From Methylomonas koyamae (GTDB lineage: Bacteria > Pseudomonadota > Gammaproteobacteria > Methylococcales > Methylomonadaceae): a stretch of 64,000 nucleotides of DNA. The position numbers and the translations under genes were made by a program. The first letter of the stretch is position 1, and each line of letters begins with the position of its first letter. The stretch spans positions 1 through 64,000 of the forward strand of contig NZ_PPPU01000019.1 in the NCBI RefSeq assembly GCF_006483455.1, read 5' to 3'. Below the pieces are notes generated by a model that worked only from the letters and a program-made list of their open reading frames with translations, had not been told where the DNA came from and made no database searches. Below, piece by piece: positions 1 to 64,000 of the stretch.

Positions 1-102
1 CGAATGGAGCCACTTCTGAGAGCTTCCGTCCGCACCGAACTTATCGCAGTGCAATTTTTAGCGGCTCCCTTATCCATTCAAACCTGCCAAATCGCGCTGA
101 AG

Positions 103-399
103 ATGAATACGCCCCAGCCGAACCGATACCGCATCTTATGGCGGCTTTTTCTGCTAGCAGCGGTACTGCCGAACCTATTGGAAATGCTGCTGATTTTCGG
201 CGCGCCGCTACCATTCGGTTTTGTCGTTCTGGTGATGCTGTCGTTTTACTACCTACCGGTTGCAGCGATTTTCGGCGACACCCTGTTTTTGACCGAAACG
301 GTAGTGGCTCCACACGGTATACCGGGCCTGTTAGCATCTTTTGCGGTGTACTCGGCTCCGTTTTTGGTTTGGCTGCCAATACTGTCGCGGAAACGCTAA
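103..399 (+). CDS. small hydrophobic membrane protein, unknown
   Basis: A 98-residue protein starting at ATG 103; the frame is open upstream to the window edge, but the first residues before this Met look unlike a protein start. It has a short polar N-terminus (MNTPQPNRYR) followed by three to four hydrophobic stretches (WRLFLLAAVLPNLLEMLLIF, a second around FGFVVLVMLSFYYLPVAAIF, a third near the C-terminus) and ends in a positive tail (SRKR). This is the pattern of a small integral inner-membrane protein. I do not recognise a family. It stands alone, with no partner gene on the same strand nearby. The start is uncertain because no clear ribosome binding site is visible. Confidence 0.45.
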   Translation: MNTPQPNRYRILWRLFLLAAVLPNLLEMLLIFGAPLPFGFVVLVMLSFYYLPVAAIFGDTLFLTETVVAPHGIPGLLASFAVYSAPFLVWLPILSRKR

Positions 400-812
400 T
401 CCGGACCGTAGGGCGTTTTCGCGATAGCAAAACGCGGGTGGTTTTAAAGTTTTGGCGGATTGTTGCTACCGCTCCGAATCCGCCTTACGAACACGCACCT
501 TGCAATTCATCCGCCTTACGGCCATCAGGATGCTCTAGACCTGACCCTGTTCTGCTTCTGTTCTACTCCATCACCTAGCGACTTCGTGCCAATACCAACA
601 GTTGCAGGATTAACTGATACCCGCTTAGCAATCGATACGCTTTAACCAGGAAAAAACCGGTATTTCGACACCGCTCGCCTGTCATTCGGCACTTGCCGCA
701 GACATATACCGGATTTTGTTCAATGATTAACCCGACATGATTTATTAGCGATCAATCCAAACACCTTGATAGTGGATGATTAGTGCATTTGAAGCGTAAC
801 AATGGAGGAAGA
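400..812. other. intergenic region with one cassette-boundary repeat
   Basis: About 410 bases without a convincing gene. Short open frames here lack ribosome binding sites and have no recognisable protein character. The only structure seen is a copy of the CTAGACCTGACC element at 533-554, the same element that delimits the RHS cassettes further right. A Shine-Dalgarno sequence (GGAGGAA, 804-810) at the end belongs to the next gene. Confidence 0.5.
533..554 (+). repeat. outlying copy of the RHS cassette-boundary element
   Basis: Reads CTCTAGACCTGACCCTGTTC plus TG and matches the core of the elements at 3005, 3570 and 5510 with one change (CCCTG for CCCCG). No RHS core sequence is next to it now, so it may mark an older, lost cassette or a REP-like repeat that is scattered independently. 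Confidence 0.5.
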
Positions 813-1487
813 ATGGTGAATTTTTGGGGTTATCAAATTGACAGCAGATTACTGTTTTGGACGTTAATCGGTTTGACTGTTGCTATTATCATTAAAATCA
901 GTCTAAAAAAATCAAGACAATTGGAATATATCAGAAATTACGAGTTTAATCCGAATATTCAGAATCGGCTAAGTAAAAAATATCCAGACCTTACTGATAA
1001 CCAGATAAGTCAGGTTTTACAAGGATTACAAAACTATTTCGCAATCTATCATAAAACCGGACGCAAAATTGTAGCAATACCTTCTCTGATTGCAGATGAT
1101 GCTTGGTGCGAGTTTACCTTGCTCACTCGCTCTTACTGGCAATTTTGCCGAAATGCATTCGGCCGTTTTTTGCACCATACGCCTATCAAAATCATGATCG
1201 CGACCAATCATGCGAATATTGGAATAAAAGATGCCTGGCGATTGGCTTGCATACAAGAACAAATCAATCCCCAAAATCCGGTTGCATTGCCATCGTTGTT
1301 TCAGCTCGACGTACAACTCGGCATTCAGGATGGCTTTGTCTATCGCCTCAGTAGCCCCTTGGACAAGAAGGCTCGCTGCAATTGTGAGAACAGCTTTATC
1401 TACAACTTGTATTGCGAATATGCAGACAAACAATACTGCATTGAAGATATAGGGCGTGCATGTAAAGGCGAATGCATTGGCTGTTAA
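813..1487 (+). CDS. single-TM protein with GRDP/DUF1399-like DxxW...HH motif and Cys-rich tail
   Basis: A 224-residue protein. ATG 813 is preferred over the upstream in-frame start at 783 because a strong GGAGGAA lies 3 to 9 bases before it. An N-terminal transmembrane helix (about residues 12-30: LLFWTLIGLTVAIIIKI) is followed by a cytosolic domain. The block DDAWCEFTLLTRSYWQFC and then FGRFLHHTP resembles the DxxWHxFILxTxxYxxFCxxxFGxFxHH signature of glycine-rich-domain/DUF1399-like proteins, with Cys in place of the usual first His. The C-terminus is Cys-rich (CNCENS, CEYADKQYC, CKGECIGC), suggesting metal binding or disulfides. AT-rich relative to the housekeeping genes, so probably transferred. 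Function unknown. Confidence 0.7.
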   Translation: MVNFWGYQIDSRLLFWTLIGLTVAIIIKISLKKSRQLEYIRNYEFNPNIQNRLSKKYPDLTDNQISQVLQGLQNYFAIYHKTGRKIVAIPSLIADDAWCEFTLLTRSYWQFCRNAFGRFLHHTPIKIMIATNHANIGIKDAWRLACIQEQINPQNPVALPSLFQLDVQLGIQDGFVYRLSSPLDKKARCNCENSFIYNLYCEYADKQYCIEDIGRACKGECIGC

Positions 1488-1585
1488 GCTAAAGTTGGGC
1501 CAAACAGGGTGCAGTCAGCGAGGCGGCTTAATTAAATTGCCAGAAATGATTCCGGGCTTAAAAAATTCAATTCAAGATTGTGACC

Positions 1586-2260
1586 ATGTCTCGAATAAAT
1601 CGTAGGTATTTGATTTTGCCATGCATAGTGTTTCTACCCGCTTGCACCATCAAAGGTTATCGCGGCCCGGAGTTAACCGATAATCAAGTGGCTACTATCG
1701 CACTTAAAGCACCCGCTATCTCTCGAGTGCCATTGTTTTGGATATTTCCGTTGAATATGTTGACTTGGTTTTCCGAAGATTGGTTTGCTACCTCATGGGG
1801 TCCAAATATTTCTGTTGAAAATATTAGTAGGGATAATTCGTGGTGGAAGCCAACAACTGCATTCTTGGATCGCTTTACAACTATTAAGGTATTACCTGGA
1901 GAGCAGAGTCTAAAAACCACGCAGTCCGCTATTCTTCATAAAGAACAAAACGGCAACACCAGCTATTCATATGGTTACTGCTCCTGTACAGAGAAAGAGG
2001 TAGATAAAAAGAAAAAGACTGTCTGTGAACAAACGAATACTAGCACGACACCGTATCGAGTGACGGCGCAAGACCGTGTATGCAGGCTGAGCTTCACCGC
2101 TTCGGCCGGTCGACAATATGAAGCTTATATCAGAGATAACCTTATAATGCTGCAAAACTCCGTAGACCAGCACATCGATAAATCGGACTGCTATTGGGGT
2201 ACGCCCTATACCTACGAAACCACCGAAAGCATTAGTAGTACTAGCAGTTGTTCCAAATAA
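1586..2260 (+). CDS. putative lipoprotein, unknown
   Basis: A 224-residue predicted lipoprotein. The N-terminus has a basic start (MSRINRRYL), a hydrophobic core and the lipobox LPAC, so Cys near residue 19 should be lipidated and the protein anchored in the envelope. The mature part has no domain I recognise. It contains a Cys cluster (YGYCSCTEKEVDKKKKTVC) and a C-terminal Ser/Thr/Cys-rich stretch. A GTG three bases out from the Met pair (1580) is an alternative start. Composition is AT-rich, like the gene before it and like the toxin tips downstream. It could be an envelope-stress or immunity-type protein, but nothing in the sequence proves this. Confidence 0.65.
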   Translation: MSRINRRYLILPCIVFLPACTIKGYRGPELTDNQVATIALKAPAISRVPLFWIFPLNMLTWFSEDWFATSWGPNISVENISRDNSWWKPTTAFLDRFTTIKVLPGEQSLKTTQSAILHKEQNGNTSYSYGYCSCTEKEVDKKKKTVCEQTNTSTTPYRVTAQDRVCRLSFTASAGRQYEAYIRDNLIMLQNSVDQHIDKSDCYWGTPYTYETTESISSTSSCSK

Positions 2261-2388
2261 AAAATATTCCATTTATGAAGCCAAATATCAAAGCTAAATT
2301 TTCAATTGATAAGGATTTGGAGGCGACTGTCGGTAGTAAATATCTCTCCGGCAAGGCCGGGGGCTTTATGAAGTGATCCCGACGAAAA

Positions 2389-2456
2389 GGTGTCAGGTCT
2401 GGAAATATAGCAAAACCTTTCAAGGACGCTTAATTTCTAAACCTGAGCCCGCTCTG
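2389..2456 (+). repeat. degenerate copy of the RHS cassette-boundary element
   Basis: Contains both halves of the element in decayed form: GTCAGGTCTGGAAATA at about 2392-2408 (compare GTCAGATCTAGAAATA at 2989) and then TTTCAAGGACGCTTAATT at 2418-2435 followed by TCTAAACCTGAGCCCGCTC. The second half differs from the copy at 3549-3587 by only a few bases. It lies downstream of the lipoprotein gene and probably marks the edge of a deleted cassette. Confidence 0.55.
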
Positions 2457-2548
2457 TTGTACGCTGTAAGGCCGTAAGTCAAATAAATAACTCAATTTAC
2501 TCGCGATTTAAACTAATACCGTCAAACCGAAAACCGGATTGAAAACCA

Positions 2549-2680
2549 TTATTCAGATTGCCTAACCATCGACTTGGACGAAGCCGCATTACAACCATCA
2601 TCACCGCACCACCATTGATCACCGCAACCGCTAACTAAAAACGCAACTAACACCAATAAAATAGTTTTGCTTGATTTCAT
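2549..2680 (-). CDS. 43-residue Trp/Cys-containing lipoprotein
   Basis: A small gene read on the minus strand from ATG 2680 to TAA 2549. The product is 43 residues: a basic start (MKSSK), a hydrophobic core (TILLVLVAFL) and a lipobox VSGC, then a short mature part GDQWWCGDDGCNAASSKS and MVRQSE. A Shine-Dalgarno sequence GGAG lies eight to nine bases upstream of the ATG. Signal peptide, lipobox and ribosome site all fit, so I think it is real despite its size. Type unknown; small lipoproteins of this size can be entericidin-like or lysis proteins, but the mature sequence does not match either pattern closely. It sits just outside the RHS orphan cassettes on their strand. Confidence 0.6.
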   Translation of the reverse strand: MKSSKTILLVLVAFLVSGCGDQWWCGDDGCNAASSKSMVRQSE

Positions 2681-3004
2681 GACAACACTCCGCTGCTTCA
2701 AATTATGATTTTGGTTTACAAACGAAATAGTAAGTTTCCATGCTAAACGTGAAAGTCAAGCATTAAAACAGTGATAACAAATACATCAGCCATAGTACGG
2801 ATACTCGTGACTGAAAAATCCGGTCGGTAAAACATCAAACACGTTTGATGAACTCATCGCGGTTGGCCGGAAGGCAATAGCTACTGCTTCGATCAATAGG
2901 CATATAAGTTTTAAACTAAAAAAGATCGACAGCAGGAGAGCGAAATCAGCCACAACTTTGATTGTAAAAAGGGGGGCATAAAAAGGGAGTCAGATCTAGA
3001 AATA
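2681..3004. other. intergenic, AT-rich, no gene seen
   Basis: About 320 bases between the small lipoprotein start and the truncated RHS fragment. It holds the left arm of the boundary hairpin near its right end (2989-2999). No open frame with a credible start is seen on either strand. The promoter of the small minus-strand lipoprotein should lie at its left end. Confidence 0.4.
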
Positions 3005-3019
3005 CTAGACCTGACCCCA
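2986..3019. repeat. boundary element folded as a hairpin
   Basis: Left arm GTCAGATCTAG (2989-2999), loop AAATA, right arm CTAGACCTGAC (3005-3015); ten of eleven bases pair, and the GGG/CCC flanks extend it. The right arm plus CCCC is the element found at every other cassette edge. The RHS fragment fuses directly to it, and the element supplies the fragment's stop codon. REP/RAYT-like hairpins have this look, but no RAYT transposase gene is in the window. Confidence 0.6.
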
Positions 3020-3511
3020 TTCTGTTTTGAGGCTGGGCGTGCCGGCGTTTTCGGCCAGTAGCTGGCTGCCGGCGTAGGCGAAGGTTTGCAACGGTTTGCC
3101 CGGCCGGGTTTTGCCGACCCGGCGGCCGAAGGCGTCGTAGGCGTAGCCGGCCAGTATGCTAGTGCCGCTATTGATCTGCACCAGACGTTGGTCCGCGGCG
3201 TACAGGTAATCGACCGGCGTGCTGAGCACATTCCAGAACGACGATTTCAGTTCGGTTTGCGAGCGGTCGATTGCGCCGCGGGCATCGCTCCGGAAGTGGT
3301 TGAGTTGTTGGCCGGTCGCAGGGCTGCCCATCACCGTCCCCAACAATTGCTGGCTGTCCGGATCGTACCGGTAATCCGCCGTGCCGCCGCTAGAGCTGGA
3401 TTGCTGGGTACGGTTACCGACCGCATCGTATTGGTAATTTTGATTTTGCAGCGGATTGGCATGGCTCAGAGCGGTTAGTTCGCCGACGGCGTCGTAGGTG
3501 CAAGTTTGTCG
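3005..3511 (-). pseudogene. orphan RHS core fragment, no tip
   Basis: A minus-strand fragment of the RHS core, homologous to codons in the middle of the main rhs gene (from the YDAVGEL region through QLLAENAGTPS). It lacks the N-terminus, the hallmark YYSPELGRYLQSDPIGL block, any toxin tip and an immunity gene. At its 3' end the reading frame leaves RHS sequence at 3031 and stops within the boundary hairpin. In the shared region it is nearly identical to the main gene (one Ile/Met difference in the LVQINSGTS segment) and clearly different from the orphan at 4161-5420, so it was copied from the main gene or converted by it. No promoter or start is evident; it is most likely silent and could serve as donor DNA for recombination. 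Confidence 0.75.
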
Positions 3512-3590
3512 GATAAGAAACAGGTACGCGATGCGTGGCCTACTTGGCTTTCAAGGATGCTTAATTGCTAGACCTGACCCCGCTCTGCTC
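3512..3590. repeat. conserved cassette junction, copy 1
   Basis: The RHS homology of the fragment ends at 3511 and is followed by about 80 bases that are repeated almost exactly at 5454-5528. The shared part begins ATAAGAAACAGGTA and ends TTGCTAGACCTGACCCCG. The main rhs gene has no such sequence at the equivalent point, so the junction is a property of the orphan cassettes. Confidence 0.7.
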
Positions 3591-3639
3591 CCAAATATCA
3601 CCATTCGGCGGACCCGCAGTGCGTTCCGACTTAAAGCCT

Positions 3640-4167
3640 TTAATGCCATTTAATAGGCCCAATACACGAATTACTTGTTATTTTGGCATTAGAAAAGACC
3701 TCTGAAAATGGATTGCTATGCTTTTTGTGTTTCAGTTTTAACGCCCTGTATATATTTTGTTCATTTTCTTCCGCACTCCAAATATACCCATAAGTATCTG
3801 GAATAAGCACCTTATTATTATCTATTTTGACGCCAAAAAATATTGAGTCATGGAGATTCGAATTATCAAAAGCTGCCTCGTAATCTAAAAACCAAGTACA
3901 AAGCAATAATTTATCGTTTTTCAGAATATTTCCCCGATAAACTTTTATAACTTCGACTTCCATTATACCTATGGAAAGAGTATCCCCATCAGCAAAAACC
4001 AATCCATTCTTGATTGCTTTTTCCCGTAAAACACGACCTCTAAAAATTGTGTCCGCATCGACTGCCACTCGATTTAGCACTTCCTGACCAGACTCATTTG
4101 GGTGCGTTCTTGCCTGAATAAGCATTGAATTAACAAGCAGTAGCACAAAAAGAAATAGCTTTACCAT
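3640..4167 (-). CDS. exported putative immunity protein for the HExxH RHS tip
   Basis: A 175-residue protein whose ATG (4167) overlaps the stop of the orphan RHS tip by seven bases (ATGGTAA), so translation is coupled. The N-terminus MVKLFLFVLLLVNSMLIQA is a clear Sec signal peptide with a cleavage site after QA. The mature part is rich in beta-type sequence (EVEVIKVYRGNI, DKLLLCTWFLDYEA) and has no domain I can name; it vaguely resembles small periplasmic beta proteins. Position directly after a toxin tip, strong coupling and AT-rich composition make an immunity role likely. Export implies that the toxin acts in, or enters through, the periplasm. The family is not recognised. Confidence 0.65.
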   Translation of the reverse strand: MVKLFLFVLLLVNSMLIQARTHPNESGQEVLNRVAVDADTIFRGRVLREKAIKNGLVFADGDTLSIGIMEVEVIKVYRGNILKNDKLLLCTWFLDYEAAFDNSNLHDSIFFGVKIDNNKVLIPDTYGYIWSAEENEQNIYRALKLKHKKHSNPFSEVFSNAKITSNSCIGPIKWH

Positions 4168-5420
4168 AAATAAATATTGTTATAAAAGTCTTCATAATTT
4201 TCATAGGCAGCTCCAGGTAGCTCCGGATAATTTTTCCTAAAAGTTGCCGGATTGACAGGAGTTTTACCAAATAAACCATATTCAAATATAAAAGCATTAT
4301 CCTCTCTATAATTAAAAGGAGGGGAATGGGAAACTTCATGCCCAATTGTGTTTTCTAGTGATCCACATTGTTTATTGTTAAAGGCCTTAATTAGGTAGAT
4401 AGTGTTGCCGTAGTTTATTCCGCAATCATTCTTTGTCTTAGGAAGCTTTGGAGGAAATGAACAATCAAACGTAGTGTTATCTAACACTTGAGAAAACGCA
4501 TTGCCAGCACCTCCAATATTTGATTTTTCCTGTGCTATTGGACACGCTTTGTCAACTTGTTCTCTATGTTTCTGTTGGCAATTTGAACTAAATTCATACA
4601 ATCCTAACGGATCCACCGCATTGACCGGGTTATTTCCCACATAGGCATAGGTATTAATCCCCCCCGCCAACCCAATCGGGTCCGATTGCAGATAGCGGCC
4701 GAGTTCGGGCGAGTAGTAACGGGCCATATTGTAGTGCAGGCCGGATTCGGCGTCGAAGTACTGGCCGGGGAAGCGCAGGTTTTGGCTGATGGCGGCTGTG
4801 GTGGTCTGCATCAGGCCGAAGGGTTGGAGTTGGGCGGCCCAGACGGTTTGCCCGGCGGCATTGCTGGCTTTCAGCGGCACGCCCAGCGGGTGGTTGTGAA
4901 AGTAGTAGATCGGGCTATTGGCGGCGCTGCCGTCGATGCGAGCCAGCGGTTGGCCGTCCAGGTAGGCGTAGTGGCTGGGCGTGCCGGCGTTTTCGGCCAG
5001 TAGCTGGCTGCCGGCGTAGGCGAAGGTTTGCAACGGCCTGCCCGGCCAGGTTTTGCCGATCCGGTGACCAAAGGCGTCGTAGGCGTAACTGGCCAGCGGG
5101 CCGCCGCCGCTATTGATCTGCACCAGGCGTTGGTCCGGGGCGTACAGGTAATCGACCGGCCTGCTGAACACATTCCGGATGGACGATTTAAACTCTGCCT
5201 GCGAGCGGTCGATTGCGCCGCGGGCGTCGCTCCGGAAGTGGTTGAGTTGTTGGCCGGTCGCTGGGCTGCCCATCACCGTCCCCAACAATTGCTGGCTGCC
5301 CGGATCGTACCGGTAATCCGCTGTGCCGCCGCCAGGGCTGGATTGCTGGGTACGGTTACCGACCGCATCGTATTGGTAATTTTGATTTTGCAGCGAATTG
5401 GCGTGGCTCAGAGCGGGCAA
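4161..5420 (-). CDS. orphan RHS core plus HExxH metallopeptidase-like toxin tip
   Basis: A 419-codon open frame beginning inside RHS core sequence at a TTG (5420); RHS homology actually extends to 5453, where it meets the boundary junction. It carries YD repeats, the hallmark RYYSPELGRYLQSDPIGLAG and then a unique tip of about 150 residues from DPLGLYEFSSNCQQ onward. The tip has GHEVSH (codons 4340-4326) followed by an acidic stretch (REDNAFIFEYGLFG), matching the HExxH zinc-peptidase pattern, and two or three Cys pairs. It lacks an N-terminal secretion region and has no promoter, so it is a displaced C-terminal cassette that would need recombination onto the main gene to be used. An exported putative immunity gene follows with overlap. 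The tip is AT-rich, the core GC-rich. Confidence 0.75.
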   Translation of the reverse strand: MPALSHANSLQNQNYQYDAVGNRTQQSSPGGGTADYRYDPGSQQLLGTVMGSPATGQQLNHFRSDARGAIDRSQAEFKSSIRNVFSRPVDYLYAPDQRLVQINSGGGPLASYAYDAFGHRIGKTWPGRPLQTFAYAGSQLLAENAGTPSHYAYLDGQPLARIDGSAANSPIYYFHNHPLGVPLKASNAAGQTVWAAQLQPFGLMQTTTAAISQNLRFPGQYFDAESGLHYNMARYYSPELGRYLQSDPIGLAGGINTYAYVGNNPVNAVDPLGLYEFSSNCQQKHREQVDKACPIAQEKSNIGGAGNAFSQVLDNTTFDCSFPPKLPKTKNDCGINYGNTIYLIKAFNNKQCGSLENTIGHEVSHSPPFNYREDNAFIFEYGLFGKTPVNPATFRKNYPELPGAAYENYEDFYNNIYLW

Positions 5421-5453
5421 TTCGCCGACGGCGTCGTAGGTGTAAGTTTGTCG

Positions 5454-5528
5454 GATAAGAAACAGGTACCCGATGCGTACCCTACCCGGCTTTCAAGGAC
5501 GCTTAATTGCTAGACCTGACCCCGTTCA
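5454..5528. repeat. conserved cassette junction, copy 2
   Basis: Near-exact repeat of 3512-3590. It contains TTTCAAGGACGCTTAATTGC (5491-5510) and then TAGACCTGACCCCGTTC. It lies between the immunity gene of the main rhs gene (ending 5539) and the beginning of the orphan core, so it marks the right edge of the orphan cassette. Confidence 0.7.
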
Positions 5529-5538
5529 TTATATGAAA

Positions 5539-5982
5539 TTAGAACGGATGGTAATATGAGAAAACAAATTGACCAGATTGTCGCAAGCCTTTGCTTTCAA
5601 AGACACATTTAGCCTTTGTTTCAATCAAGCCATTACCTGCGACTGTAAAATATATCTCTCTCCGATCTATAAAAGATTTATGAACAAAGTTAAGAGCTTC
5701 TTCATTATCCTCTTTTGATGGATGAGTTGTTTGAATAAATGGCAGCCATGAATACCAAGGGACGTATTGATATTTTAATTTTATATCAAGCTGTTGGCAT
5801 CCACCAAACACTTGTTGATTATCGTGCTGCCCCTGTACACCTATAGTATAAACCCCGCTCAACTCAGAAAAAGCAGTAACTCTTACAATTGAATAATCAT
5901 CTCCACCGGCAATAGCATTATTGTTGCAAAAAATTAAATTTACTAACTGAAACAAAGCTATAGTACATATTTTTTTAGTCAT
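5539..5982 (-). CDS. exported putative immunity protein for the L,D-transpeptidase-like RHS tip
   Basis: A 147-residue protein starting nine bases after the rhs stop, so it is in the same transcript. The N-terminus (MTKKICTIALFQLVNLIFC, then NNNAIAGG) is a Sec signal peptide with a cleavage site at AIA-GG. The mature 120 residues show alternating beta-type segments and no domain I recognise. A periplasmic location is what an antitoxin to a cell-wall-modifying enzyme would need; immunity proteins for Tlde1-type effectors are known to be periplasmic. The role is inferred from position, coupling and export. It ends just before the boundary element at 5528. Confidence 0.65.
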   Translation of the reverse strand: MTKKICTIALFQLVNLIFCNNNAIAGGDDYSIVRVTAFSELSGVYTIGVQGQHDNQQVFGGCQQLDIKLKYQYVPWYSWLPFIQTTHPSKEDNEEALNFVHKSFIDRREIYFTVAGNGLIETKAKCVFESKGLRQSGQFVFSYYHPF

Positions 5983-5991
5983 ATTAGGTTG

Positions 5992-8900
5992 TTATTTAAT
6001 TGTCAATGTACCGTACGAAGTAATGTCTTCTGTTGGGTTCCACGGATAAGGTCCAGATCTATAAGGAATAGCTGTTGTGGAAGTATTGCTTATTAAATTA
6101 TTTATTTGATCCCACTGACTGTAACCGCTGCTACCATAGCTATTAGATGAATTAACAGTTACACATCCGTAACTTAGCCTTCCTGGATGCAATCTGGCTC
6201 CGCTTCGTTGCACACCATTTTCATAGAAATAATCATCTATTCTATTATCCTGCCTTAATAAACCGTACCACTGATAGTGAGCAACACTAAAATTCGGGTT
6301 GTCTGTTATGTAATAGGTTCCAGCAGGTGCTGGAAGGAAAGGAGCGGTATTTGTTTGCGTGACAAATCCGTATGGTTGATTAGCATAACCGCCAGTAAAT
6401 GCATTAGCAGTTACACTCGCGCCCGTATCTTGGTCAGTAACCGTAAGCGTATTGGTGTTTGTATCAAGTACCGCGTCAACTAAAAGTCCGCGCCTATCAG
6501 TGTACCTCAGCGGATTATTCCGAACATAGGCATAAGTATTAATCCCCCCCGCCAACCCAATCGGGTCCGATTGCAGATAGCGGCCGAGTTCGGGCGAATA
6601 ATAACGGGCCATATTGTAGTGCAGGCCGGATTCGGCGTCGAAGTACTGGCCGGGGAAGCGCAGGTTTTGGCTGATGGCGTTCGTGGTGGTCTGCATCAGG
6701 CCGAAGGGTTGGAGTTGGGCAGCCCAGGCGGTTTGCCCGGCGGCGTTGCTGGCTTTCAGCGGCACGCCCAGCGGGTGGTTGTGAAAGTAGTAGATCGGGC
6801 TGTTGGCGGCGCTGCCGTCGATCCGAGCCAGCGGTTGGCCGTCCAGGTAGGCGTAGTGGCTGGGCGTGCCGGCGTTTTCGGCCAGTAGCTGGCTACCGGC
6901 GTAGGCGAAAGTTTGCAACGGCTTGCCCGGCCGGGTTTTGCCGACCCGGCGCCCGAAGGCGTCGTAGGCGTAGCCGGCCAGCATGCTAGTGCCGCTATTG
7001 ATCTGCACTAGGCGTTGGTCCGCGGCGTACAGGTAATCGACCGGCGTGCTGAGCACATTCCAGAACGACGATTTCAGTTCGGTTTGCGAGCGGTCGATTG
7101 CGCCGCGGGCGTCGCTCCGGAAGTGGTTGAGTTGTTGGCCGGTCGCAGGGCTGCCCATCACCGTCCCCAACAATTGCTGGCTGTCCGGATCGTACCGGTA
7201 ATCCGCCGTGCCGCCGCCAGGGCTGGATTGCTGGGTACGGTTACCCACCGCATCGTATTGGTAATTTTGATTTTGCAGTGGATTGGCGTGGCTCAGAGCG
7301 GTTAGTTCGCCGACGGCGTCGTAGGTGTAAGTTTGTCGGGCCAGACTGGCGGTTTCGTCGTTGCTCAAGGTCATGTTACCCAGGCTGTCGTAGCCGTATT
7401 GCTGGCGAAACAGGTTGCCGGCGGTCTGCCGGGTCAGGCGGTAATCCAGGTCGTATTGGCGAATGTCGTTGAGGCCGTTGCCGTAGGTCAGGCCGGCGAC
7501 CGGGCCGAACGGCAGGTGGACGATCTTGTCCGCCAGCAGCCGGGTGGTGGTGGTGGTGCCGGATACGGTGTCGGCGACTTGCAGGCGCCGGACTTGTCCG
7601 GCGGCGTCGTATTGGTATTGCAGGCGGCGGCCGCTGGCGGGCTGGGTGTGGACGACGCGGTCGTCGGCATCGTAGCCGAAAGCCAAATCGCTGAGTACGG
7701 TGCCATTGGATGGTTTGCGTACCGCGCTGCCGAGCAGGTTGCCGCGCAGGTCGAATTGGTAGCGGGTAGCGATATCGCCGCGGCGGGCGTCGGTCAACCG
7801 GCCTTGCTGACCGGCAATATTGCCGGCAGTGCCGTCGTAACCGAATTCGGCGTCGGCTTCGCTGCCGGGATAATCGATACCCAGCAGACGGTTGAGGGCG
7901 GTGATGTTGGCGGCGTCGGTGGTTTGAGTCAGGTTGCCGGCGGCGTCGTAGGCGTATTGAGTCGCGCCGGTGTTGGGGCTGTCGACGCGGGTCAGGTCGC
8001 CCAGGCCGTTGTAGGTGTATCCGGTGTTGTGACCGGCAGCGTCGGTGACTTGGGTCAGGCGGTCCTGAGCGTCGTAATAATAGTCGGTCTGGCCGTTCAA
8101 GGCGTCGGTGGTGCGGATCAGCCGGTCCAGGCTGTCGTATTGGCGCTGGCTGACGTGGCCGGCGGCATCGGTGGTTTGAGTCAGATTGCCGTTGGCGTCG
8201 TAGGCGTAGCTCGTAGTTTGGTTGTAGGCGCCGATGTCTTGTTGCAGGCGGGACAAGGCGTCGAATACCCGGCTGCGGGTTTTGACGACGGTGCCGCTGC
8301 TATCGAGAATCTCTTCTTTGGTCCGATTGCCGATGGCGTCCAGCGTGTAATGAATCCGCCCGCCCAAGGCGTCGGTAATGTCGGTCAGGCGGTGGGCGGC
8401 GTCGTAGGTGTAGCGGAAAAACACGCCGCTGGGCCGGGTGACTTTAGTCAAATTGCCGGCAGGATCGTAGTCGTAGCGGGTAATGTTGCCGCCGACATTT
8501 TTTTGGGTCAGCCGGCCGCGGGCGTCGTAAGCGAAGCTGATCACCAGGCCGTTGGCTGCGGTCAGGCCGAGCGGACGGCCGTTGGCGTCGTAGGCGGTAA
8601 AGGTGGTGGTGTGGCCCAGGGCATTGCTGATCTGCCACAGGTCGCCGATATGGTGGGTGGACGCGGTATCGGTGTAATAGCGGTAGGTGGTGACGTCGCT
8701 AACGTCGGTCCGCGGGCCGTCGGCGGTCAGAATTTGGCCGAGGCTGTTGTAGGTGTAACTCCAACTGCGGCTTTGTTGGCTCGCGGTATCGGTGACGGTC
8801 TTGCGCAGCAGGTTGCCGCCGGTGTCGTAACTGAAGCTTGTGCGGCGGCCGGCTTCGTCGATTTGAGTCGGCAGCCGGTAGCTGGCGTGCCACTGGGTAC

Positions 8901-9873
8901 TGACTTTGCGGATGCTGCTGCCCGCGGTTGGGTTGTACGCCGCTAAATTGGCGGGACAACCGGAACCGGCCGGCAAGCCTTCCAGGCGCACGGTTTCCAG
9001 GTTGCGGCTCAGGTCGTAAGCGTAGCAGCTGAGGTTGCCGTTGAAGTCGGTTTGGCTGGCAAGGTTGCCGTTGGCGTCGTAGCTACGGGTTTGGGTCGCC
9101 GTACCGCCGCCGGTCGCGCCGGGCTGACGAAGGCCGGTGAGTTTCAAGACGTTCAGCACGTTTTGGAAGGTGTAATGCCGAGCCGTACTCAAGCTGTCAG
9201 TGACATCCGTACTGTTGTCGCTGTTGTAGACCAGGCTCACTTGCTCGGCACCGCCGGCATGCTGCGACAGATTGGCCCGGCCTTGGCTGTCGTAACTCCA
9301 GGTGGCGAAGCGGGCGCCGTTTTCGTCGGTGATGCCGGTCAGCGCATGCGGGAAAGTGGTATTTTCGTAATGGTAGCGGCGAATACTGCCGTCCTGGTAG
9401 GTGGCTTGGCTCAGGTTGCCCTGGCTGTCGTATTGGTACTGGCTGAACAATCCGTCAGGAAAGGTCGCGCGGGCGATACGGTTGGCGCTGTCGTAGCTCA
9501 ACTGCAGAGTATGGCCGAACGGCCCGGTGACGCTACTGAGCCGTTGCGAGGCGTCGTAGGCAAATGCGGTAACGCGGCCGTTGGTTTCGGTACGCGATTG
9601 GATACGGCCGCCGTTGTCGTAACGCTCGACAGTGCCGGCGGCATCGGTCAGCGTGTAACCGCCGCCGTCCTGGGTCAGACGCAAACGACTGTCGGCATCG
9701 CCGCTCCAGGTGCCGTTGGTCAGCGTAAACCATTCGGCACGGCCATCGGCTTGGTGGATAAAAATTTTGCCCGTCAAAATTTCCAGACTGGGCGAATATT
9801 GGTCACTCCAGCCGTATCCCAAGACCCCGTTTACGTTCCAGGCTCCGCTGTTGTAGTAACGGGCAAAACGCAA
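5992..9873 (-). CDS. RHS repeat protein with L,D-transpeptidase-like C-terminal tip
   Basis: The body of the main RHS polymorphic toxin. 1293 codons are counted from a TTG at 9873, but the frame is open to 10113, where a TAG separates it from its own N-terminus (10114-10467). The upstream open part reads through a Cys-rich segment and NPCDVSTGNKYQSETDF, a typical pre-RHS (DUF6531-like) sequence, so 9873 is not the natural start. Dozens of YD repeats (xYDxxGxL) build the shell; the core ends with RYYSPELGRYLQSDPIGLAG. The last 165 residues are the variable tip: LHPGRLSYGCVTV (catalytic-type Cys codon at 6165-6163) resembles the H...[ST]xGC signature of YkuD/DUF2778 (Tlde1) enzymes, which cut or exchange peptidoglycan peptides. 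The Arg normally after the Cys motif is not seen. An exported immunity gene follows. Confidence 0.85.
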   Translation of the reverse strand: MRFARYYNSGAWNVNGVLGYGWSDQYSPSLEILTGKIFIHQADGRAEWFTLTNGTWSGDADSRLRLTQDGGGYTLTDAAGTVERYDNGGRIQSRTETNGRVTAFAYDASQRLSSVTGPFGHTLQLSYDSANRIARATFPDGLFSQYQYDSQGNLSQATYQDGSIRRYHYENTTFPHALTGITDENGARFATWSYDSQGRANLSQHAGGAEQVSLVYNSDNSTDVTDSLSTARHYTFQNVLNVLKLTGLRQPGATGGGTATQTRSYDANGNLASQTDFNGNLSCYAYDLSRNLETVRLEGLPAGSGCPANLAAYNPTAGSSIRKVSTQWHASYRLPTQIDEAGRRTSFSYDTGGNLLRKTVTDTASQQSRSWSYTYNSLGQILTADGPRTDVSDVTTYRYYTDTASTHHIGDLWQISNALGHTTTFTAYDANGRPLGLTAANGLVISFAYDARGRLTQKNVGGNITRYDYDPAGNLTKVTRPSGVFFRYTYDAAHRLTDITDALGGRIHYTLDAIGNRTKEEILDSSGTVVKTRSRVFDALSRLQQDIGAYNQTTSYAYDANGNLTQTTDAAGHVSQRQYDSLDRLIRTTDALNGQTDYYYDAQDRLTQVTDAAGHNTGYTYNGLGDLTRVDSPNTGATQYAYDAAGNLTQTTDAANITALNRLLGIDYPGSEADAEFGYDGTAGNIAGQQGRLTDARRGDIATRYQFDLRGNLLGSAVRKPSNGTVLSDLAFGYDADDRVVHTQPASGRRLQYQYDAAGQVRRLQVADTVSGTTTTTRLLADKIVHLPFGPVAGLTYGNGLNDIRQYDLDYRLTRQTAGNLFRQQYGYDSLGNMTLSNDETASLARQTYTYDAVGELTALSHANPLQNQNYQYDAVGNRTQQSSPGGGTADYRYDPDSQQLLGTVMGSPATGQQLNHFRSDARGAIDRSQTELKSSFWNVLSTPVDYLYAADQRLVQINSGTSMLAGYAYDAFGRRVGKTRPGKPLQTFAYAGSQLLAENAGTPSHYAYLDGQPLARIDGSAANSPIYYFHNHPLGVPLKASNAAGQTAWAAQLQPFGLMQTTTNAISQNLRFPGQYFDAESGLHYNMARYYSPELGRYLQSDPIGLAGGINTYAYVRNNPLRYTDRRGLLVDAVLDTNTNTLTVTDQDTGASVTANAFTGGYANQPYGFVTQTNTAPFLPAPAGTYYITDNPNFSVAHYQWYGLLRQDNRIDDYFYENGVQRSGARLHPGRLSYGCVTVNSSNSYGSSGYSQWDQINNLISNTSTTAIPYRSGPYPWNPTEDITSYGTLTIK

Positions 9874-10110
9874 ACCGGTGGCAGTGCTTTCGAAGTCGGT
9901 TTCGGATTGGTATTTGTTGCCGGTCGAGACGTCGCAGGGGTTGCCTACTCCGTTACAGGTTTGCCCTAGGGTTTTGGGAGGGAATTGGTAAATGGTGACA
10001 CAACTACGGCTGCCTGGGATCAGCTCAGTCGAGCCATAAGGGCATTGAAAACTGCAGGTATTGGTACTTGAGTTGTAAATTGCTCCCGCGGGACATTGGC
10101 AGGTATCGGT

Positions 10111-10467
10111 CTAGAAATCGAAAGTCCGTGGTGCAATACAGGTTGGTTGGACAGTTGAGTAGTAATAGCCATTGGAAGAGACAACTGCGCCGTTCACGCA
10201 ATGTGCGTAGGCCCTTATTATCCGGGGATTGGAGGGTAATCCCCCTTCCAAGCCCAAGGTGCAAGTACCATTCCAAGACGAGGAGTATGCGTTGTACCAG
10301 CATAATGCATCAGGTGAACCGTAGCCCGGAGTATTAGCACAGTTATACAAAGCTTCTGCAGGCCCAGCAAAAGCGAATTTGATCGGTATCCACAAAATTA
10401 GAAGGAGCAGATAGCGCAGACGTCCGTCGTTGTTGCTGAAATTATTATTTTTGAAATCGCAATTCAC
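10111..10467 (-). pseudogene. N-terminal part of the rhs gene, ended by an in-frame TAG
   Basis: A 118-codon frame from GTG 10467 to TAG 10111-10113, in the same frame as the RHS body. GGAAG sits eight bases before the GTG. Residues 1-35 form a Sec signal peptide (basic and Asn-rich start, then LRYLLLLILWIPIKFAFA with cleavage before GPAEA). The following Cys-bearing segment (NCANTPGYG, CWYNAYSSSW, CTLGLEGG, CVNGAV, CIAPRTFDF) runs into the stop. Beyond the stop the same style continues at once (TDTCQCPAGAIYNSSTNTC). A CAG-to-TAG change (Gln to amber) explains the break best. Either the gene is newly inactivated, or the stop is read through or suppressed, or it is a sequencing error. Confidence 0.7.
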
Positions 10468-11032
10468 ATCCGGCTTCCTATGAAATTTAGGTAACTTAGC
10501 GACAGTCCGTTCTGGATTAGTTTACGTTCTGCTAATTCTCGGTTCATTTAAGCGCTGACGCACAACCCTAACGCAAAAACATAGCCGCCCGACTTGATAT
10601 TTCAATCGTTGTCTTGGTGAATTTCTCCGTTTCAATCGAATTTGTTAGCAAATTGCCAACTAACTCTCACTGTGTCACTGCAGCCGGATGGGAAAGTTTC
10701 GATTCTGGAAGGCGTTGCGCGCCCGAGTTCGGTTTTATGCCAGGATAGAAGAGGGGATGAATACTCTCAGCCACAACGTAGAGAGGCCAACCTTTATCTA
10801 CCCTATCAGGATGCGCCAGCCAATAATGATTCCAGTCCCGCTGCTACTTCTCGGAAATCCCGATGATTTCCAGTAATCAACCTGGCCAAACATAACCGCA
10901 ATCCGAACCAGCCATCTCTAAAACCGAACCCGCCGATCAATCCAGCAAAAATCCGCATTTTGCCGACCATTACGAAACGCCGCCAATCCGGCCGCCTATA
11001 CTTGGCAGGTCTCAATTTTGCGAAGCGCAACC
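10468..11032. other. long intergenic region, promoters of divergent genes
   Basis: About 560 bases between the rhs start (minus) and the kinase gene (plus). It must hold both promoters. Two short plus-strand frames (about 10640-10876) lack ribosome sites and protein-like composition and are not called. No repeat or RNA structure was recognised. Confidence 0.4.
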
Positions 11033-12982
11033 ATGGCTCCGGAAGACGATATTACCCGTATGCTGCCGCTGGACGACGTCACCATCATCAAGTCGCGTCC
11101 GCAGCGCCGGACCTCGGACGACGTTCCGGAGGCTGAAGATCATTACGGCGGCGATTATGCGTTGCGCGGCGCGGTCGGTGCCGGCGGCGTCGGCCGGGTG
11201 TTACTGGGTTTCGACCAGCGCATCGGCCGGGAAGTGGCGATCAAGGAAATGCTGGATCAGGCCGCCAACGAAGACATGGCCTTGAATGCGCGCTTTCTGC
11301 GCGAAGCCCGTATTACCGGCCGGCTGGAGCATCCGAGCATCGTCCCGGTCTACGACCTGGGCGTCAAACAAAGCGGCGCGCCGTATTACGTGATGCGGCT
11401 GGTGCGCGGCGATACGCTGGCCAAGGCCCTGAAAGAATGCAACAACGAGCCGTTGGCCGAACACGCCTTATCCAAACGCCTGGCCCTGCTCGACCGGGTG
11501 ATCGACGTCTGCGAGGCCCTGGCCTACGCCCATTCCAAAGGCGTCGTGCACCGCGACCTCAAACCCGGCAATATCGTGTTGGGGCCGTTCGGCGAGACCA
11601 TCGTGCTGGACTGGGGCCTGGCCAAAGTGGAAAACGAAGCGGAAACGCCGCTGCCGGCGTCGCACCCGCAACACTACGACGCCGATCTGACCCAATTCGG
11701 CGACATTCTCGGCACGCCGGCCTATATGGCGCCGGAGCAGGCCGATCCGGAGTTTGGCGAGATCGATGCCCGCTCCGACGTGTTCGCCCTCGGCTGCATC
11801 CTTTACTACCTGCTGAACGGCCGGCCGCCGCTGCAAGGCAATGCCGACCAAATCATGTCGCAATTGGTCTCGGCGGCGTCGATGCCGGACGCCCGCAATC
11901 CGAAACTGGCCGCTCCGGCCGAATTGATCGCGATTTGCAACAAGGCGCTGTCCAAACGCCAAAGCCTGCGCTTTAAAGACGCCGGCGCGCTGGCCGAAGA
12001 GTTGCGAGCCTTCCGCGACGGCCGTCTGGTCAACGCCTATGCCTATACCCGCGGCGAATTGCTACGCCGCTTCATCGCCCGCAACAAACTCGCGCTGTCA
12101 GCCAGCGCCGCGGTGTTGGTTTCGATCCTGGCCGGCGCCGGATTGGCTTTTAAATTCGGGGTCGAAGCGCATCAAGCCCGGCAAGTAGCTGAAGCCGAGG
12201 GCGAGCTTGCCAAACAACAGCAGCAACGCGCCGAGCAAGCGCTGGCCGACGTGACCCGCATTTCCAACGCCAACCTGAGCAGCGCCGACGCGATTGCCAC
12301 CAAAATCGGCGCCGAATTGGAAAACACTCAGGCCGGCTTGGTGCAAACCGCCGCGCAGTTCAAATCCGCCGCCGAACTGGCCGGCGCGGGGCCGTTACTC
12401 GAAAGCTTGTTGGCGCAATTGCCGCGCCTGACCAGCGTAGCCGCAACCCGCGCGCCGGGTACCATCGTCGCAGTAGCGCCGGCCAAATATCGGCAAGCGA
12501 TCGGCAGCGATACTTCGCAACTGGAGCACAACCGGCAGGTATTGCAAACCGGCGAACCGGCCCTCAGTCGAGTCTATCCGGCACCGGAAGGCTATCAGGC
12601 CATCACCTTGGTGGCCCCTGTCAGAATCGGCAACACGCTAGCCGGCTTCGTTTCCGGACGCTTTAAAGCCGCCGAGTTATTGGGTGAGTTATTGGCACCG
12701 GAACTGCAACTGCCGGGCCGAACCATCTGGGTGATAGAGGACGACGGCTTGATTTTGTTCGATACCGACCGCGACGAAATCGGCCTGAATCTGTTCCGCG
12801 AGGAACGCTACGCCGAGTTGCCGGAATTGCGCGAACTGGCCGAACATATCGCCGCCCAGGATGCCGGCGTCGGTTACTACCAGAATCCGGCTGCATACAG
12901 CGGCCGCCGTATTGGCTCATGGGTCAGCCTGAGACCGGTCGCCAACCGGGAATGGAAAGTCGTGGTGCTGGAAGCGTGGTAA
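11033..12982 (+). CDS. membrane Ser/Thr protein kinase with C-terminal sensor region
   Basis: About 649 residues. The N-terminal half is a Hanks-type kinase: Gly loop GAVGAGGVGRV (about residues 48-58), VAIKEM lysine, catalytic HRDLKPGN (residues 173-180), metal-binding DWG (193-195, in place of DFG, as often in bacterial kinases), and GTPAYMAPEQ in the activation segment. One transmembrane helix (about 353-373, LSASAAVLVSILAGAGLAF) is followed by a coiled coil rich in Glu/Gln/Ala (QQQQRAEQALADV) and a C-terminal domain that looks like a double-Cache/PAS-type sensor (ending WKVVVLEAW). The order kinase-TM-sensor suggests extracytoplasmic sensing. A TTG at 11018 with AGGT before it is an alternative start. 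The gene is followed by an NlpC/P60 lipoprotein that may share its promoter. Confidence 0.85.
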   Translation: MAPEDDITRMLPLDDVTIIKSRPQRRTSDDVPEAEDHYGGDYALRGAVGAGGVGRVLLGFDQRIGREVAIKEMLDQAANEDMALNARFLREARITGRLEHPSIVPVYDLGVKQSGAPYYVMRLVRGDTLAKALKECNNEPLAEHALSKRLALLDRVIDVCEALAYAHSKGVVHRDLKPGNIVLGPFGETIVLDWGLAKVENEAETPLPASHPQHYDADLTQFGDILGTPAYMAPEQADPEFGEIDARSDVFALGCILYYLLNGRPPLQGNADQIMSQLVSAASMPDARNPKLAAPAELIAICNKALSKRQSLRFKDAGALAEELRAFRDGRLVNAYAYTRGELLRRFIARNKLALSASAAVLVSILAGAGLAFKFGVEAHQARQVAEAEGELAKQQQQRAEQALADVTRISNANLSSADAIATKIGAELENTQAGLVQTAAQFKSAAELAGAGPLLESLLAQLPRLTSVAATRAPGTIVAVAPAKYRQAIGSDTSQLEHNRQVLQTGEPALSRVYPAPEGYQAITLVAPVRIGNTLAGFVSGRFKAAELLGELLAPELQLPGRTIWVIEDDGLILFDTDRDEIGLNLFREERYAELPELRELAEHIAAQDAGVGYYQNPAAYSGRRIGSWVSLRPVANREWKVVVLEAW

Positions 12983-13061
12983 ACCAAACCAGAAACCGCG
13001 AGCGCACCGCGTACGGACCCACTATACTAAGCGCGATTCGCTTACGTTGTTGATACTGCCG

Positions 13062-13619
13062 ATGTTCAAATCTTGTTCGGATTTTCGGATTTGCCGTTCC
13101 GCCGGCCCTTGGCTGCTGGCGCTAGCGCTTGGTCAATTGGCCGGTTGCGCCAGCACCGAAAAGGCGCCGCCGCCGATTACCCTGCCGCAAACCGAAGGCG
13201 GCAACCGGATGGCCGTGGCCGAAGCGCTGCAATTGCAGGGCGCACCCTATGTTTACGGCGGCGAATCGCCCAGCGAAGGTTTCGATTGCAGCGGCCTGGT
13301 GTATTACGTGTACTACCGCCAAGGTTTGCGCCTGCCGCGCGACACCCAATCGTTGGCCCGGCAACTGCCGGCCGTGGCGCCGGAACAGCGCCTGCCCGGC
13401 GACCTATTGTTTTTCAATACCGAACGGCCCTACTCCCACGTCGGCATTTATATCGGCGGCGAACAATTCGTCCATGCGCCGAGCGCCCGCAGCGGCCGGG
13501 TCATGGTCTCCGACCTGCGCCAGCCCTATTGGCGCGAGCGCTTCATCGGCGTGCGCCGGCCGCTCAACCGCCAAGCCTTGTCTTTCAACGACCTTGGCGC
13601 CGGCTGCGGCTTCAATTAA
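13062..13619 (+). CDS. NlpC/P60 family lipoprotein (peptidoglycan endopeptidase)
   Basis: 185 residues. The signal sequence ends in the lipobox LAGC, so it is an outer-membrane or periplasm-facing lipoprotein. The NlpC/P60 domain holds all the expected catalytic residues: Cys in GFDCSGLVYYVY, His in YSHVGIYIG and a third polar residue in FVHAPS. Enzymes of this family cut the D-Glu-mDAP link of peptidoglycan stem peptides (as MepS/Spr does). Length is normal for the single-domain lipoprotein type. ATG 13062 is chosen over a TTG at 13047. The 3' end overlaps the convergent hybrid kinase gene by four bases. It follows the Ser/Thr kinase by about 80 bases and may be cotranscribed. Confidence 0.9.
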   Translation: MFKSCSDFRICRSAGPWLLALALGQLAGCASTEKAPPPITLPQTEGGNRMAVAEALQLQGAPYVYGGESPSEGFDCSGLVYYVYYRQGLRLPRDTQSLARQLPAVAPEQRLPGDLLFFNTERPYSHVGIYIGGEQFVHAPSARSGRVMVSDLRQPYWRERFIGVRRPLNRQALSFNDLGAGCGFN

Positions 13620-16600
13620 ACCCGGCCGCTGTCCCTGCCAATCAACGCCGAAAACTCGTCGGCCGGCATCGGCTTGCCGAACAAATAGCCTTGCGCCTGC
13701 TTGCAATGGTTTTGCCGCAAATACTTTGCCTGTTCGGCAGTTTCCACACCCTCGGCGATAACTTCGAACTTTAGAATCCCGGCGATCGAAATGATCACTC
13801 GCACGATCGCCGCGGCATCGTCGTCGTGCATGATGTTGGCGACAAAGGATTTGTCGATCTTCAGTTTGTCGAATACGAACTGTTTCAGTTGGTTCAAACT
13901 GGAATAGCCGGTGCCGAAATCGTCGATCGATATCTGCATCCCGGCGTTTTTTAAGCGCGACAGAATTTCACGCTTTTGTTCCGGATGGCGAATGAACAGG
14001 CTTTCGGTCAATTCCAATTCCAGATACTCGGCCGCCAGCCCGGATTCGCGCAAAATCGCGATAACTTGTTCGGCGAAACCGTCCCGGTCCAACTGCTTGG
14101 CCGAGACGTTGACCGCGACCACGAACGGCGGATGGCCGCTTTGTTGCCACTGCCGGTTCTGCCGGCAAGCCTCGCGCAGCACCCAGGCGCCGATCTCTTC
14201 GATCAAGCCAATCTCCTCCGCCACCGGAATAAACTGGTCGGGGGATATCATACCCAGCTCCGGATGCCGCCAACGAATCAAGGCCTCGGCGCCGATCACG
14301 CGGCCGGAATCCAAATCGATCTGCGGCTGGTAATGCAAAAAGAATTCGCGGCGCTGCAAGGCCCGGCGTAAATCGCTTTCCAGGCGCAATTTGCTGGAAA
14401 CCGCAAACTCCATGCTCTGTTCGTAGAAGCAAAAGGTATTGCCCTGCTCCTTGGCCCGGTACATCGCGGTGTCGGCGTGCTTAACCAGCAGGCCGCTGTC
14501 CTTGCCGTCGTAAGGGGACAAGGAAATGCCGATACTGGAGCTGATATAAAACTCCTGCCCCATCAACGCGAAGGGCTTGGCGATGGCATTACAGATTTTT
14601 TGCGCCACCGCCGCGGCATCCTGCGGATTGCCGATATGCTCCAGCAACAGAATGAATTCGTCGCCGCCGAAGCGCGACACCATGTCTTCGCGGCGGACGC
14701 AAGCCTGTATCCGCTCGGCGGCGGCCTTCAGCATCAAGTCGCCGACATCGTGACCCATGGTGTCGTTGGTCAGTTTGAAGCGGTCCAGATCCAGAAACAG
14801 CACCGCATGCTGGGCCGGCACCGCCGCAGGTTTGGCCAGCACCCGGTTCAAGCGCTCCATAAATTGCACGCGGTTGGGCAGATTGGTCAACGGATCGTGG
14901 TAGGCCAGCCGATTCAGGCTGCGCTGGCTTTGGCTGGCTTTCAGCAAATGGGCGATGCGCTTGCGCAACACCGTGAAATGAATCGGCTTCGGAATGAAAT
15001 CGTTAGCGCCGGTGGAGAAGGCCAGTTCGACCGAATGTTCGTTCTCCAGCGCAGTGATCATCAGAATCGGCACCTCCGCGCCGTGCGGTAATGCGCGGAT
15101 GGCTTTGCAAGCAGCGAATCCGTCCATTTCCGGCATCATCGCGTCCATCAAAATCAAATCGGCCATTTGCCGCGCGCACAAAGCCACGGCCTGCCGGCCG
15201 GTGACGGCCACATCGACGGTATAGCCGTCCTGTTGCAAGATGTCCTGCAAAGCCACGCGCAAAACCCGGTCGTCGTCGGCCACCAGCACCCGCGGCCCGA
15301 TCTGCGCCAACGCTTGCTCGCCGGTCGGCTCGGCGTCGATTTCCGCCAGCAGCAGCCGTTCCAGCGTGCGGAACTCGGTCAGCAAGCTCTCGGCCATGCG
15401 CTCGGCGCCCGCGGCCAAGGCACCGTTTTCGGCCGCCAATTCCAATTGGCGGGCCGTTGCCGCCAGTCTTTCCCCGCCCAAACTGCCGGCAGCGCCTTTC
15501 AAGGCGTGCGCCAGTTCCCGCAACCGGCCCAAGTCCGCGTCCCGCACAGCCTGACCGATTTGCGCAATCTGCGGCGGCGCATCCTCCACAAAAAAGCGGA
15601 TCATTTTGGGGTATGCGCCGCCGACTTCCTCGCGCAGTTGCAACAAGGTTTCGCGGTCCAGGGTCGCCGGTTCGGCTCCGGCAGACGCTGCCGCGGCATC
15701 GCTTGCCTCGGCCAGCGGCAGCCGCCGATTTTCGCTGTGGTTAAGCAATTTTTGCCGCAAGGCCTTCAGCTTGATCGGCTTAGCCAGGAAATCGTCCATG
15801 CCGACGGAACGGCACTGCTCTTCGTCGCCGCGCAGGGCGTTGGCTGTCATCGCGATGATCGGCACCCGACTCGGCGCCCCCGGTAACGCCCGGATACGCC
15901 GCGTGGCTTCGAAGCCATCGATGCCGGGCATGTGGCAGTCCATCAGTACCACGTCGAACGCTGCGGATTCCACCCTCTCCAAGGCTTCCGCCCCGGAGGC
16001 GGCGATTTGGTAACGGCAACCCAAGCGTTCCAGCATGCCGGCCGCCACCATTTGCCCGGCCCGGTTGTCCTCCACCACTAAGACGTTCAAGGCCAATGCC
16101 GATCTGTCGAAGGCTGCTTGCGCTTCTTCACCGCCGGTTAGGACCTGCGAACAATCGGCAGTCAATAAATCATATAGATCGGCCGCCGTTACCTCCCCAG
16201 GAAAACAGGCCGCTAAATACGGTAAATCGGGCAGCCCTTCTACGGAGGCGGCATGATTCAACACGATGAACCTGGTCTCCTCCCAGCCGCCGCCAATCCG
16301 CTCCAGCCATTGGTGTGCCGAAGCGCTTGCCATATCGACCACTGCAAAACGGTAGGCTTGACCCTGGTCGCGGCCGACCTGCAATAGTTCGGCCGCATGA
16401 CTATCGAAACCGCTAAGGTGGTAACGAACCTGCCATTCTGCGAGATTGCCCGTCAGGAAACGGCCGGTTTGCTCGTTATCGGTCACTACCAGAATGTTCA
16501 GGTGAGCAAAACAATCCCGTCGCGCATTGGACAAGATTACGCTACCGCCCGGAGCCCGGAACGGTAAACTAAACCAAAACCGACTCCCAAGGCCCAGCCG

Positions 16601-18049
16601 GCTGTCGACCCCGATGTTCCCGCCCATCAGCTGTACCAGCTGTCGGCAAATTGCCAGTCCTAGGCCCGCACCTTCGTAGTGGCGGGTAGTGGAGCCGTCA
16701 GCTTGCACGAAAGCGTCGAAAATCCGGTCTTGCGCCTCCGCCGGAATCCCCATGCCGGTATCGGTAACGCTAAAGGTCAGCAACAATTGGCCGTCGCCGG
16801 CCGACGACGACGCCACGCCGATTTCGATCTCGCCTTGATCGGTGAATTTCAGTGCATTACCGACCAAATTGAGCAAAACTTGGCGGACTCGGCTCGCTTC
16901 GCCGGTTAGCTGTTCCGGCACACCGTCGGCAATTTCATAGCGCAGCTGCAGGTTCTTGCGTCTGGCCTGGGCCGCCATCAGTTCGACCACATCCTGCACG
17001 ATTTCCTGCAACACGAAATCGCTGGACTGGGACTTCAACATGCCGGACTCGATTCGCGAAAAATCCAGAATGTCCTCGATCAATTTCAGCAGCGCCTCGC
17101 CGGCGTTACGAGCGACTGTCGAGTATTCCAGTTGTTTGGGCGTCAGTCCCATGTCTTGCAACAACTCCAGCATGCCCAACACCGCATTCAACGGCGTCCG
17201 CAACTCGTGGCTGACATTGGCCGCGAATTCGCCTTTCAAGCGGGCCGATTCCAAAGCTTTGTCGCGTGCGCGCTCCAATAACTCCTCGCGGGTCTCCAAG
17301 ACCTGCATCATGGCATTGAACGCCGCCCCCATGTCGGTAATATCGCGCGGCCCGGACAATTTTGCTCTGACATGCTTCTCGCCGGCAGATGCCTTGCCCA
17401 TCCGCTTCGCCAATTGCTGGATCGGCAAGGTCAGGCGGCGGGCCATGGTCAGCAAAAACACGAAAGACACCAGGGCGGCGGCGGCGGAAACCGCCAGGGT
17501 GACGAATTGAATCTGCCGTTTCATTGCCAGCAACGAGCGTTTGCCGACCGCCAAGCGCACATAGCCGATCAGTTCCTGCGCCGGGCTCTGCGCCTCGAAC
17601 GGCGACGCCGTTTCGCCGCCGCGTCTGGCGAAAACCGGTGCAGCAAAATACCAAGCGCGTTCTGTTTCCGCCACCAATTGCAAGGTTTCGGGCCAAACTG
17701 AACCGTCGTCTTCCGCCGGCAACGCCGACTCGCCCATCTCCAGCAAAGCCTGACGATCCGTGTTGTAAATCGCCACACCCCTGACATCCGGCGAAGACAG
17801 AAACCGTTTGGCCGGTTCTTCGGCATTTTCGCGGCTGGCATAGAGCAGAGCCACCGTGCTTTGGGCGGCGAAGGCTTCCGTCGACTGCCGGCCTTGCGCC
17901 AGCCATTTGTCGCGGACCACGCCGTACGACAGCTCGGAGATACCGAACGAGGACAACAACGAAACCACTAAAAGGCCGCAAGTAAAGGCTACTGCCAGTT
18001 GCTGCAGAAAACTCGACCGGCGAAAACTGAACCCCAATCTTGGCGGCAT
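13616..18049 (-). CDS. hybrid sensor histidine kinase with REC, HPt, GGDEF and EAL domains
   Basis: 1477 residues, an unusually complete signalling chain. Order: TM (about 18-38), periplasmic sensor, TM (about 183-203), HAMP, HisKA with SHELRTPLN (His near 280), HATPase_c (VGNALKFTDQG, GAGLGLAICRQL), a degenerate receiver (LNILVVTDNEQTG), a receiver with VVLMDCHMPGIDG (Asp near 701), an HPt domain (AHALKGAAGSLGG), a third receiver (LILMDAMMPEMDG), a diguanylate cyclase with intact GGDEF (near 1126) and a phosphodiesterase with EALIRW (near 1253) and DFGTGYSSL. It should pass phosphate through REC-HPt-REC to control c-di-GMP turnover. The gene starts five bases after an ABC-type substrate-binding protein gene, which likely acts as its periplasmic ligand sensor. 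Confidence 0.92.
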   Translation of the reverse strand: MPPRLGFSFRRSSFLQQLAVAFTCGLLVVSLLSSFGISELSYGVVRDKWLAQGRQSTEAFAAQSTVALLYASRENAEEPAKRFLSSPDVRGVAIYNTDRQALLEMGESALPAEDDGSVWPETLQLVAETERAWYFAAPVFARRGGETASPFEAQSPAQELIGYVRLAVGKRSLLAMKRQIQFVTLAVSAAAALVSFVFLLTMARRLTLPIQQLAKRMGKASAGEKHVRAKLSGPRDITDMGAAFNAMMQVLETREELLERARDKALESARLKGEFAANVSHELRTPLNAVLGMLELLQDMGLTPKQLEYSTVARNAGEALLKLIEDILDFSRIESGMLKSQSSDFVLQEIVQDVVELMAAQARRKNLQLRYEIADGVPEQLTGEASRVRQVLLNLVGNALKFTDQGEIEIGVASSSAGDGQLLLTFSVTDTGMGIPAEAQDRIFDAFVQADGSTTRHYEGAGLGLAICRQLVQLMGGNIGVDSRLGLGSRFWFSLPFRAPGGSVILSNARRDCFAHLNILVVTDNEQTGRFLTGNLAEWQVRYHLSGFDSHAAELLQVGRDQGQAYRFAVVDMASASAHQWLERIGGGWEETRFIVLNHAASVEGLPDLPYLAACFPGEVTAADLYDLLTADCSQVLTGGEEAQAAFDRSALALNVLVVEDNRAGQMVAAGMLERLGCRYQIAASGAEALERVESAAFDVVLMDCHMPGIDGFEATRRIRALPGAPSRVPIIAMTANALRGDEEQCRSVGMDDFLAKPIKLKALRQKLLNHSENRRLPLAEASDAAAASAGAEPATLDRETLLQLREEVGGAYPKMIRFFVEDAPPQIAQIGQAVRDADLGRLRELAHALKGAAGSLGGERLAATARQLELAAENGALAAGAERMAESLLTEFRTLERLLLAEIDAEPTGEQALAQIGPRVLVADDDRVLRVALQDILQQDGYTVDVAVTGRQAVALCARQMADLILMDAMMPEMDGFAACKAIRALPHGAEVPILMITALENEHSVELAFSTGANDFIPKPIHFTVLRKRIAHLLKASQSQRSLNRLAYHDPLTNLPNRVQFMERLNRVLAKPAAVPAQHAVLFLDLDRFKLTNDTMGHDVGDLMLKAAAERIQACVRREDMVSRFGGDEFILLLEHIGNPQDAAAVAQKICNAIAKPFALMGQEFYISSSIGISLSPYDGKDSGLLVKHADTAMYRAKEQGNTFCFYEQSMEFAVSSKLRLESDLRRALQRREFFLHYQPQIDLDSGRVIGAEALIRWRHPELGMISPDQFIPVAEEIGLIEEIGAWVLREACRQNRQWQQSGHPPFVVAVNVSAKQLDRDGFAEQVIAILRESGLAAEYLELELTESLFIRHPEQKREILSRLKNAGMQISIDDFGTGYSSLNQLKQFVFDKLKIDKSFVANIMHDDDAAAIVRVIISIAGILKFEVIAEGVETAEQAKYLRQNHCKQAQGYLFGKPMPADEFSALIGRDSGRV

Positions 18050-18054
18050 CGGAC

Positions 18055-18999
18055 TTAAGGCGTCGGAAAAACCATCGCGAACTCGCGCCGCGTCTGATTG
18101 GAAAACTGTAAACCCAGGTGCTCGGCCGTGCGCAAATTGACGGCCACCAGCAAATCCTGCAGCAACTTGACCGGCTCGAGTCTGCCGCCCGGTTGGGCTT
18201 GTTGGATCGCCATACTAGCCAGACTGCGGCCCATGCCGAAATTGTCCGGATATAAGGAGAACAGTGCGCCTTTACGGACGTGGTCCAGGTTGCTCGAAAA
18301 CACCACGAAATTCTTTTCCCAAGCCTCGCGCAGCACTTCCGGAAACAGCGATTGCTCGTCCAATACCGCATTTTCCCGCGGCAACCACAATGCGATCGAA
18401 TTATCCTTGACGTCTACCACTATCTGGCGGAAAGAGTCGGATGCATCGCGCACACTGGCAGTCGGCTGGGCCTGCAACACCAGCCCGCGTTCTTGGGCAG
18501 CTTTTTCGGCGTGCCGAATCTCCCAGGCGGTTTGGCGAGGATCGTAAATCACCGTAATTTTCTTGACATTCGGTACCAATTTTTTCAACTGGTCGAACAT
18601 CGCTTCAGGTGCCGGCGTCAGGCTGATACCGGTCAATCCCTGCGGCGCTTCTTCCGGCCGGACAACGGTGGCGCCGATCACCACCGGCAATACGCCGACC
18701 AGGCCCTTGGCCATGGTTAGCCCGGCCCGGCCCAGCGTGACCACCACGTCAATGCGGTCGTTCTTCAAGTCGGCAATCAGCCTTTCGGGCGAGGTATCGC
18801 GCTCGCTCAGCAAGTAATGGGCAACCGGCCGGCCCAGCTCCTGCTCCATGCCGCGAGCGATTTCCAAAAACACCGAACGGTAGGGTTCGCGCACGTCCGG
18901 GTAGACGATCGCCACCGCGGGCGCTTGCGCCAACGCATTCGCACAGCTGCACGCCAAAACCAGGGCCAGCCAAATCGGTAACATTATTCGGTCGAACAA
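18055..18999 (-). CDS. stand-alone ABC-type substrate-binding protein (ABC_sub_bind/PF04392-like)
   Basis: 314 residues with a signal peptide (LPIWLALVLACSCANALA, cleavage after ALA) and a two-lobed periplasmic binding fold: VAIVYPDVREPYRSVFLEIARG, VVVTLGRAGL, VKKITVIYDPRQTAWEI and FGMGRSLASMAI match the ABC_sub_bind (PF04392) group. The start TTG 18999 is preferred because AGGAG lies five bases before it; the ATG at 18984 is too far from it. No ABC permease or ATPase gene is nearby. Its neighbours are a TonB receptor (53 bases upstream) and the hybrid kinase (five bases downstream), so it probably feeds a ligand to the kinase rather than a transporter. The ligand is unknown; PF04392 members often bind aromatic or amino-acid-like compounds. 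Confidence 0.85.
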   Translation of the reverse strand: MFDRIMLPIWLALVLACSCANALAQAPAVAIVYPDVREPYRSVFLEIARGMEQELGRPVAHYLLSERDTSPERLIADLKNDRIDVVVTLGRAGLTMAKGLVGVLPVVIGATVVRPEEAPQGLTGISLTPAPEAMFDQLKKLVPNVKKITVIYDPRQTAWEIRHAEKAAQERGLVLQAQPTASVRDASDSFRQIVVDVKDNSIALWLPRENAVLDEQSLFPEVLREAWEKNFVVFSSNLDHVRKGALFSLYPDNFGMGRSLASMAIQQAQPGGRLEPVKLLQDLLVAVNLRTAEHLGLQFSNQTRREFAMVFPTP

Positions 19000-19051
19000 A
19001 TTCGCTCCTGGGTTATGCTTTCGCAGGGAAGGCGGGGCAGTGGCCGGCGCC

Positions 19052-21202
19052 TCAAAATTTCACGCTGATTTCGCCGTAGAAACTGCGCGGCGCCAACGGC
19101 AAGTCGTTGGGAATGCCGGGCTGCGGACTGCCGGCCAAACTCGGTTCGCGGGCGCTGACGTCGAATAAATTGCGCACCGAGAAGGCCAGTTCCATATGCT
19201 TGGCCAGATTTTGCCGGCGCAGGGTCAAATCGACCCAGGTGTAGTCGGCCACCGGCTCACGGCTGTCGCCGAAACTGCGGCTGCGACCGACGATCCATTT
19301 GGCCTGCGGGCTGAAGCTCCAGTCGGGTAAAAACTGCCAGTTCATCCGCAGATAAAGCTGATGCTGCGGCCCGTAGCCGGCATCGTGGTGCAAGGTTTCG
19401 TCGCGGCTGCGCTGGTAGGCGTAGTTGCCGACCAATTTCAGGGTATCGGCCGCCTGCCATTCCGCTTCGAATTCGCCGCCATAACCCTGTTGCGCCCCGC
19501 GGTTCTGCGCCGTGGCGGTGGTGGCATTGCTATCCGGCACGAAGCGGATGATGTCTTTCCACCAGTAGCCGAAAAAATTCAGGCCCAGACGTAAACCGTC
19601 GGCCGGGCGGTAATCGAAGCCCAATTCCAGATTCTCCATGGTCTCCGGCTTGAGTTGCGGATTGCCGATCTGGGCCGGATTGTTCAGGATGTACATTTCC
19701 TGAAAAGACGGCGCTCGAAAGGCTGAACCGTACATCAATTTTGCGGTCAGGTCGTAATCGGCCTCCCAGATCAAGGCCGCCCTGGGGTTGAAGGTATTGC
19801 CGAAATCGGAATAGCGGTCGTAGCGGGCGCCGGCGGTCAAAGTCCAGTCGTTGGCGAAATTCCACTGGTCCTGAAAAAACAGGTAGGCAATTTTACGGTC
19901 CACTTCCGGAATGAAGGTCGACGCAGTCCCGGACACGTCGATTAGCGGAATGCCCGGCAACGACGGTATCGGCAGCCCCGAACCCGGATCGATGCCGAAA
20001 TTCTGACTGACGCGGGCCTGGAACAGGCTGTCGTAATTGAAACCGATCCCGCTACGGATCTGGTGCCGGCGAAAACCGCTGTAGGCCAGCATCTGGCTGA
20101 TTCGGACGTGGCGCTCCCACACTTCCGGATTGCCGATATAGCCGTTCGGAAACGTGACCGGGGCGCCGGCGCCGATTTGGCCGTTGGCGCCGATCGGCAA
20201 CCGGGTACCGGGCGGAAACAAGGTCAGATTGCGTTCTATTTCCTGGCTGGTTTCGAAATAGCTGGCCTGGCTGGTCCATTCCCAATTTTCGATATCGGTA
20301 TTTTGGTAGGTGATATCGGCGTTCCAGCGGTCGCTGCCGTAGCGGGCCGTCGAATCCAGCGTCTGGGCCACGCCGGAACCGACCCCGAAATTGCCGCGGT
20401 GTTGCAGGCCGCCGCGAAATCGCCAATGGCCGCGCGCCAAATCGATACGGGCGTCCAGGTTCTCGCGCGACAGGCTCAGCGGCCCCGGCGCCAGCGAGGC
20501 GCTAGTACCGAACAGCCGGTCGAACTGGGTTTGCAAATCGGCATCGACCACCGCATTTTGTCCGGCGGTATTATGGTATTCCACCGCCAAAGCCACGTCG
20601 AAGCCGGCCCACTCGGCGCCGTGCAAGGCCCAACCGTCGTAGCTATCGAAACTGCCGACGCGGCCGCCGATTTCGCTACCGTCGATGTCCTGGCGGGTTT
20701 TGGTGATGACGTTGATTACCCCGGCGAAGGCGTCGGCGCCGTACACTGCGGAGCCCGGCCCACGCACCACTTCGATCCGGGCGATATCGCGGATCGGCAT
20801 GCCGCCCCAAACTTCGCTGCGGCTGCCGGTGTAGGAATTGGTGATCGGGATGCCGTTGACCATCATCAGCACCTGTTGATTGAACTGCGAGAAAATCCCG
20901 CGGAAGGTGTAGATCGGGTTGTAACCGATGGTATTGCGCTGCACGTGCAAACCGGGCACGGTTTCCAGGACTTCGTCGATATCGGTGGCGCCGATGGCTT
21001 TGATATCGTTGGCGGTAATCACCGTAGCGATCGACGGAGCTTGCGAAATCGGCTGTTTGTAGCCGGAGGCGATACTGACCATTTCCTCGCCACCGTAGAT
21101 CTGCGACAGCGCCCGCTCCTCCTCTTCGGTCGACACCGGTTGCGCCCTAGCGGCCGTGCCAAAGCAAGCGGCGCAGACGGCGAGAAACAGAAAGCGGGGC
21201 AT
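19052..21202 (-). CDS. TonB-dependent outer-membrane receptor
   Basis: 716 residues. Signal peptide (MPRFLFLAVCAACFGTAARA), then an N-terminal segment with EEEERALSQIYGGEEMVSIASGYKQ that may act as TonB box region, a plug domain (ITANDIKAIGATDIDEVLETVPGLHV, RIEVVRGPGSAVYGADAFAGVINVITK) and a 22-strand barrel ending in FYGEISVKF with the expected C-terminal Phe. AGGAG sits just before the ATG. It opens an apparent three-gene unit with the substrate-binding protein and the hybrid kinase. The plug style (VPGLHV, VVRGPGSAVYG) is that of vitamin B12/siderophore-type receptors, but no cobalamin riboswitch was recognised upstream and the ligand is not known. Confidence 0.92.
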   Translation of the reverse strand: MPRFLFLAVCAACFGTAARAQPVSTEEEERALSQIYGGEEMVSIASGYKQPISQAPSIATVITANDIKAIGATDIDEVLETVPGLHVQRNTIGYNPIYTFRGIFSQFNQQVLMMVNGIPITNSYTGSRSEVWGGMPIRDIARIEVVRGPGSAVYGADAFAGVINVITKTRQDIDGSEIGGRVGSFDSYDGWALHGAEWAGFDVALAVEYHNTAGQNAVVDADLQTQFDRLFGTSASLAPGPLSLSRENLDARIDLARGHWRFRGGLQHRGNFGVGSGVAQTLDSTARYGSDRWNADITYQNTDIENWEWTSQASYFETSQEIERNLTLFPPGTRLPIGANGQIGAGAPVTFPNGYIGNPEVWERHVRISQMLAYSGFRRHQIRSGIGFNYDSLFQARVSQNFGIDPGSGLPIPSLPGIPLIDVSGTASTFIPEVDRKIAYLFFQDQWNFANDWTLTAGARYDRYSDFGNTFNPRAALIWEADYDLTAKLMYGSAFRAPSFQEMYILNNPAQIGNPQLKPETMENLELGFDYRPADGLRLGLNFFGYWWKDIIRFVPDSNATTATAQNRGAQQGYGGEFEAEWQAADTLKLVGNYAYQRSRDETLHHDAGYGPQHQLYLRMNWQFLPDWSFSPQAKWIVGRSRSFGDSREPVADYTWVDLTLRRQNLAKHMELAFSVRNLFDVSAREPSLAGSPQPGIPNDLPLAPRSFYGEISVKF

Positions 21203-21324
21203 GGTTAACTCCTGGGTGAAATCTTTTCTGGATTAATTGTTATCGATCACCACAGCCAGCGAGCATACAACAAAGATCCCGCCGAGTGTCACTAGGGGCA
21301 ATTTTAGACTAAATCGACCGAGCC

Positions 21325-21358
21325 CGATGCCAACGGCATCGGTGGCCGGATACCGGCC
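21325..21358 (-). repeat. two adjacent perfect hairpins downstream of the nitroreductase gene
   Basis: CGATGCC-AAC-GGCATCG (21325-21341) and GGCCGG-ATA-CCGGCC (21344-21358) are both perfect inverted repeats with three-base loops, two bases apart. They lie after the nitroreductase stop (21482) and before the TonB receptor start. They may slow or end transcription between the two, but there is no clean run of T. Confidence 0.35.
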
Positions 21359-21481
21359 GGCCGCTACTGGAGAACCGGCGGATTTGCCGGGTGCGCCGCC
21401 ATCGGTGACGCTGGAGGGGAGTTAAACGCCCGGCGCGGATTAGCCGCCGGGCGGGAAAGCAAGGCGTTCGGCTAGGTCAGA

Positions 21482-22153
21482 CTAGACCAACCACTCGACC
21501 ACCTGCTCCAGGCTTTGCCGGGTTTTCGGCCGCGGCGGCGGATTTTTCCGGTAACCGAAAGCCACCATATACGCCGCCGCCCACTGCGCGAGATCGACAC
21601 CGGCCTGTTCGGCCAGAATCCGCTCGACTTCGGCGCGTTCGAAGCCTTCGATCGGGCAGGAGTCGATACCGATCAGCGCCGCCGCCGTCATCATGTTAGC
21701 CAGCGGCAGATAGGTTTGGCGGGTGGCCCAATCGGTCAGCGTGCGCTCCGATCCCAGCAGATCGAAATCGCTGCGCTGGAATTTTTCGATCAGGCCGTTA
21801 CGCAATTGGATGATATCTTCCGGATAGTGCTGGACTTCGCGCATCATGTACTGCAGATAGGCGCTGTCGTAACGCATGAAGTGGCTCTTGCGCACCAAGG
21901 TCAGCACCACGTGGCTGGCGGTCGGCAATTGCTTTTGTCCACCCCAGGTAAATTCGCGTAACGTTTCGCGCAATTGCGGATTTTGCACCACCAGAAACCG
22001 CCACGGCTCCAGCCCGAACGAACTCGGCGACAGCCGAGCCGTTTCCAGGATAAAGTCGAAATCGGCGCCGGGGATTTTGCGTTCGGCGTCGAATTCCTTG
22101 CAGGCGTGGCGGAAATGAAACGCGTCGAGAATGTCCTGTTTGCTAACGGCCAT
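21482..22153 (-). CDS. NAD(P)H-dependent nitroreductase family protein (NfsB-like)
   Basis: 223 residues, normal for the family. Motifs: FHFRHACKEFDAERKI (FMN phosphate-binding RHxxKxF pattern), TARLSPSSFGLEPWRFLVVQ (active-site loop with SxxGLxPW), LANMMTAAALIGIDSCPIEGF (the dimer-interface helix) and AAYMVAFGYR near the end. Such FMN proteins reduce nitro compounds, quinones or flavins with NAD(P)H. It lies four bases downstream of the DUF5765-like membrane protein gene and is probably cotranscribed with it. The physiological substrate cannot be told from the sequence. Confidence 0.88.
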   Translation of the reverse strand: MAVSKQDILDAFHFRHACKEFDAERKIPGADFDFILETARLSPSSFGLEPWRFLVVQNPQLRETLREFTWGGQKQLPTASHVVLTLVRKSHFMRYDSAYLQYMMREVQHYPEDIIQLRNGLIEKFQRSDFDLLGSERTLTDWATRQTYLPLANMMTAAALIGIDSCPIEGFERAEVERILAEQAGVDLAQWAAAYMVAFGYRKNPPPRPKTRQSLEQVVEWLV

Positions 22154-22156
22154 GGC

Positions 22157-22909
22157 TTACAAGCTATCGCCCACTTCGCGTTGGTAAAACGGCCATTTGG
22201 TGACATGCAGATGCTTGCGGATCGGCGTCTTGATCACCGACACGCATAACGCAATCGAAAACAGGCACCAGACCGCGCAATACTCGTTCGGATCGTCGGT
22301 GGTGATGTCGGAAATCCACGGCCCAATCAGGTAGTGGAAGGCGACGAAACGCCAAGAACCGTAGATGATCGGCAAATAAAACGCCGCCAAGATATAGGCA
22401 AAGGCATGCAAGCCCCAGTTGAAGCCGAGCAACCATTCCACCGGCTGCGACATCAACCCGTTCAGCGGCATTTGCCAGGCGATGTGCCAGGCGCCGGATA
22501 CGGAGCAGGTCTGGGTGCCGCAGAAGCCTTCGGTGCCCGGTACGCAATCGCCGGCCCAGGCGAACGGGTACATTTTGATCAGCATCGCCAGCGAGCTGAT
22601 CGCACACAGCGTGTAGACCGTGGTTTTGATCTTCAACTTGACGCTTTCCGGCACGAAGTACATCGCCACCATATTCACGAAGAACGGCTGAAACGCGATA
22701 TGCAGATAGCCGAGCAGGGTCAACACCTGGTTGTTCGGGTTATCGCATAAATCGATATAAACGTATGTCGCCGCCTGCAACAGCTCCATCAACGCAAAAT
22801 AAGTCAACGGAATCCACAGCTCCTTGGATTCGCCCTTGTACGCCACGTAAACGGCGGTTGCCAAACCCGCGGCAGCCAAAACGCCTGACGCCTCTCCACT
22901 CCAGCACAT
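22157..22909 (-). CDS. DUF5765-like integral membrane protein
   Basis: About 250 residues starting at the ATG of MCWSGEASG, a start typical of the DUF5765-type family; upstream frame sequence to 22993 looks non-coding. GGGG lies ten or so bases before it. Seven or so hydrophobic segments alternate with short loops (ASGVLAAAGLATAVYVAY, LWIPLTYFALMELLQAATYVYI, FQPFFVNMVAMYF and so on). A Cys-rich periplasmic-type loop (GDCVPGTEGFCGTQTCSVSG) and several His/Trp in helices (AWHIAWQMPLNG, FVAFHYLIGPW) are noticeable. Known members have no established function. It precedes the nitroreductase in the same transcript, which hints at a redox-linked role. Confidence 0.75.
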   Translation of the reverse strand: MCWSGEASGVLAAAGLATAVYVAYKGESKELWIPLTYFALMELLQAATYVYIDLCDNPNNQVLTLLGYLHIAFQPFFVNMVAMYFVPESVKLKIKTTVYTLCAISSLAMLIKMYPFAWAGDCVPGTEGFCGTQTCSVSGAWHIAWQMPLNGLMSQPVEWLLGFNWGLHAFAYILAAFYLPIIYGSWRFVAFHYLIGPWISDITTDDPNEYCAVWCLFSIALCVSVIKTPIRKHLHVTKWPFYQREVGDSL

Positions 22910-23073
22910 CGGAAAATACCCCTTTGTTATATTTTTAGTTATTAGGTATGGATACCTTTTCCGACTCGACGCCGGAACGGCAAAGATAACCATGGTTCTT
23001 ATTGTGAACCAGTCACAAAGGGGCGAAATTATTACATAAAACCGTAGCCCTTAAGCCGGATTTTGCCGGCGGC

Positions 23074-25275
23074 TCAGTACAAATCCAACGGGTCGACATC
23101 CAGAGACCAACGGACTTTTTTTGCCTCCGGGAGTTGGTGGATTCTGGGGACCAGTGCATCCAACAAGCGGTGCAAATCTTTGCGCTGCGCACTTTGCAAC
23201 AACAATTGGTAACGGTAGGCGCCGGCGCGCCTTGCCATCGGTGCCGCAACCGGCCCCAAGACTTGGGTACTGCCGGCACCCAGCTCGGCGATTGCGCTGC
23301 AGACGGCCTGCAGAAACCGGCGCGGCGCATCGCTGCCGGCCGCTTGCGCCCGCAACAGGGCCTGGTGGCTGAACGGCGGCAAGCCGGCTTGGCGCCGCTC
23401 CTGCAATTCACCCTCGGCAAAGGCTCGATAGCCTTGTTTCAACAATGTATTCAGCAGCGGATGTTGTGGCTGGCGGGTTTGCAAAATCACCCGGCCCGGC
23501 CGTTCGGCCCGCCCGGCCCGGCCGGCCACCTGCACGATCAATTGCGCCAGGCGCTCCGCACCGTGAAAGTCGATGCTGAACAGACCGCTATCGATGTCCA
23601 GAATCGCCACCAGCGTCACGCCCGGAAAATGGTGGCCCTTGGCCAACATCTGGGTGCCGAGGATGATTTCGGCCCGGCCGGCGTGGATTTGCTCCAGATA
23701 GCCCTCCAGTGCGCCTTTGCGTTGCGTCGTGTCCTTGTCCAGCCGCACTAGGTTTCGTTCCGGAAACACTTCGGCCAGCGTCTGCTCGATGCGTTCGGTA
23801 CCGAGCCCCAGCGCTTGCAATTCGCCGGTGTTGCAGGCCGGGCAGAGCTTAATCAGCGGGTGCTCGGCACCGCAATGGTGACAGCGCAACAGTCGCTCGC
23901 CGGCATGAATCACCAGATTGGCGTCGCAGCGGCGACAGCGCGATACCCAGCCGCAACCGTGGCAGATTTGTACCGGAGCGAAACCGCGCCGATTCAGAAA
24001 CAGCAATACCTGCTGCCCGTGGTCCAAGGCCGTACGCATTTCCGCCAACAACGGTTCGGACAGGCCGGATTGCAGCCGCTTGTTGCGGATATCCAGCAAC
24101 TGAAAGCTGGGCGCCACCGCCGCACCGGCCCGGTTCGGCAAATGCAGCAAGCGGTAGCGCCCGTCGGCGACGTTGACCAGACTTTCCAACGACGGCGTGG
24201 CCGAGCCCAGCAATACCGGAATATTCAGCATCTTGGCCCGGGCCACGGCCACGTCGCGGGCGGAGAAGCGGAAGCCCTCCTGCTGTTTGAACGAGCTGTC
24301 GTGTTCTTCGTCGAGAATGATCAGGCCCGGCCGTTGCAACGGCGTGAACAATGCGGAACGGGTCCCGAGCATGATCGCCGCCTGCCCCTGCTGCATACTC
24401 AACCAGGCCTGCAAACGCTGACTGTCGGTGAGTTTGGAGTGGGTCGCCACCATAGCCACGGCGAAACGGCGACGAAAGCGTTGTTCGAGTTGCGGCGTCA
24501 GGCTGATTTCCGGCAACAGCACCAAGACCTGCTTGCCCTGCGCCAACACGCTGGCAATGATCTGCATATAGACTTCGGTCTTGCCGCTGCCGGTGACGCC
24601 CTCCAGTACTGCAACCGAAAACCGCCCCAATCCACCAACAACATTGTCTATCGCCGCTTGTTGCTCGGGATTGGCAAGCAACGGCGACTCGGCGACCGGA
24701 TCTGCCGCGGCCGGCGTCAAATCCAGGCGCTCGACCAAGCCTTTATCCAGCAAAGCCTTCAATGCCGCCCGCGCGTCGGTAAGCGCGGCATCAGGCAACG
24801 GCCCGGTCTGCAAGCGTTGCAACAGGGCCAGTTGCTTCGGCGCTCGGCGCAGTTGCTGCAAATCGGTTTGCCGGCCCAAACGGCTGAGGCCGTATCCGTA
24901 TGGCAATTCCAACACGGCCGGCCGCCCCTGGCGCAATGCGACCGGGAGCGCGGCGGCCATTACTTCGCCGAGCGGGTGATGGTAATAGCGGGCGGCCCAG
25001 TGCAGCAGTTTCATATCGGCCTCGGACAACAGCGGCACCGGGTCTAAAACCGCGATTGCCGGCTTCAGACGCTCGACGGCTACGGCCGACTCGGTCGTCA
25101 CGGCCAGCAAAACTCCAACTTGCGAACGCCTGCCGAACGGTACAAGAACTCTGCTGCCCGGACGCAACTCGGTCCCTTCATATCCTGCCGGCGGCAAGTA
25201 ATCGAAGATGCGATCTAATGGTACGGGCGCCGCAACTTTCAAAATTAGTTTGTTGGAGGCGTCACAGTTGGACAT
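23074..25275 (-). CDS. priA: primosomal protein N' (replication restart helicase PriA)
   Basis: 733 residues, standard for PriA, the 3'-to-5' helicase that reloads the replisome at stalled forks. N-terminal 3'-binding domain (VAAPVPLDRIFDYLPPAG), Walker A GVTGSGKTEVY (near residue 222-232), DEEH box (DEEHDSSFKQQ, near 318), four Cys pairs of the zinc domain (CHGCGWVSRCRRCD, CHHCG, CPAC, about 438-482), motif V/VI (GTQMLAKGHHFP, VAGRAGRAERPG). The gene is monocistronic as far as can be seen. Its upstream region carries three DnaA-box-like 9-mers at 25338-25372, so DnaA might influence its expression. Confidence 0.96.
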   Translation of the reverse strand: MSNCDASNKLILKVAAPVPLDRIFDYLPPAGYEGTELRPGSRVLVPFGRRSQVGVLLAVTTESAVAVERLKPAIAVLDPVPLLSEADMKLLHWAARYYHHPLGEVMAAALPVALRQGRPAVLELPYGYGLSRLGRQTDLQQLRRAPKQLALLQRLQTGPLPDAALTDARAALKALLDKGLVERLDLTPAAADPVAESPLLANPEQQAAIDNVVGGLGRFSVAVLEGVTGSGKTEVYMQIIASVLAQGKQVLVLLPEISLTPQLEQRFRRRFAVAMVATHSKLTDSQRLQAWLSMQQGQAAIMLGTRSALFTPLQRPGLIILDEEHDSSFKQQEGFRFSARDVAVARAKMLNIPVLLGSATPSLESLVNVADGRYRLLHLPNRAGAAVAPSFQLLDIRNKRLQSGLSEPLLAEMRTALDHGQQVLLFLNRRGFAPVQICHGCGWVSRCRRCDANLVIHAGERLLRCHHCGAEHPLIKLCPACNTGELQALGLGTERIEQTLAEVFPERNLVRLDKDTTQRKGALEGYLEQIHAGRAEIILGTQMLAKGHHFPGVTLVAILDIDSGLFSIDFHGAERLAQLIVQVAGRAGRAERPGRVILQTRQPQHPLLNTLLKQGYRAFAEGELQERRQAGLPPFSHQALLRAQAAGSDAPRRFLQAVCSAIAELGAGSTQVLGPVAAPMARRAGAYRYQLLLQSAQRKDLHRLLDALVPRIHQLPEAKKVRWSLDVDPLDLY

Positions 25276-25337
25276 ATTTGATGAGGCGTTTTTGATATAG
25301 CGCCGCTAAGTGTTTAACGGCATTGAAAAAACTCGAG

Positions 25338-25372
25338 TTACCCACAAAATCTGTGGATAACTCTGTGGATTA
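25338..25372. promoter_or_regulatory. cluster of three DnaA-box-like 9-mers beside AT-rich DNA
   Basis: TTACCCACA (25338-25346, one mismatch to TTATCCACA), TGTGGATAA (25352-25360, perfect box on the other strand) and TGTGGATTA (25364-25372, one mismatch) lie within 35 bases. The next 120 bases toward 25500 are strongly AT-rich (for example ACAATTTTTTTAAATTGG). The first and second are inverted, the second and third direct. The site lies in the 335-base gap between priA and dsbB, both of which are on the minus strand. It may be a DnaA-controlled priA promoter or a DnaA-titration site; an origin is less likely because dnaA, dnaN and gyrB are not here. Confidence 0.55.
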
Positions 25373-25610
25373 GCTTTAAGCCCTGCCGCTTAGTGTCGGT
25401 TTTTATTACAATTTTTTTAAATTGGGCAAATTTCAGCCAGACAACTAATCCAATTAAAATCAATAAGTTACCAGAAAAACTAATCTGTGTTATTTGTCGG
25501 CAGGCACCGAAATAGGTCGACAGCGGGCGCGCCCCGTTTTTGTGCATAACCTGTTGAGCGACTGTGTCGATACGACGCGATCGCGCAAGGCTTGCCACCC
25601 GGCACCGGCT
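25373..25610. other. AT-rich remainder of the priA-dsbB gap, no gene seen
   Basis: Together with 25276-25372 this makes a 335-base stretch without a gene. It is AT-rich up to about 25500 and then returns to normal composition. No open frame with a credible start was seen. If transcription of priA starts here, its promoter lies in the AT-rich part. Confidence 0.4.
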
Positions 25611-26117
25611 TCATTCGCCGACCGGGCGATCGCCGCCGTTAACGAATTGAAATCCACCCCAGGCCGCCAGCAACAGAAACGCCAACAAGGTCCAGGCCGG
25701 AATACTGAAACCCAACAGAGTCCAATCCACTTTCGCGCATTCACCGGTACCGCTCAGCATCAATTTGACGGTATCGGCCAGCGGAAAATGCTGAAACATG
25801 TATTCCAGACCCGGACTGCATTCCGGCACCTCTTCCGGCGGCAAATGCTGCAGCCAAACGTGGCGAGCCGAAACACTGGCGCCGCTCAAGGCAGTAACGG
25901 CGCTCACTACCGCATAAACCTTACGGCCACGATTATGCAAGCCGGCCAGCAAGAACACGACGCCGGTCGCCAAGATTGCCAAACGCTGGGATATGCATAG
26001 CGGACAAGGCTCCAGCTCTTCGACGAATTGCAAATACGCGCCGACGCCCAACAGCGCGGCGCAAGCCGCAAAACCCAGTAAGAAAGCAATGCGGGGGCTC
26101 AGTTTTATAAAATTCAT
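25611..26117 (-). CDS. dsbB: disulfide bond formation protein B
   Basis: 168 residues, typical for DsbB, the quinone-linked inner-membrane enzyme that re-oxidises DsbA. Four transmembrane helices are visible. The first periplasmic loop holds the CxxC (ELEPCPLCISQR, Cys near 40 and 43) and the second loop holds the second Cys pair (PECSPGLEYM and GTGECAKVDW). The Arg after the CxxC (QR) that helps quinone chemistry is present. ATG 26117 gives MNFIKLSPR; an upstream TTG at 26123 is less likely. No dsbA is next to it, which is common. Confidence 0.95.
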   Translation of the reverse strand: MNFIKLSPRIAFLLGFAACAALLGVGAYLQFVEELEPCPLCISQRLAILATGVVFLLAGLHNRGRKVYAVVSAVTALSGASVSARHVWLQHLPPEEVPECSPGLEYMFQHFPLADTVKLMLSGTGECAKVDWTLLGFSIPAWTLLAFLLLAAWGGFQFVNGGDRPVGE

Positions 26118-26434
26118 ACGCAAAAATTAGCCAAGTAAAGTGAACGAATCGGTTAAGGTACGGCCTGCCGGACTAGCACCCTGAGGCCCAATGCCGTTTG
26201 GTTGCGCCGCTCGCGCCGCCCGGATGGCTGCGCAGTTTGAGGTAAGCGGGCGGTTTAAGCGTTCGCTGCCGGACCAGGCTGAAGACGAACCGTTGAGCCT
26301 TAGCTTACTAAACCATCTCCGCCCGAGCCGGGAAATCCCCCCGCAGCGGAATTGCGGATAACATTACCACCTTTAACCCCCGGTTTAATTGCCGCATTTT
26401 TCCAGCGTCGCAGCCGAAATACAGGATACCACCG
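26118..26434. other. intergenic between divergent dsbB and antiporter genes
   Basis: About 315 bases that should contain both promoters. No gene, repeat or RNA structure was recognised on either strand. A plus-strand start with weak spacing (TTGCGG near 26352 and TTTAAC-like sequence after it) is not strong enough to call. Confidence 0.35.
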
Positions 26435-27655
26435 ATGCCGTCAGTTGAATTAGCCAGCCTGATTGGAGCCAGCCTGCTGTTGATCAGCGTTTTCTCCAGT
26501 AAGTTGGCGGCCAAGGTCGGCATTCCGTCCTTGCTGTTCTTTCTGTTGACCGGCTGGCTGATCGGCGAATTCGGCGGCCCGGAATTGCGTAGTCCGGAAA
26601 TTGCCAAGTTTATCGGCGATTTCGCGCTGATATTCATTCTATTCACCGGCGGCCTGGATTCGCATTGGCCCAACATCCGGCCGGTGTTGTGGCAGGGACT
26701 GTGTCTGTCGACGTTCGGCGTCTTGATCACGATGCTGTTGCTGGGCAGTTTCGCCTGGTTTATTTTGGGCTCGTTCAGCACCTTTTCGCTGGGCGTGCAC
26801 GGCATCAGCCTGCAACAGGGCTTGTTACTGGCGGCGATCGTCTCGTCCACCGACGCGGCGGCGGTGTTTTCGGTGCTGCGCTCCAGCCACATTGCCTTGA
26901 AAGGCAAATTGCAACCGCTGCTGGAACTGGAATCCAGCAGCAACGACCCGATGGCGGTATTGCTGACGGCCAGCCTGCTGAATTACTCGGCCGGCGGCGA
27001 GGCTGCGTTTCTGCAGGGCGGCAGCTTTCTGGCGATCCAATTGACGATAGGCGTCGGCATCGGCTACGCCGCCGGCCGCTTCATGGTCTGGCTGCTCAAT
27101 CACCTGGGTCTGAGTTCGGCCGGCCTGTATGCCATCGCCTCGATTGCGTTGGTGTTGTTGACTTACGCAGTCGCCACCTTCACGCACGGCAACGGCTTTT
27201 TGGCGGTTTACGTGGCCGGCATCGTCGCCGGTAACCGCAAGGTGATTCACCAGCAGTACATCAACGCCTTTCACGACAGCTTCGCCTGGCTGATGCAAAT
27301 CATCATGTTTTTGACGCTGGGCATGCTGTCGGTGCCTTACGGCGCCGAACTGCCGGCCCTGGCCAGCGTCGCCGTGGCCATCAGCTTGTTCCTGATGTTC
27401 GTGGCGCGCCCGGTCAGCGTCTTCGTCAGCCTGTGCTGGGCCGACATCGGCTTCAAGGAAAAACTGCTGGTGTCCTGGGTCGGCCTGCGCGGCTCGGTGC
27501 CGATCGTGCTCGCGACATTTCCGTTGGCGGCCGGTGTGAATGAAGCGGGCGAAATTTTCGTGCTGGTCAGCTTTATCGTGGTGATGTCGGTGTTGCTCCA
27601 GGGCTTTTCACTGGCCGTATTTGCGCGCTGGCTGGGCTTGGCCGAGAAACGCTAG
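26435..27655 (+). CDS. cation:proton antiporter (CPA1/NhaP2-like)
   Basis: 406 residues with about 12 transmembrane helices and almost no soluble tail. The Na+/H+ exchanger domain has the ion-binding blocks SSTDAAAVFSVLR (helix IV region) and ELESSSNDPMAVLLT (the ND motif of helix V), and GLRGSVPIVLATFPL near the C-terminus as in CPA1/NhaP members. Full NhaP2 proteins are about 570 residues with C-terminal RCK-like domains; here the tail is absent, and two separate RCK-bearing genes lie on the opposite strand immediately downstream. It exchanges K+ or Na+ for H+ across the inner membrane; ion preference cannot be read from the sequence. Confidence 0.88.
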   Translation: MPSVELASLIGASLLLISVFSSKLAAKVGIPSLLFFLLTGWLIGEFGGPELRSPEIAKFIGDFALIFILFTGGLDSHWPNIRPVLWQGLCLSTFGVLITMLLLGSFAWFILGSFSTFSLGVHGISLQQGLLLAAIVSSTDAAAVFSVLRSSHIALKGKLQPLLELESSSNDPMAVLLTASLLNYSAGGEAAFLQGGSFLAIQLTIGVGIGYAAGRFMVWLLNHLGLSSAGLYAIASIALVLLTYAVATFTHGNGFLAVYVAGIVAGNRKVIHQQYINAFHDSFAWLMQIIMFLTLGMLSVPYGAELPALASVAVAISLFLMFVARPVSVFVSLCWADIGFKEKLLVSWVGLRGSVPIVLATFPLAAGVNEAGEIFVLVSFIVVMSVLLQGFSLAVFARWLGLAEKR

Positions 27656-27670
27656 CCGGCAGCGCGTCGC

Positions 27671-28384
27671 CTATTTGGGACCAACATGGCAATACTCGTT
27701 TTCGACGTCTTGTTTGAACGCCCTGATTTCCCGAGACGGGCCCAAAATGACCAAAATATCGCCTACGTTGAGCCGAAGGTCGATTTCCTCGCCGACGAAG
27801 TGCAAGCGGTCGCTGACCTTTTTGTTGACGATGCCGATCAGCAATAAGTTGTATTGCGACCCCAGTTCCAGTTGACTGGCATGCATGTTTTCCAGAAAGC
27901 TGTGCTCCGGAATCGCCACTTCGGCCAGATGCAAATCGTGGCGGCCGAACACGGTGTGGTCGAAAATTTCGGTGATATCCGGCCTTTTCAACATGTCGTG
28001 AATCTTGCGGCCGCAGATTTCATAAGGGTCGATAATTTTATTGGCGCCGGCCGCAATCAGCTTCTCGGCCGATTCCGGGCTATCGACGATGGCGACGATG
28101 TTCAGATTCGGGTCCAGCGCCCGCGCCGACAGGGTCAGGAACACGTTTTCCGAATCGGTATCGAAAAAGCAGAACAACGTATCGATGTGGCCGCCGACGC
28201 CGGCCAGCCGCAAATCGTCGTCGCTACGGAAATCGATGTTGGCGGTCTCGAAGCCGTTTTCCCGCGCCAAGGCGGCTTTTACCGGGTCGTGGTCGATCAC
28301 CACGATCCGGTAAAACTCCCTATCCAAGCGGCTGATGGCCTCGAACGACAGCCGGTTATAGCCGAACACGGCGATCTGTTTCAT
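27671..28384 (-). CDS. TrkA-type RCK protein (K+ channel regulatory subunit)
   Basis: 237 residues. Rossmann-type TrkA_N domain (IAVFGYNRLSFEAISRL, where the usual GxGxxG is GYNRLS, then VVIDHDP and the DFRSDDD segment) followed by TrkA_C (HASQLELGSQYNLLLIGIV ... LNVGDILVILGPSREI). The first Gly-rich motif is altered, so nucleotide binding may differ from NAD-binding RCKs. The ATG overlaps the stop of the preceding channel gene by four bases (ATGA), which implies coupled translation and probably a heteromeric complex. It ends 16 bases from the convergent antiporter gene. Confidence 0.88.
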   Translation of the reverse strand: MKQIAVFGYNRLSFEAISRLDREFYRIVVIDHDPVKAALARENGFETANIDFRSDDDLRLAGVGGHIDTLFCFFDTDSENVFLTLSARALDPNLNIVAIVDSPESAEKLIAAGANKIIDPYEICGRKIHDMLKRPDITEIFDHTVFGRHDLHLAEVAIPEHSFLENMHASQLELGSQYNLLLIGIVNKKVSDRLHFVGEEIDLRLNVGDILVILGPSREIRAFKQDVENEYCHVGPK

Positions 28385-29982
28385 ATCGACTTCCTGGCAA
28401 ACAGGCGGCGCTGCTCGACCTGATCGCGAAAGTGGTCGATGCCGTACTTACGTCCCAACAGCACCAGGATGTCGCCGCGACGCAAAATGAACTGACGGGC
28501 CGGATTGAAATAAAAATGCTGCTGGTTCACCGGGTACTTGTTCTTGTGTTTCAAATGAATCGGATTGGCGCTGATCACGCCGAGCAAAGTTAATTTACGT
28601 TGCTCCAGATCGAGCTGGCCGATATTTTGGTCCTCCAACGGCGATTTCTCGCTAACCAACACCGACTCCATCACAATGTCGCTCTGGCTTTGCAGAATGC
28701 CGGAAATCGCTTCGAAGGCCACCGGCTGGCCGACGAACTCCGCAGCCAACATCCCGGCGATTTCGAACGGTCGGATCACCTGGTTGGCGCCGGCCTGATA
28801 CAACTTGTTAACGTTGTCGTGGCGGTTGGCGCGGGAAATGATGCGTAATTCCTTATTCAAATGCCGGCTGGTCAGCGTGATGTAGACATTGACCACATCG
28901 TCGCCGGTAATGCACAAAATCGCCGTCGCCCCGCGGCAAATGCCGGCATTCAGTAATACCTCGTTATTGCTGGCATCGTTTTCGATGGCTAAATACCCGC
29001 GCGATTTTGCGGCCTGCACCTTGAACGGCGATTTGTCGATGATGACGAATTTCTTCTGCTCTTCGTGCAAATGACGGGCAATTTCCTGGCCCACCCGGCC
29101 GAAACCGCAAATAATGATGAAGTTATCGTAATGCGCCAACTCGGCATAGGTGCGGCTTTCCCGGACCGACAGCATTTTTTCGCTGAAGGCGGCAATCAGA
29201 ATCGAGGTGAAGAACGACAACACGCCCAGACTGGCCAGAATCAGAAAAATCGTCACCCACCGCCCGCCGGTAGTCTGCGGGGTAATATCGCCGAAACCGA
29301 CGGTCGCCAGCGTGACGACGGTCCAATAAAACGCATCGAACAGGGTGTTGACGCCGGCATTATTCTGGTATTCGAACATGTAAATCGACACGCTGGCGAT
29401 GAAGACCAGAAAGCAGGTAAAGATCAACAGTGTGGTCAATTCGAAACGCTTGCTGGCCAGCGCGTCGGCAAACAACTTGGCGCTATCCGAGTATCGGAAC
29501 AGCTTGAATAAGCGGAAAATAATGAAAATCCGCAAAATGTCCAGCGGCCGGTAACTGGGTAGAATTGCCAGTACGTCGATCACTGCAAATACCGAGGTAA
29601 CGTATTCCAGATCCTTGGCGACCAGTTTTTTGTAGATCCCTGACAGCTTGAACGGCAGATTCAGGTACAGGGCTTTTTCGTATTCTTCGATCACGATTTT
29701 GTAGGTGTCGGAATAAATCCAGCCCCTGAGCAGATATTCGACGATGAACACCATCAGAATCGCCAGCTCGAAATAACCGCCCATCTTGCTGTCGGTGTGC
29801 TCGATGTCGTAGATCAAAAAGATCACGCTCGACACCAGCAACAAGATCATCGTCGCATCGAAATACTTTTTGCGCCGGCTTTGCCGATTTTCCAGCAAAT
29901 CGAAAAAGAACGCCTTGCTGCACTTGTACCAGTGCGCCGCTTTCAGGTAGTACGCGCAATAAACGACGAGTTTGGCGAACAT
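28381..29982 (-). CDS. six-TM potassium channel with C-terminal RCK domain
   Basis: 533 residues. N-terminal cytosolic segment, a voltage-sensor-like block of four helices (YFDATMILLLVSSVIFLIYD, a second with FELAILMVFIVEYLLRGWIYS, ILRIFIIFRLFKLFRYS containing spaced Arg/Lys as in S4), the pore helix and filter TLATVGFGDITP, the inner helix, then an RCK domain (FIIICGFGRVGQEIARHL with intact GxGxxG, VVIDKSPF) and TrkA_C (LLGVISANP, RRGDILVLLGRKYGI). This is a Kv/Kch-like channel gated by ligand binding to the RCK ring. The second RCK gene overlaps its stop. It follows the SDR gene by two bases on the same strand. Confidence 0.92.
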   Translation of the reverse strand: MFAKLVVYCAYYLKAAHWYKCSKAFFFDLLENRQSRRKKYFDATMILLLVSSVIFLIYDIEHTDSKMGGYFELAILMVFIVEYLLRGWIYSDTYKIVIEEYEKALYLNLPFKLSGIYKKLVAKDLEYVTSVFAVIDVLAILPSYRPLDILRIFIIFRLFKLFRYSDSAKLFADALASKRFELTTLLIFTCFLVFIASVSIYMFEYQNNAGVNTLFDAFYWTVVTLATVGFGDITPQTTGGRWVTIFLILASLGVLSFFTSILIAAFSEKMLSVRESRTYAELAHYDNFIIICGFGRVGQEIARHLHEEQKKFVIIDKSPFKVQAAKSRGYLAIENDASNNEVLLNAGICRGATAILCITGDDVVNVYITLTSRHLNKELRIISRANRHDNVNKLYQAGANQVIRPFEIAGMLAAEFVGQPVAFEAISGILQSQSDIVMESVLVSEKSPLEDQNIGQLDLEQRKLTLLGVISANPIHLKHKNKYPVNQQHFYFNPARQFILRRGDILVLLGRKYGIDHFRDQVEQRRLFARKSI

Positions 29983-29984
29983 GC

Positions 29985-30698
29985 TTATTTCTTGAATTCG
30001 ATGACTTTACTGGCAGGATTAAGATTGATTTCGTCGATCACGCAGTGCGGCCCGGCTTGCAAAATATACATTACCGCATCGACCACGTCGTCGGCGTGCA
30101 ACGCCTGACCGGCCTGCTTGCCGGGCATAAATCCCAACGGCTCGAAAAATTCGGTATCGACCATGCCGGGGTTGACCAGCGAGACCCGCACCGGACTCTT
30201 GCCGCATTCGTCGCGCAAAGCCTGGCTGAAACCGCGTACGGCGAATTTGCTCGCGCAATAAATGCTGCCGTTACGACTGCCTTTCAACGCGGCCTCGGAA
30301 CCGATGTAAACCAAATTGGCGAAGGGACGCTGCTTCAGCTTGGGTAACAACAAACGGGTCAGACAGGCTTGGGCGGTAAAGTTGACCGTCATCAGCCGTT
30401 CGATCTGCGCCACGGAAAACTGCTCCAAGCCGCCGAACTGGCCGTAGCCGGCGGCAAACACCGCCGTATCCAGTTCCGGCGCCAGTTGCTGTATTTGTCT
30501 GGCGGCGGCCGGTAAGCGTTCCAGTTCGGCCAAATCCATCTCCACCGCGGCAAAACCGGGATGCTCGGTCTGGAATCGCCGGCCATCCCGCGACACGCCG
30601 ACCACGCGATGGCCCTGGGCCAACAAACGCCGGGCTATCGCCCGGCCGATACCGGAGCTGGCGCCGGTGACCAGCACGTTGCGTTTTACAGCGTACAT
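29985..30698 (-). CDS. short-chain dehydrogenase/reductase (SDR)
   Basis: 237 residues, classical SDR. Motifs: VTGASSGIGRAIA (dinucleotide site, about 10-22), SRDGRRF (NADP-preferring Arg after beta 2), FAAGYGQFG (the NAG position), active-site Ser in YIGSEAAL, YCASKFAV (YxxxK, about 157-161) and NPGMVDTEFF. Its ATG lies 13 bases inside the end of the upstream radical SAM gene, so both are made together; it is followed two bases later by the K+ channel gene. Substrate unknown. SDR/radical SAM pairs in one transcript suggest a joint modification pathway, but this is inference. Confidence 0.9.
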   Translation of the reverse strand: MYAVKRNVLVTGASSGIGRAIARRLLAQGHRVVGVSRDGRRFQTEHPGFAAVEMDLAELERLPAAARQIQQLAPELDTAVFAAGYGQFGGLEQFSVAQIERLMTVNFTAQACLTRLLLPKLKQRPFANLVYIGSEAALKGSRNGSIYCASKFAVRGFSQALRDECGKSPVRVSLVNPGMVDTEFFEPLGFMPGKQAGQALHADDVVDAVMYILQAGPHCVIDEINLNPASKVIEFKK

Positions 30699-31678
30699 GG
30701 AAAAAACGCATCTTGCGGGATGTATTCCAGCAGCATCCGGCTGCAGTCCGCCATCATGGCCTGCTCCAGATCGGCCCGGTAGCTCACCATCCCCGCCGCG
30801 GTTTGAAACGGGCTGGCAAACAATTTTTCGTCCGGGTACAGCTTGTGGATTTTCTTGAAATACTGCTCCGGCAAGCGAAACACCCCCAGGCTGGCCGAAT
30901 GCAGTTTGAACGGATCGATCTTAGCGAACACCTGCTCGAATAGCTGGCGGTAAATCTGCCGGTAGTCGTGCTGGTAGATCACCGGATCGAAACGTAACCC
31001 GATCGGCCAGCCCTGCCGCTGCAGTTTGGCCGCCGCTTCGATGCGCTTGGCGACGGGAGGCGCCTTGGCTTCGACTTTGTCGGCCACGACGTCCGGCGCC
31101 AGACTGAATGCCACCACGCAGCGCGCCACCGGCTGCCGGTTCAGCAAGGTTCTGATCTGGGTACTCTTGGTGCGCAGTTCCAGCCAGGCGTTAGGCACAT
31201 CGGCGAACAGCGGCAAGAACTGCTCGGCAAAACCGGTGACCGGCTCGAAAGCCAGGCTGTCGCAATCGTAGCCGGAGAAAAAATACACGTCGTCTGCCGG
31301 CGTCTCGGCGCAAATCTCGCGAATCCGGGCCTGAAAATCCTCGTAATTGACGAATAACACGTAATTGGCCGACTGGTACATGCCTTGCAGAAAGCAATAG
31401 CGGCAGTCGTACAGGCAGTTCAGCATGTGGGAGAAGTAGTAATTGCGCTGGCCGCCGATGCCGTAGCCGGCAGGCGCCGGTAATACGAATTTCTGGAATT
31501 TCTCGGCCAAGATCAGTGCCGGGCGTTGCTTTTGCAGGCGAAAATTCTGCGCCTTGGGATTGAACACTTCGCCGAAGCGCTCGCAAAACACGGTCCGCGC
31601 CTTCGGAAAACGCTCCCGAATCGCCTGAGTACGCGGGTGAGATTCGACAGCGGATTCGATGTACAAGGTATCTATCAT
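30686..31678 (-). CDS. spore photoproduct lyase-like radical SAM protein
   Basis: About 330 residues from ATG 31678 (a GTG at 31690 is an alternative). The region LNCLYDCRYCFLQGMYQ gives a CxxxCxxC cluster (Cys 88, 92, 95) that binds the [4Fe-4S] cluster of radical SAM enzymes; the fold and sequence around PAPAGYGIGGQRNYYFSHML and ASLGVFRLPEQYFKKI are those of the SplB family. SplB repairs the thymine spore photoproduct by direct reversal; this organism type does not make endospores, so the role may be another DNA or small-molecule repair. It overlaps the SDR gene at its end by 13 bases. Confidence 0.88.
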   Translation of the reverse strand: MIDTLYIESAVESHPRTQAIRERFPKARTVFCERFGEVFNPKAQNFRLQKQRPALILAEKFQKFVLPAPAGYGIGGQRNYYFSHMLNCLYDCRYCFLQGMYQSANYVLFVNYEDFQARIREICAETPADDVYFFSGYDCDSLAFEPVTGFAEQFLPLFADVPNAWLELRTKSTQIRTLLNRQPVARCVVAFSLAPDVVADKVEAKAPPVAKRIEAAAKLQRQGWPIGLRFDPVIYQHDYRQIYRQLFEQVFAKIDPFKLHSASLGVFRLPEQYFKKIHKLYPDEKLFASPFQTAAGMVSYRADLEQAMMADCSRMLLEYIPQDAFFPCTL

Positions 31679-31782
31679 CGGCGGCGGCACGGAGGCGGAA
31701 TTGGCCCGGCATTATAAAGGATGGCGGGCCTTAGGGCGCGGAACATGCCGTCTGCCCCCACGGGCGGGAGACTGTCGACCGC

Positions 31783-32100
31783 TTAGGTGTCGTCTTTCGC
31801 CGGCACGGCCGACAAATCGGTTGTAGCCGACTTGGCTGCCGCTTGCTTGCGGAACCGGCGTTTTTGCCATTGCGCGACGAAGTAGGCGCTGCCCGACAGC
31901 GTACCGGCGGCAGTCGCCAACCAACCGAAGATCGGCGCCAGCGTGACGATCAACGGCTCGTCCACCAAACCCAGCCAAACTCCGAATGCGCTCAGTCCGG
32001 TTGGTTGCACCGCCGCGGCGGCAGCGGCGGACAAGCCGGCAACAATGCCGGTGGCCATAGAGACATGTTCAATGCGGGCGGCGATTCGTTCGTGATCCAT
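31783..32100 (-). CDS. small membrane protein, unknown
   Basis: 105 residues from ATG 32100 (MDHERIAARIEHVSM). Two hydrophobic segments (MATGIVAGLSAAAAAAVQP and APIFGWLATAAGTLSGSAYF) with a short loop and a basic Lys/Arg-rich C-terminal tail (QWQKRRFRKQAAAKS). Typical of a small inner-membrane protein with cytosolic ends. No family recognised. A TTG 24 bases upstream is an alternative start, and no clear ribosome site marks either. It may be a single-gene unit. Confidence 0.5.
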   Translation of the reverse strand: MDHERIAARIEHVSMATGIVAGLSAAAAAAVQPTGLSAFGVWLGLVDEPLIVTLAPIFGWLATAAGTLSGSAYFVAQWQKRRFRKQAAAKSATTDLSAVPAKDDT

Positions 32101-32344
32101 GAGCGACAAACCAATAACTAACAACGGACTGCTTGCATTTCAGTGCGGATTGAAATTGGCCCGCATCCAAATACCGATTACAAATTATTCAATCTTACTC
32201 CAAAACGGCCAATCCGCAATCCCAGAATTATTTACTTAAAAGAAATAATAAATGAATTTATGGCGCCATTGTAAACCCATAAAACAAAGCTTAAAGTTAA
32301 CCCAACGCCGCCACTCGCCGATCCCCGATCGAAGGAGCAAAAAA

Positions 32345-32503
32345 ATGAACACCCCGACTTTTTACCGCGACATCACCACCGGCCTGTTTTTCGTTGCCGG
32401 CATTCTGAGTTTCGTATCCGGACAATTCATTCTATCCACCATGCTGTTCGGTACCGCGTCTCTAACGGCCAATTTGCAAACAGCCAAACCGGTGCGCGTC
32501 TGA
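32345..32503 (+). CDS. 52-residue membrane peptide with SGQFI motif
   Basis: ATG 32345 is preceded by GAAGGAG (32331-32337), an excellent ribosome site. The product begins MNTPTFYRDITTGLFF and has two adjoining hydrophobic helices: TTGLFFVAGILSFVSG and FILSTMLFGTASLTANL. A related peptide, broken by one base, lies at 53813-53969 on the minus strand (GLxFxxGIxxFxSGxFIxSxxLF shared), so this is a small paralogous family. A strong terminator follows at 32544. Function unknown; the size, two helices and the isolated transcription unit fit small envelope-stress or toxin-like membrane peptides, without proof. Confidence 0.7.
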   Translation: MNTPTFYRDITTGLFFVAGILSFVSGQFILSTMLFGTASLTANLQTAKPVRV

Positions 32504-32543
32504 TTTTGTTGTGCCTCCTCGTTGTGAAGAAGTAACCTCGACG

Positions 32544-32578
32544 GCCCCCACTTTTGCTCAAGGTGGGGGCTCTTTTTG
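32544..32578 (+). terminator. intrinsic terminator after the 52-residue peptide gene
   Basis: Stem GCCCCCAC (32544-32551) and GTGGGGGC (32563-32570), eight perfect pairs, loop TTTTGCTCAAG, followed by TCTTTTTGT. This ends plus-strand transcription of the small peptide gene. The opposite strand has no T-run after the stem. Confidence 0.9.
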
Positions 32579-32620
32579 TCGCCCCCCAACCTTGCCGAAA
32601 CGGCCTCGCCTTGCACCGCG

Positions 32621-35254
32621 TCACGGCTTCTGCCGATACAACAACCGATTGAAATGATCGGCGTCCAGCGGCGGACTGAATAAATAGCCTTGTACTTCGT
32701 CGCAGGCCAAATCCTTTAGAAACGCCAATTGCTCGTCGGTTTCCACCCCTTCCGCCAACACCGTAAGCCGCAGACTATGGCCCAAAGCCAATATTGAACG
32801 GGTAATCGCGCTGTCGTTGGCGTCCTGGGGGATATCCATCACGAAGGAGCGATCGATCTTCAATTTGTCTACCGGTAAACGCTTCAAATAACTCAGCGAA
32901 GACTGGCCGGTACCGAAATCGTCGATCGCCAATGCCACGCCCAGGCCGCGCAACGCCTCCATGACCCGGATGTTGCGCTGCGCCTGACGCATGATGTAAG
33001 TCTCGGTAATCTCCAGCTCCAGATAGTGCGGCGATAAGCCGGTTTCCGCCAAAACCCGGCCCACCATTTCCAACACATCGCTGCGTTCGATTTGCGCACC
33101 CGACAAATTGACCGCCATCCGCTTGAAGCTAGTGCCGCCCTCGATCCAGGTCCGGGCTTGGCGGCAGGCTGTGCGCAACACAAACTCCCCGATCGGGACG
33201 ATTAAATCGGAATCTTCCGCAATGACGATAAACTTGTCCGGCGGGATCATGCCCCGCTCCCGATGCCGCCAGCGCACTAAGGCTTCCGCCCCGATCAGCG
33301 CGCCGTCCGCCAGCGCATACTGCGGCTGGTAGTGCACCTCCAGTTCGCCGCGTTCCAAGGCATCGCGCAATTCGCCCTCCAGAAACAAGCGCTCTTTGGC
33401 CCGCTCGGTCAAATGCGATTCGAAAAACTGAAAATTGCCGCGCCCGCGTTCTTTCGCTTGATACATGGCCAGATCGGCATGCTTGACCAAGGTGGTGTAG
33501 TCATCGCCGTGGCCCGGAAACAGGCTGATGCCGATCGAGGTGCCGATTTCCAACTTATGGCCTTGTACCAAAAACGGTTGCGCCAGCGCCTGCAACACCT
33601 TGCCGGCGACAATTTCGGTATCGCCCAAGCTGGGATTGTTATCCAACAGGATGATGAACTCGTCGCCGCCCAAACGCGCCACGGTGTCGCCTTGACGCAA
33701 ACTATCCTTCAAACGCTGGCCGGCCATCCGCAGCACCTCGTCGCCGACCGGGTGTCCCAGGCTGTCGTTGACGTGTTTGAATCGGTCCAAGTCCAGGAAC
33801 AGCAATGCCAGGGATTGTTTGCTGCGGCGGGCGACCGCCAAGCCATGTTCGCAACGCTCGCGAAAAAACTGGCGGTTGGGTAAATCGGTCAACGCGTCGT
33901 AATAGGCCAGATAATGGATGTGTTCCGCGTTCTGCTTTTGTTCGCTGAGATCGTAAAACACACTGATGTAACGAATCACCCGGCCGTCGCTATCGCGTAC
34001 CGAAGAAATGTTCTGCCACAGCGGGATCAACGCGCCGTCCTTGCGCCTGTCCCAAATCTCGCCTTGCCATTTCCCTTCCCGCCGCAACGAAGTCCATAGA
34101 TTTTGGTAAAACTGCTTGTTATGGCGGCCGGACTTCAGCACATTCAGCTTGCGACCGATCACTTCCTCCGGCGCATAACCCATAACGCTACTAAAGACTT
34201 GGTTGATCTTCAGAATCTGGGCCTTGGCATCGGTAATCAGAATTGCATTCAGACTGTTATCGAACACGCTGGCCGCCAGGCGCAATTGCTCGTCGACCAA
34301 TTGTTGATCGGTAATGTCCTGCACGGTACCGACCGAACGCAACGGCCGGCCCTCGGCGGAGTAATAATTCTGGGCGCGAACGTGCACCCATTTGACGCGG
34401 CCGTCGGCAAACCTTAAGCGGTACTCGATATCGTAGGGCACCAGATTGTCGACGGATGCTTTAAAAACCCGGTCGACTTGCTCGCGGTCATCCGGATGCA
34501 CCAAGGCCAAAAACGCCTCATAACTCGGCGGAGGCTCCGCCGGTTCCACTTCGAAAATCGGAAAAACCTCGTCCGACCATGCTAAGCGGCCACTGGCCAA
34601 ATCGAGTTCCCAATGGCCCAGCTGCGCAATGTGCTGCGCTTCTTTCAACAAGCTCTCGCTGCGGCGCAGACGCTCTTCCTGTTGCTTCAATTCGGTAACG
34701 TCGGTGGCACAAATCACCGCCCCCTCTTCCTTGCCTTGCGGGTTGTGTAGCAAAACCCCTTTCAGCCAGTAGTGGCGAAAACTTCCGTCGCCGCTGCGCA
34801 AGCGGTGTTCCGCGGCATAAACGCCGCGGCTGCGCACCATCTCGTACAACGGCGAGTAAATCGGCCAGGGCACCTGCCCAAGCTCGGCCTGCAAATGTTG
34901 CACCTCGACCGGATGCAGCCAGCCGTCCGCCACGCCTTGATGCAAAACCAGTTCCGAATCCGCCAATTCCTGGGCGCAGAGCTGGTTGATCTGACTCACC
35001 TTTCCCTCCGGGCCGAGAACGATCATCAGCGCTCCGGTACTATCCATTACCCGCTCGATAAAATCGCTTTGGTGGCGGTATAGCCGATTGGCTTCGCGCA
35101 AGGCATTACTTTGCGACTCCAAGGCTTTTAACATCGCGTCGGTATGCTCGGCATCCTGGCTCATCTGCTGCTCCAACGCCGCATTGGCCAGCCTTAAAGC
35201 GGTTACTTCGGTCCGTAACCGTTCCAATTCCTGCTTCAGCTCCGCCTCAGTCAT
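32621..35254 (-). CDS. PAS-PAS-PAS GGDEF/EAL protein, coupled to the hydrogenase protease gene
   Basis: 877 residues. An N-terminal coiled coil (KQELERLRTEVTALRLANAALEQQM) leads to three PAS regions (about 65-190, 200-320 with the FEVEPAEPP block and W/H-rich PAS motifs, 330-440), then a diguanylate cyclase with intact GGDEF (FGGDEF-like GGDEFIILL near 529) and an EAL domain with EALVRW (near 655) and DFGTGQSSL. There is no transmembrane segment, so it is cytosolic. Its ATG overlaps the stop of the hydrogenase maturation protease gene by four bases (ATGA), so translation is coupled to the hydrogenase operon. PAS domains could sense redox or energy state and so link hydrogen metabolism to c-di-GMP. 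Confidence 0.9.
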   Translation of the reverse strand: MTEAELKQELERLRTEVTALRLANAALEQQMSQDAEHTDAMLKALESQSNALREANRLYRHQSDFIERVMDSTGALMIVLGPEGKVSQINQLCAQELADSELVLHQGVADGWLHPVEVQHLQAELGQVPWPIYSPLYEMVRSRGVYAAEHRLRSGDGSFRHYWLKGVLLHNPQGKEEGAVICATDVTELKQQEERLRRSESLLKEAQHIAQLGHWELDLASGRLAWSDEVFPIFEVEPAEPPPSYEAFLALVHPDDREQVDRVFKASVDNLVPYDIEYRLRFADGRVKWVHVRAQNYYSAEGRPLRSVGTVQDITDQQLVDEQLRLAASVFDNSLNAILITDAKAQILKINQVFSSVMGYAPEEVIGRKLNVLKSGRHNKQFYQNLWTSLRREGKWQGEIWDRRKDGALIPLWQNISSVRDSDGRVIRYISVFYDLSEQKQNAEHIHYLAYYDALTDLPNRQFFRERCEHGLAVARRSKQSLALLFLDLDRFKHVNDSLGHPVGDEVLRMAGQRLKDSLRQGDTVARLGGDEFIILLDNNPSLGDTEIVAGKVLQALAQPFLVQGHKLEIGTSIGISLFPGHGDDYTTLVKHADLAMYQAKERGRGNFQFFESHLTERAKERLFLEGELRDALERGELEVHYQPQYALADGALIGAEALVRWRHRERGMIPPDKFIVIAEDSDLIVPIGEFVLRTACRQARTWIEGGTSFKRMAVNLSGAQIERSDVLEMVGRVLAETGLSPHYLELEITETYIMRQAQRNIRVMEALRGLGVALAIDDFGTGQSSLSYLKRLPVDKLKIDRSFVMDIPQDANDSAITRSILALGHSLRLTVLAEGVETDEQLAFLKDLACDEVQGYLFSPPLDADHFNRLLYRQKP

Positions 35255-35703
35255 GTCGATTCGATCTCGAAATACCCGCGCAGCAAGTCCACCGTCCGCT
35301 CGACCGCCAGGGCGACCGGCGCCGACAAACCGGGCCGGAACGAGACCACGCTGGCGGCTTCCGCAGTGACGACGCGTAAGGCGGGAGGCGCCTCGGGCAA
35401 TGCTGCGAGAGCCCGCAACAGAAAGCCGACACCGTGGCCGTGGCCGACCGTTGTTGGTTCCGTAGCGATTGCTGACGCCGGCAATTCACGCAGCCTGCCG
35501 GGTTGGCCGGCCGGGGCCGAAGCGTCGACAATCACCGCTTCGCAGCAATCCTGAAACAGGACCAGCGCGGAAAGGCCCGGCGTACCGACATCGAACAAGC
35601 GCAGATCGCCGGGCTGCGGCAACTCGGCCAAGCGGCGATAGACGGCCGGCCCGAAGCCGTCGTCGCCATGCAGGGGATTTCCGAAACACAGAATATGCCG
35701 CAC
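35251..35703 (-). CDS. hydrogenase maturation protease (HupD/HybD/HoxW family)
   Basis: 150 residues from GTG 35703, the size expected for these endopeptidases; the longer frame upstream overlaps the large-subunit gene and is not protein-like. Motifs: GNPLHGDDGFGPAV (the family GNxLxxDDGxG with a nickel-sensing Asp), LFDVGTPGL, VDASAP and GHGHGVGFLL (His that contacts Ni). It clips the C-terminal extension of the large subunit once nickel is inserted. The gene lies 20 bases after the large-subunit gene and its stop overlaps the GGDEF/EAL gene start. Confidence 0.85.
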   Translation of the reverse strand: MRHILCFGNPLHGDDGFGPAVYRRLAELPQPGDLRLFDVGTPGLSALVLFQDCCEAVIVDASAPAGQPGRLRELPASAIATEPTTVGHGHGVGFLLRALAALPEAPPALRVVTAEAASVVSFRPGLSAPVALAVERTVDLLRGYFEIEST

Positions 35704-35723
35704 GCCGCCGGAGCCCCGCTTGA

Positions 35724-37241
35724 TCAAGGCGCAAAATGGCGCTTTTTGCCGGTATCCAGCATATGCACGGTACAGACCAGGCAGGGATCGTGAGAACGAA
35801 TGATGTGGCCGATTTCTATCGGGTCCTCCGGATCCTGTACTGCGACGCCGACCAAACTTTGCTCCCAATGGCCCGGCAGGCCGTTACTGTCGCGCGGCGA
35901 CGCGTTCCATGCGGTGGGCGTGACGATTTGATAGCGGGCAATCGCGCCGTCCTTGATCTTTACCCAGTGCCCCAAGGCACCACGCGCGGCCATGATCAGA
36001 CCAAAACCCTCGCCGTCGACCTCGGCCGACTTGCCCGGGTTGAAGATATGCGGTTGGGAAAAATCGACGCTCAATTCGTCCAGCATCCGCCGAGCGCAAA
36101 TCAGTTCGTAGGCGATGCGCCGTACCCTGGCGAATTGCCGGAGCCAGGCATTGCCGCCTTCCAACGCGTGCAAAGACTCGATCAAGGCATCGCCCCCAAT
36201 CAATAATTCGGCCAACGGTCCGGTCTGAACCGCCCTATCGCCGTAACGCGGCGCCTTCGCCCAGGTGTAGCGGTCGCTATTGGGTTGGAAATCGGGAATG
36301 GTTTCGCCGTTTGACGGATGCAATCCGCCTGGGTAAGGCTTGAACCAGGAGTGTCGCACATGTTCGTTAATCATCTGCTGATCCAACGGCGCAATCTGGC
36401 CGCTATCGCCGTCGAAAAACCCTCCCGGCACCAGCCGGTCCTGCGGCTGCTCCGGATCGCACCAGGCGCCGTAACTCAGCATATGCGGCGTGCCGGCCGC
36501 CATGCGTTGCAAGCCGAGCCCACGTGCACTGCGGCTCAGCAAGCCGAGCGCACTGGCAGCATGGGCCGGGGTTTCCAGCCAGCTGAAATAGGCATCGGCA
36601 CTGTCCAGCGCCAACCAATCGTCGAGCCCAGCGCCGATAACGGTCTGCTCGTACCAACGCTGAATCTCATCCAATACCGCCCGGCAGGCAATAATTCGGC
36701 GCAGGTCTGGCGGAGTGGTGACGCCGCCCGGCAACATGTAAGAAGAATGCGGCCATTGCCCGCCGAATTGGGCGACGATCTCGACCGCCTTGCGGCTCAG
36801 CGCCAGCGTCTGCCGGTAAACCGAGCCGCGAAACGGCTCGAAGGCATCCATCAGCTCGGCAAACCAAGGCCGGTCACTATAGCGGGGGTTGCAGAAGTCC
36901 GGAGTAAAGAATAGAAAGGTCTGACGCAGATCGTTCTGTATGCCTTCCGCGATCAGGCATAGATTGCGGATGCGCACCGCGTTGGCCGGCACCGGCAACT
37001 GCCAGGCCTGCTCCAGCGCCAAAACCGCCGAATACAGATGCGCCGTGCCGCAAATACCGCAGACGCGGGGAGTGATGACCAAACCGTCGCGCGGCGCCCG
37101 ACCCAACATGATCTGCTCGAAGCCGCGGTAAAGAGTGCCAACCGTGCGCGCCTGGCTGACGACGCCATCCTCCAACTCGACAGCGATTTCCAGATCGCCC
37201 TCGACTCGATTCAAACTCAGGTTCAGTTCAACCTTGGCCAT
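35724..37241 (-). CDS. [NiFe]-hydrogenase large subunit, probable group 2a type
   Basis: 505 residues. The first ligand motif is RVCGICGTAH (Cys 61 and 64) and the second DPCLVCTVH (Cys 487 and 490, His 493), so all four nickel-binding Cys are present. The last 12 residues (MLDTGKKRHFAP) after His 493 are the removable extension. L1/L2 shape and the absence of Tat features in the partner fit the cytosolic uptake-type group 2a enzymes (HupL/Huc type), as in cyanobacteria and soil bacteria that use trace H2. Its ATG shares one base with the TGA of the small-subunit gene. hyp maturation genes are not in the window. Confidence 0.88.
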   Translation of the reverse strand: MAKVELNLSLNRVEGDLEIAVELEDGVVSQARTVGTLYRGFEQIMLGRAPRDGLVITPRVCGICGTAHLYSAVLALEQAWQLPVPANAVRIRNLCLIAEGIQNDLRQTFLFFTPDFCNPRYSDRPWFAELMDAFEPFRGSVYRQTLALSRKAVEIVAQFGGQWPHSSYMLPGGVTTPPDLRRIIACRAVLDEIQRWYEQTVIGAGLDDWLALDSADAYFSWLETPAHAASALGLLSRSARGLGLQRMAAGTPHMLSYGAWCDPEQPQDRLVPGGFFDGDSGQIAPLDQQMINEHVRHSWFKPYPGGLHPSNGETIPDFQPNSDRYTWAKAPRYGDRAVQTGPLAELLIGGDALIESLHALEGGNAWLRQFARVRRIAYELICARRMLDELSVDFSQPHIFNPGKSAEVDGEGFGLIMAARGALGHWVKIKDGAIARYQIVTPTAWNASPRDSNGLPGHWEQSLVGVAVQDPEDPIEIGHIIRSHDPCLVCTVHMLDTGKKRHFAP

Positions 37242-38182
37242 CAGACATCCATTTCTTTGTTGCGCACCCGCGCCGGTGCCGCGGCTCGGGCCAGATTCTT
37301 ATAGGCCATATAACGGGAGCGCTCGACCCCCAACGGCAATTGGACCGGGATCTCGCCGACTTTCGGCGTGGCGAACAGATCGGCGTCGCGCGGAAAACTC
37401 GGCGAGGTACAGCCGAAACAAGGCACACCGGCCCGCGTTTTACTGCTCACGCCATTCCACAGATCGCTATTGCATACCGCCTGCGTCATCGGCCCCTGGC
37501 AACCCAGATTGAAAAACAGACAGGCGCGACCGCCCGGCTCCAGTTCTTCAATGTCGTATTCATGGTATTCGTTACGGGTACAGCCCTGATGCACCACGGT
37601 ATTGAAGAAGGCCTGCGGCCGATTCAACTCGTCCAACGGTAACGACCAGCCGGCCGCCAAGCCGGCCAGGGTCTGCGTCATCGTGTGCGGATGCGCCGGA
37701 CAACCGGCGACATTGACGACCGGCAGGCCGCGCCGCGACCGCCATTCCGGCGGCAGCAAACCGCCCGGCCGGTCGCGGTCGAATTGCAAGCCGACGCAGT
37801 CGCCGGGATTGGGCGCGGCGGCATGGACGCCGCCAAACGCGGCGCAGGTTCCCATCGCCACCACAACCCCGGCCCGCTGCGCCAACTCGCGCACCATGTC
37901 CATTTTCGCCGTGCCGCGGTAACTGTCGTACAAGCCGGTGCCGCGCGGGGCTGTGACGATACTGCCTTCCACGCATAAAATATCCAGCGCTTGCTCGTCG
38001 ACGACGATGCTCCGATAGAGCTCGTCGTGCTGGCGCATCGGCTGATGGGACAGCGAGGGATGCCAAAGCATGTCGATGCCGCAGTCTGACAGCAAGTGCT
38101 CCAAACTTGGCGCCTCTGCCGACAGAATAGTTAAAGATTCACCGCCGCAGGCGCCGGTTTGTAGCCAGAATAAGGTAGCCAT
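37241..38182 (-). CDS. [NiFe]-hydrogenase small subunit, probable group 2a type
   Basis: 313 residues, no signal peptide and no C-terminal membrane anchor, so cytosolic. The start is MATLFWLQTGACGGESLTIL. The first cluster motif is CGGE: Cys 12 is present but the second Cys of the usual CxxC is Glu, as in the CSGN-type start of group 2a subunits. Further Cys: AMGTCAAFGG, NVAGCPAHP (proximal cluster), HQGCTRNEYHE, FNLGCQGPMT, CNSDLW, PCFGCTSPSFP (medial and distal). The related Huc enzyme carries [3Fe-4S] clusters, and the altered first motif fits this. It starts the hydrogenase operon; 136 bases upstream is an unrelated unknown gene. Confidence 0.87.
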   Translation of the reverse strand: MATLFWLQTGACGGESLTILSAEAPSLEHLLSDCGIDMLWHPSLSHQPMRQHDELYRSIVVDEQALDILCVEGSIVTAPRGTGLYDSYRGTAKMDMVRELAQRAGVVVAMGTCAAFGGVHAAAPNPGDCVGLQFDRDRPGGLLPPEWRSRRGLPVVNVAGCPAHPHTMTQTLAGLAAGWSLPLDELNRPQAFFNTVVHQGCTRNEYHEYDIEELEPGGRACLFFNLGCQGPMTQAVCNSDLWNGVSSKTRAGVPCFGCTSPSFPRDADLFATPKVGEIPVQLPLGVERSRYMAYKNLARAAAPARVRNKEMDV

Positions 38183-38318
38183 AGGTGTTCCTCGAGCCCG
38201 GGTTTCAAGACTTAATCTTAATCAAACAATAATTTAAGCGCCAATCGAAACGCAAAACCGGCCGTCAAAACTTGGCGATGCGGCAAACGGGTTTGGGCTT
38301 AAGCCTTTTGCGCCGGGA

Positions 38319-38936
38319 CTAACCTTTCAACACCCAGGGAAAATACGTCAGCACCAATTCGGCGATGGTTTTGTTCAACTCGGCATTCTGGGCGTTGACG
38401 TATTCCACTTTCTCGTAGAGTTTCAACGAATCGCCAACCGCCGGCATACTGAATTCGCACATCGTAAACAGCGAATAACACCAGGCGTAAATCACCGGGA
38501 TATTGGACTTCAGGTGTTTTTGGGTTTCTTGTTGCAACCATTTAATCTGGTCGGTTTTGCTTTGCTGGGTATCGATGATTTCGATGGTAATGTCGGGGAA
38601 CTCTTTCAGGGCTCTGGCCTTGATGGCTTTGTCTTCTGCAATGTGCTTGTTGTCGAACACATTCAGCGTCATACCCTTTCTATCGACGATATTCGGGATG
38701 TCGCCGTGGCGTCCGGAACACACCTTGAAATTCTTGTGGCCTTGGGAGCGCAACAACGCGACCAGCGGCAACCAGGAGTTTTCGCCGGTTATCGTCACCG
38801 ACAGGTAAAGCTGGCCGACCTGGACCCAGGGACAATCTTCGTCTTTGACCTCGCCCGATAACAGATTCTTACTGACCACGCTCGGCTTTGCGGTCGAGTT
38901 GTGGTTGTACAAGGTATTGGTCGGTTTAGTCGCCAT
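38319..38936 (-). CDS. unknown cytosolic protein upstream of the hydrogenase operon
   Basis: 205 residues, no signal peptide or membrane helix. The N-terminus is polar (MATKPTNTLYNHNSTAKPS). The core has a Rossmann-like alternation: WVQVGQLYLSVTITGENSWLPLVALLRSQGHKNFKVCSGRHGD, VFDNKHIAEDKAIKARAL, ITIEIIDTQQSKTDQIKWL, then NIPVIYAWCYSLFTMCEFSM and a helical end. No family recognised. It is on the same strand as, and 136 bases before, the hydrogenase small subunit, so it might be cotranscribed or merely adjacent. Lys/Asn content is higher than in its neighbours. Confidence 0.6.
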   Translation of the reverse strand: MATKPTNTLYNHNSTAKPSVVSKNLLSGEVKDEDCPWVQVGQLYLSVTITGENSWLPLVALLRSQGHKNFKVCSGRHGDIPNIVDRKGMTLNVFDNKHIAEDKAIKARALKEFPDITIEIIDTQQSKTDQIKWLQQETQKHLKSNIPVIYAWCYSLFTMCEFSMPAVGDSLKLYEKVEYVNAQNAELNKTIAELVLTYFPWVLKG

Positions 38937-39278
38937 CCGGAAGTCCGTAGCAAGATCGATTTGGATTTTTCAAGTGTAGTCGGACAAATCCGAAAATCCA
39001 TCCGCGACCAAGTCCAGACAGGGTTGACCAGGGCCTTGCAGCGGGGATACCGAGAGTAGCCAAATAGATAAAACCAAGCCAGCTTTGAAGCGCTCCATAG
39101 CTTGAACGTCCGATATTTGACCGCGCGCACCCAATATGGGCTCAGGCTGCCTATACTGGGTGCAGTTTCCGCAGCCGCGTATTGTCAGACCGGCGATGCC
39201 GCGCGCTCCGGAACCGGTGCCTGTAGGCCTGTGTCTGCGCATACTGGTAGAATTGGCGTTTTTAACTCGTTTGCGATC
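38937..39278. other. intergenic upstream of ribF, no FMN riboswitch seen
   Basis: About 340 bases between divergent genes. A possible extended -10 TGGTAGAAT sits at 39246-39254, about 25 bases before the ribF ATG. I looked for the conserved core of the FMN riboswitch (RFN element) and did not find it. No gene-like frame is convincing. Confidence 0.4.
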
Positions 39279-40220
39279 ATGCGTCTAATCCGAGGCCTAA
39301 ATCATCTGGAGCCGTTACGCAACGGCTGCGTATTGACGATCGGCAACTTCGACGGCCTGCATCTGGGCCACCAACTGGTCATCACCAAACTGGCCGAACA
39401 CGGCCGCCGGCTGAATTTGCCGACCGTGGCGATGGTGTTCGAACCGCAACCGCTGGAATATTTTTTGGCCGATCACGCGCCGTCGCGTCTGACTCGCTTG
39501 CGCGAAAAAGCCATTCAATTCGCCAAGTTGCCGATCGACGAATTACTGGTGATGCCGTTCAACCGCAGCCTGGCCGATTACGACGCCGAGCAATTCATCG
39601 CCGACATCCTGGTACGGCGGCTGAACGTCAAACACTTGGTAATCGGCGACGATTTTCATTTCGGCAAGGCCCGGCGCGGCAACTTCGCGCTATTACAGCA
39701 CCGCGGCGAAACTTACGGGTTTAGCGTGGAGGATAGCCACTCCTTCGAATTGGCGGGGTCACGGGTCAGCAGCACTTTAATCCGCGACGCGTTGGGAGAA
39801 GGCGATCTGGCTCAGGCCAAATCGATGCTGGGCCGGGATTACTCGGTCTGCGGCCGGGTCGCTCACGGCGACAAACGCGGCCGCGAGCTGGGGTTCCCGA
39901 CCGCCAATGTGCGGATGCAACGCAAGAACACGCCGATTGTCGGCGTCTACGCGGTGACGATGACCGGGCTGGACAACGCCGAATATCGGGGAGTCGCTAA
40001 CGTCGGCTCGCGGCCAACCGTCGATGGCGGCTCCAAAGTGGTACTGGAGACACATTTATTCGATTTCAACCAGGATATTTACGGCCAATACGTCGAAGTG
40101 CATTTCAAGCACCAACTGCGCGACGAAACCCGCTTTGCTTCGCTCGATCAACTAAAGCAGCAGATCGGTCTCGATGTGACAGCAGCCAAACAGTTTTTCG
40201 AAAACACCGATAATAGATGA
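39279..40220 (+). CDS. ribF: bifunctional riboflavin kinase/FAD synthetase
   Basis: 313 residues from ATG 39279, the usual RibF length; the frame upstream is open but not coding. FAD synthetase half: VLTIGNFDGLHLGHQ (nucleotidyltransferase GxFDGxHxGH), LRVKHLVIGDDFHFGKARRG and SRVSSTLIRDAL. Riboflavin kinase half: YSVCGRVAHGDKRGRELGFPTANV (GRGRxLGxPTAN motif), VYAVTM, NVGSRPTVDG and VVLETHLFDF. It converts riboflavin to FMN and FAD. Its stop overlaps the ATG of the DUF1289 gene by four bases. Confidence 0.95.
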   Translation: MRLIRGLNHLEPLRNGCVLTIGNFDGLHLGHQLVITKLAEHGRRLNLPTVAMVFEPQPLEYFLADHAPSRLTRLREKAIQFAKLPIDELLVMPFNRSLADYDAEQFIADILVRRLNVKHLVIGDDFHFGKARRGNFALLQHRGETYGFSVEDSHSFELAGSRVSSTLIRDALGEGDLAQAKSMLGRDYSVCGRVAHGDKRGRELGFPTANVRMQRKNTPIVGVYAVTMTGLDNAEYRGVANVGSRPTVDGGSKVVLETHLFDFNQDIYGQYVEVHFKHQLRDETRFASLDQLKQQIGLDVTAAKQFFENTDNR

Positions 40221-40426
40221 CCGACGATTCGTTTGTCCGCTCGCCCTGTATCCGCAATTGTTGCCTGGACGACAACGATATTTGCCTGGGCTGCTTTCGC
40301 TCGCTGGATGAAATCCGTTCGTGGAGCAGTTCTGACAACCCTACCCGCGAACAAATTTTGCGCAACGCCGAACAGCGGCGCCAATCGTATCCGCAAGCTT
40401 CTTTTTTTCGGCCTAAGGACCGGTAA
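40217..40426 (+). CDS. DUF1289 domain Cys-rich small protein
   Basis: 69 residues. The DUF1289 signature is clear: SPCIRNCCLDDNDICLGCFR (Cys 11, 15, 16, 23, 26), then a helix EIRSWSSSDNPTREQIL. The four spaced Cys likely bind a metal or Fe-S cluster. The ATG overlaps the ribF TGA (ATGA), so it is translated with the flavin gene. Function of this family is not established; it is often found beside flavin or electron-transfer genes. Confidence 0.88.
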   Translation: MTDDSFVRSPCIRNCCLDDNDICLGCFRSLDEIRSWSSSDNPTREQILRNAEQRRQSYPQASFFRPKDR

Positions 40427-40428
40427 CA

Positions 40429-41292
40429 ATGACGAATACTACCGAAGACGAATTGGTCCGTAAGGCCTTAAAAAACATCAAAATCCCTCCGGCCCCGCAC
40501 GTGCTGGACAAACTGCATAAAGAACTGCAGAAAGACGATCCGGAACTGGACGCCATCGCCGAGATTCTGGCTCAGGATGTCGGTTTGTCGGCGCTGGTAC
40601 TGCGTAGTGTGAATTCGCCGTATTTCGGTTTGCGCACCAAAGCAGTATCGATTCAGCATGCTACCTCGTTGCTCGGCCTGCGCAATATCGTCAATATCGT
40701 CGCCGGCCTGGCTTTGCGACGAGTGTTCGAAGAAAACGAAGGCGCCAATCCGCCGAATTTTTGGGATTCGCCGCTAAACGTGGCAATGGCTGCGACCGCC
40801 ATCGCCCGCGCCGTGTTTTATCCGCGCCCGGACGAAGCCTATATGCTGGGCTTGTTCCACAACGCCGGCCACCCGCTGCTGACCCAGCATTTCGCCGGGT
40901 ATGCCGAGTTCATGTCGCAGCATATCAATACGCCGGAACAGTCGATTTGCACTGCGGAAGACCGCCAATACCAGGTTGAACATGCCGTGCTGGGCTATTT
41001 TCTGGCGCGTGCCTGGGGCTTGGAGAAGCGCATCGCCAACGTGATTCGCGACCACCACCAAGTTAAGTCGCGCTTCTCCGCGCGCGATCGCGGCGACGCC
41101 AGCGAGCTCAGTTTGTTGGCCATCCTGAAAATGGCCGAACATATCGATAAATTGTTTTGGGGCTATCAACCGGATTACGAATGGCTGGAAATCCAGGACT
41201 TGGTGTTGAATTTTGTCGGCTTAAGCGAGAAAGACTTCGCCGATCTGCACCAGGACATTGCCGACAACGTGCTGGGCGGCTTCACCCGTTAA
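40429..41292 (+). CDS. HDOD domain signalling protein
   Basis: 287 residues. An HDOD domain spans most of the protein: LVRKALKNIKIPPAPHVLDKL at the start, LAQDVGLSALVLRSVNSPYFGL, ISIQHATSLLGLRNI and GLFHNAGHPLLTQHF (His-Asn-His where HD-hydrolases have HD), then VEHAVLGYFLARAWGLEKRI and VIRDHHQVKS. HDOD proteins act as adaptors in c-di-GMP or stress signalling rather than as phosphohydrolases. AAGGACC precedes the ATG two bases after DUF1289, so it belongs to the ribF-DUF1289 unit. The last 11 bases overlap the convergent flippase gene. Confidence 0.9.
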   Translation: MTNTTEDELVRKALKNIKIPPAPHVLDKLHKELQKDDPELDAIAEILAQDVGLSALVLRSVNSPYFGLRTKAVSIQHATSLLGLRNIVNIVAGLALRRVFEENEGANPPNFWDSPLNVAMAATAIARAVFYPRPDEAYMLGLFHNAGHPLLTQHFAGYAEFMSQHINTPEQSICTAEDRQYQVEHAVLGYFLARAWGLEKRIANVIRDHHQVKSRFSARDRGDASELSLLAILKMAEHIDKLFWGYQPDYEWLEIQDLVLNFVGLSEKDFADLHQDIADNVLGGFTR

Positions 41293-42763
41293 TCCGACGC
41301 TTGCCCAGTACCGGCCGCAGGTCCAGCCAGTACGCCAGCGCCAGATAAATCAGCATACCCAAACTGCCGCAAAGCCAAACATCCCATTGGTATTGCGCCA
41401 CCGCGTAACGGTCGGCGCCATACAGGCCCAGCCCCAACGCAAAGTAAAACCCGATCTTGAGCAACGGGTAATCGACCGGATAGTAAATCCGGCCCAAGCC
41501 CCAGGACAACGACACCATAAATCCATAACAAACCAGCGTGGCCCAGGCGGCACCAACGTAGCCGTACTCCGGAATCAGCAGGATATTCAACGCCACTGTG
41601 ACGCCGGCACCGGCCAGCGCCACCCAGGCGCCGAGGCCGGTGCGGTCGCTCAGTTTGTACCAGACCGACAAGTTGACGTAGATGCCGAGCAGCAAATTCG
41701 CGATCAACAAGATCGGCACCACGGCCAGCCCATGGCGAAATTCGGCGCCGATGAAATATTGGAACAGGTCGATGAACAAGGCCACCAGCAAAAAGATCGA
41801 CACGCCGGCAATCACGAAATATTTCATCACCAAGGCATAGGCGCGTTTAGCGTCGTCCCGGCCGGCATAAGAAAAGAAAAACGGCTCGCCGGCATAACGG
41901 AAGGCTTGCACGAACAAGGTCATCAGAATCGATAACTTGTAACAGGCGCCGTAAATGCCCAACTGTTGCAGATTGGTTTGCAGATCGTACGGCAACAGCA
42001 GCTTCAAAATCGCCCGGTCCAGCATTTCGTTGACCATGCCGGCCAGACCGATCACGATCATCGGCAGCGAGTAGCGCAGCACCGGCGCCAATACCGCCCG
42101 CTCCAAAACAAACGGCACGGCGCGGAACTGCGGCAGCAGCAGCAGCAATTTAGCGGCGCTGGCCACCAGATTGGCGATAAAGATGTAACCGACGCCGACT
42201 TGTGGGTCGTAGTAACGGCCGATCATGCTATCCGGCCAAATTGCCGCCAGTTTGGGCCAGAGCAGTAACAGCAATAAATTCAAACCGATGGCGATCAGAA
42301 TCTCGGCCATTTTGATGCAGGCAAAGCGCCAGGCCCGATTCTCGGCCCGCAGCTTGGCGAACGGCAAAGCCGACAAGGCGTCCAGCGCCAGTATCCAGGC
42401 AAACCAGAGCGGATATTCCGGATGCTGCGGGTATTGCAACCAGGCCGCCAAATCGTCCCGCCATAACCAGACGCCGCCGGCAAAAGCCAAATTGGCGAGC
42501 AGCAACAGGCTCAGCGCGTTGCGGTAAACCCGTTCGTCGGCGAATTCCGGCCGCTGCCGAAAGCGGAAATAGCCGGTTTCCAGGCCCAATACCAGCAGCA
42601 CGGCGACAAAGCCGGCATAGGCGTAGAACTCCGAGACGACGCCGTATTCGCCGGTGCTGAAGGTATAGGTATAAAGCGGCACCAACAGGTAATTCAGGAA
42701 GCGGCCGAGGATACTGCTCAGGCCGTAAACGGCGGTTTGGGATACGAGTTGGCGTAATGACAT
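41282..42763 (-). CDS. polysaccharide/lipid-linked oligosaccharide flippase-like protein (Wzx/MATE)
   Basis: 493 residues with 12 or more transmembrane helices. The start SLRQLVSQTAVYGLSSILGRFLNYLLVPLYT is the typical Wzx/MVIN-type beginning with Tyr-rich turns. Later helices include MIVIGLAGMVNEMLDRAILKLLLP and FRYAGEPFFFSYAG, as in Polysacc_synt flippases. It would move a lipid-linked glycan across the inner membrane. No glycosyltransferase or polymerase genes are around it, so the glycan cannot be told. The convergent HDOD gene overlaps the 3' end by 11 bases. Confidence 0.88.
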   Translation of the reverse strand: MSLRQLVSQTAVYGLSSILGRFLNYLLVPLYTYTFSTGEYGVVSEFYAYAGFVAVLLVLGLETGYFRFRQRPEFADERVYRNALSLLLLANLAFAGGVWLWRDDLAAWLQYPQHPEYPLWFAWILALDALSALPFAKLRAENRAWRFACIKMAEILIAIGLNLLLLLLWPKLAAIWPDSMIGRYYDPQVGVGYIFIANLVASAAKLLLLLPQFRAVPFVLERAVLAPVLRYSLPMIVIGLAGMVNEMLDRAILKLLLPYDLQTNLQQLGIYGACYKLSILMTLFVQAFRYAGEPFFFSYAGRDDAKRAYALVMKYFVIAGVSIFLLVALFIDLFQYFIGAEFRHGLAVVPILLIANLLLGIYVNLSVWYKLSDRTGLGAWVALAGAGVTVALNILLIPEYGYVGAAWATLVCYGFMVSLSWGLGRIYYPVDYPLLKIGFYFALGLGLYGADRYAVAQYQWDVWLCGSLGMLIYLALAYWLDLRPVLGKRRING

Positions 42764-42818
42764 GGATCGATAGTGTCGACGAAAGCCGCGGTGCGGCCGG
42801 TGGAGCTATTGTATGCGG

Positions 42819-43406
42819 TTAAGCCGGTGCGGCGGGACCGGACTGCGCGCAGGCATGTTCGATCAAGATCTCGGCGGCTTCGCGAGCGGCGCGCATCGGC
42901 GCCGAACCGCGCTGCATCTGTTCCCGCACCAGTGCACCGGCAATCAGCATCGATAAATGTTTGGACAAATTATCCGGATCGCGAGCGCCGGCCTCGGCGG
43001 CCAGCGTCGCCAGCAAGCGGCGAAAACCTTCGGAGAACTCGGCAGCCGCCAGTTGCACCGGGCTGCCGGCCTCGGCGAATTCGGCCGAGGCATTGATGAA
43101 CGGGCAGCCGCGAAAGGCCGGGCTGGCTTGCAGCCGTTCGAACACGTCGAATACGGCCAGCAGCTTTCGCTGCGGATCGTCGCCGGCTTGGGCCAGTTCC
43201 GCTTCGATAACCTCCTGTAAATTGGCCCGGCTTTTAGTCAAATGCGCGACCACCAAGTCGTCCTTGGACGGAAAATATTTATACAGGCTCATCTTGGTGG
43301 TGCCTGCGGCCTTGACGATGGCATCGACGCCAGTGGTTTTTATCCCTTGGCTGTAAAACAGTTCCGAAGCGACGTCGAGGATATGTTGCTGAAGATTACG
43401 GGCCAT
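42819..43406 (-). CDS. TetR family transcriptional repressor
   Basis: 195 residues from ATG 43406 (MARNLQQHILDVASELFY). N-terminal HTH: GIKTTGVDAIVKAAGTTKMSLYKYFPSKDDLVVAHL (about 21-55), typical TetR. The C-terminal domain begins RANLQEVIEAELAQ and contains a Cys in FRGCPFINASAEF, similar to the AcnR/NemR-like repressors that respond to electrophiles through Cys. It is divergent from a glutathione S-transferase gene, with two GACCGGTC operators between them, so it should repress the GST and itself until an electrophile binds. Confidence 0.92.
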   Translation of the reverse strand: MARNLQQHILDVASELFYSQGIKTTGVDAIVKAAGTTKMSLYKYFPSKDDLVVAHLTKSRANLQEVIEAELAQAGDDPQRKLLAVFDVFERLQASPAFRGCPFINASAEFAEAGSPVQLAAAEFSEGFRRLLATLAAEAGARDPDNLSKHLSMLIAGALVREQMQRGSAPMRAAREAAEILIEHACAQSGPAAPA

Positions 43407-43443
43407 ACGCAGATATTTGCAAAAACGGAGTTGCAACTATACC

Positions 43444-43481
43444 GACCGGTCTGTATTATTGCAACAGACTGACCGGTCTGT
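43444..43481. promoter_or_regulatory. twin TetR operators between repressor and GST genes
   Basis: GACCGGTCTGT occurs at 43444-43454 and again at 43471-43481, 27 bases apart start to start. Each contains the perfect palindrome GACCGGTC; the second is extended (CAGACTGACCGGTCTG). A TATTATT sequence between them can serve as the -10. The spacing and symmetric sites are what a dimeric TetR repressor would bind on both sides of a divergent promoter. Confidence 0.75.
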
Positions 43482-43515
43482 TCTGAAAACACTTTTACTT
43501 GATGGAGATCATTCG

Positions 43516-44166
43516 ATGATTACTTTATACGGCATAGCAATCAGCAACTATTACAACAAAGTCAAACTGGCGTTGATGGAAAAGGAAATCGCCTTCGTCG
43601 AGGAAGCCTTACGCCCGAGCCAAACCGAAGCGGTGTTGAAACGCTCGCCGCTGGGCAAGGTTCCGTTCATCAAAACCGCAGAGGGCTATTTGTCGGAATC
43701 GCAGGCGATTTTGGAATACCTGGAAGACGCGTTTCCGCAACATCCGCTGTATCCGGCAAACGGATTCGAACGCGCTAAATGCCGGGAGTTTATCCAGCAC
43801 ATCGAGCTGAACGTGGAACTGATTGCCCGCCGTCTGTATGCGGAAGCGCTATTCGGCGGCAGCGTGTCGCAGGAGACCAAGGATGAAGTCCGGCAAAAAC
43901 TCGACACCGGTTTGGCCGGCTTGGCCAAAATGTTGAAACTAGCGCCTTACGCGCTGGGCGATTCGTTCACCGCTGCGGATGTCGTCGCCTGGCCGCATTT
44001 GCAACTGGTCGGCTTCGCCACCCAAAAGATTTACGGCGAAAACCTGGTCAACAGCCACATTCCGGGCATCGAGAGCTATATGCAACTGATCGAAAGCCGG
44101 CCTCACGCGCAAATCGTAGCCGCCGACCGCGCTGCAGCGCTGGCGGCGTTTTTCGGCAATCAGTAA
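43516..44166 (+). CDS. glutathione S-transferase
   Basis: 216 residues. ATG 43516 has GGAG nine bases before it; the frame reaches further up but crosses the operators. Thioredoxin-fold half: LYGIAISNYYNKVKLALMEKEIAFVEEALR, SPLGKVPFI (cis-Pro) and YLSESQAILEYLED (Ser of the glutathione gamma-Glu site). Helical half: RAKCREFIQHIELNVELIARRLY and YALGDSFTAADVVAWPHL with the N-capping box. It joins glutathione to electrophiles. The divergent TetR gene with twin operators explains its likely induction by electrophilic compounds. Confidence 0.92.
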   Translation: MITLYGIAISNYYNKVKLALMEKEIAFVEEALRPSQTEAVLKRSPLGKVPFIKTAEGYLSESQAILEYLEDAFPQHPLYPANGFERAKCREFIQHIELNVELIARRLYAEALFGGSVSQETKDEVRQKLDTGLAGLAKMLKLAPYALGDSFTAADVVAWPHLQLVGFATQKIYGENLVNSHIPGIESYMQLIESRPHAQIVAADRAAALAAFFGNQ

Positions 44167-44398
44167 CCGGCCTTTAGCCGCTGGCTTCGAGCGCTTCGAA
44201 TCCGGCGGCGCAAGCCAGTTGCGCTGTTTTGCGTAGCCTTCTCCAGTCAAATTCCACTAAAAATCGCAAATGTGAATTGCGATGGCAAGCCTGCAACCGC
44301 TAGCGGAGGTAATGAACTACGTTGAAAAGAAAAGCTCGCTCAGCACACGCGACTTTTTCTGTATCATCATCCGGACCACAACCCACCAAATCGCCAGT

Positions 44399-44680
44399 AT
44401 GCAGTATGTTTTGATTATTCACGAGGTCGAGTCTTATCCGGCATGGAAGACCATTTTCGACCAAGCGGCGGGCATCAGAAAAAGTGCCGGCGAAATCAGT
44501 TACCAATTGCTACGCTATGACGAGGATGCGAACAACATCGTCCATTTTTCGCAGTGGTCTTGTTTGGAAAAGGCCCGCCGCTTTTTCGAATCGGCGGAAC
44601 TGCTGGAAATCCGCAAGCGCGCCGGAGTGAAAGCGCCCAATTTTATTTATTTGCACGAGCTAGAACGTTGTACGCTGTAG
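44399..44680 (+). CDS. ABM-like small monooxygenase/dimeric alpha-beta barrel protein
   Basis: 93 residues from ATG 44399 (MQYVLIIHEVESYPAWKTIFDQA). The pattern YVLIIHEVESYPAWKTIFDQAAGIRK ... LLRYDEDANNIVHFSQWSCLEKARRFFES is that of dimeric alpha-beta barrel proteins with an ABM-like fold; the W-F-E contacts suit substrate binding in a dimer cleft. It is followed 39 bases later by another ABM-type gene, so the two probably act together. Substrate unknown. The frame is open upstream to 44282 but has no good start. Confidence 0.7.
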   Translation: MQYVLIIHEVESYPAWKTIFDQAAGIRKSAGEISYQLLRYDEDANNIVHFSQWSCLEKARRFFESAELLEIRKRAGVKAPNFIYLHELERCTL

Positions 44681-44719
44681 CACCGCGCTTTACCGCCGCG
44701 ATTCGCTTTTGGAGTTCGT

Positions 44720-45019
44720 ATGCTTGAAGTGGCCATTCTCGATATTATTCCGGGCAAAGAGACCGATTTCGAGGCGGCATTTGCGGTCGCATCGGCCATC
44801 ATTGCCAATAGCCCGGGCTATATCTCGCACCAACTGCAACGCTGCGTAGAAAATGAGAGCCGCTATATTCTGTTGGTGAACTGGCAAACCCTGGAAGCGC
44901 ATACCATCGGCTTTCGTTCGTCGCCCGAATATCGGGAATGGGCAAGGTTACTACACCATTTTTACAGTCCATTTCCAACAGTGGAGCACTACCAACTGGT
45001 TCTTCAACCAGGAAGCTAA
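44720..45019 (+). CDS. antibiotic biosynthesis monooxygenase (ABM) family protein
   Basis: 99 residues. EVAILDIIPGKETDFEAAFAVASAIIANSPGYISHQLQRCVENESRYILLVNWQTLEAHTIGFRSSPEYREWARLL is a clean ABM pattern: beta strand, helix, beta hairpin with SRYILLVNW, and the RSSPEYREW helix. Such proteins oxidise small aromatic or quinone-like compounds without cofactor, or act as heme-degrading or stress proteins. It follows the related gene by 39 bases. GGAG lies seven bases before the ATG. Confidence 0.8.
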   Translation: MLEVAILDIIPGKETDFEAAFAVASAIIANSPGYISHQLQRCVENESRYILLVNWQTLEAHTIGFRSSPEYREWARLLHHFYSPFPTVEHYQLVLQPGS

Positions 45020-45066
45020 CCTAGCGCCCAATTATCCCTTCACTCACTCCAGGCAACCCAACCCAG

Positions 45067-45561
45067 ATGCAGATCCGAGAAGCCGAAATATCCGATGCCG
45101 CAACCCTGTTGCGCTTGTTCAACCAACTCGATGCCGAAACCGATTTCATGCTGTTCGAACCCGGCGAACGCCAAACCACCGAGTCCGAACAACAGGCGAT
45201 CATCGCGGCGTTTGCCCAAAGCGAGCGGCGTTTTATGTACGTCGCCGAAACGGCAGGCGACATAATCGGTTTTTGCGTGCTGGTGGGCAATCAACAGCGG
45301 CGGAACGCACATACGGCATCGCTGGTGATCGGCGTGGTCAAGTCGCATTGGCGGCACGGTGTCGGCGCGAAGCTGTTGGAAGCCGTGATCGGCAAAGCCG
45401 ATACGGCCGGAATCGAACGCATAGAACTAACCGTGCGCACCGACAACCAGGCTGCGCTGGCGCTGTATCAAAAGCTCGGGTTCGCGATCGAGGGCGAAAG
45501 AATGGGTTCGCTTAACATCGGCGGCAACAGGGTTGACGAATTCTATATGGCCAGGGTTTGA
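45067..45561 (+). CDS. GNAT family N-acetyltransferase
   Basis: 164 residues. GNAT core: MQIREAEISDAATLLRLFNQLDAET (N-terminal strand and helix), FMYVAETAGDIIGFCVLVG, ASLVIGVVKSHWRHGVGAKLLEAVIG (the acetyl-CoA Q/RxxGxG/A motif as RHGVGAKL) and IELTVRTDNQAALALYQKLGFAIEGERMG (the NxxAxxLYxKxGF block). Resembles the RimI/PaiA-type ribosomal or small-molecule acetyltransferases; the substrate cannot be named. It lies 47 bases after the ABM gene and is likely in the same operon. Confidence 0.9.
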   Translation: MQIREAEISDAATLLRLFNQLDAETDFMLFEPGERQTTESEQQAIIAAFAQSERRFMYVAETAGDIIGFCVLVGNQQRRNAHTASLVIGVVKSHWRHGVGAKLLEAVIGKADTAGIERIELTVRTDNQAALALYQKLGFAIEGERMGSLNIGGNRVDEFYMARV

Positions 45562-45776
45562 CGATGCGTTGTTTAGGATCATCGGCCTAAGCCGACCGGA
45601 ACCACAGGAATTGCGTTTGGAATGGGCGAAATAGCCTACGCGCCAAGAATGCGACCTTATCCCGTATAGCAGCAGATTGACCCGGCGCCGAATTAGGGCC
45701 GGCCAAAACACTATCGCTAGCCGCTAGCCGGGCACTGTAGCCGACGGGCGCCAAGCCAGCTTTCGTCCGGACCGGA

Positions 45777-46577
45777 TCAATAAACCGACCCGGCATCCAT
45801 TTTCTCGCGTAACGCGTCCAGATATTCCGGACCCACCGCGAGTTCGTGCCCGGAATCCTTCAGCGCGACCTTGTAGACTTCGTTCTCGCCCGGCCGCGGC
45901 CGCAAGCTGCGGATCTGGCGGATATTCACCAAGTGGCTGCGATGAATCTGCACCAAGCCCAGTCCGGGGTATTTGTGCTCCCACTCCTTTAGTGCGCCGT
46001 AAACGCCGTCCAGAGCCGTGCCGTTACTGAGCTGGATACGCAAACTGTTGGCGGCGTTATTTTTGGCGACAAATACGATTTCCTGCGGATCGACGTATTC
46101 GACATGGGTTTCGCGCTCGTCGAAGCGGTTGACGATGCGGTGGCGGATTTTGATTCGCTGCGGCAAGGCTGCGCCAGCGACTGCGGTCTGCACCGCCTGG
46201 CGCCGAATCCAGTTCAAGGCTTCGTCGACCTTGGCATCGTCCAGCGGTTTCAACAAATAATGGGCCGGATGCAGCCGGTGCGCCTCTACCGCGGTCTGCG
46301 GATGACCGGTGATGAAGACGATCCACGGCGCGGCCGGCAAGCTGTTGATGGCGTAAGCCAGGTCCAGCCCGGCGCGCTCGCCTTCGGTCTGAATGTGGAT
46401 ATCCAGAAACACGCCACTGATATTCCTATCGGCTTGCAAAGCCGCCCAGGCGTCCCGTGCGCCGGCCGCCTCGGCCACCGGTTCGAAATCCGGATGCCGG
46501 CGGCGCAAAATATCTTTCAGTTCGTCGCGGGCCAGATATTCGTCGTCGACGAGCAATATGCGTTGTTTGGCTACCAT
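45777..46577 (-). CDS. LytTR-family response regulator
   Basis: 266 residues from ATG 46577. Receiver domain: ILLVDDEYLARDELKDILRR, acceptor Asp in GVFLDIHIQTEGE, IVFITGHPQTAVEAHRLHPAHYLLKPLDD (conserved Lys). C-terminal LytTR DNA-binding domain: HVEYVDPQEIVFVAKNNAANSLRIQLSNG, then FVQIHRSHLVNIRQIRSLRP. Its ATG overlaps the sensor kinase stop by seven bases (ATGGTAG), so both are translated together. The pair is a LytS/LytTR (YehT/AlgR-like) system; LytTR regulators often control cell-envelope or uptake genes. Confidence 0.93.
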   Translation of the reverse strand: MVAKQRILLVDDEYLARDELKDILRRRHPDFEPVAEAAGARDAWAALQADRNISGVFLDIHIQTEGERAGLDLAYAINSLPAAPWIVFITGHPQTAVEAHRLHPAHYLLKPLDDAKVDEALNWIRRQAVQTAVAGAALPQRIKIRHRIVNRFDERETHVEYVDPQEIVFVAKNNAANSLRIQLSNGTALDGVYGALKEWEHKYPGLGLVQIHRSHLVNIRQIRSLRPRPGENEVYKVALKDSGHELAVGPEYLDALREKMDAGSVY

Positions 46578-47896
46578 GTTGTGGTCCTCTTCGGAATGGT
46601 CAAAACGACTTCGGTACCGTGACCCGGCCAACTATTGATGACCAGACAGGATTGGCGCGGAAAGGCCAGCTTCAGGCTGCGCTTCAGTTGATACAGGCCG
46701 CTACCGTTGCCGGCCGCGGATTCCACCGGCCGGTTGCCCAATTCTTTCAAGCGCGGGTCAGCAATGCCGCAACCGGTATCGCTGACCCGCAAGGTCAGGG
46801 TTGCGCCGTGGTCGACGCCGATGATGTCGATTTTCAACGGCCGGTTTTGGCCTTGCATCCCGTGCAACAGTGCATTCTCGGCCAAGGTTTGCAAACAACG
46901 TGGCGGTAGTTGGCATTGCAGCAGTTGCGGCGAGATATTGCGTTGGAATTGAAACGCGTCCGGAAAGCGCAGACGCTGGAAATCCAGGTAACGTTCGACT
47001 TGGGTAATTTCCTGTTGCAGCGAGATCGAATTGGCGCCGGTGTTGGTGCGGGTATCGTCCAGAAAACGCGCCAGTTTGACGACGTACTGCGCCGCGGCGT
47101 CGGGATCGCGCCGAATCAAGGCCTTGATCGCATTCAACGTGTTGTTCATGAAATGCGGTTCAATTTGCGCGTTCAAGGCCCGCAGTTCGGCTTGGCGCGC
47201 CTGATTGACCAAGCGGTCGCGCTCCAGATCCTGCATCACAAACAAGAACGACAACAAGCCGAAGGTATTGACCACCGCCACCGGCAGCGCGGTCTCCACC
47301 ACCAGCGCCAGCGCGTCGGCCATCGGCGTTACCAGCGCCAACAAAACCGCTTTTTGCATCAGAGTACCGAGCAAGGCGATGAATGCCGCACCGCGCAAAC
47401 GTTTGGCCAGGATCGGCCACCAGCGTACCGCCAACCCGGCCCAAACGCCCTGCAGCAGTGTCGCCACGGCGCTGGCTTCGCCGGCGAAACCGCCTAACAG
47501 GTAACGCTCGCCGCCCGCGGCGAGACCGGCGCCGAAGCCGATCCAGGGTCCGCCGGTGATGCCGGCCGCCAGCACCATCAAATCGCGAAACCCGATCACG
47601 GCCTGCGAATGTTTCAATGCATCCGACAAGTCCGCCGGCCAGGCGATGCGCTTGCCCAATTGGTGAATGTCCAACAAAAACCCGCTATGGGTGCCGATCA
47701 TCGCAAAGATGCCGAAAAACGCCGAACACACCAAACGGTTGCGCCACAGGTAGCTGTCGCCGCGCAAGGCCTGCCTGAGCCAGTCGATCCGAATCGATAC
47801 GTGGGCTGCAATCAACACCACGCACACCCGTTGGGACAGTTGCGCGGTATTGTCCAGCCAGTGGAACAGCATCTCGTTAGCGATGGGGTAGTGCAT
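46571..47896 (-). CDS. LytS-type sensor histidine kinase
   Basis: 441 residues. N-terminal helix, then a 5TM (5TMR_LYT-like) membrane sensor (RNRLVCSAFFGIFAMIGTHSG, VIGFRDLMVLAAGITGGPWIGFGAGLAAGGERYLLGGF and three more helices), then His_kinase: LNAQIEPHFMNNTLNAIKALIRRDPD, His near residue 247, and HATPase_c: RCLQTLAENALLHGMQGQ, VSDTGCGIADP and GSGLYQLKRSL. The partner LytTR gene follows with overlap. The sensor region resembles those that detect small ligands or changes in membrane potential. Confidence 0.92.
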   Translation of the reverse strand: MHYPIANEMLFHWLDNTAQLSQRVCVVLIAAHVSIRIDWLRQALRGDSYLWRNRLVCSAFFGIFAMIGTHSGFLLDIHQLGKRIAWPADLSDALKHSQAVIGFRDLMVLAAGITGGPWIGFGAGLAAGGERYLLGGFAGEASAVATLLQGVWAGLAVRWWPILAKRLRGAAFIALLGTLMQKAVLLALVTPMADALALVVETALPVAVVNTFGLLSFLFVMQDLERDRLVNQARQAELRALNAQIEPHFMNNTLNAIKALIRRDPDAAAQYVVKLARFLDDTRTNTGANSISLQQEITQVERYLDFQRLRFPDAFQFQRNISPQLLQCQLPPRCLQTLAENALLHGMQGQNRPLKIDIIGVDHGATLTLRVSDTGCGIADPRLKELGNRPVESAAGNGSGLYQLKRSLKLAFPRQSCLVINSWPGHGTEVVLTIPKRTTTW

Positions 47897-48270
47897 GGCG
47901 TGTCCTTGTTTTGCTTATTTCCGACTATTCCGTTCCGGCCATCCGCTAACGTAGCGGCAGTTGGCCAAAATCGGGTACGACTTCAACAAACCCGGCTTAA
48001 CGCCAGATTAAAACCGGACTGACATTTATCTTCCGCCGCCGGCAAGGCCGTTGCCGGATTTCGCCACCGTTTCCCGGCGTTTGAACATCGATTGCCGCCT
48101 TTTCGTTCAGCCGGGCTGGCGCTTGGCTGCCGATGCTAAATACTGCCGGCGCGGCTGAAGCAAAACACCGGGTACTCGACAACACCGGCAAACCCAGGTT
48201 GAAAAACGACGAACCATCCGCCGCTCGCGGCAACCGCGGCCGTAACATAACAACCCATATCGGAGGCACC
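47897..48270. other. intergenic between divergent kinase and GH17 genes
   Basis: About 370 bases, the promoter region of two divergent units. A perfect hairpin CCGCTA-ACG-TAGCGG lies at 47943-47957. The frame open on the plus strand up to the GH17 gene has no credible start and the ATG at 48271 has its own ribosome site. No gene is seen. Confidence 0.4.
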
Positions 48271-49275
48271 ATGAAACGCTCATTAGTTTTGTTGCTCTTG
48301 CAACTGTTTCTCGCCGACTACGCGCAAGCCCAGGCTTCCCAGCCGCCGCCGGAGCAAGTGCAATTCGGCCGGGAGACACTGCAATGCGCTGCGTTCAGCC
48401 CTTACGTCGGCAGCCTGACGCCGGAGCACGGTCCGCCGCCGTCCCGGCAATTGATAGACGGTCTGCTCGACCAGCTTATCGAGCAAACCCCATTTCGCTG
48501 CATCATGACTTACGGCGTCATCAATGGCCTCGGCGAAGTATTCGCCTCGGCCCAAACCCGCCATCTTAAAGTCATCGCCATCGTCTGGCTGGACAAGGAT
48601 ATAGCGATGAATACCCGCTCCATCGCCGCCGGCATCGAAACGGCCAAATCCTACCCGGAGACGATTATCGCTATGAGCTGCGGCTCGGAAGTCCGCACCC
48701 GCCACGGCAACCGTTTCGACGGCGAAATCTTGCGCTGCATAGACAGTTTGCGCCGGGCCGGGGTCCGCCAGCCGCTCACAACCATCGACACCTGGTGGGA
48801 ATGGTGCGACCGCAGCCTGACCTGCCGGCCTACCTTGTTTGCCGACAAGGTGGACTGGATAGGCACCAATATTTTTCCGTGGTGGGAGAATAAATTTTCG
48901 CCGATTCACTCCTGCACGACCGCGGAACAAGCCGCCGATTTCCATATAGCCCGGGTTGAGGATCTACGCCGGACCTATCCCGGCAAAGACGTGGTGATTA
49001 CCGAATTCGGCTGGCCGAACGGCCCGGAAGGCGGCTCGGAAACCAATCGCCACACCGGCCAACGCTGCGGGATCGCCAACTCGGAAAATCAGGCCTTGGT
49101 GGTGCGTTCCACCTTCGAAAAACTGGCGGAACGGGGGTGGTCCGGCGTCGTGTTCGAAGCCTTCTCCGAAAACTGGAAACCGGGCAGCGAAGGGATTTTC
49201 GGTAGTTTTTGGGGGCTATGCCAAGGCCTGGAACCTTATTCCTGCCTGCAACCGTTCGCCGGCAACGAACATTGA
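48271..49275 (+). CDS. exported GH17-like beta-1,3-glucan hydrolase
   Basis: 334 residues from ATG 48271 (GGAGG seven bases before). Signal peptide MKRSLVLLLLQLFLADYAQA, cleavage after AQA. The mature part has the GH17 (TIM-barrel) signature: PFRCIMTYGVINGL, IAIVWLDKD, YPETIIAMSCGSEVRTR (general acid Glu in the SCGSEV segment, where NEV is typical), VDWIGTNIFPWWENKF and DVVITEFGWPNGP (nucleophile Glu in TEFGW). Family members cleave beta-1,3-glucan or transfer it. It is divergent from the LytS/LytTR system that may control it. Ends at a strong hairpin (49293-49322). Confidence 0.88.
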   Translation: MKRSLVLLLLQLFLADYAQAQASQPPPEQVQFGRETLQCAAFSPYVGSLTPEHGPPPSRQLIDGLLDQLIEQTPFRCIMTYGVINGLGEVFASAQTRHLKVIAIVWLDKDIAMNTRSIAAGIETAKSYPETIIAMSCGSEVRTRHGNRFDGEILRCIDSLRRAGVRQPLTTIDTWWEWCDRSLTCRPTLFADKVDWIGTNIFPWWENKFSPIHSCTTAEQAADFHIARVEDLRRTYPGKDVVITEFGWPNGPEGGSETNRHTGQRCGIANSENQALVVRSTFEKLAERGWSGVVFEAFSENWKPGSEGIFGSFWGLCQGLEPYSCLQPFAGNEH

Positions 49276-49292
49276 AGCAACAGGCTACTCAA

Positions 49293-49322
49293 GCAACGGT
49301 GGGGAACAAGCCCCACCGTTGC
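49293..49322 (+). terminator. strong hairpin after the GH17 gene
   Basis: GCAACGGTGGGG (49293-49304) pairs perfectly with CCCCACCGTTGC (49311-49322), loop AACAAG. The following sequence (CGGCAAACTC) lacks a T-run, so it may be a Rho-assisted or processing barrier rather than an intrinsic terminator. Confidence 0.5.
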
Positions 49323-49350
49323 CGGCAAACTCGATGGGCTTGTGTACAGA

Positions 49351-49503
49351 TCAGCAACGAAACTCCGGCAAAAATACCGATTTTGCTTTCCAGTTATCGC
49401 TCCAGCGTTTGTAAGCCTCCTTGGCGGAATGGCCGGCGCCGATCGCCAGCGGGCAAGAACAAACCCAGATATGTTTGATCAACTTCATCTTCGGTTTAGT
49501 CAT
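49351..49503 (-). CDS. 50-residue Cys-containing small protein
   Basis: ATG 49503 (MTKPKMKLIKH) is preceded by GGAG about ten bases upstream. The protein is polar with a WVCSCPLAIGAG segment (CxC) and a helical end KEAYKRWSDNWKAKSVFLPEFRC. It is small but protein-like and has a ribosome site. Family unknown. It faces the GH17 gene convergently. Confidence 0.45.
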   Translation of the reverse strand: MTKPKMKLIKHIWVCSCPLAIGAGHSAKEAYKRWSDNWKAKSVFLPEFRC

Positions 49504-49784
49504 GAGCGGATACTCCGTGTTGTTTGCAATTGGTTCGGGCGGCATTCTGGCCGCACTGCCTTACAAATTGCTTAACGAACCGACGCTTCAACGTGACTCA
49601 GGTCCGCTACCGGCACCAATATCAAGCCACTTTCACAGTCACGCGACATGCAATATTTTTTGTTTTACTTCGACTAGATAGCAAAAATTTGACGGACTTA
49701 TAACGCTAGAGTAGATTGCAAAAGCCTTCGCCTCAAAAGCTTACGCTGTTTCGCTCAGAGGCTCTCAACTACACAGGAGGTTTT

Positions 49785-50516
49785 ATGCATTGCTTTGCCC
49801 GACTGCGCACTATCGCCGCCACACTCGCCTTGATTTTAATGACTCAACCGACGCTGGCCGGCACCATCCTGTCGCCGATTGCGGTGATCAACAATACGAT
49901 AGGCAATTACAAAGGCATCGCGGGGTTTCCGGCCAATACCGACGAGACGCCGATGTTCAACCAATCAGGCCTTTCGCTGAGCTTCACCAGCGGTGCCACG
50001 GATTTCGCCGCATACATCGCCTCGAATCCAACCCATATCGGCGGCACGCCGGAAATCGGCAACGGCTGGATCAGCCCGGCTTATTGCCCGTGCACTGGCA
50101 TTCTGGATTTCGACTTAGGCGCCAACTACAGCATCAAACAGATGGCATTATGGAACATGGCTGCCAACAGCGGCGCCAATGTGGCGGAAATCAGCCTGTA
50201 TAGCTCGACGACCGTCGATTTCGCCAACCCCACTGCTGTAGGTTCATTTACCAATCCGGAAATGCCGGACGATAACCGGCCGCGCGCGCCCTATCAGGCA
50301 ACGGTATTCGACCTGGACGACCTGGACGACTCGGTCGGCCGCTACGTCAGATTGCAGATCCATACCTATTACGACGCTTACCTGGTTTCGGAAATCGGCG
50401 AAATCGCATTCGACGTCAGCGCCGTACCGCTACCGCCGATGCTATGGCTGTTTGCCGCCGCCTGCTTCGGCATCCTTAGCGCCGGCAGGCCACAGCGAAC
50501 CGCGCTACCGAGTTAG
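49785..50516 (+). CDS. VPLPA/PEP-CTERM-type exported protein
   Basis: 243 residues from ATG 49785 with a perfect AGGAGG five bases before. Signal peptide MHCFARLRTIAATLALILMTQPTLAG; the mature domain is a discoidin/galactose-binding-like beta sandwich (NQSGLSLSFTSGATDF, FDLGANYSIKQMALWNM, VGRYVRLQIHTYYDAYLVSEIGEI). The C-terminus VSAVPLPPMLWLFAAACFGI ends in Arg residues: a VPLPA-CTERM/PEP-CTERM sorting tail recognised by exosortase. It is anchored or processed in the envelope, in line with exopolysaccharide-linked surface proteins. The exosortase gene is not in the window. Confidence 0.85.
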   Translation: MHCFARLRTIAATLALILMTQPTLAGTILSPIAVINNTIGNYKGIAGFPANTDETPMFNQSGLSLSFTSGATDFAAYIASNPTHIGGTPEIGNGWISPAYCPCTGILDFDLGANYSIKQMALWNMAANSGANVAEISLYSSTTVDFANPTAVGSFTNPEMPDDNRPRAPYQATVFDLDDLDDSVGRYVRLQIHTYYDAYLVSEIGEIAFDVSAVPLPPMLWLFAAACFGILSAGRPQRTALPS

Positions 50517-50656
50517 CTCGCTACGAAATCCGGCGCCCTGAATCGCTCGAAGCGGCGCCGGTACCCGAGGAAATGCCCGCTGACGGTTCCCCTCATTAAA
50601 AACTGCCTGTAAAATCGGCCGACTTCATTACCGCGATTTCCGGGAGCAGCGCACTC

Positions 50657-51373
50657 ATGGGCAGAGCCTATCAAAACCGAAAAGTATCGATGGCCAAAAC
50701 GGCCGACGCCAAAACCAAGGTCTACAGCAAATACGGCCGGGAAATCTATGTGGTCGCCAAGTCCGGCGGCGTCGACCCGGCCGGCAATCTGACCTTGCGC
50801 GGCCTGATCGACCGAGCCAAGAAGGACCAAGTACCGTCCCACGTGATTGATAAGGCGCTGGACAAGGCCAAGGGCGCCGGCGGCGAGGATTTCGCCCCGG
50901 CGCGTTACGAAGGCTTCGGTCCCGGCGGCTGCATGGTCATCGTCGACTGCCTGACCGACAACCCGAACCGCACCTTCAACGACGTCCGCCTGTGTTTCAC
51001 CAAAACCAAGGCCAAGATCGGCACGCCGGGTACGGTCGGCCACATGTTCGACCACTCGGCGATTCTGGCGTTCAAACACGACGACGAAGACGCGGTGCTG
51101 GAGGCCTTGCTGAATGCCGACGTCGACATCACTGACATGGAAAACGACAACGGCAAGCTCACCGTTTTCACGCCGCATTCGGATTATTTCAAGGCCAAAC
51201 AAGCCCTGTTGGACCTGCTGGGAGAGATCGACTTCGAAGCCGACGAGATTCAGTTTTTACCGAAAGGATCGACACCGATCAGCGGAGATGACATAGCGAT
51301 GTTCGAAAAATTTCTGGATATGTTGAACGATCTGGACGACGTCCAAAACGTCTACCACGACGCCGAGTACTAA
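50657..51373 (+). CDS. YebC/PmpR (YeeN-type) transcriptional regulator
   Basis: 238 residues. [38 protein letters not shown] is the short basic start of the YeeN subgroup; then the family blocks [21 protein letters not shown] and [19 protein letters not shown], and the acidic C-terminus. YebC-like proteins bind DNA or help ribosomes at polyproline stretches. The YeeN type is a paralogue of the ruvC-linked YebC. It is followed by the LOG gene on the opposite strand, convergent, four bases apart. Confidence 0.93.
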
Positions 51374-51376
51374 AGT

Positions 51377-51967
51377 TCAAGTCTGACTACGATCCAGCCA
51401 ATGCTCGACCGCCGGCGCCCGGTAGCCGGCGTAGCGATCCAGCAGAGCCGCCGGCTCGGATTCCACCATTAACATCGCCCGCTGCTGCGGTTTGACGAAT
51501 TGTTCGGCAGTAACATGATCCAGGAATCGAATCAACGTATCGTAATAACCACCGATATTCAGCACGCCGCAGGGTTTGTCGTGGAAGCCGAGCTGAGCCC
51601 AGGTCCAGATTTCGAACAGTTCTTCCAGGGTACCGATACCGCCGGGCAACGCGATAAAACCGTCAGCCAACTCGGCCATCCGCATTTTGCGTTCGTGCAT
51701 TGATGCGGTGACGTGCAACTCGGTCAAATCGGGATGAGCCACTTCCTTGGTCGCCAGGGCCTGCGGAATTACGCCAACCACACGGCCGCCAAGTTCTAAT
51801 ACCCGATCCGCGACCACTCCCATCACGCCGATACCGGCGCCACCGTAAACCAAACGCAAATCGCGCTCGACCAAGGCTTCGGCCAGTCGCCGGGCGCCGG
51901 CGGCGTAAATTTCGCTACGGCCCGGACTCGAACCGCAGTAAACACAGATACTGCGTATGGCAGCCAT
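51377..51967 (-). CDS. LOG family protein (TIGR00730 type, nucleotide 5'-monophosphate phosphoribohydrolase)
   Basis: 196 residues. IRSICVYCGSSPG at the start, GGAGIGVMGVVAD, and the signature PGGIGTLEELFEIWTWAQLG (PGGxGTxEE) with upstream MHERKMRMAELADGFIAL (RK-containing). LOG proteins release adenine from cytokinin-type or other nucleoside 5'-monophosphates. Length is standard. Single gene on its strand. Confidence 0.93.
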   Translation of the reverse strand: MAAIRSICVYCGSSPGRSEIYAAGARRLAEALVERDLRLVYGGAGIGVMGVVADRVLELGGRVVGVIPQALATKEVAHPDLTELHVTASMHERKMRMAELADGFIALPGGIGTLEELFEIWTWAQLGFHDKPCGVLNIGGYYDTLIRFLDHVTAEQFVKPQQRAMLMVESEPAALLDRYAGYRAPAVEHWLDRSQT

Positions 51968-52061
51968 TTTTCAAATCCCAAAAGATTGTTCGGTGCAAAA
52001 AGGCAGCGATTGCCGATAGATTGCTTCCGCCCCGCCTGGCCGGCTGTTGGACTGAAAGCGC

Positions 52062-52205
52062 TCAGTCGCCGCGGTCGGAATCCGCCGACGAATCGCCGTC
52101 AGACTTATCGCCGTCGCGGTTTTCCTTGGCCAAAACCTTGGTCGCAAAAAACAAACCTCCGACCAAGGCCAGCACCATTACCACCTCTAGCAACATTCTC
52201 ATCAT
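52062..52205 (-). CDS. 47-residue membrane peptide with acidic tail
   Basis: Two ATG codons at 52205 and 52202 start MMRMLLEVVMVLALVGGLFF; AAGAGG lies about nine bases upstream. One transmembrane helix (LLEVVMVLALVGGLFFATKV) is followed by a hydrophilic Asp/Ser-rich tail (KENRDGDKSDGDSSADSDRGD). The reading frame is complete with a ribosome site. Unknown function; possibly a small single-span membrane protein. Confidence 0.5.
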   Translation of the reverse strand: MMRMLLEVVMVLALVGGLFFATKVLAKENRDGDKSDGDSSADSDRGD

Positions 52206-52310
52206 AACGGCGACCTCTTGGCTGAAGTTGGCGTAACGGCATCCGGGCGGATGCTGCAGCCGACGTTTTAGACCTCGGTCAGGCCGCTGTCAACCATGCC
52301 GCCGTCAGGG

Positions 52311-52778
52311 TTAAGCGCCGGTTTTGCCTTGCTTCAAGTCATTTTCCAATTGTTCGTGCGCCCGCTCCAACTTGGCGAATACCCGCAAAATGTCGGTGGC
52401 GGAGAGGATGCCGACCAATTTGTCTTTTTCGACGACGGGCAATGCGCCGATGCGGTGATCGGCCATCATCGCCGCCGCGGCCGAAGCCGGCGTTTCCGGC
52501 GTCACAGTGTAGACACCGCGGTGCATGATGTGCACGACTTTCTGCGAGACCACGTGCAACTGGGTATTGTCCTTGCTGGCTTCGACTGCGTTGGAATTGC
52601 TTTTCGGGCCCAAGGCCTTATACAAATCGCGGTCAGAGACGATACCGACCAGTTTGCCTTTCTCGACCACCGGCAGATGGCGGATTTTTTCGTAGTGGAT
52701 CAGAAAAAACACCCGATCGATCAAGTCGTAGGGTTCTACGGTAAACACCTTGGTGGTCATCAATTCCGAAACTAGCAT
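52311..52778 (-). CDS. twin CBS-domain protein
   Basis: 155 residues: two CBS motifs in tandem. CBS1: MLVSELMTTKVFTVEPYDLIDRVFFLIHYEKIRHLPVVEKGKLVGIVSDRDL. CBS2: VVHIMHRGVYTVTPETPASAAAAMMADHRIGALPVVEKDKLVGILSATDIL. A helical C-terminus follows. Such stand-alone CBS pairs bind adenine nucleotides (AMP, ATP, SAM) and regulate other proteins. Partner not known. A perfect palindrome ATCCTTT-AA-AAAGGAT lies 23 bases upstream (52801-52816). Confidence 0.93.
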   Translation of the reverse strand: MLVSELMTTKVFTVEPYDLIDRVFFLIHYEKIRHLPVVEKGKLVGIVSDRDLYKALGPKSNSNAVEASKDNTQLHVVSQKVVHIMHRGVYTVTPETPASAAAAMMADHRIGALPVVEKDKLVGILSATDILRVFAKLERAHEQLENDLKQGKTGA

Positions 52779-52855
52779 GTTCTTCTCCGCTACAGGTTCA
52801 ATCCTTTAAAAAGGATCCGGTTATTGGCTAATGGTCCGAGCATCGGCGGCAAAAA

Positions 52856-53377
52856 TCAAGCGCCGCATTCCGGCAAGTACAAGGGGCCGATTACATCCAG
52901 ATGTGTCAGATATAAACGCATATCGAACTCCATCTGCCGGTGACCCGGTTGAATATGTTCGCACAGCTGGTAAAACGCTTTGTTGTGTTGTTTTTCGCGC
53001 AAATGGGCTAATTCGTGGACAACGACCGTATCCAGCACCGGCAGCGGCGCAGTTTTAAATACCGACCCGATGCGGATCTCTGTTTTGGATTTCAATCGTC
53101 CGCCCTGTACCCGCGAAACAGTGGCGTGCAAGCCCAAAGCCTGGTGTTCGATATCGATTTTGTCGTCGTATACGATCTTGCCGAGGGGCGGGGATTGGCG
53201 CAGGAAGCGGTTTTTCAAATCCATCACATACGCATACAGCGCTTTGTCGGATTTGATGTCGTGGGCCAGCGGATATTTTTGCAACAGAATTGCAGTCATG
53301 CGACCGCTATCGAGCAAACGGCCGACTTGATCCAGGACGTCGGCCGGATAGCCGGCCAAGTATTTCAGCGGCGGCAT
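52856..53377 (-). CDS. YgjP-like M48 metallopeptidase
   Basis: 173 residues, the right length for the YgjP/DUF45 (WLM-like) family. Zinc site VVVHELAHLREKQHNKAFYQLCEHI: HELAH plus the third His/Glu region (KAFYQLCEH). Preceding YDDKIDIEHQALGLH and RIGSVFKTAPLPVLDTVVVHELAH are family-typical. YgjP-type enzymes act on small substrates or peptides in the cytosol; no signal peptide is seen. Lies 36 bases from the DUF5710 gene on the same strand. Confidence 0.93.
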   Translation of the reverse strand: MPPLKYLAGYPADVLDQVGRLLDSGRMTAILLQKYPLAHDIKSDKALYAYVMDLKNRFLRQSPPLGKIVYDDKIDIEHQALGLHATVSRVQGGRLKSKTEIRIGSVFKTAPLPVLDTVVVHELAHLREKQHNKAFYQLCEHIQPGHRQMEFDMRLYLTHLDVIGPLYLPECGA

Positions 53378-53412
53378 AAGCTTGTAGCCGCCGTTATCGG
53401 AATCCGCACCGG

Positions 53413-53685
53413 TCAGTCCCAGGGCGGTTCATCACCGTCGTAAGCGACGAAGTTGCTATCGGCCGGTTGGGTGATATTTGGCGCCAGTGCCGAAACGGGC
53501 GCGACGGAACCGGTCTCGGCAGCGCCAGCTTGCGCGGATGCCAGCCACTGACCAAACGGCTCCAGGTCCTTACCGGCCGGGACGTACCATTTTTTGTTAG
53601 CGGCATCCCACCGCGCCCCAAGCGCTTTCGCGGCGTCCTTTTGCGCGTAAGGCACATTCAAATAGGTTTTTGCGGCCGTGGTCAT
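53413..53685 (-). CDS. DUF5710 domain protein
   Basis: 90 residues. KTYLNVPYAQKDAAKALGARWDAANKKWYVPAGKDLEPFGQWL is a strong match to the DUF5710 motif (YLNVPYxEKDEAKALGARWDxxxKKWYVPxG), a short domain found in primases and phage-like replication proteins. Here it stands alone with a disordered acidic tail. Function unknown. Confidence 0.88.
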   Translation of the reverse strand: MTTAAKTYLNVPYAQKDAAKALGARWDAANKKWYVPAGKDLEPFGQWLASAQAGAAETGSVAPVSALAPNITQPADSNFVAYDGDEPPWD

Positions 53686-53812
53686 ACGATGCGCGGCGAA
53701 GTCGAAGTCTCAATCATGCCGGCATTGTAAATGATTGGCCGCACCAGCCAAACCGTCAATCTTCGGCTAAACGCAATCCTTTCCGTCCGCGGCCGGCGCC
53801 GGACGCAAGCAA

Positions 53813-53969
53813 TCAGTTTTCCCGATTCTTCCGGTTTATGTTGATGTTGCTGGCAAAGGTGGTCGTAGCGAACAATAGCGACGAAATAATAAACTCGCCG
53901 GATAAGAAGCCGACGATTCCGGTGATGAAGGCCAAACCGTTCAAAAGATCTTTTTGTGCGTTAGTCATG
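53813..53969 (-). pseudogene. frameshifted copy of the 52-residue membrane peptide
   Basis: ATG 53969 follows GGAG with good spacing and starts MTNAQKDLL. An extra A in the GAAACGG run at about 53940 shifts the frame; the other frame continues NGLAFITGIVGFLSGEF and IISSLLFATTTFASNI to a TGA at 53813. Aligned to the 32345 peptide this reads KDLLNGLAFITGI / RDITTGLFFVAGI and FLSGEFIISSLLF / FVSGQFILSTMLF. The peptide is intact apart from the single extra base, so it is broken here, recoded, or a sequencing error. Confidence 0.6.
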
Positions 53970-54090
53970 GTCTACTCCAATAGTCAAACCCATGGCTAGA
54001 CTATAGGGGCGACCCATTTAATTAACAATGCCGCAAATAATGCACACATTGTTTCTCAAAATCACACAAAAGACAGCAAGCGAGCTCCAA

Positions 54091-54115
54091 GGCCCCGGCG
54101 CTCACTCCCGGGGCC
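54091..54115. repeat. inverted repeat downstream of murI
   Basis: GGCCCCGG (54091-54098) and CCGGGGCC (54108-54115) pair perfectly across a nine-base loop. It lies past the 3' end of murI (54220, minus strand) and may terminate it, though no T-run follows on either strand. Confidence 0.35.
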
Positions 54116-54219
54116 GCTTGGGATTTCGCATCTTCGGGGTTTGGCCGCTGATCTCAAAGGGGGCGGCGAAAACGACTGCCGGACATTTAGCCTGGTGCCT
54201 ATGCACCCGGTTGTCGGCA

Positions 54220-55044
54220 CTAGCCAATCGCTGCGATTGGCCTGGCCTGGATCGGCTCGACTAGGACCGGGCTGCCCCATAAGGCCGAAACCACCGAACT
54301 GGCGTTGCTGCCCGCCGCGCTGGACAGGAAACGGGTGCGCGCCGGCTCCGGGCGCAATGCCGAGGCTCGTTGATTACCCAGGCGCCGCGCCAATTCCTTG
54401 GCCACCGCGGTGGCCGGATCGATGATGGCCCGCTCGGGACCGATGATTTCTCTGACCAGCGGCAGTAAAAACGGATAATGGGTACAGCCCAACACAATGG
54501 TATCGGCTCCGGCCGCCAGTAGCGGCGCCAGATAGGTTTCCAGCAAGGCCCGGCTGGCAGGACTATCCAACTCGGCTTTTTCCACCTGCTCCACCAGGCC
54601 GGGGCAAGGTTGCAACAGGATATTGACGTCCTGGCCATATGCCGCGCACAGCCGGGCCACGTTGGCGCTAGCCAGCGTCTGGCGAGTCGCCAACACGCCG
54701 ATCACGCCGGATTGGGTGATGCCGGCAGCCGGCTTGATCGCCGGCTCGATCGCCACCACCGGCAACGGGCACCAGGCGCGCAGTTTTTCGATCGCCACGA
54801 CGGTAGCGGTATTGCAAGCGACGACAATGGCCTTAGCGCCCTCGTCGATTAAAAATCCGGCAATGGCCGCCGACCGGTCTTCGATGAAACCGGCATCGCG
54901 GTCGCCGTAAGGCGCGTAACCGGAATCGGCCACGTACAGCAAATCTTCATTGGGCAACTCGGCGCGGATCGCCCGCAACACGGACAATCCGCCCACGCCC
55001 GAATCAAATACGCCGATCGGCGCGTCGGCGGCAGGCATTTTCAT
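54220..55044 (-). CDS. murI: glutamate racemase
   Basis: 274 residues. IGVFDSGVGGLSVLRAI (DSGVGG, first Asp-containing motif), the first catalytic Cys in VACNTATVVAIE, GVIGVLATRQTLAS, the second catalytic Cys in VLGCTHYPFLLP. This makes D-glutamate for peptidoglycan. Length and motifs are standard. Start ATG 55044; a second ATG two codons on is also possible. Confidence 0.95.
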   Translation of the reverse strand: MKMPAADAPIGVFDSGVGGLSVLRAIRAELPNEDLLYVADSGYAPYGDRDAGFIEDRSAAIAGFLIDEGAKAIVVACNTATVVAIEKLRAWCPLPVVAIEPAIKPAAGITQSGVIGVLATRQTLASANVARLCAAYGQDVNILLQPCPGLVEQVEKAELDSPASRALLETYLAPLLAAGADTIVLGCTHYPFLLPLVREIIGPERAIIDPATAVAKELARRLGNQRASALRPEPARTRFLSSAAGSNASSVVSALWGSPVLVEPIQARPIAAIG

Positions 55045-55249
55045 GATAGAACTGATGACGAACTTGGTTTGGTAAACGCTATTGGCCGGTAACTATATCA
55101 GCATCGGTACCAGATCGGGGGCGTGCGCTCGAAACCGATGTATATGACAATCGGCAACTGTTTACGCCGCAACCGGCTCGAGCATAAGCAAGCCACCCCG
55201 GTTCATGCTAACGTAGCCGCAGACATCAGGAACAGAATTAACGACAGCC

Positions 55250-56317
55250 ATGCCCCCCGATCAATTTCAACGCAAACTACTGGCCTGGTTCGATAGCCAC
55301 GGCCGCAAGGATTTGCCATGGCAACACGACATCAACCCTTACCGGGTCTGGATTTCCGAGATCATGCTGCAACAAACTCAGGTCGCCAGCGTGATCGGCT
55401 ATTACGAACGCTTCATGGCGCGCTTCCCGTCGGTGCAAAGTCTGGCCGCCGCCGAACTGGACGAAGTTCTGCAATACTGGTCGGGGCTGGGCTATTACGC
55501 CCGCGCCCGCAACCTGCACAAGGCTGCGCAAATCGTCGCGGCCGGTGGCGGCGAATTTCCGCAAACTTTGGCCGGCATGTGCGAATTGCCCGGTATCGGC
55601 CGCTCGACGGCCGGCGCCATTCTCAGCATCGCCTGCGGCCAGAGCCAGCCGATTCTGGACGGCAACGTCAAACGGGTGCTGGCCCGCTACCACGCCGTTT
55701 CCGGCTGGCCCGGGGAAGCCCGCGTCAGCGAGCAGCTATGGCAAATCGCCGCCGAATACACACCGCCGCAGCGCACCGCCGCCTACACTCAAGCCATGAT
55801 GGACCTAGGCGCCACGCTGTGTACCCGCAGCAAACCGTTGTGCGAAATCTGTCCGGTCGCAGCCGGCTGCCAGGCCCGGCAGCAAGGTTTGACCCGGCAA
55901 TTGCCGCAAGCCAAACCGCGCAAGGCTTTGCCGATCAAACAGACTTACTGGCTACTGCTGCAAGACGCGGACGACCGCATCTTGCTGGAAAAGCGGCCGC
56001 CAACCGGTATTTGGGGCGGCTTGTGGAGCCTGCCGGAATTCGACGACATGGCCGCCGCCGGCGACTGGTGTCGACAGCAGGGCCGGACCGAACAAACTCC
56101 GCAAGTGCTGCCGACCAGGCGCCACACTTTTTCCCATTACCACTTGGATTACACGCCACTGCTGGCCAGACTGGAAAACCCCAGAAACAATGTGATGGAA
56201 GCGGATCGGACGGTTTGGTATAAAGCCGCCGACTTTGCGTTACTTGGCTTGCCGACACCGGTCAAGCGCCTGCTGCAACAACATTATCCCGAGGATTATT
56301 ATGACGAGAATGGTTAA
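55250..56317 (+). CDS. mutY: A/G-specific adenine glycosylase
   Basis: 355 residues, standard MutY. HhH-GPD: LPWQHDINPYRVWISEIMLQQTQV (the VxExMLQQTQV block), LPGIGRSTAGAILSIACGQSQPILDGNVKRVL (helix-hairpin-helix and catalytic Asp in LDGNVKR). The [4Fe-4S] loop is CTRSKPLCEICPVAAGC (Cys spacing 6-2-5). The C-terminal MutT-like domain recognises 8-oxoG (RTWYK, FSHYHLDYTPLL). It removes A opposite 8-oxoG. The stop overlaps yggX by 17 bases. Confidence 0.95.
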   Translation: MPPDQFQRKLLAWFDSHGRKDLPWQHDINPYRVWISEIMLQQTQVASVIGYYERFMARFPSVQSLAAAELDEVLQYWSGLGYYARARNLHKAAQIVAAGGGEFPQTLAGMCELPGIGRSTAGAILSIACGQSQPILDGNVKRVLARYHAVSGWPGEARVSEQLWQIAAEYTPPQRTAAYTQAMMDLGATLCTRSKPLCEICPVAAGCQARQQGLTRQLPQAKPRKALPIKQTYWLLLQDADDRILLEKRPPTGIWGGLWSLPEFDDMAAAGDWCRQQGRTEQTPQVLPTRRHTFSHYHLDYTPLLARLENPRNNVMEADRTVWYKAADFALLGLPTPVKRLLQQHYPEDYYDENG

Positions 56318-56573
56318 ATGCGTGAAACTGGGCATCGAAGCGGAAGGGCTGGATGCGCCGCCGTTTCCTGGCCCGAACGGCCAACGCATTTTCGAGCACG
56401 TCTCGAAACAGGCCTGGAAAGACTGGCTGGCAATGCAGACGATGATCATCAACGAGCGCCGCCTGGCCAGTTTCGACCCATCGGCAAAAAAGGTATTGGA
56501 AGCGGAGCGCGAGAAATTCCTGTTCGCCGGCGGCTTCGAAATGCCGGAAGGTTACGTACCGAAAAAGGATTGA
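56301..56573 (+). CDS. yggX: oxidative damage protection protein / iron trafficking protein YggX
   Basis: 90 residues. ATG 56301 has GAGGA ten bases before; MTRMVKCVKLGIEAEGLDAPPFPG and GQRIFEHVSKQAWKDWLAMQTMIINERRL are typical of YggX, including the conserved Cys at position 7. YggX protects Fe-S clusters and lowers mutation under oxidative stress. The 17-base overlap with mutY is the same arrangement as in E. coli mutY-yggX, so the two form an operon against oxidative damage. Confidence 0.95.
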   Translation: MTRMVKCVKLGIEAEGLDAPPFPGPNGQRIFEHVSKQAWKDWLAMQTMIINERRLASFDPSAKKVLEAEREKFLFAGGFEMPEGYVPKKD

Positions 56574-56709
56574 ACCGCTGGGCGGCGCGGCCGGTTTCAG
56601 GCCCACCGCCCTGCACAACTTTTGTCCGTCCGATATCTGAGCGTAAATTTGACAAGCGGGGCTTCACTGGCAGACTGGCGAGCGTTATCAACCGTGCCAG
56701 GAGACAGCC

Positions 56710-57255
56710 ATGAGCGCAACCGTAGCCCCGCAAATTCAATCGATGCGCACCGCTCTCAGCGACGCCAATTGGGTCGGCCGCATCGTCGACGTGTTTTACG
56801 CCAAGATGCTCGACGACTACCGCATCAACCGCTTCTTTTTCAGCAAACCGGCATCCGAACAAACCGCGGCGCTAAAGACTTACCTCAAGGCTTATTTCAG
56901 CAGCTTCAATAGCAAAGACGAAGCGGTTCTGGAAGCGCTGGACCAGTATTTCACGGTGGCTTTTGCCCGCACCAACGCCAAGCCGAGCCTGGTCACCGGC
57001 AACGATTTCGCATTTTTGCTGGACATTATCGGCGGTCAGGAAATCCGAACCATCACACTGCTATGTCCCGCGCACAGCTTCCTGATCAAGCTGGGACCGG
57101 ATGACTTCCATTACGACATTGTGATGGAACATCTGAACGCAACCCTGCAGCAATTGAACGTCGCCGACGATCTGGCTTACCAAATTTTGGCCTTGGCCGA
57201 AAAAGGCCGTAACGGATTGCTAGCGCGCGGCAGCGAAACCAAAAAAGCCGCCTGA
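56710..57255 (+). CDS. truncated haemoglobin-like globin
   Basis: 181 residues, longer than the usual 120-130 because of an N-terminal extension (SATVAPQIQS) and a C-terminal tail (GRNGLLARGSETKKAA). Globin core: WVGRIVDVFYAKMLDDYRINRFFFS (as in the B/E helices of truncated Hbs), LKTYLKAYFSSF, LCPAHSFLIKLGPDDFHYDIVMEHLNATLQQLNV, where AHSFL carries the likely proximal His (F8). The Tyr in VFYAKM could be the B10 Tyr. Probably a one-domain globin that handles O2 or NO. Borders: ATG with GGAG eight bases upstream. Confidence 0.75.
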   Translation: MSATVAPQIQSMRTALSDANWVGRIVDVFYAKMLDDYRINRFFFSKPASEQTAALKTYLKAYFSSFNSKDEAVLEALDQYFTVAFARTNAKPSLVTGNDFAFLLDIIGGQEIRTITLLCPAHSFLIKLGPDDFHYDIVMEHLNATLQQLNVADDLAYQILALAEKGRNGLLARGSETKKAA

Positions 57256-57280
57256 CGCACCAATCGTCGGTACGGCAACC

Positions 57281-57817
57281 TCAGCGCAAAATATCGTCGC
57301 CTGAGGTTCTGGCGTAATCTTCCGGGAAAGCGGTCTGGATATGAATTTCTTCGCGACTGCTACCCGGCAGTTTGCAAACCAGGATAAACAACTGCAGGAT
57401 AAAGCCGTCGCCCTTGTGGGTGGATAGCCAGTCGAACGACGTTTGGGCGCCCTTGGTTTTCGGACGATACACAGTGAAGATGTCGAAATCGCGCCCTTTG
57501 CGTAATACGACGCCGCGAATTTCGACCTTTTTGCATTGCGGATTGTTGAGCTTGGCCAACTCAATCTGGCCCGGCACCGAATTCAACACCTCGTGTAGGG
57601 CCTGAATTAGGTGTTTGCGCGAACCGAGTAGAATCGAATCTTTCGCCGGTAACTTGGCGCCGCCGCGCGAAAAAAAATCCTCGCGCGCCTCGGTGTGTAG
57701 CGAGATGGCGTGACCGGCCTTGGCGACAGCGGCGGCCAAGTCGGGCCGCGGCCGGCCCTCGCTGTCGCACAATATCCGGTGAACTTCGTCCAGGCCGTAG
57801 GGGCGGTTATAAGCCAT
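57281..57817 (-). CDS. unknown 178-residue protein
   Basis: No signal or membrane segment. The start MAYNRPYGLDEVHRILCDSEGRPRPDL is followed by a His/Glu-containing helix (KAGHAISLHTEAREDFFSRGGAK), LIQALHEVLNSVPGQIELAKL, then a beta segment (VEIRGVVLRKGRDFDIFTVYRPK) and WLSTHKGDGFILQLFILVCKL. The HxxxxHxE spacing and the Cys/Arg content are reminiscent of RNase-like toxin domains, but I cannot name a family. It is convergent with the globin gene, 25 bases apart, and follows the lipoamide dehydrogenase gene by 37 bases. Confidence 0.55.
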   Translation of the reverse strand: MAYNRPYGLDEVHRILCDSEGRPRPDLAAAVAKAGHAISLHTEAREDFFSRGGAKLPAKDSILLGSRKHLIQALHEVLNSVPGQIELAKLNNPQCKKVEIRGVVLRKGRDFDIFTVYRPKTKGAQTSFDWLSTHKGDGFILQLFILVCKLPGSSREEIHIQTAFPEDYARTSGDDILR

Positions 57818-57854
57818 CGCTTGATTCCTTTCCGAAAACCGGCCGGCCCGAACT

Positions 57855-59270
57855 TTACTTCTTCACGTACAAGTCGGTGATCGTGCCTTCGATCATCTCC
57901 GCCGCGAAGGCAAAGGTTTCCGACAGAGTCGGATGCGGATGGATGCTGAGGCTGATGTCGGTGGCATCGGCGCCCATTTCCAACGCCAATACGGCTTCGG
58001 CCACCAATTCGCCGGCGCCGGGACCGGTAAAACCGGCACCGAGAATGCGGCCTGTGGCTTTATCGGTCAGGATTTTGGTCAAGCCTTCGCTGCGGCCCAA
58101 GGCCAGCGAACGGCCGGACGCAGCCCAGGGGAAGGTGGCTTTGTCGTATTCGACGCCTTGTTGTTGGGCCTGGGTTTCGGTTAAACCCATCCATGCCACT
58201 TCCGGGTCGGTGTAAGCCACCGACGGAATCGTCAATGCATCGAAACCGGCTTTGTGGCCGGCGATGGTTTCGGCGGCGATTTTGCCTTCGTGAGTGGCTT
58301 TGTGGGCCAGCATCGGGTTGCCGACGATGTCGCCGATCGCAAAAATATGACTAACGTTGGTGCGGCCTTGTTTGTCGACCGGAATGAAACCACGCTCGTC
58401 GACATTGACGCCGGCCTTTTCGGCATCGATCAGCTTACCGTTGGGGCGGCGACCGACCGCGACCAATACCGCGTCGAAGGTTTCGCTTTCCGGCGCGTCT
58501 TTGCCTTCCATCGCCACCTTAATGCCGGCATCGGTGGCTTCCATCGCCTTGACGCTGGTTTTTAGCCACAGGTTGTCGTACTGCTTTTTGATCTTGCGTT
58601 GCAGCGGCGTGACCAAATCCTTGTCGCAGCCGGGGATGATCTGGTCCATCAACTCCACCACGCTGATTTTCGAACCCAATGCATGGTAAACCGTCGCCAT
58701 TTCCAGGCCGATGATGCCGCCGCCGACGATCAGCAGTTTCTCCGGCACGCTGCTCAGACTCAAGGCGTCGGTGGAGTCCCAAACCCGCGGATCGTCGTGC
58801 GGGAAGCCGGGAATTTTGGTCGGCTGCGAGCCGGCGGCAATGATCGCGTTGTCGAAAGTCACGGTCTGGATACCGGACTCGTTGGTCACCGTCAGGCTGT
58901 TGGCGCCGGCGAATTTACCCTCGCCGTGAATCACCGTCACCTTGCGCTGTTTAGCCAGTTTGGCCAGACCACCGTTCAGGGTTTCGGTCACGCTCTGCTT
59001 CCAGCTTCTGACTTTGTCCAGATCGATTTGCGGCTTGCCGAAACTAACGCCGTGCGCGGCCATGTCCTCGGCTTCGTGGATGATTTGCGCGACGTGCAAC
59101 AATGCCTTGGACGGAATGCAGCCGACGTTCAGACAAACGCCGCCCAATACCGGATGGCGTTCGACCAAGACCACTTGCTTGCCCAAATCTGCGGCGCGAA
59201 ACGCCGCGGTATACCCGCCCGGGCCACCGCCCAAAACCAGAACTTCGGCGTGAGTTTGTGTATTGCTCAT
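57855..59270 (-). CDS. lpdA: dihydrolipoyl dehydrogenase
   Basis: 471 residues. FAD motif VLVLGGGPGGYTAAFRAADLG, redox-active disulfide GGVCLNVGCIPSKALLH (CxxxxC), second GxGxxG at VGGGIIGLEMATVYHALG, FAIGDIVGNPMLAHKATHEG, and the C-terminal HPHPTLSE with the catalytic His-Glu pair. It is the E3 of pyruvate/2-oxoglutarate dehydrogenase or glycine cleavage complexes. No E1/E2 genes are adjacent. Confidence 0.95.
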   Translation of the reverse strand: MSNTQTHAEVLVLGGGPGGYTAAFRAADLGKQVVLVERHPVLGGVCLNVGCIPSKALLHVAQIIHEAEDMAAHGVSFGKPQIDLDKVRSWKQSVTETLNGGLAKLAKQRKVTVIHGEGKFAGANSLTVTNESGIQTVTFDNAIIAAGSQPTKIPGFPHDDPRVWDSTDALSLSSVPEKLLIVGGGIIGLEMATVYHALGSKISVVELMDQIIPGCDKDLVTPLQRKIKKQYDNLWLKTSVKAMEATDAGIKVAMEGKDAPESETFDAVLVAVGRRPNGKLIDAEKAGVNVDERGFIPVDKQGRTNVSHIFAIGDIVGNPMLAHKATHEGKIAAETIAGHKAGFDALTIPSVAYTDPEVAWMGLTETQAQQQGVEYDKATFPWAASGRSLALGRSEGLTKILTDKATGRILGAGFTGPGAGELVAEAVLALEMGADATDISLSIHPHPTLSETFAFAAEMIEGTITDLYVKK

Positions 59271-59479
59271 GAAATGGAACTCCCTGAATGGTGAAATCGG
59301 TTACCGCCGCCTTCGGCAAGCTGGCGCATAGCGTATGCGACGATTTTACCGGTTACCGCGCAGGATAGAAAATTAATCGGCCCCGGCCAAGAATCCGCTG
59401 ATTCGGCAGGTGCGATTGGACGGGAACTCGGGACGGTAGCCGCAGCTCGGTCGACCTGCGGCGCGTACTGCCAAAGACC

Positions 59480-60574
59480 CTATTTATTCATCGCGATGAT
59501 GTTGTTAATCAAGCTCTTGCCCGGAAAATCCATCATCACCATACCGATCCGCTTGCTGACCCGGATATTGAGATTCAGGGTTTGGTAAACCTGATTCAAT
59601 GCGGCGTAATTGGTACGCAGATTGCGCAAAAATTGGCTGCTCAGCGGATTGGTACCGAGAAAGGCGATCGAACACAGCTTGCCCAGACAATTCACCCGTG
59701 GAAAATCCGGATAGGTGTTGGGATTGGTCAACGTGGTCAAGCCGGTCATCAACTGCGGCGCATCGGTTTGCGGCGAACTTTTGCCGCTGGCGGCGAAGTA
59801 CGGAAAACCGCCGGTGGAACCGGTCAGACAGCGGTTAATATAGATTTTGTCCTGGTCGCCACTGGCGGCCGCCATGAATTGGGTCCTGGCCTTTTCCCAA
59901 ACCCCGTACAAATCCCAATTGCTATTTAAAGGGCAGTCGTCCGGCGCAGTACCCTGCCGCTCCAGCTCCCTAAAGTTGATACCCTGCCGGGTCGATTCCG
60001 CGAAGTTTTGCAGCAGCACGACCTTGCCGCGTACCGTGCCCAGCGCCGGATTGAAGTTGCCACCGGGTTGCCAGAACAGGCCGGGATATTTGGCGGTAAT
60101 CGCGTCGTAGGTCTGACGAAATTCGCGGGTATTACCGGTCGGAGTCGATTCTTCCTTGACCCGCATCACCACAGTTTCGCCGGGGTGTTGCGTCAAAAAC
60201 GCCTGCACCGCGTCGAGTACGTCGGTAAAACTGGCTTTCTGGTAAACCGTTCCGTGGTAAATCAAAAAGTTGTTGTTGACGTGGCGGCAACGAATATCCA
60301 ATACCCGGATGCCGGCTTCGAGTTGCTCTCGCAGATCCATGGATTGGGTTTGCGGAATATCGCCGCCGTACAAAGACATCGTGTCATGAGTACCGGGTAG
60401 GGATAGCTGGCTTAGTTTCAGCGTATCCGGCAGTTCGGCCAGCCAGTCCGGGTTGTAGGCGCCGTTGTCGGCGTCGTGGGAATAGGCTTCGCGGTCGATC
60501 ACGGTGGCGGCGTCGGCGTTGACAGCGATCATGCCGGCGATGGCGAATGCGGTTAACGTGGCGGTGAATTTCAT
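59480..60574 (-). CDS. exported phosphatidylinositol-specific phospholipase C-like protein
   Basis: 364 residues. Signal peptide MKFTATLTAFAIAGMIAVNADA. PI-PLC X-domain features: LPGTHDTMSLYG (first catalytic His, residue 63), RVLDIRCRHV, FLIYHGTVYQ (second His near 109), and the EESTPTGNT stretch. The family hydrolyses phosphatidylinositol or GPI-like lipids, or other phosphodiesters, by cyclic phosphate formation. Bacterial secreted members often have unknown targets. No nearby lipid genes. Confidence 0.85.
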   Translation of the reverse strand: MKFTATLTAFAIAGMIAVNADAATVIDREAYSHDADNGAYNPDWLAELPDTLKLSQLSLPGTHDTMSLYGGDIPQTQSMDLREQLEAGIRVLDIRCRHVNNNFLIYHGTVYQKASFTDVLDAVQAFLTQHPGETVVMRVKEESTPTGNTREFRQTYDAITAKYPGLFWQPGGNFNPALGTVRGKVVLLQNFAESTRQGINFRELERQGTAPDDCPLNSNWDLYGVWEKARTQFMAAASGDQDKIYINRCLTGSTGGFPYFAASGKSSPQTDAPQLMTGLTTLTNPNTYPDFPRVNCLGKLCSIAFLGTNPLSSQFLRNLRTNYAALNQVYQTLNLNIRVSKRIGMVMMDFPGKSLINNIIAMNK

Positions 60575-60876
60575 GGCTATCTCCTGGTTTTGGTTATCGG
60601 GTGCCGAAGTTCAACTTCGGTTAACCGATAACAGTCAAACCGCGTGCCAATACAGCAAGCACAACCCAGGATATTGATTTATATTGCTTATTTTAGATTC
60701 AGCGCGGAATTTTCCGCAGCAGACGTATTCCATGCTGCACGAAATACCGTAGATCTACCTTATGTCGTGCGACTCCTTTCCAGAAATAGTCGCAATCAAT
60801 CGGCTTGCCGAAGCGGGGAAAGGGCGCTATTGGCTCATGCTTTTCGACCCCAGCGTTGCAGATCAATTCTTTCCGC
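60575..60876. other. intergenic, no gene seen
   Basis: About 300 bases between two minus-strand genes. It should hold the promoter of the PI-PLC-like gene at its left end. Plus-strand open frames here are short, lack ribosome sites and overlap the downstream gene; I do not call them. Confidence 0.4.
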
Positions 60877-61557
60877 CTAGCGCCAGCGTTTCAGGCGGGC
60901 GGACCGCCAAAAACCGCAGAGCCCCCATCCAAATAGCCAGAAAGCCCCCGGCAACGGCACAGTTTGCAACACCACATTATCCAATCCGGCGGTTTCGACA
61001 ATACCGTTGGTAAATTCACCGTGGATGTATAGCCCGCTCAAATTGGATAGCACATTGCGGAAGTCGTTTTCACTGGCAAAGCCGCCGGTCGAGGTACCCA
61101 ACCTCCATTCGGACGACGGCGTAAAGCTCAAACCAATGTGCGTCCAACCACTATTGGGTACGATGTCTGGATTGCGCTTCCAAAGCAAGCGTAGGCCATT
61201 CCCGACCAACATGACGTCGGTAGTCTGCCAATTTACGTCGCCGTTGCGGTAGGTCAAATCATAGGACAGACCGGTGGCCGCCGACTGAGCCCCCAGAAAT
61301 GCGCCCGGCGCGGAAAAGGTAAAGTCGCCGGCATCCGGGTCGTTTGCGGCAAGATAGTTGCCAGGGTTGCCGCCGCCGGTCATGAAACTTGGCTGGTATT
61401 GACCGACAATCCTGTAGTCGTTCTGGCTAAAATCGGCAAAGCTGACGATTTGCCAGTTCTCGCTGTCGACGTCGAACGAACTGGTCACACTGGCTTGCGC
61501 CGGTTGCAAAATCAGCGCGAACACAACGTTAAAATAGAATAGACGGGTTAGGTTCAT
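60877..61557 (-). CDS. VPLPA-CTERM exported protein with laminin B-like domain
   Basis: 226 residues from ATG 61557 (GGGAG upstream). Signal peptide MNLTRLFYFNVVFALILQPAQA. The mature domain (SSFDVDSENWQIVSFADF, NYLAANDPDAGDFTFSAPGAFLG, LSYDLTYRNGDVNWQTTDVMLVGNGLRLLW) resembles laminin B/IV-type beta sandwiches found in bacterial surface proteins. The C-terminus VPLPGAFWLFGWGLCGFW then RSARLKRWR is the exosortase sorting tail. It is the second such protein in the window (with the 49785 gene). Confidence 0.82.
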   Translation of the reverse strand: MNLTRLFYFNVVFALILQPAQASVTSSFDVDSENWQIVSFADFSQNDYRIVGQYQPSFMTGGGNPGNYLAANDPDAGDFTFSAPGAFLGAQSAATGLSYDLTYRNGDVNWQTTDVMLVGNGLRLLWKRNPDIVPNSGWTHIGLSFTPSSEWRLGTSTGGFASENDFRNVLSNLSGLYIHGEFTNGIVETAGLDNVVLQTVPLPGAFWLFGWGLCGFWRSARLKRWR

Positions 61558-61836
61558 TTTCACTTCTCCCAGGGCAAACAACCCGGTATTTTCGTTAGCG
61601 TTAATCCGCGCCCCAGCGCAGACTAACAGCCGCAGTCAGGCACGCTCTCGTGAAATATTAGCAGGCTGTCGAAATTAGTTGGCATCGATTCCAAATAAAT
61701 ACCAATGCCGAATGCGTCCACGGGCGACCATTTTCAAACCATCCTTTCGCCGCCTACGGTCCTGCCCTTAAGCGCGCATGTCTCGTAAAAAATTACATGT
61801 CGGTTTTAACGGTCTTTGTTAAAATATTTGACGTTA

Positions 61837-61913
61837 CGGAGTGTAGCTCAGCTTGGTAGAGCACTGCCTTCGGGAGGCAGGGGCCGGAGGTTCGAATCCT
61901 CTCACTCCGACCA
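61837..61913 (+). tRNA. tRNA-Pro(CGG)
   Basis: 77 bases with an encoded CCA end. Acceptor arms CGGAGTG and CACTCCG pair; D arm GCTCAG...; anticodon stem CTGCC/GGCAG with loop TTCGGGA, anticodon CGG; T arm GAGGTTCGAATCCTC with loop TTCGAAT. TAAAAT at 61820-61825 is a likely -10. Confidence 0.95.
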
Positions 61914-62038
61914 AATTTTCCGCAGATTTACCCTCGGCTTCATTTGCCATGAAACCGGACCCCGCCCTTCGGCCTCACCGGACATTGATAAAGCTTTCAG
62001 CCTTGGCTGAGCATCATGATCGAATACAAGCGCCCTAT

Positions 62039-62686
62039 CTACTGCGCATCCGGTTTTTCGATTAACCAAGTCGTTTCTCGCGCTGGCACCTTACCTTTCA
62101 AGCCGCCTTCAACTACAGTGCAGGCCAACGGCGTCAAGCGGTAATTGCCGGCATAAAGGTCGCGCACTTCGTCGGCAGCCACAGAAAACGGCGGGCCTTC
62201 CGCCAGCATTTGGTCGTATTCGTATGCCACCAACAACTGCGGCGCGGCGCCAGTCAAGCCAGTCAGATGGGCTGCGTATTTTTGCCGGATTTCGGCGGGC
62301 AGCGCGACTAAAGCGGCACGGTCGTAAACCGCGTCTACCGGACCGAGCAGGTCGGCCGACAGCTCGAAAATATCACCGACGAACAGGTCGATGTTATCCG
62401 CCCGATAATGCCATAGCGAGCCGGCCGATTGAGTTTGCGGCGCCAGTTCCAGTTCGTCGAACAATTCCTCGACTGCGATTTTGCTCAGTTCCGCGCCGGC
62501 GACGCGGAAACCGGATGCCAGCAACCAGGCAATGTCGCGAGTTTTGCCGCACAAGGGCAGCATTACCCGGCTGCCGATCGCCAAATTCAATTTATCGAAA
62601 TGCGCCACCAATAACGGGTTGGCCTGTTGCTGATGAAAGCCGATTTCGCGGCGCTCCCATTTTTGGTGCCAAAAATTTGCATCCAT
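62039..62686 (-). CDS. tpm: thiopurine S-methyltransferase family protein (TPMT)
   Basis: 215 residues, the usual TPMT size. WHQKWERREIGFHQQQANPLL at the start and MLPLCGKTRDIAWLLASGFRVAGAELSKIAVEELF (SAM-binding PxCGKxxDxxWLAxxGxxVxGxExS motif) are unmistakable; VDAVYDRAALVALPAEIR follows. TPMTs methylate thiols, selenium or tellurium compounds. It is divergent from a MerR-type regulator gene with 126 bases between, so the regulator may control it. Confidence 0.93.
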   Translation of the reverse strand: MDANFWHQKWERREIGFHQQQANPLLVAHFDKLNLAIGSRVMLPLCGKTRDIAWLLASGFRVAGAELSKIAVEELFDELELAPQTQSAGSLWHYRADNIDLFVGDIFELSADLLGPVDAVYDRAALVALPAEIRQKYAAHLTGLTGAAPQLLVAYEYDQMLAEGPPFSVAADEVRDLYAGNYRLTPLACTVVEGGLKGKVPARETTWLIEKPDAQ

Positions 62687-62767
62687 ATTTTCTCCTTACG
62701 GGTTCGGTGCCATGCCGCCGCGTTGTACCAGTCATCACGGCGAATGGGTTCCGGCTCAGAATACGAG

Positions 62768-62793
62768 CTCAAGCCGACTTTAAGTCAAGCATT
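62768..62793. promoter_or_regulatory. possible MerR-type operator between tpm and the regulator
   Basis: GCTCAAGCCGACTTTAAGTC plus AAGC carries GACTT-T-AAGTC, a palindrome with a one-base centre, and CTCAAG...TCAAG repeats around it. MerR regulators bind such symmetric sites between divergent genes. The -35/-10 spacing is not clear enough to confirm it. Confidence 0.35.
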
Positions 62794-62812
62794 AATTTCG
62801 AAAGGAAAACGG

Positions 62813-63235
62813 ATGGATATTGCCGAAGTTGCACGGATTTCCGGATTGCCGGCGTCCAGGTTGCGGTATTACGAGGAAAAAGGCCTGATCCGCTCCAGCG
62901 GCCGGGTCGGCCTGCGGCGGCAGTTCGATAACGCAACGTTGCAAAGGCTGGGGCTGATCGCTTTGGGCCGGCGCGCCGGGCTGTCGCTGGACCAGATTAC
63001 CACGATGTTCTCGGCCGACGGGATGAACATCGACCGCGATTTGTTGCGCGCGCAGGCTCTGGAGCTGGATCGCAAAATCCAGGAATTGGCGGCGATGCGC
63101 GACGGCCTGCTTCATGCCGCCGACTGCAACGCGGCCAGCCATTTCGAGTGCCCGAAGTTTTTACGCTTGATGAAAACTTCTACGCGTAAGGCAGGAACAG
63201 GCCGAATCGGGAAAAACTTCAAGCACGGCGACTAG
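62813..63235 (+). CDS. MerR family transcriptional regulator
   Basis: 140 residues from ATG 62813 (AAGGA seven bases before). N-terminal HTH MDIAEVARISGLPASRLRYYEEKGLIRSSGRVGLRRQFDNATLQRLGLIALGRRAGLSLDQI is a standard MerR beginning. The coiled coil is short and the C-terminus has Cys in CNAASHFECPKFLR, a CxxxxxxxxC arrangement that could sense a metal or oxidant, as in SoxR/CueR relatives. The divergent tpm gene and the operator-like palindrome between them suggest it controls both. Confidence 0.88.
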   Translation: MDIAEVARISGLPASRLRYYEEKGLIRSSGRVGLRRQFDNATLQRLGLIALGRRAGLSLDQITTMFSADGMNIDRDLLRAQALELDRKIQELAAMRDGLLHAADCNAASHFECPKFLRLMKTSTRKAGTGRIGKNFKHGD

Positions 63236-63267
63236 CGCAGCGCGAAATTTTCCCGACCCGCACGGAA

Positions 63268-63810
63268 TCAACGCCCGGACAGCAATTCGCCGATTTTGGC
63301 GTCCAATTGCTCCGGCGTGGTGTTGCTGGGGAAAGCCGAGATCAACTCGCCGTTACGGCCGATCAGATATTTATGAAAATTCCATTGCGGCGCCTGGCCG
63401 CTGGCCTCGGCCAGTTTCCGGAAGAATGGGTTGGCATTGGCGCCGGTCACCGCGCTTTTCTCCAGCATCGGGAAGGTCACGCCGTAATTGATGTAACACA
63501 CTTTCGCGGTTTTTTCGGCCTCGTCGAATTCCTGATTGAAGTCGTTGGACGGAAAGCCCACCACTGCCAAGCCGCGATCCTTGTATTTTTGATATAGCGC
63601 TTCCAGACCTTTGAATTGCGGGGTGTAGCCGCAATTGCTGGCGGTGTTGACCGCCAGAACCAGTTTGCCCCGGAAGGCTTGGCAAAAGTCGATTTGTTCG
63701 GTCGAACGCAGTCGGGCCATTTTAAAGTTCAACAAATCGGCGCAGGTTTCGGCGCCGAACGCCGGCAGCGCCACGCCGCAAATACTTAGCAATAACATCA
63801 AGGTTTTCAT
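63268..63810 (-). CDS. periplasmic glutathione peroxidase-like protein
   Basis: 180 residues from ATG 63810. Signal peptide MKTLMLLLSICGVALPAFGA. GPx fold: AFRGKLVLAVNTASNCGYTPQFKGLEALYQKYKDRG with the peroxidatic Cys (Cys 60) in NTASNCGYTPQ, VVGFPSNDFNQEF (FPxNxFxxQE block) and WNFHKYLIGRNGEL (WNFxKFL motif). Reduces hydroperoxides; probably uses thioredoxin-type donors rather than glutathione. Exported, so it protects the envelope. Confidence 0.92.
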   Translation of the reverse strand: MKTLMLLLSICGVALPAFGAETCADLLNFKMARLRSTEQIDFCQAFRGKLVLAVNTASNCGYTPQFKGLEALYQKYKDRGLAVVGFPSNDFNQEFDEAEKTAKVCYINYGVTFPMLEKSAVTGANANPFFRKLAEASGQAPQWNFHKYLIGRNGELISAFPSNTTPEQLDAKIGELLSGR

Positions 63811-63862
63811 AGTCGTGCTCCGCTGTAACCAGGCACGCCAGTTTACCGGGCTGCCCGGCAAG

Positions 63863-64000
63863 TCAAGCGCCGATCTTGAACTGGTTAATCAAACCGTTCA
63901 GATTTTCCGCCAGCCGATTCAGATGGCTGGCGGCTTGCGTGGTTTGTTCGGCGCCGGTTGCGGTTTGTTCCGACAGGCTGGTGATATGAATGATATTGCG
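63863..64000 (-). CDS. C-terminus of a methyl-accepting chemotaxis protein, cut by the window edge
   Basis: Only the last 45 codons are in the window, read on the minus strand from 64000 to TGA 63863. IHITSLSEQTATGAEQTTQAASHLNRLAENLNGLINQFKIG is the end of an MCP signalling domain (SLSEQTATGAEQ...). The rest lies beyond the window. Such receptors bind a ligand and control CheA; the ligand domain cannot be seen. Confidence 0.85.
   Translation of the reverse strand, partial: RNIIHITSLSEQTATGAEQTTQAASHLNRLAENLNGLINQFKIGA

Follow-up and report, generated by a model that had tools for sequence, protein, structure and literature searches.

What does an RHS protein of Methylomonas koyamae carry at its C-terminus, and can this cargo still leave the cell that makes it? 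We analyzed 64,000 nucleotides of contig NZ_PPPU01000019.1 (assembly GCF_006483455.1, positions 1 to 64,000 of the forward strand; hereafter the window), in which an RHS open frame ends in a tip that the initial annotation had likened to L,D-transpeptidase and Tlde1 cell-wall toxins. Domain searches of the 1372-codon frame detected DUF6531, 14 stretches of RHS repeats (PF05593), and an RHS core (PF03527, TIGR03696) followed by the tip. As judged from the sequence, a variable tip behind RHS repeats and a core is the architecture of an RHS polymorphic toxin. The features of the locus are listed in Table 1. The locus is very likely an RHS polymorphic-toxin cassette with a Tlde1-type tip and an adjoining candidate immunity gene, for which we infer the substrate, toxicity, immunity, and delivery.

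Table 1. Features of the RHS locus in the window
Feature	Position	Strand	Description
Likely start of the RHS gene	10114-10467	minus	GTG start, Sec-type signal peptide, Cys-containing N-terminal region
In-frame TAG	10111-10113	minus	parts the signal-peptide segment from the RHS shell
RHS open frame, 1372 codons	5992-10110	minus	DUF6531, RHS repeats, RHS core, Tlde1 tip
Tlde1-domain (L,D-transpeptidase-fold) toxin tip, predicted	5992-6490	minus	last 165 residues of the RHS protein; PF10908, AF2 model, fold matches
Tip codons, Arg	6205-6207 and 6193-6195	minus
Tip codon, His	6187-6189	minus	CAT
Tip codon, Tyr	6169-6171	minus
Tip codon, Cys	6163-6165	minus	TGT
Candidate immunity gene, 147 aa	5539-5982	minus	signal-peptide-like N-terminus, position after RHS
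Orphan RHS core fragment with another tip	4161-5492	minus	tip with GHEVSH (HExxH-like); 90% identical to main core
Candidate immunity gene of orphan tip	3640-4167	minus	after orphan tip, signal-peptide-like N-terminus
Second orphan RHS core fragment	3005-3550	minus	ends before any tip; 97% identical to main core
38-nt repeat at cassette boundaries	5490-5527, 3548-3585, 2417-2454	plus

The tip was compared with Pfam and matched PF10908 (Tlde1_dom) far above chance, scoring 45.8 bits where the cut-off is 30.1 (E 9.8e-12). No other profile, including YkuD (PF03734), was matched at E≤10, and the tip was therefore not assigned to the YkuD family proper. Thus, of the two families named in the initial annotation, YkuD received no match, and DUF2778, which we take to be the earlier name of Tlde1_dom, was confirmed. 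This synonymy is consistent with the available text of PMC10434147. The extent of the tip, its motif (LHPGRLSYGCVTV), and the position of its Cys were all as first described. The tip is the only Tlde1 domain detected in its own genome; when it was used as a query against 201 genomes of the family, 7 genomes, including its own, gave a match at E≤0.001. To collect relatives more widely, genome contigs were scanned with two patterns lying outside the catalytic motif, which yielded 52 loci. After exclusion of partial and near-identical loci, the window and 43 of these loci were assembled into an alignment of 44 rows, all of which matched PF10908 and three of which also matched YkuD (E≤0.01). These results indicate that the tip is a Tlde1-type domain, a relative of the L,D-transpeptidases.

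We also examined the predicted structure. An AF2 model of the tip, built with the 44 sequences, had a mean pLDDT of 76.8 and a pTM of 0.79, and its best Foldseek match was YkuD (1y7m; E 9.4e-4, TM 0.43-0.45). With VIA-align 2, in which Z differences below 1 count as ties, the model was aligned with Pgp2 (Z 9.7, rmsd 3.9, 126 aligned), LdtMt1 (Z 9.4, rmsd 2.5, 96 aligned), Csd6 (Z 9.4, rmsd 3.9, 126 aligned), Tlde1a (7uma; Z 8.9, rmsd 3.2, 112 aligned), and YkuD (Z 8.6). Pgp2, among the closest folds, is an L,D-carboxypeptidase. Csd6 is termed an LD-CPase in the accessible portion of PMC9638812. All 50 structure matches listed belong, by title or recall, to the L,D-transpeptidase superfamily, and no unrelated toxin fold was found among them. 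The modeled tip therefore has an L,D-transpeptidase fold, and the likeness first proposed is borne out by both the PF10908 score and the fold comparison. The PDB was also searched by sequence, by phmmer and with a profile of the 44-row alignment. The phmmer search was uninformative, and the profile matched no PDB sequence, Tlde1a included, so that the link between the tip and Tlde1a rests on the Pfam model together with the fold.

The gene that follows the RHS frame starts 9 nt past the RHS stop. Its product begins with MTKKICTIALFQLVNLIFCNNNAIA, which fits a signal peptide both by eye and by hydrophobicity, as the initial annotation had proposed for this gene. The hydrophobicity of the product was 1.58, just below the threshold of 1.6, with an N-terminal value of 2.25. 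A single-sequence fold model gave a mean pLDDT of 38.7. A search for relatives returned only the product itself in 37 genomes of the genus and 369 genomes of the class, and none in plasmids; its role in immunity is thus proposed from its position and its signal peptide. In Tlde1 loci, the next gene as a rule encodes a small hydrophobic protein, and many of the downstream open reading frames (ORFs) begin in a 4-nt overlap. Among 54 loci inspected, 45 had a near ORF, of which the longest was taken, some being spurious frames; on this count the downstream ORF contained a strongly hydrophobic stretch (threshold 1.6) in 40 of 45 loci, compared with 39 of 101 control ORFs. Small hydrophobic neighbors across Tlde1 loci fit immunity in the envelope, and it is plausible that the partner product in the window is a periplasmic immunity protein.

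The G+C content of the tip was 40.9% and that of the partner gene 34.5%, compared with 62.1% for the core; across the locus, tips and partner genes ranged from 34.5% to 40.9% and cores from 61% to 63%. A cassette of low G+C, made up of the tip and its partner gene, sits on an RHS core of high G+C, beside displaced orphan fragments. In the longer orphan, the RHS-like part starts near 5459, and its tip (4161-4694, minus strand), which contains GHEVSH, matched nothing in Pfam at E≤10; it is possibly a second envelope-acting toxin. The 38-nt repeat was found in four copies in the genome (35-base pattern, ≤3 mismatches), three of them here and one on contig C19 (48595), and it may mark recombination or REP-like ends. 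PADLOC returned nothing informative on the locus. Elsewhere in the window, a frame of 1477 codons (13616-18049, minus strand) resembles, by eye, a hybrid histidine kinase in which receiver, GGDEF, and EAL parts are combined.

The first listed start of the 1372-codon frame is a TTG at 9873, which lies within DUF6531, and the likely start of the gene lies upstream of the in-frame TAG, which the initial annotation had not mentioned. In four relatives (G094, G141, G201, and G209), the corresponding RHS gene is a single open frame of 1464-1485 codons, and the order of signal peptide, Cys-containing region, and DUF6531 (the last assigned by likeness to the window frame) is common to five relatives. 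The gene in the window is probably broken by the TAG, the other possibility being an error of the assembly at this codon. As the TAG lies between the signal peptide and the shell, export of the toxin at present is improbable. The locus might also be a decayed relic whose toxin the TAG has silenced. Only the immunity gene and the fragments with tips would then survive, perhaps as a store of cassettes or to guard against kin in which the toxin is still present. We consider the chance of this to be somewhat below even. Besides the stop and the uninterrupted frames of the four relatives, it is favored by the two further core fragments already displaced close by, and by a genome of the same species (G061) in which neither the tip nor the N-terminal region found a match. 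On the other hand, the 1372-codon frame, the tip, and the partner gene are intact apart from the TAG, the assembly is a draft of 89 contigs in which a lone stop may be erroneous, and the cassette could yet recombine onto another shell. A relic would be compatible with the preferred reading of the locus as a Tlde1-type toxin cassette, which concerns the identity of the tip.

The active site was then compared among the relatives. An expression demanding R[LIF]HP and SxGC in an open frame was passed by 50 of the 52 loci; the failures were L082, whose frame is broken, and L086, in which His and Cys are replaced. The latter (5944-6339, Burkholderia sp. Bp9143) is a Tlde1 relative with RLNP and SEGY in place of the two catalytic residues and, to judge from these replacements, is probably an inactive copy. 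In the 44-row alignment, Arg105, Arg109, His111, Ser116, Gly118, and Cys119 (tip numbering) were invariant, the motif columns partly because the loci had been selected on the motif; Arg105, six residues before His111, was present in all 44 rows. The Arg that usually follows the Cys motif is indeed absent from the tip, as had been noted, but the idea that its absence signals an unusual activity was rejected: in none of the 50 motif-bearing relatives is either of the two residues after Cys an Arg. The invariant Arg109, two residues before His, may replace the Arg of YkuD enzymes in carboxylate binding. The spacing between His and Cys was 11 in 44 of the 50 loci and 8 in five. Three of these five (L049, L060, and L061) are stand-alone proteins, which refutes a spacing of 8 as a hallmark of RHS tips.

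Tlde1a, a type VI secretion system (T6SS) effector of Salmonella Typhimurium (7UMA), shares with the tip the L,D-transpeptidase fold, the order of His and Cys, the Ser before x-Gly-Cys, an Arg six residues before His (Arg115 and His121 in Tlde1a), and an adjoining immunity gene, for which the window offers a candidate. According to the available sections of PMC9638812, the motif residues of Tlde1a are H121, S128, H129, G130, and C131; the type is defined by a (S/T)HGC motif with His129, a residue lining the pocket where cleavage occurs; toxicity requires R115, to which the D-amino acid binds; and among the single mutants tested, toxicity was lost in all but D40A. Judged by its spacing, Arg105 of the tip would play the role of R115. 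The tip has SYGC, with Tyr117, in place of SHGC, and because of this difference it is not classed as a Tlde1a orthologue. It also differs from Tlde1a in its His-Cys spacing (8 compared with 10), in having a single Cys and hence neither of the disulfides C66-C86 and C37-C111, and in its carrier, a signal-peptide-bearing RHS shell.

Since Tyr replaces His129 and the two disulfides are missing, the tip might combine an L,D-transpeptidase fold with another chemistry, for example crosslinking or the cutting of a different bond, and the shorter spacing points the same way. We regard this as unlikely, because the residue before Gly in SxGC is other than His in all 50 motif-bearing relatives, and because the closest folds among the matches listed include L,D-carboxypeptidases. 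This position is free in the family, so that Tyr117 represents no special loss.

With the tip placed among the Tlde1-type domains, its relation to other RHS-borne and stand-alone members was investigated. Besides the window, RHS-borne Tlde1 tips were found in two further genomes (G094, locus L003; G147, locus L004), a Methylococcaceae MAG (L042), and Acinetobacter (L041 and L093), the hosts thus being methanotrophs and Acinetobacter. Identity to the tip was 56% for G094 and 31-43% for G147, L042, L041, and L093. All five resemble the window in having a core followed by a tip with a short motif of the HPGxxSxGC type, whereas their partner genes are unlike that of the window. In a tree of 47 rows, in which two of the RHS rows have long branches, the six RHS rows lay on one side of a branch with support of 96/76; this branch was recovered in 96% of 200 bootstrap trees, and none of 500 shuffles was as low. 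Stand-alone Tlde1_dom proteins, such as those of Burkholderiaceae and Acetobacteraceae, have the same domain and active site as the tip, but they lack the RHS shell, typically show a spacing of 11, and are usually followed by a small hydrophobic protein. Derivation of the tip from the stand-alone Tlde1 gene of a member of the genus (G038) was rejected, as that gene groups with the stand-alone rows. The two Acinetobacter tips span 6010-6510 (L041) and 5028-5552 (L093) of their loci; the latter is plasmid-borne and annotated as a tlde1 domain-containing protein, and a likely exported partner gene overlaps its end.

RHS toxins with an L,D-peptidase domain and linked immunity genes were reported in 2012 (Zhang et al., PMC3482391), and they share with the window the RHS repeats and the L,D-peptidase tip, as well as the linked immunity gene if the candidate next to the tip is one. 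The kind of toxin is therefore already known, although the terms DUF2778 and YkuD do not occur in the available part of that text. Our literature search found nothing that combines RHS, a signal peptide, and Methylomonas. What is new here is the grouping of RHS tips on one branch, the exported-looking neighbor gene, the two orphan cores, and the TAG after the signal peptide.

A T6SS effector, in place of a protein exported by Sec, is a highly improbable reading of the RHS protein: a baseplate gene of the T6SS (PF05936, VasE/TssK) occurs in the genome, with a further RHS gene on the same contig (C5), but the domain search of the 1372-codon frame reported no PAAR domain (E≤0.1), and a Sec-like signal peptide is present in the N-terminal part and in five relatives. 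PAAR-RHS shells usually bear tips that act in the cytoplasm, according to the available text of PMC12994826. A broader proposal, which we offer only tentatively and consider rather doubtful, is that a methanotroph branch of Sec-exported RHS proteins without PAAR delivers a Tlde1 enzyme to the periplasm of neighbors without a T6SS. This branch would have its own active-site variant, with a short HPGxxSxGC loop and the Arg two residues before His acting for the post-Cys Arg of YkuD.

In the cassette as we interpret it, an exported RHS shell would bear at its C-terminus a Tlde1-type cysteine enzyme of the L,D-transpeptidase fold. Acting in the periplasm of a neighboring cell, the enzyme would most likely cut the bond between mDAP, the third residue, and D-Ala4 in the tetrapeptide stems of peptidoglycan or, alternatively, swap D-Ala for another D-amino acid, and wall homeostasis would fail as a result. 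The exported product of the partner gene would most likely shield the producer in its own periplasm. In the present assembly, the TAG would detach the signal peptide from the shell, making export now improbable. The family assignment makes a simple test of the catalytic Cys feasible. A wall-editing tip borne by a signal-peptide RHS shell raises the question of a route to the periplasm of the neighbor, and the locus would extend a known kind of toxin to methanotrophs.

Follow-up and report, generated by a model that had tools for sequence, protein, structure and literature searches.

Introduction

The [NiFe]-hydrogenases of group 2c have been on record since 2016 as a putative link between H2 and cyclic di-GMP (c-di-GMP). 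HydDB lists the group as "diguanylate cyclase-linked (putative)" and regards H2 sensing and regulation through c-di-GMP production as possible, citing Greening et al, 2016 (PMC5037454). The same proposal has been repeated for methylotrophs (PMC4853749), Methylobacter genomes have been reported to carry group 2c enzymes (PMC12810054), and a gene neighborhood survey has described an EAL/GGDEF/PAS gene cluster close to [NiFe]-hydrogenases (PMC12727194). We found no experimental test of any group 2c member in the literature. The regulatory hydrogenase of Ralstonia forms a tight complex with a tetrameric histidine kinase (PMC5665086), and the Rieske protein HucE is encoded with group 2a enzymes (PMC12319191).

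Here we analyze a hydrogenase operon of Methylomonas koyamae whose fourth gene encodes a PAS-GGDEF-EAL protein. A preliminary description of this locus took such a pairing to be undescribed, which does not hold, as group 2c already bears that name (PMC5037454; PMC4853749). The role it proposed, in which H2 is reported to c-di-GMP signaling, is plausible but not new, having been suggested in print for group 2c. The pairing itself is already known; the interesting part is a module that is common to otherwise differing partner proteins.

Results

We analyzed a window of 64,000 nucleotides (positions 1-64,000, forward strand, of contig NZ_PPPU01000019.1) from the M. koyamae assembly GCF_006483455.1, whose GTDB lineage is Pseudomonadota; Gammaproteobacteria; Methylococcales; Methylomonadaceae. 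The four-gene unit spans 32,621-38,182 and is read from the minus strand, beginning with a [NiFe]-hydrogenase small subunit (37241..38182; 313 amino acids, PF01058 and PF14720) with a CGGE proximal-cluster motif, whose acidic position is residue 15. It continues with a large subunit (35724..37241; 505 amino acids, PF00374) carrying the L1 motif RVCGICGTAH and the L2 motif DPCLVCTVH, then a hydrogenase maturation protease (35251..35703; 150 amino acids, PF01750/TIGR00072), and ends with a PAS-PAS-PAS-GGDEF-EAL signaling protein (32621..35254; 877 amino acids, Pfam). The small- and large-subunit genes overlap by one base (TGATG), and the TGA of the protease gene overlaps the ATG of the signaling gene by four bases (ATGA). 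A listed TTG start for the protease, at 35868, falls within the large-subunit gene; the GTG at 35703 is the likely start, because the proteases of relatives begin near RHILCFGN. The gene order, the overlaps and the 877-residue protein thus read as in the preliminary description, with the domains identified by Pfam and NCBIfam.

Sequence scans, which are a weak test, revealed no sigma-70-like promoter anywhere on the region's minus strand and no terminator-like site at the junction between the protease and GGDEF genes. The four-gene operon of the window contains no electron-carrier gene. We did not count two further genes as members, one at 38319-38936 and one resembling spore photoproduct lyase, since they adjoin the operon in close kin only. 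An HDOD-domain protein (PF08668) is encoded nearby at 40429-41292, and two adjoining genes at 27671-29982 resemble, by eye only, a potassium-channel/TrkA-N pair.

Among solved structures, both subunits are closest to those of the group 2a enzyme Huc (small subunit 7uur, E 1e-85; large subunit 7uus, E 1e-100). We placed the large subunit in a tree of 106 sequences (quick search with SH-aLRT support; a single named 2a reference), and found it within a clade of 70 rows (SH-aLRT 96) that adjoins the pair formed by Huc and locus L149 and lies apart from 26 rows of group 2b. This phylogeny assigns the hydrogenase to a group 2c clade, beside and outside both 2a (Huc) and 2b. "Group 2a-like", as the enzyme was previously labeled, is therefore imprecise, and assignment to 2a itself is unsupported by a tree that, with its one named 2a reference, sets the window outside the Huc and L149 pair. 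Asp or Glu occupies residue 15 of the small subunit in each of the 68 2c-clade rows compared, whereas all 26 rows of 2b have Cys, making the motif CGGC; the remaining likely cluster cysteines are retained. The large subunit carries a cleavable-type tail, MLDTGKKRHFAP, after DPCLVCTVH, while 2b enzymes have no tail. Together with the His in L1, the tail and the acidic residue 15 rule out group 2b.

The tail is consistent with the dedicated maturation protease encoded in the operon. Because both it and the L1 His are retained, unlike in known 2b sensors, the enzyme could turn over H2 as an uptake enzyme does. The L1 position is Gln in most large subunits of the branch whose partners carry Rieske domains (L128-L147; see below), as in 2b. 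The group 2c L2 consensus has been quoted as SFDxCLVCTVH (PMC4853749); the window motif, SHDPCLVCTVH, is one position off, and SFD occurs in the clade's members from Deltaproteobacteria.

Across 201 genomes of the host family, where counts depend on the assembled contigs, the large subunit is patchy, with 35 genomes positive at E<=1e-60, a few of them for more distant kinds. We fetched 30 2c loci from the family (L118-L147), and all 30 have the fourth gene in the same order, although some copies are cut by contig ends or have a broken frame; the pairing is kept in relatives. The four-gene order, usually with the -4 overlap, also recurs in many other proteobacteria, so the arrangement is not a product of chance. 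The cultured methanotroph Methylotuvimicrobium buryatense 5G has the same unit (L040). Start/stop overlaps in the relatives' loci are mostly -4, others being -8 or -26, and a few metagenome loci have a gap of ~110-125 bases. An Acidobacteriota locus (L038) has no such signaling partner. The earlier proposal of co-translation is well supported by the conserved ATGA overlap, by this retained pairing and by the scans that found no such promoter or terminator.

We next consider the signaling protein. An AlphaFold2 model of its N-terminus (mean pLDDT 88) predicts a 70-residue helix (residues 3-72; 35039..35248, minus strand like all coordinates in this paragraph) and a PAS fold, PAS1 (about residues 75-186; 34697..35032), which bears a PQGKEEG motif in the alignment. 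Foldseek returned generic PAS matches for this helix-PAS module, FAD and LOV PAS domains among them. PAS2 (residues 224-311; 34322..34585; PF08447) and PAS3 (residues 330-434; 33953..34267; PF00989/PF13426) follow, and lead into a GGDEF domain with its GGDEF motif and RxxD inhibitory site (residues 450-606; 33437..33907; PF00990) and an EAL domain with its metal and catalytic residues present (residues 628-862; 32669..33373; PF00563). In 42 partner proteins, wherever the sequence is complete, the GGDEF motif (SGDEF in two) and the EAL residues are intact, and so is the RxxD site in all but one. These residue counts led us to reject degenerate c-di-GMP domains, since both catalytic domains look intact. 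The protein could accordingly be predicted either to make or to break c-di-GMP, and with both domains intact the label "cyclase-linked" is narrower than the sequence evidence.

Other lineages have other fourth genes. GGDEF-EAL partners occur in the window's branch and in Competibacteraceae, Rieske-GGDEF-EAL partners in a second, sister branch of methanotrophs and in Neptuniibacter, and a Rieske-kinase in a Rhodospirillales metagenome-assembled genome (MAG). Vibrionaceae have a hybrid kinase, Dechloromonas and its kin a kinase fused to the protease, and Deltaproteobacteria and Nitrospirae a kinase. Mapped on the large-subunit tree, these output labels require six changes against a minimum of five. 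Complete partners from all but the delta/Nitrospirae branch align over a common helix of ~70 residues and a PAS domain ahead of the output. That one module is common to partners with unrelated outputs points to it as the hydrogenase-facing part. At E<=1e-25 the module was detected in 20 of 121 host-family genomes, all 20 of which hold a 2c hydrogenase with the module directly behind the large subunit; class-wide, each of the four genomes with a module match also has a group 2 hydrogenase, compared to 22 of 321 genomes overall. At seven loci (L019, L020, L025, L026, L043, L079 and L151), the protease and a hybrid histidine kinase bearing the module form a single in-frame fusion.

The Rieske [2Fe-2S] domain stands in front of the partners in the sister methanotroph branch, where it suggests an electron path from the small subunit to the sensor, with electron transfer as the signal. 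We rejected it as a general electron bridge, since partners in the window's branch lack the domain. In a Sedimenticola MAG, a separate and partly decayed Rieske-like frame that has lost its final His lies between the protease and GGDEF genes (L013:3606-4004), which suggests that the window's branch lost its Rieske domain in steps.

We compared the module with HoxJ/HupT kinases using a profile built exclusively from 2c partners (66 sequences); only the uniterated profile was used, because iterating it further pulled in ordinary PAS proteins. The kinases encoded upstream of 2b hydrogenases score 26-65 bits and other PAS proteins at these loci up to ~27, so that the weakest HoxJ genes score no better than generic PAS proteins. 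Genome-wide, the 2b-linked kinase is the top match in seven of eight 2b genomes, and the stronger match in the eighth is its own 2c locus. The module thus appears homologous to the helix-PAS front part of HoxJ/HupT, with modest similarity. Given that the Ralstonia hydrogenase is bound to its kinase, this homology supports, without proving, contact with the hydrogenase here.

The M. koyamae genome has further PF00374 loci on contigs C1 and C17. It encodes HypD, so maturation machinery exists, and a strong NifH-family match makes an internal source of H2 probable. A further hybrid histidine kinase carries this helix-PAS module but is an orphan, with no hydrogenase nearby (L150:4414-7425, minus strand, contig C76; L174:3731-6742); it is found in M. 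koyamae only among the 121 host-family genomes. Next to it are a reverse-transcriptase-like gene, retron-type by eye, and an adjoining gene of 331 amino acids (L174:7868-9810).

Discussion

We propose, with a probability of roughly 0.7, that the group 2c operon encodes a cytoplasmic H2 sensor in which the helix-PAS1 module reads the hydrogenase and shifts c-di-GMP turnover. The protease would mature the large subunit, and the hydrogenase dimer would oxidize H2. Its redox or conformational state would then be sensed by the co-translated protein through its N-terminal helix-PAS1 module, and the signal relayed via PAS2 and PAS3 may shift the balance between c-di-GMP synthesis by the GGDEF domain and its breakdown by the EAL domain. 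The sequences show the gene order, the overlaps, their conservation, intact catalytic residues and the common module; complex formation and H2 dependence are inferred, as would be any direction of the c-di-GMP change. We count against this reading that PAS domains are widespread and that the similarity to HoxJ is modest (26-65 bits).

The hydrogenase might instead be mainly a scavenger of H2 (for example from nitrogenase) like 2a/Huc, its PAS-GGDEF-EAL neighbor tuning behavior to general redox state and being merely co-regulated. The closeness of the uptake enzyme Huc among solved relatives, the retained L1 His and large-subunit tail, and the likely internal H2 implied by the NifH-family match all fit such a role, which we nonetheless consider unlikely: the operon lacks a carrier for the electrons, its partner is a signaling protein with a swappable output and one common module, and the genome has other [NiFe]-hydrogenases. 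Less probable still, and in our judgment very improbable, is that the genes are together for operonic convenience and the c-di-GMP protein senses a PAS ligand of its own, such as oxygen or flavin redox state, with no hydrogenase contact. Three PAS domains could bind such ligands, and FAD and LOV domains are among the structural matches, but the occurrence of the module tracks the hydrogenase across genomes, outputs swap while module and hydrogenase stay together, and one lineage has fused the protease to the kinase.

More tentatively, and with somewhat less than even odds, the sensors of groups 2b and 2c may share one homologous helix-PAS module that reads the hydrogenase, with outputs exchanged several times (kinase, GGDEF-EAL, Rieske-fused and protease-fused); in M. 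koyamae a single hydrogenase may then act on c-di-GMP and, through the orphan hybrid kinase, on a phosphorelay as well. The HoxJ-like module is a concrete place to seek contact between hydrogenase and signaling protein, and the operon in cultured M. buryatense 5G makes the link between H2 and c-di-GMP directly testable. If our proposal is true, H2 availability would be tied to lifestyle control in methane oxidizers.

The locus resembles several known systems in part. The PAS-GGDEF-EAL phosphodiesterases DosP and DibA share the domain order and catalytic residues of the window protein; they have no link to a hydrogenase, and the window protein scores below the equivalog cut-offs for phosphodiesterases of their type. 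Huc of Mycobacterium smegmatis (2a), the closest solved structure, is a respiratory H2 scavenger with a separate position in our tree, and we know of no GGDEF-EAL partner for it. The 2b systems HoxBC/HupUV with HoxJ/HupT (Ralstonia eutropha) likewise combine a hydrogenase with a signaling protein whose helix-PAS front matches our module profile, but they differ in lacking the large-subunit tail, in Cys at small-subunit residue 15, in the Gln of L1 and in their kinase output. Closest is group 2c as defined in HydDB, which shares the group 2 [NiFe] enzyme, the adjoining GGDEF/EAL gene, the methylotroph host and the proposed c-di-GMP-based H2 sensing. The window protein goes beyond that name in also having an intact EAL domain, and its relatives do so in their kinase outputs and their Rieske and protease fusions.
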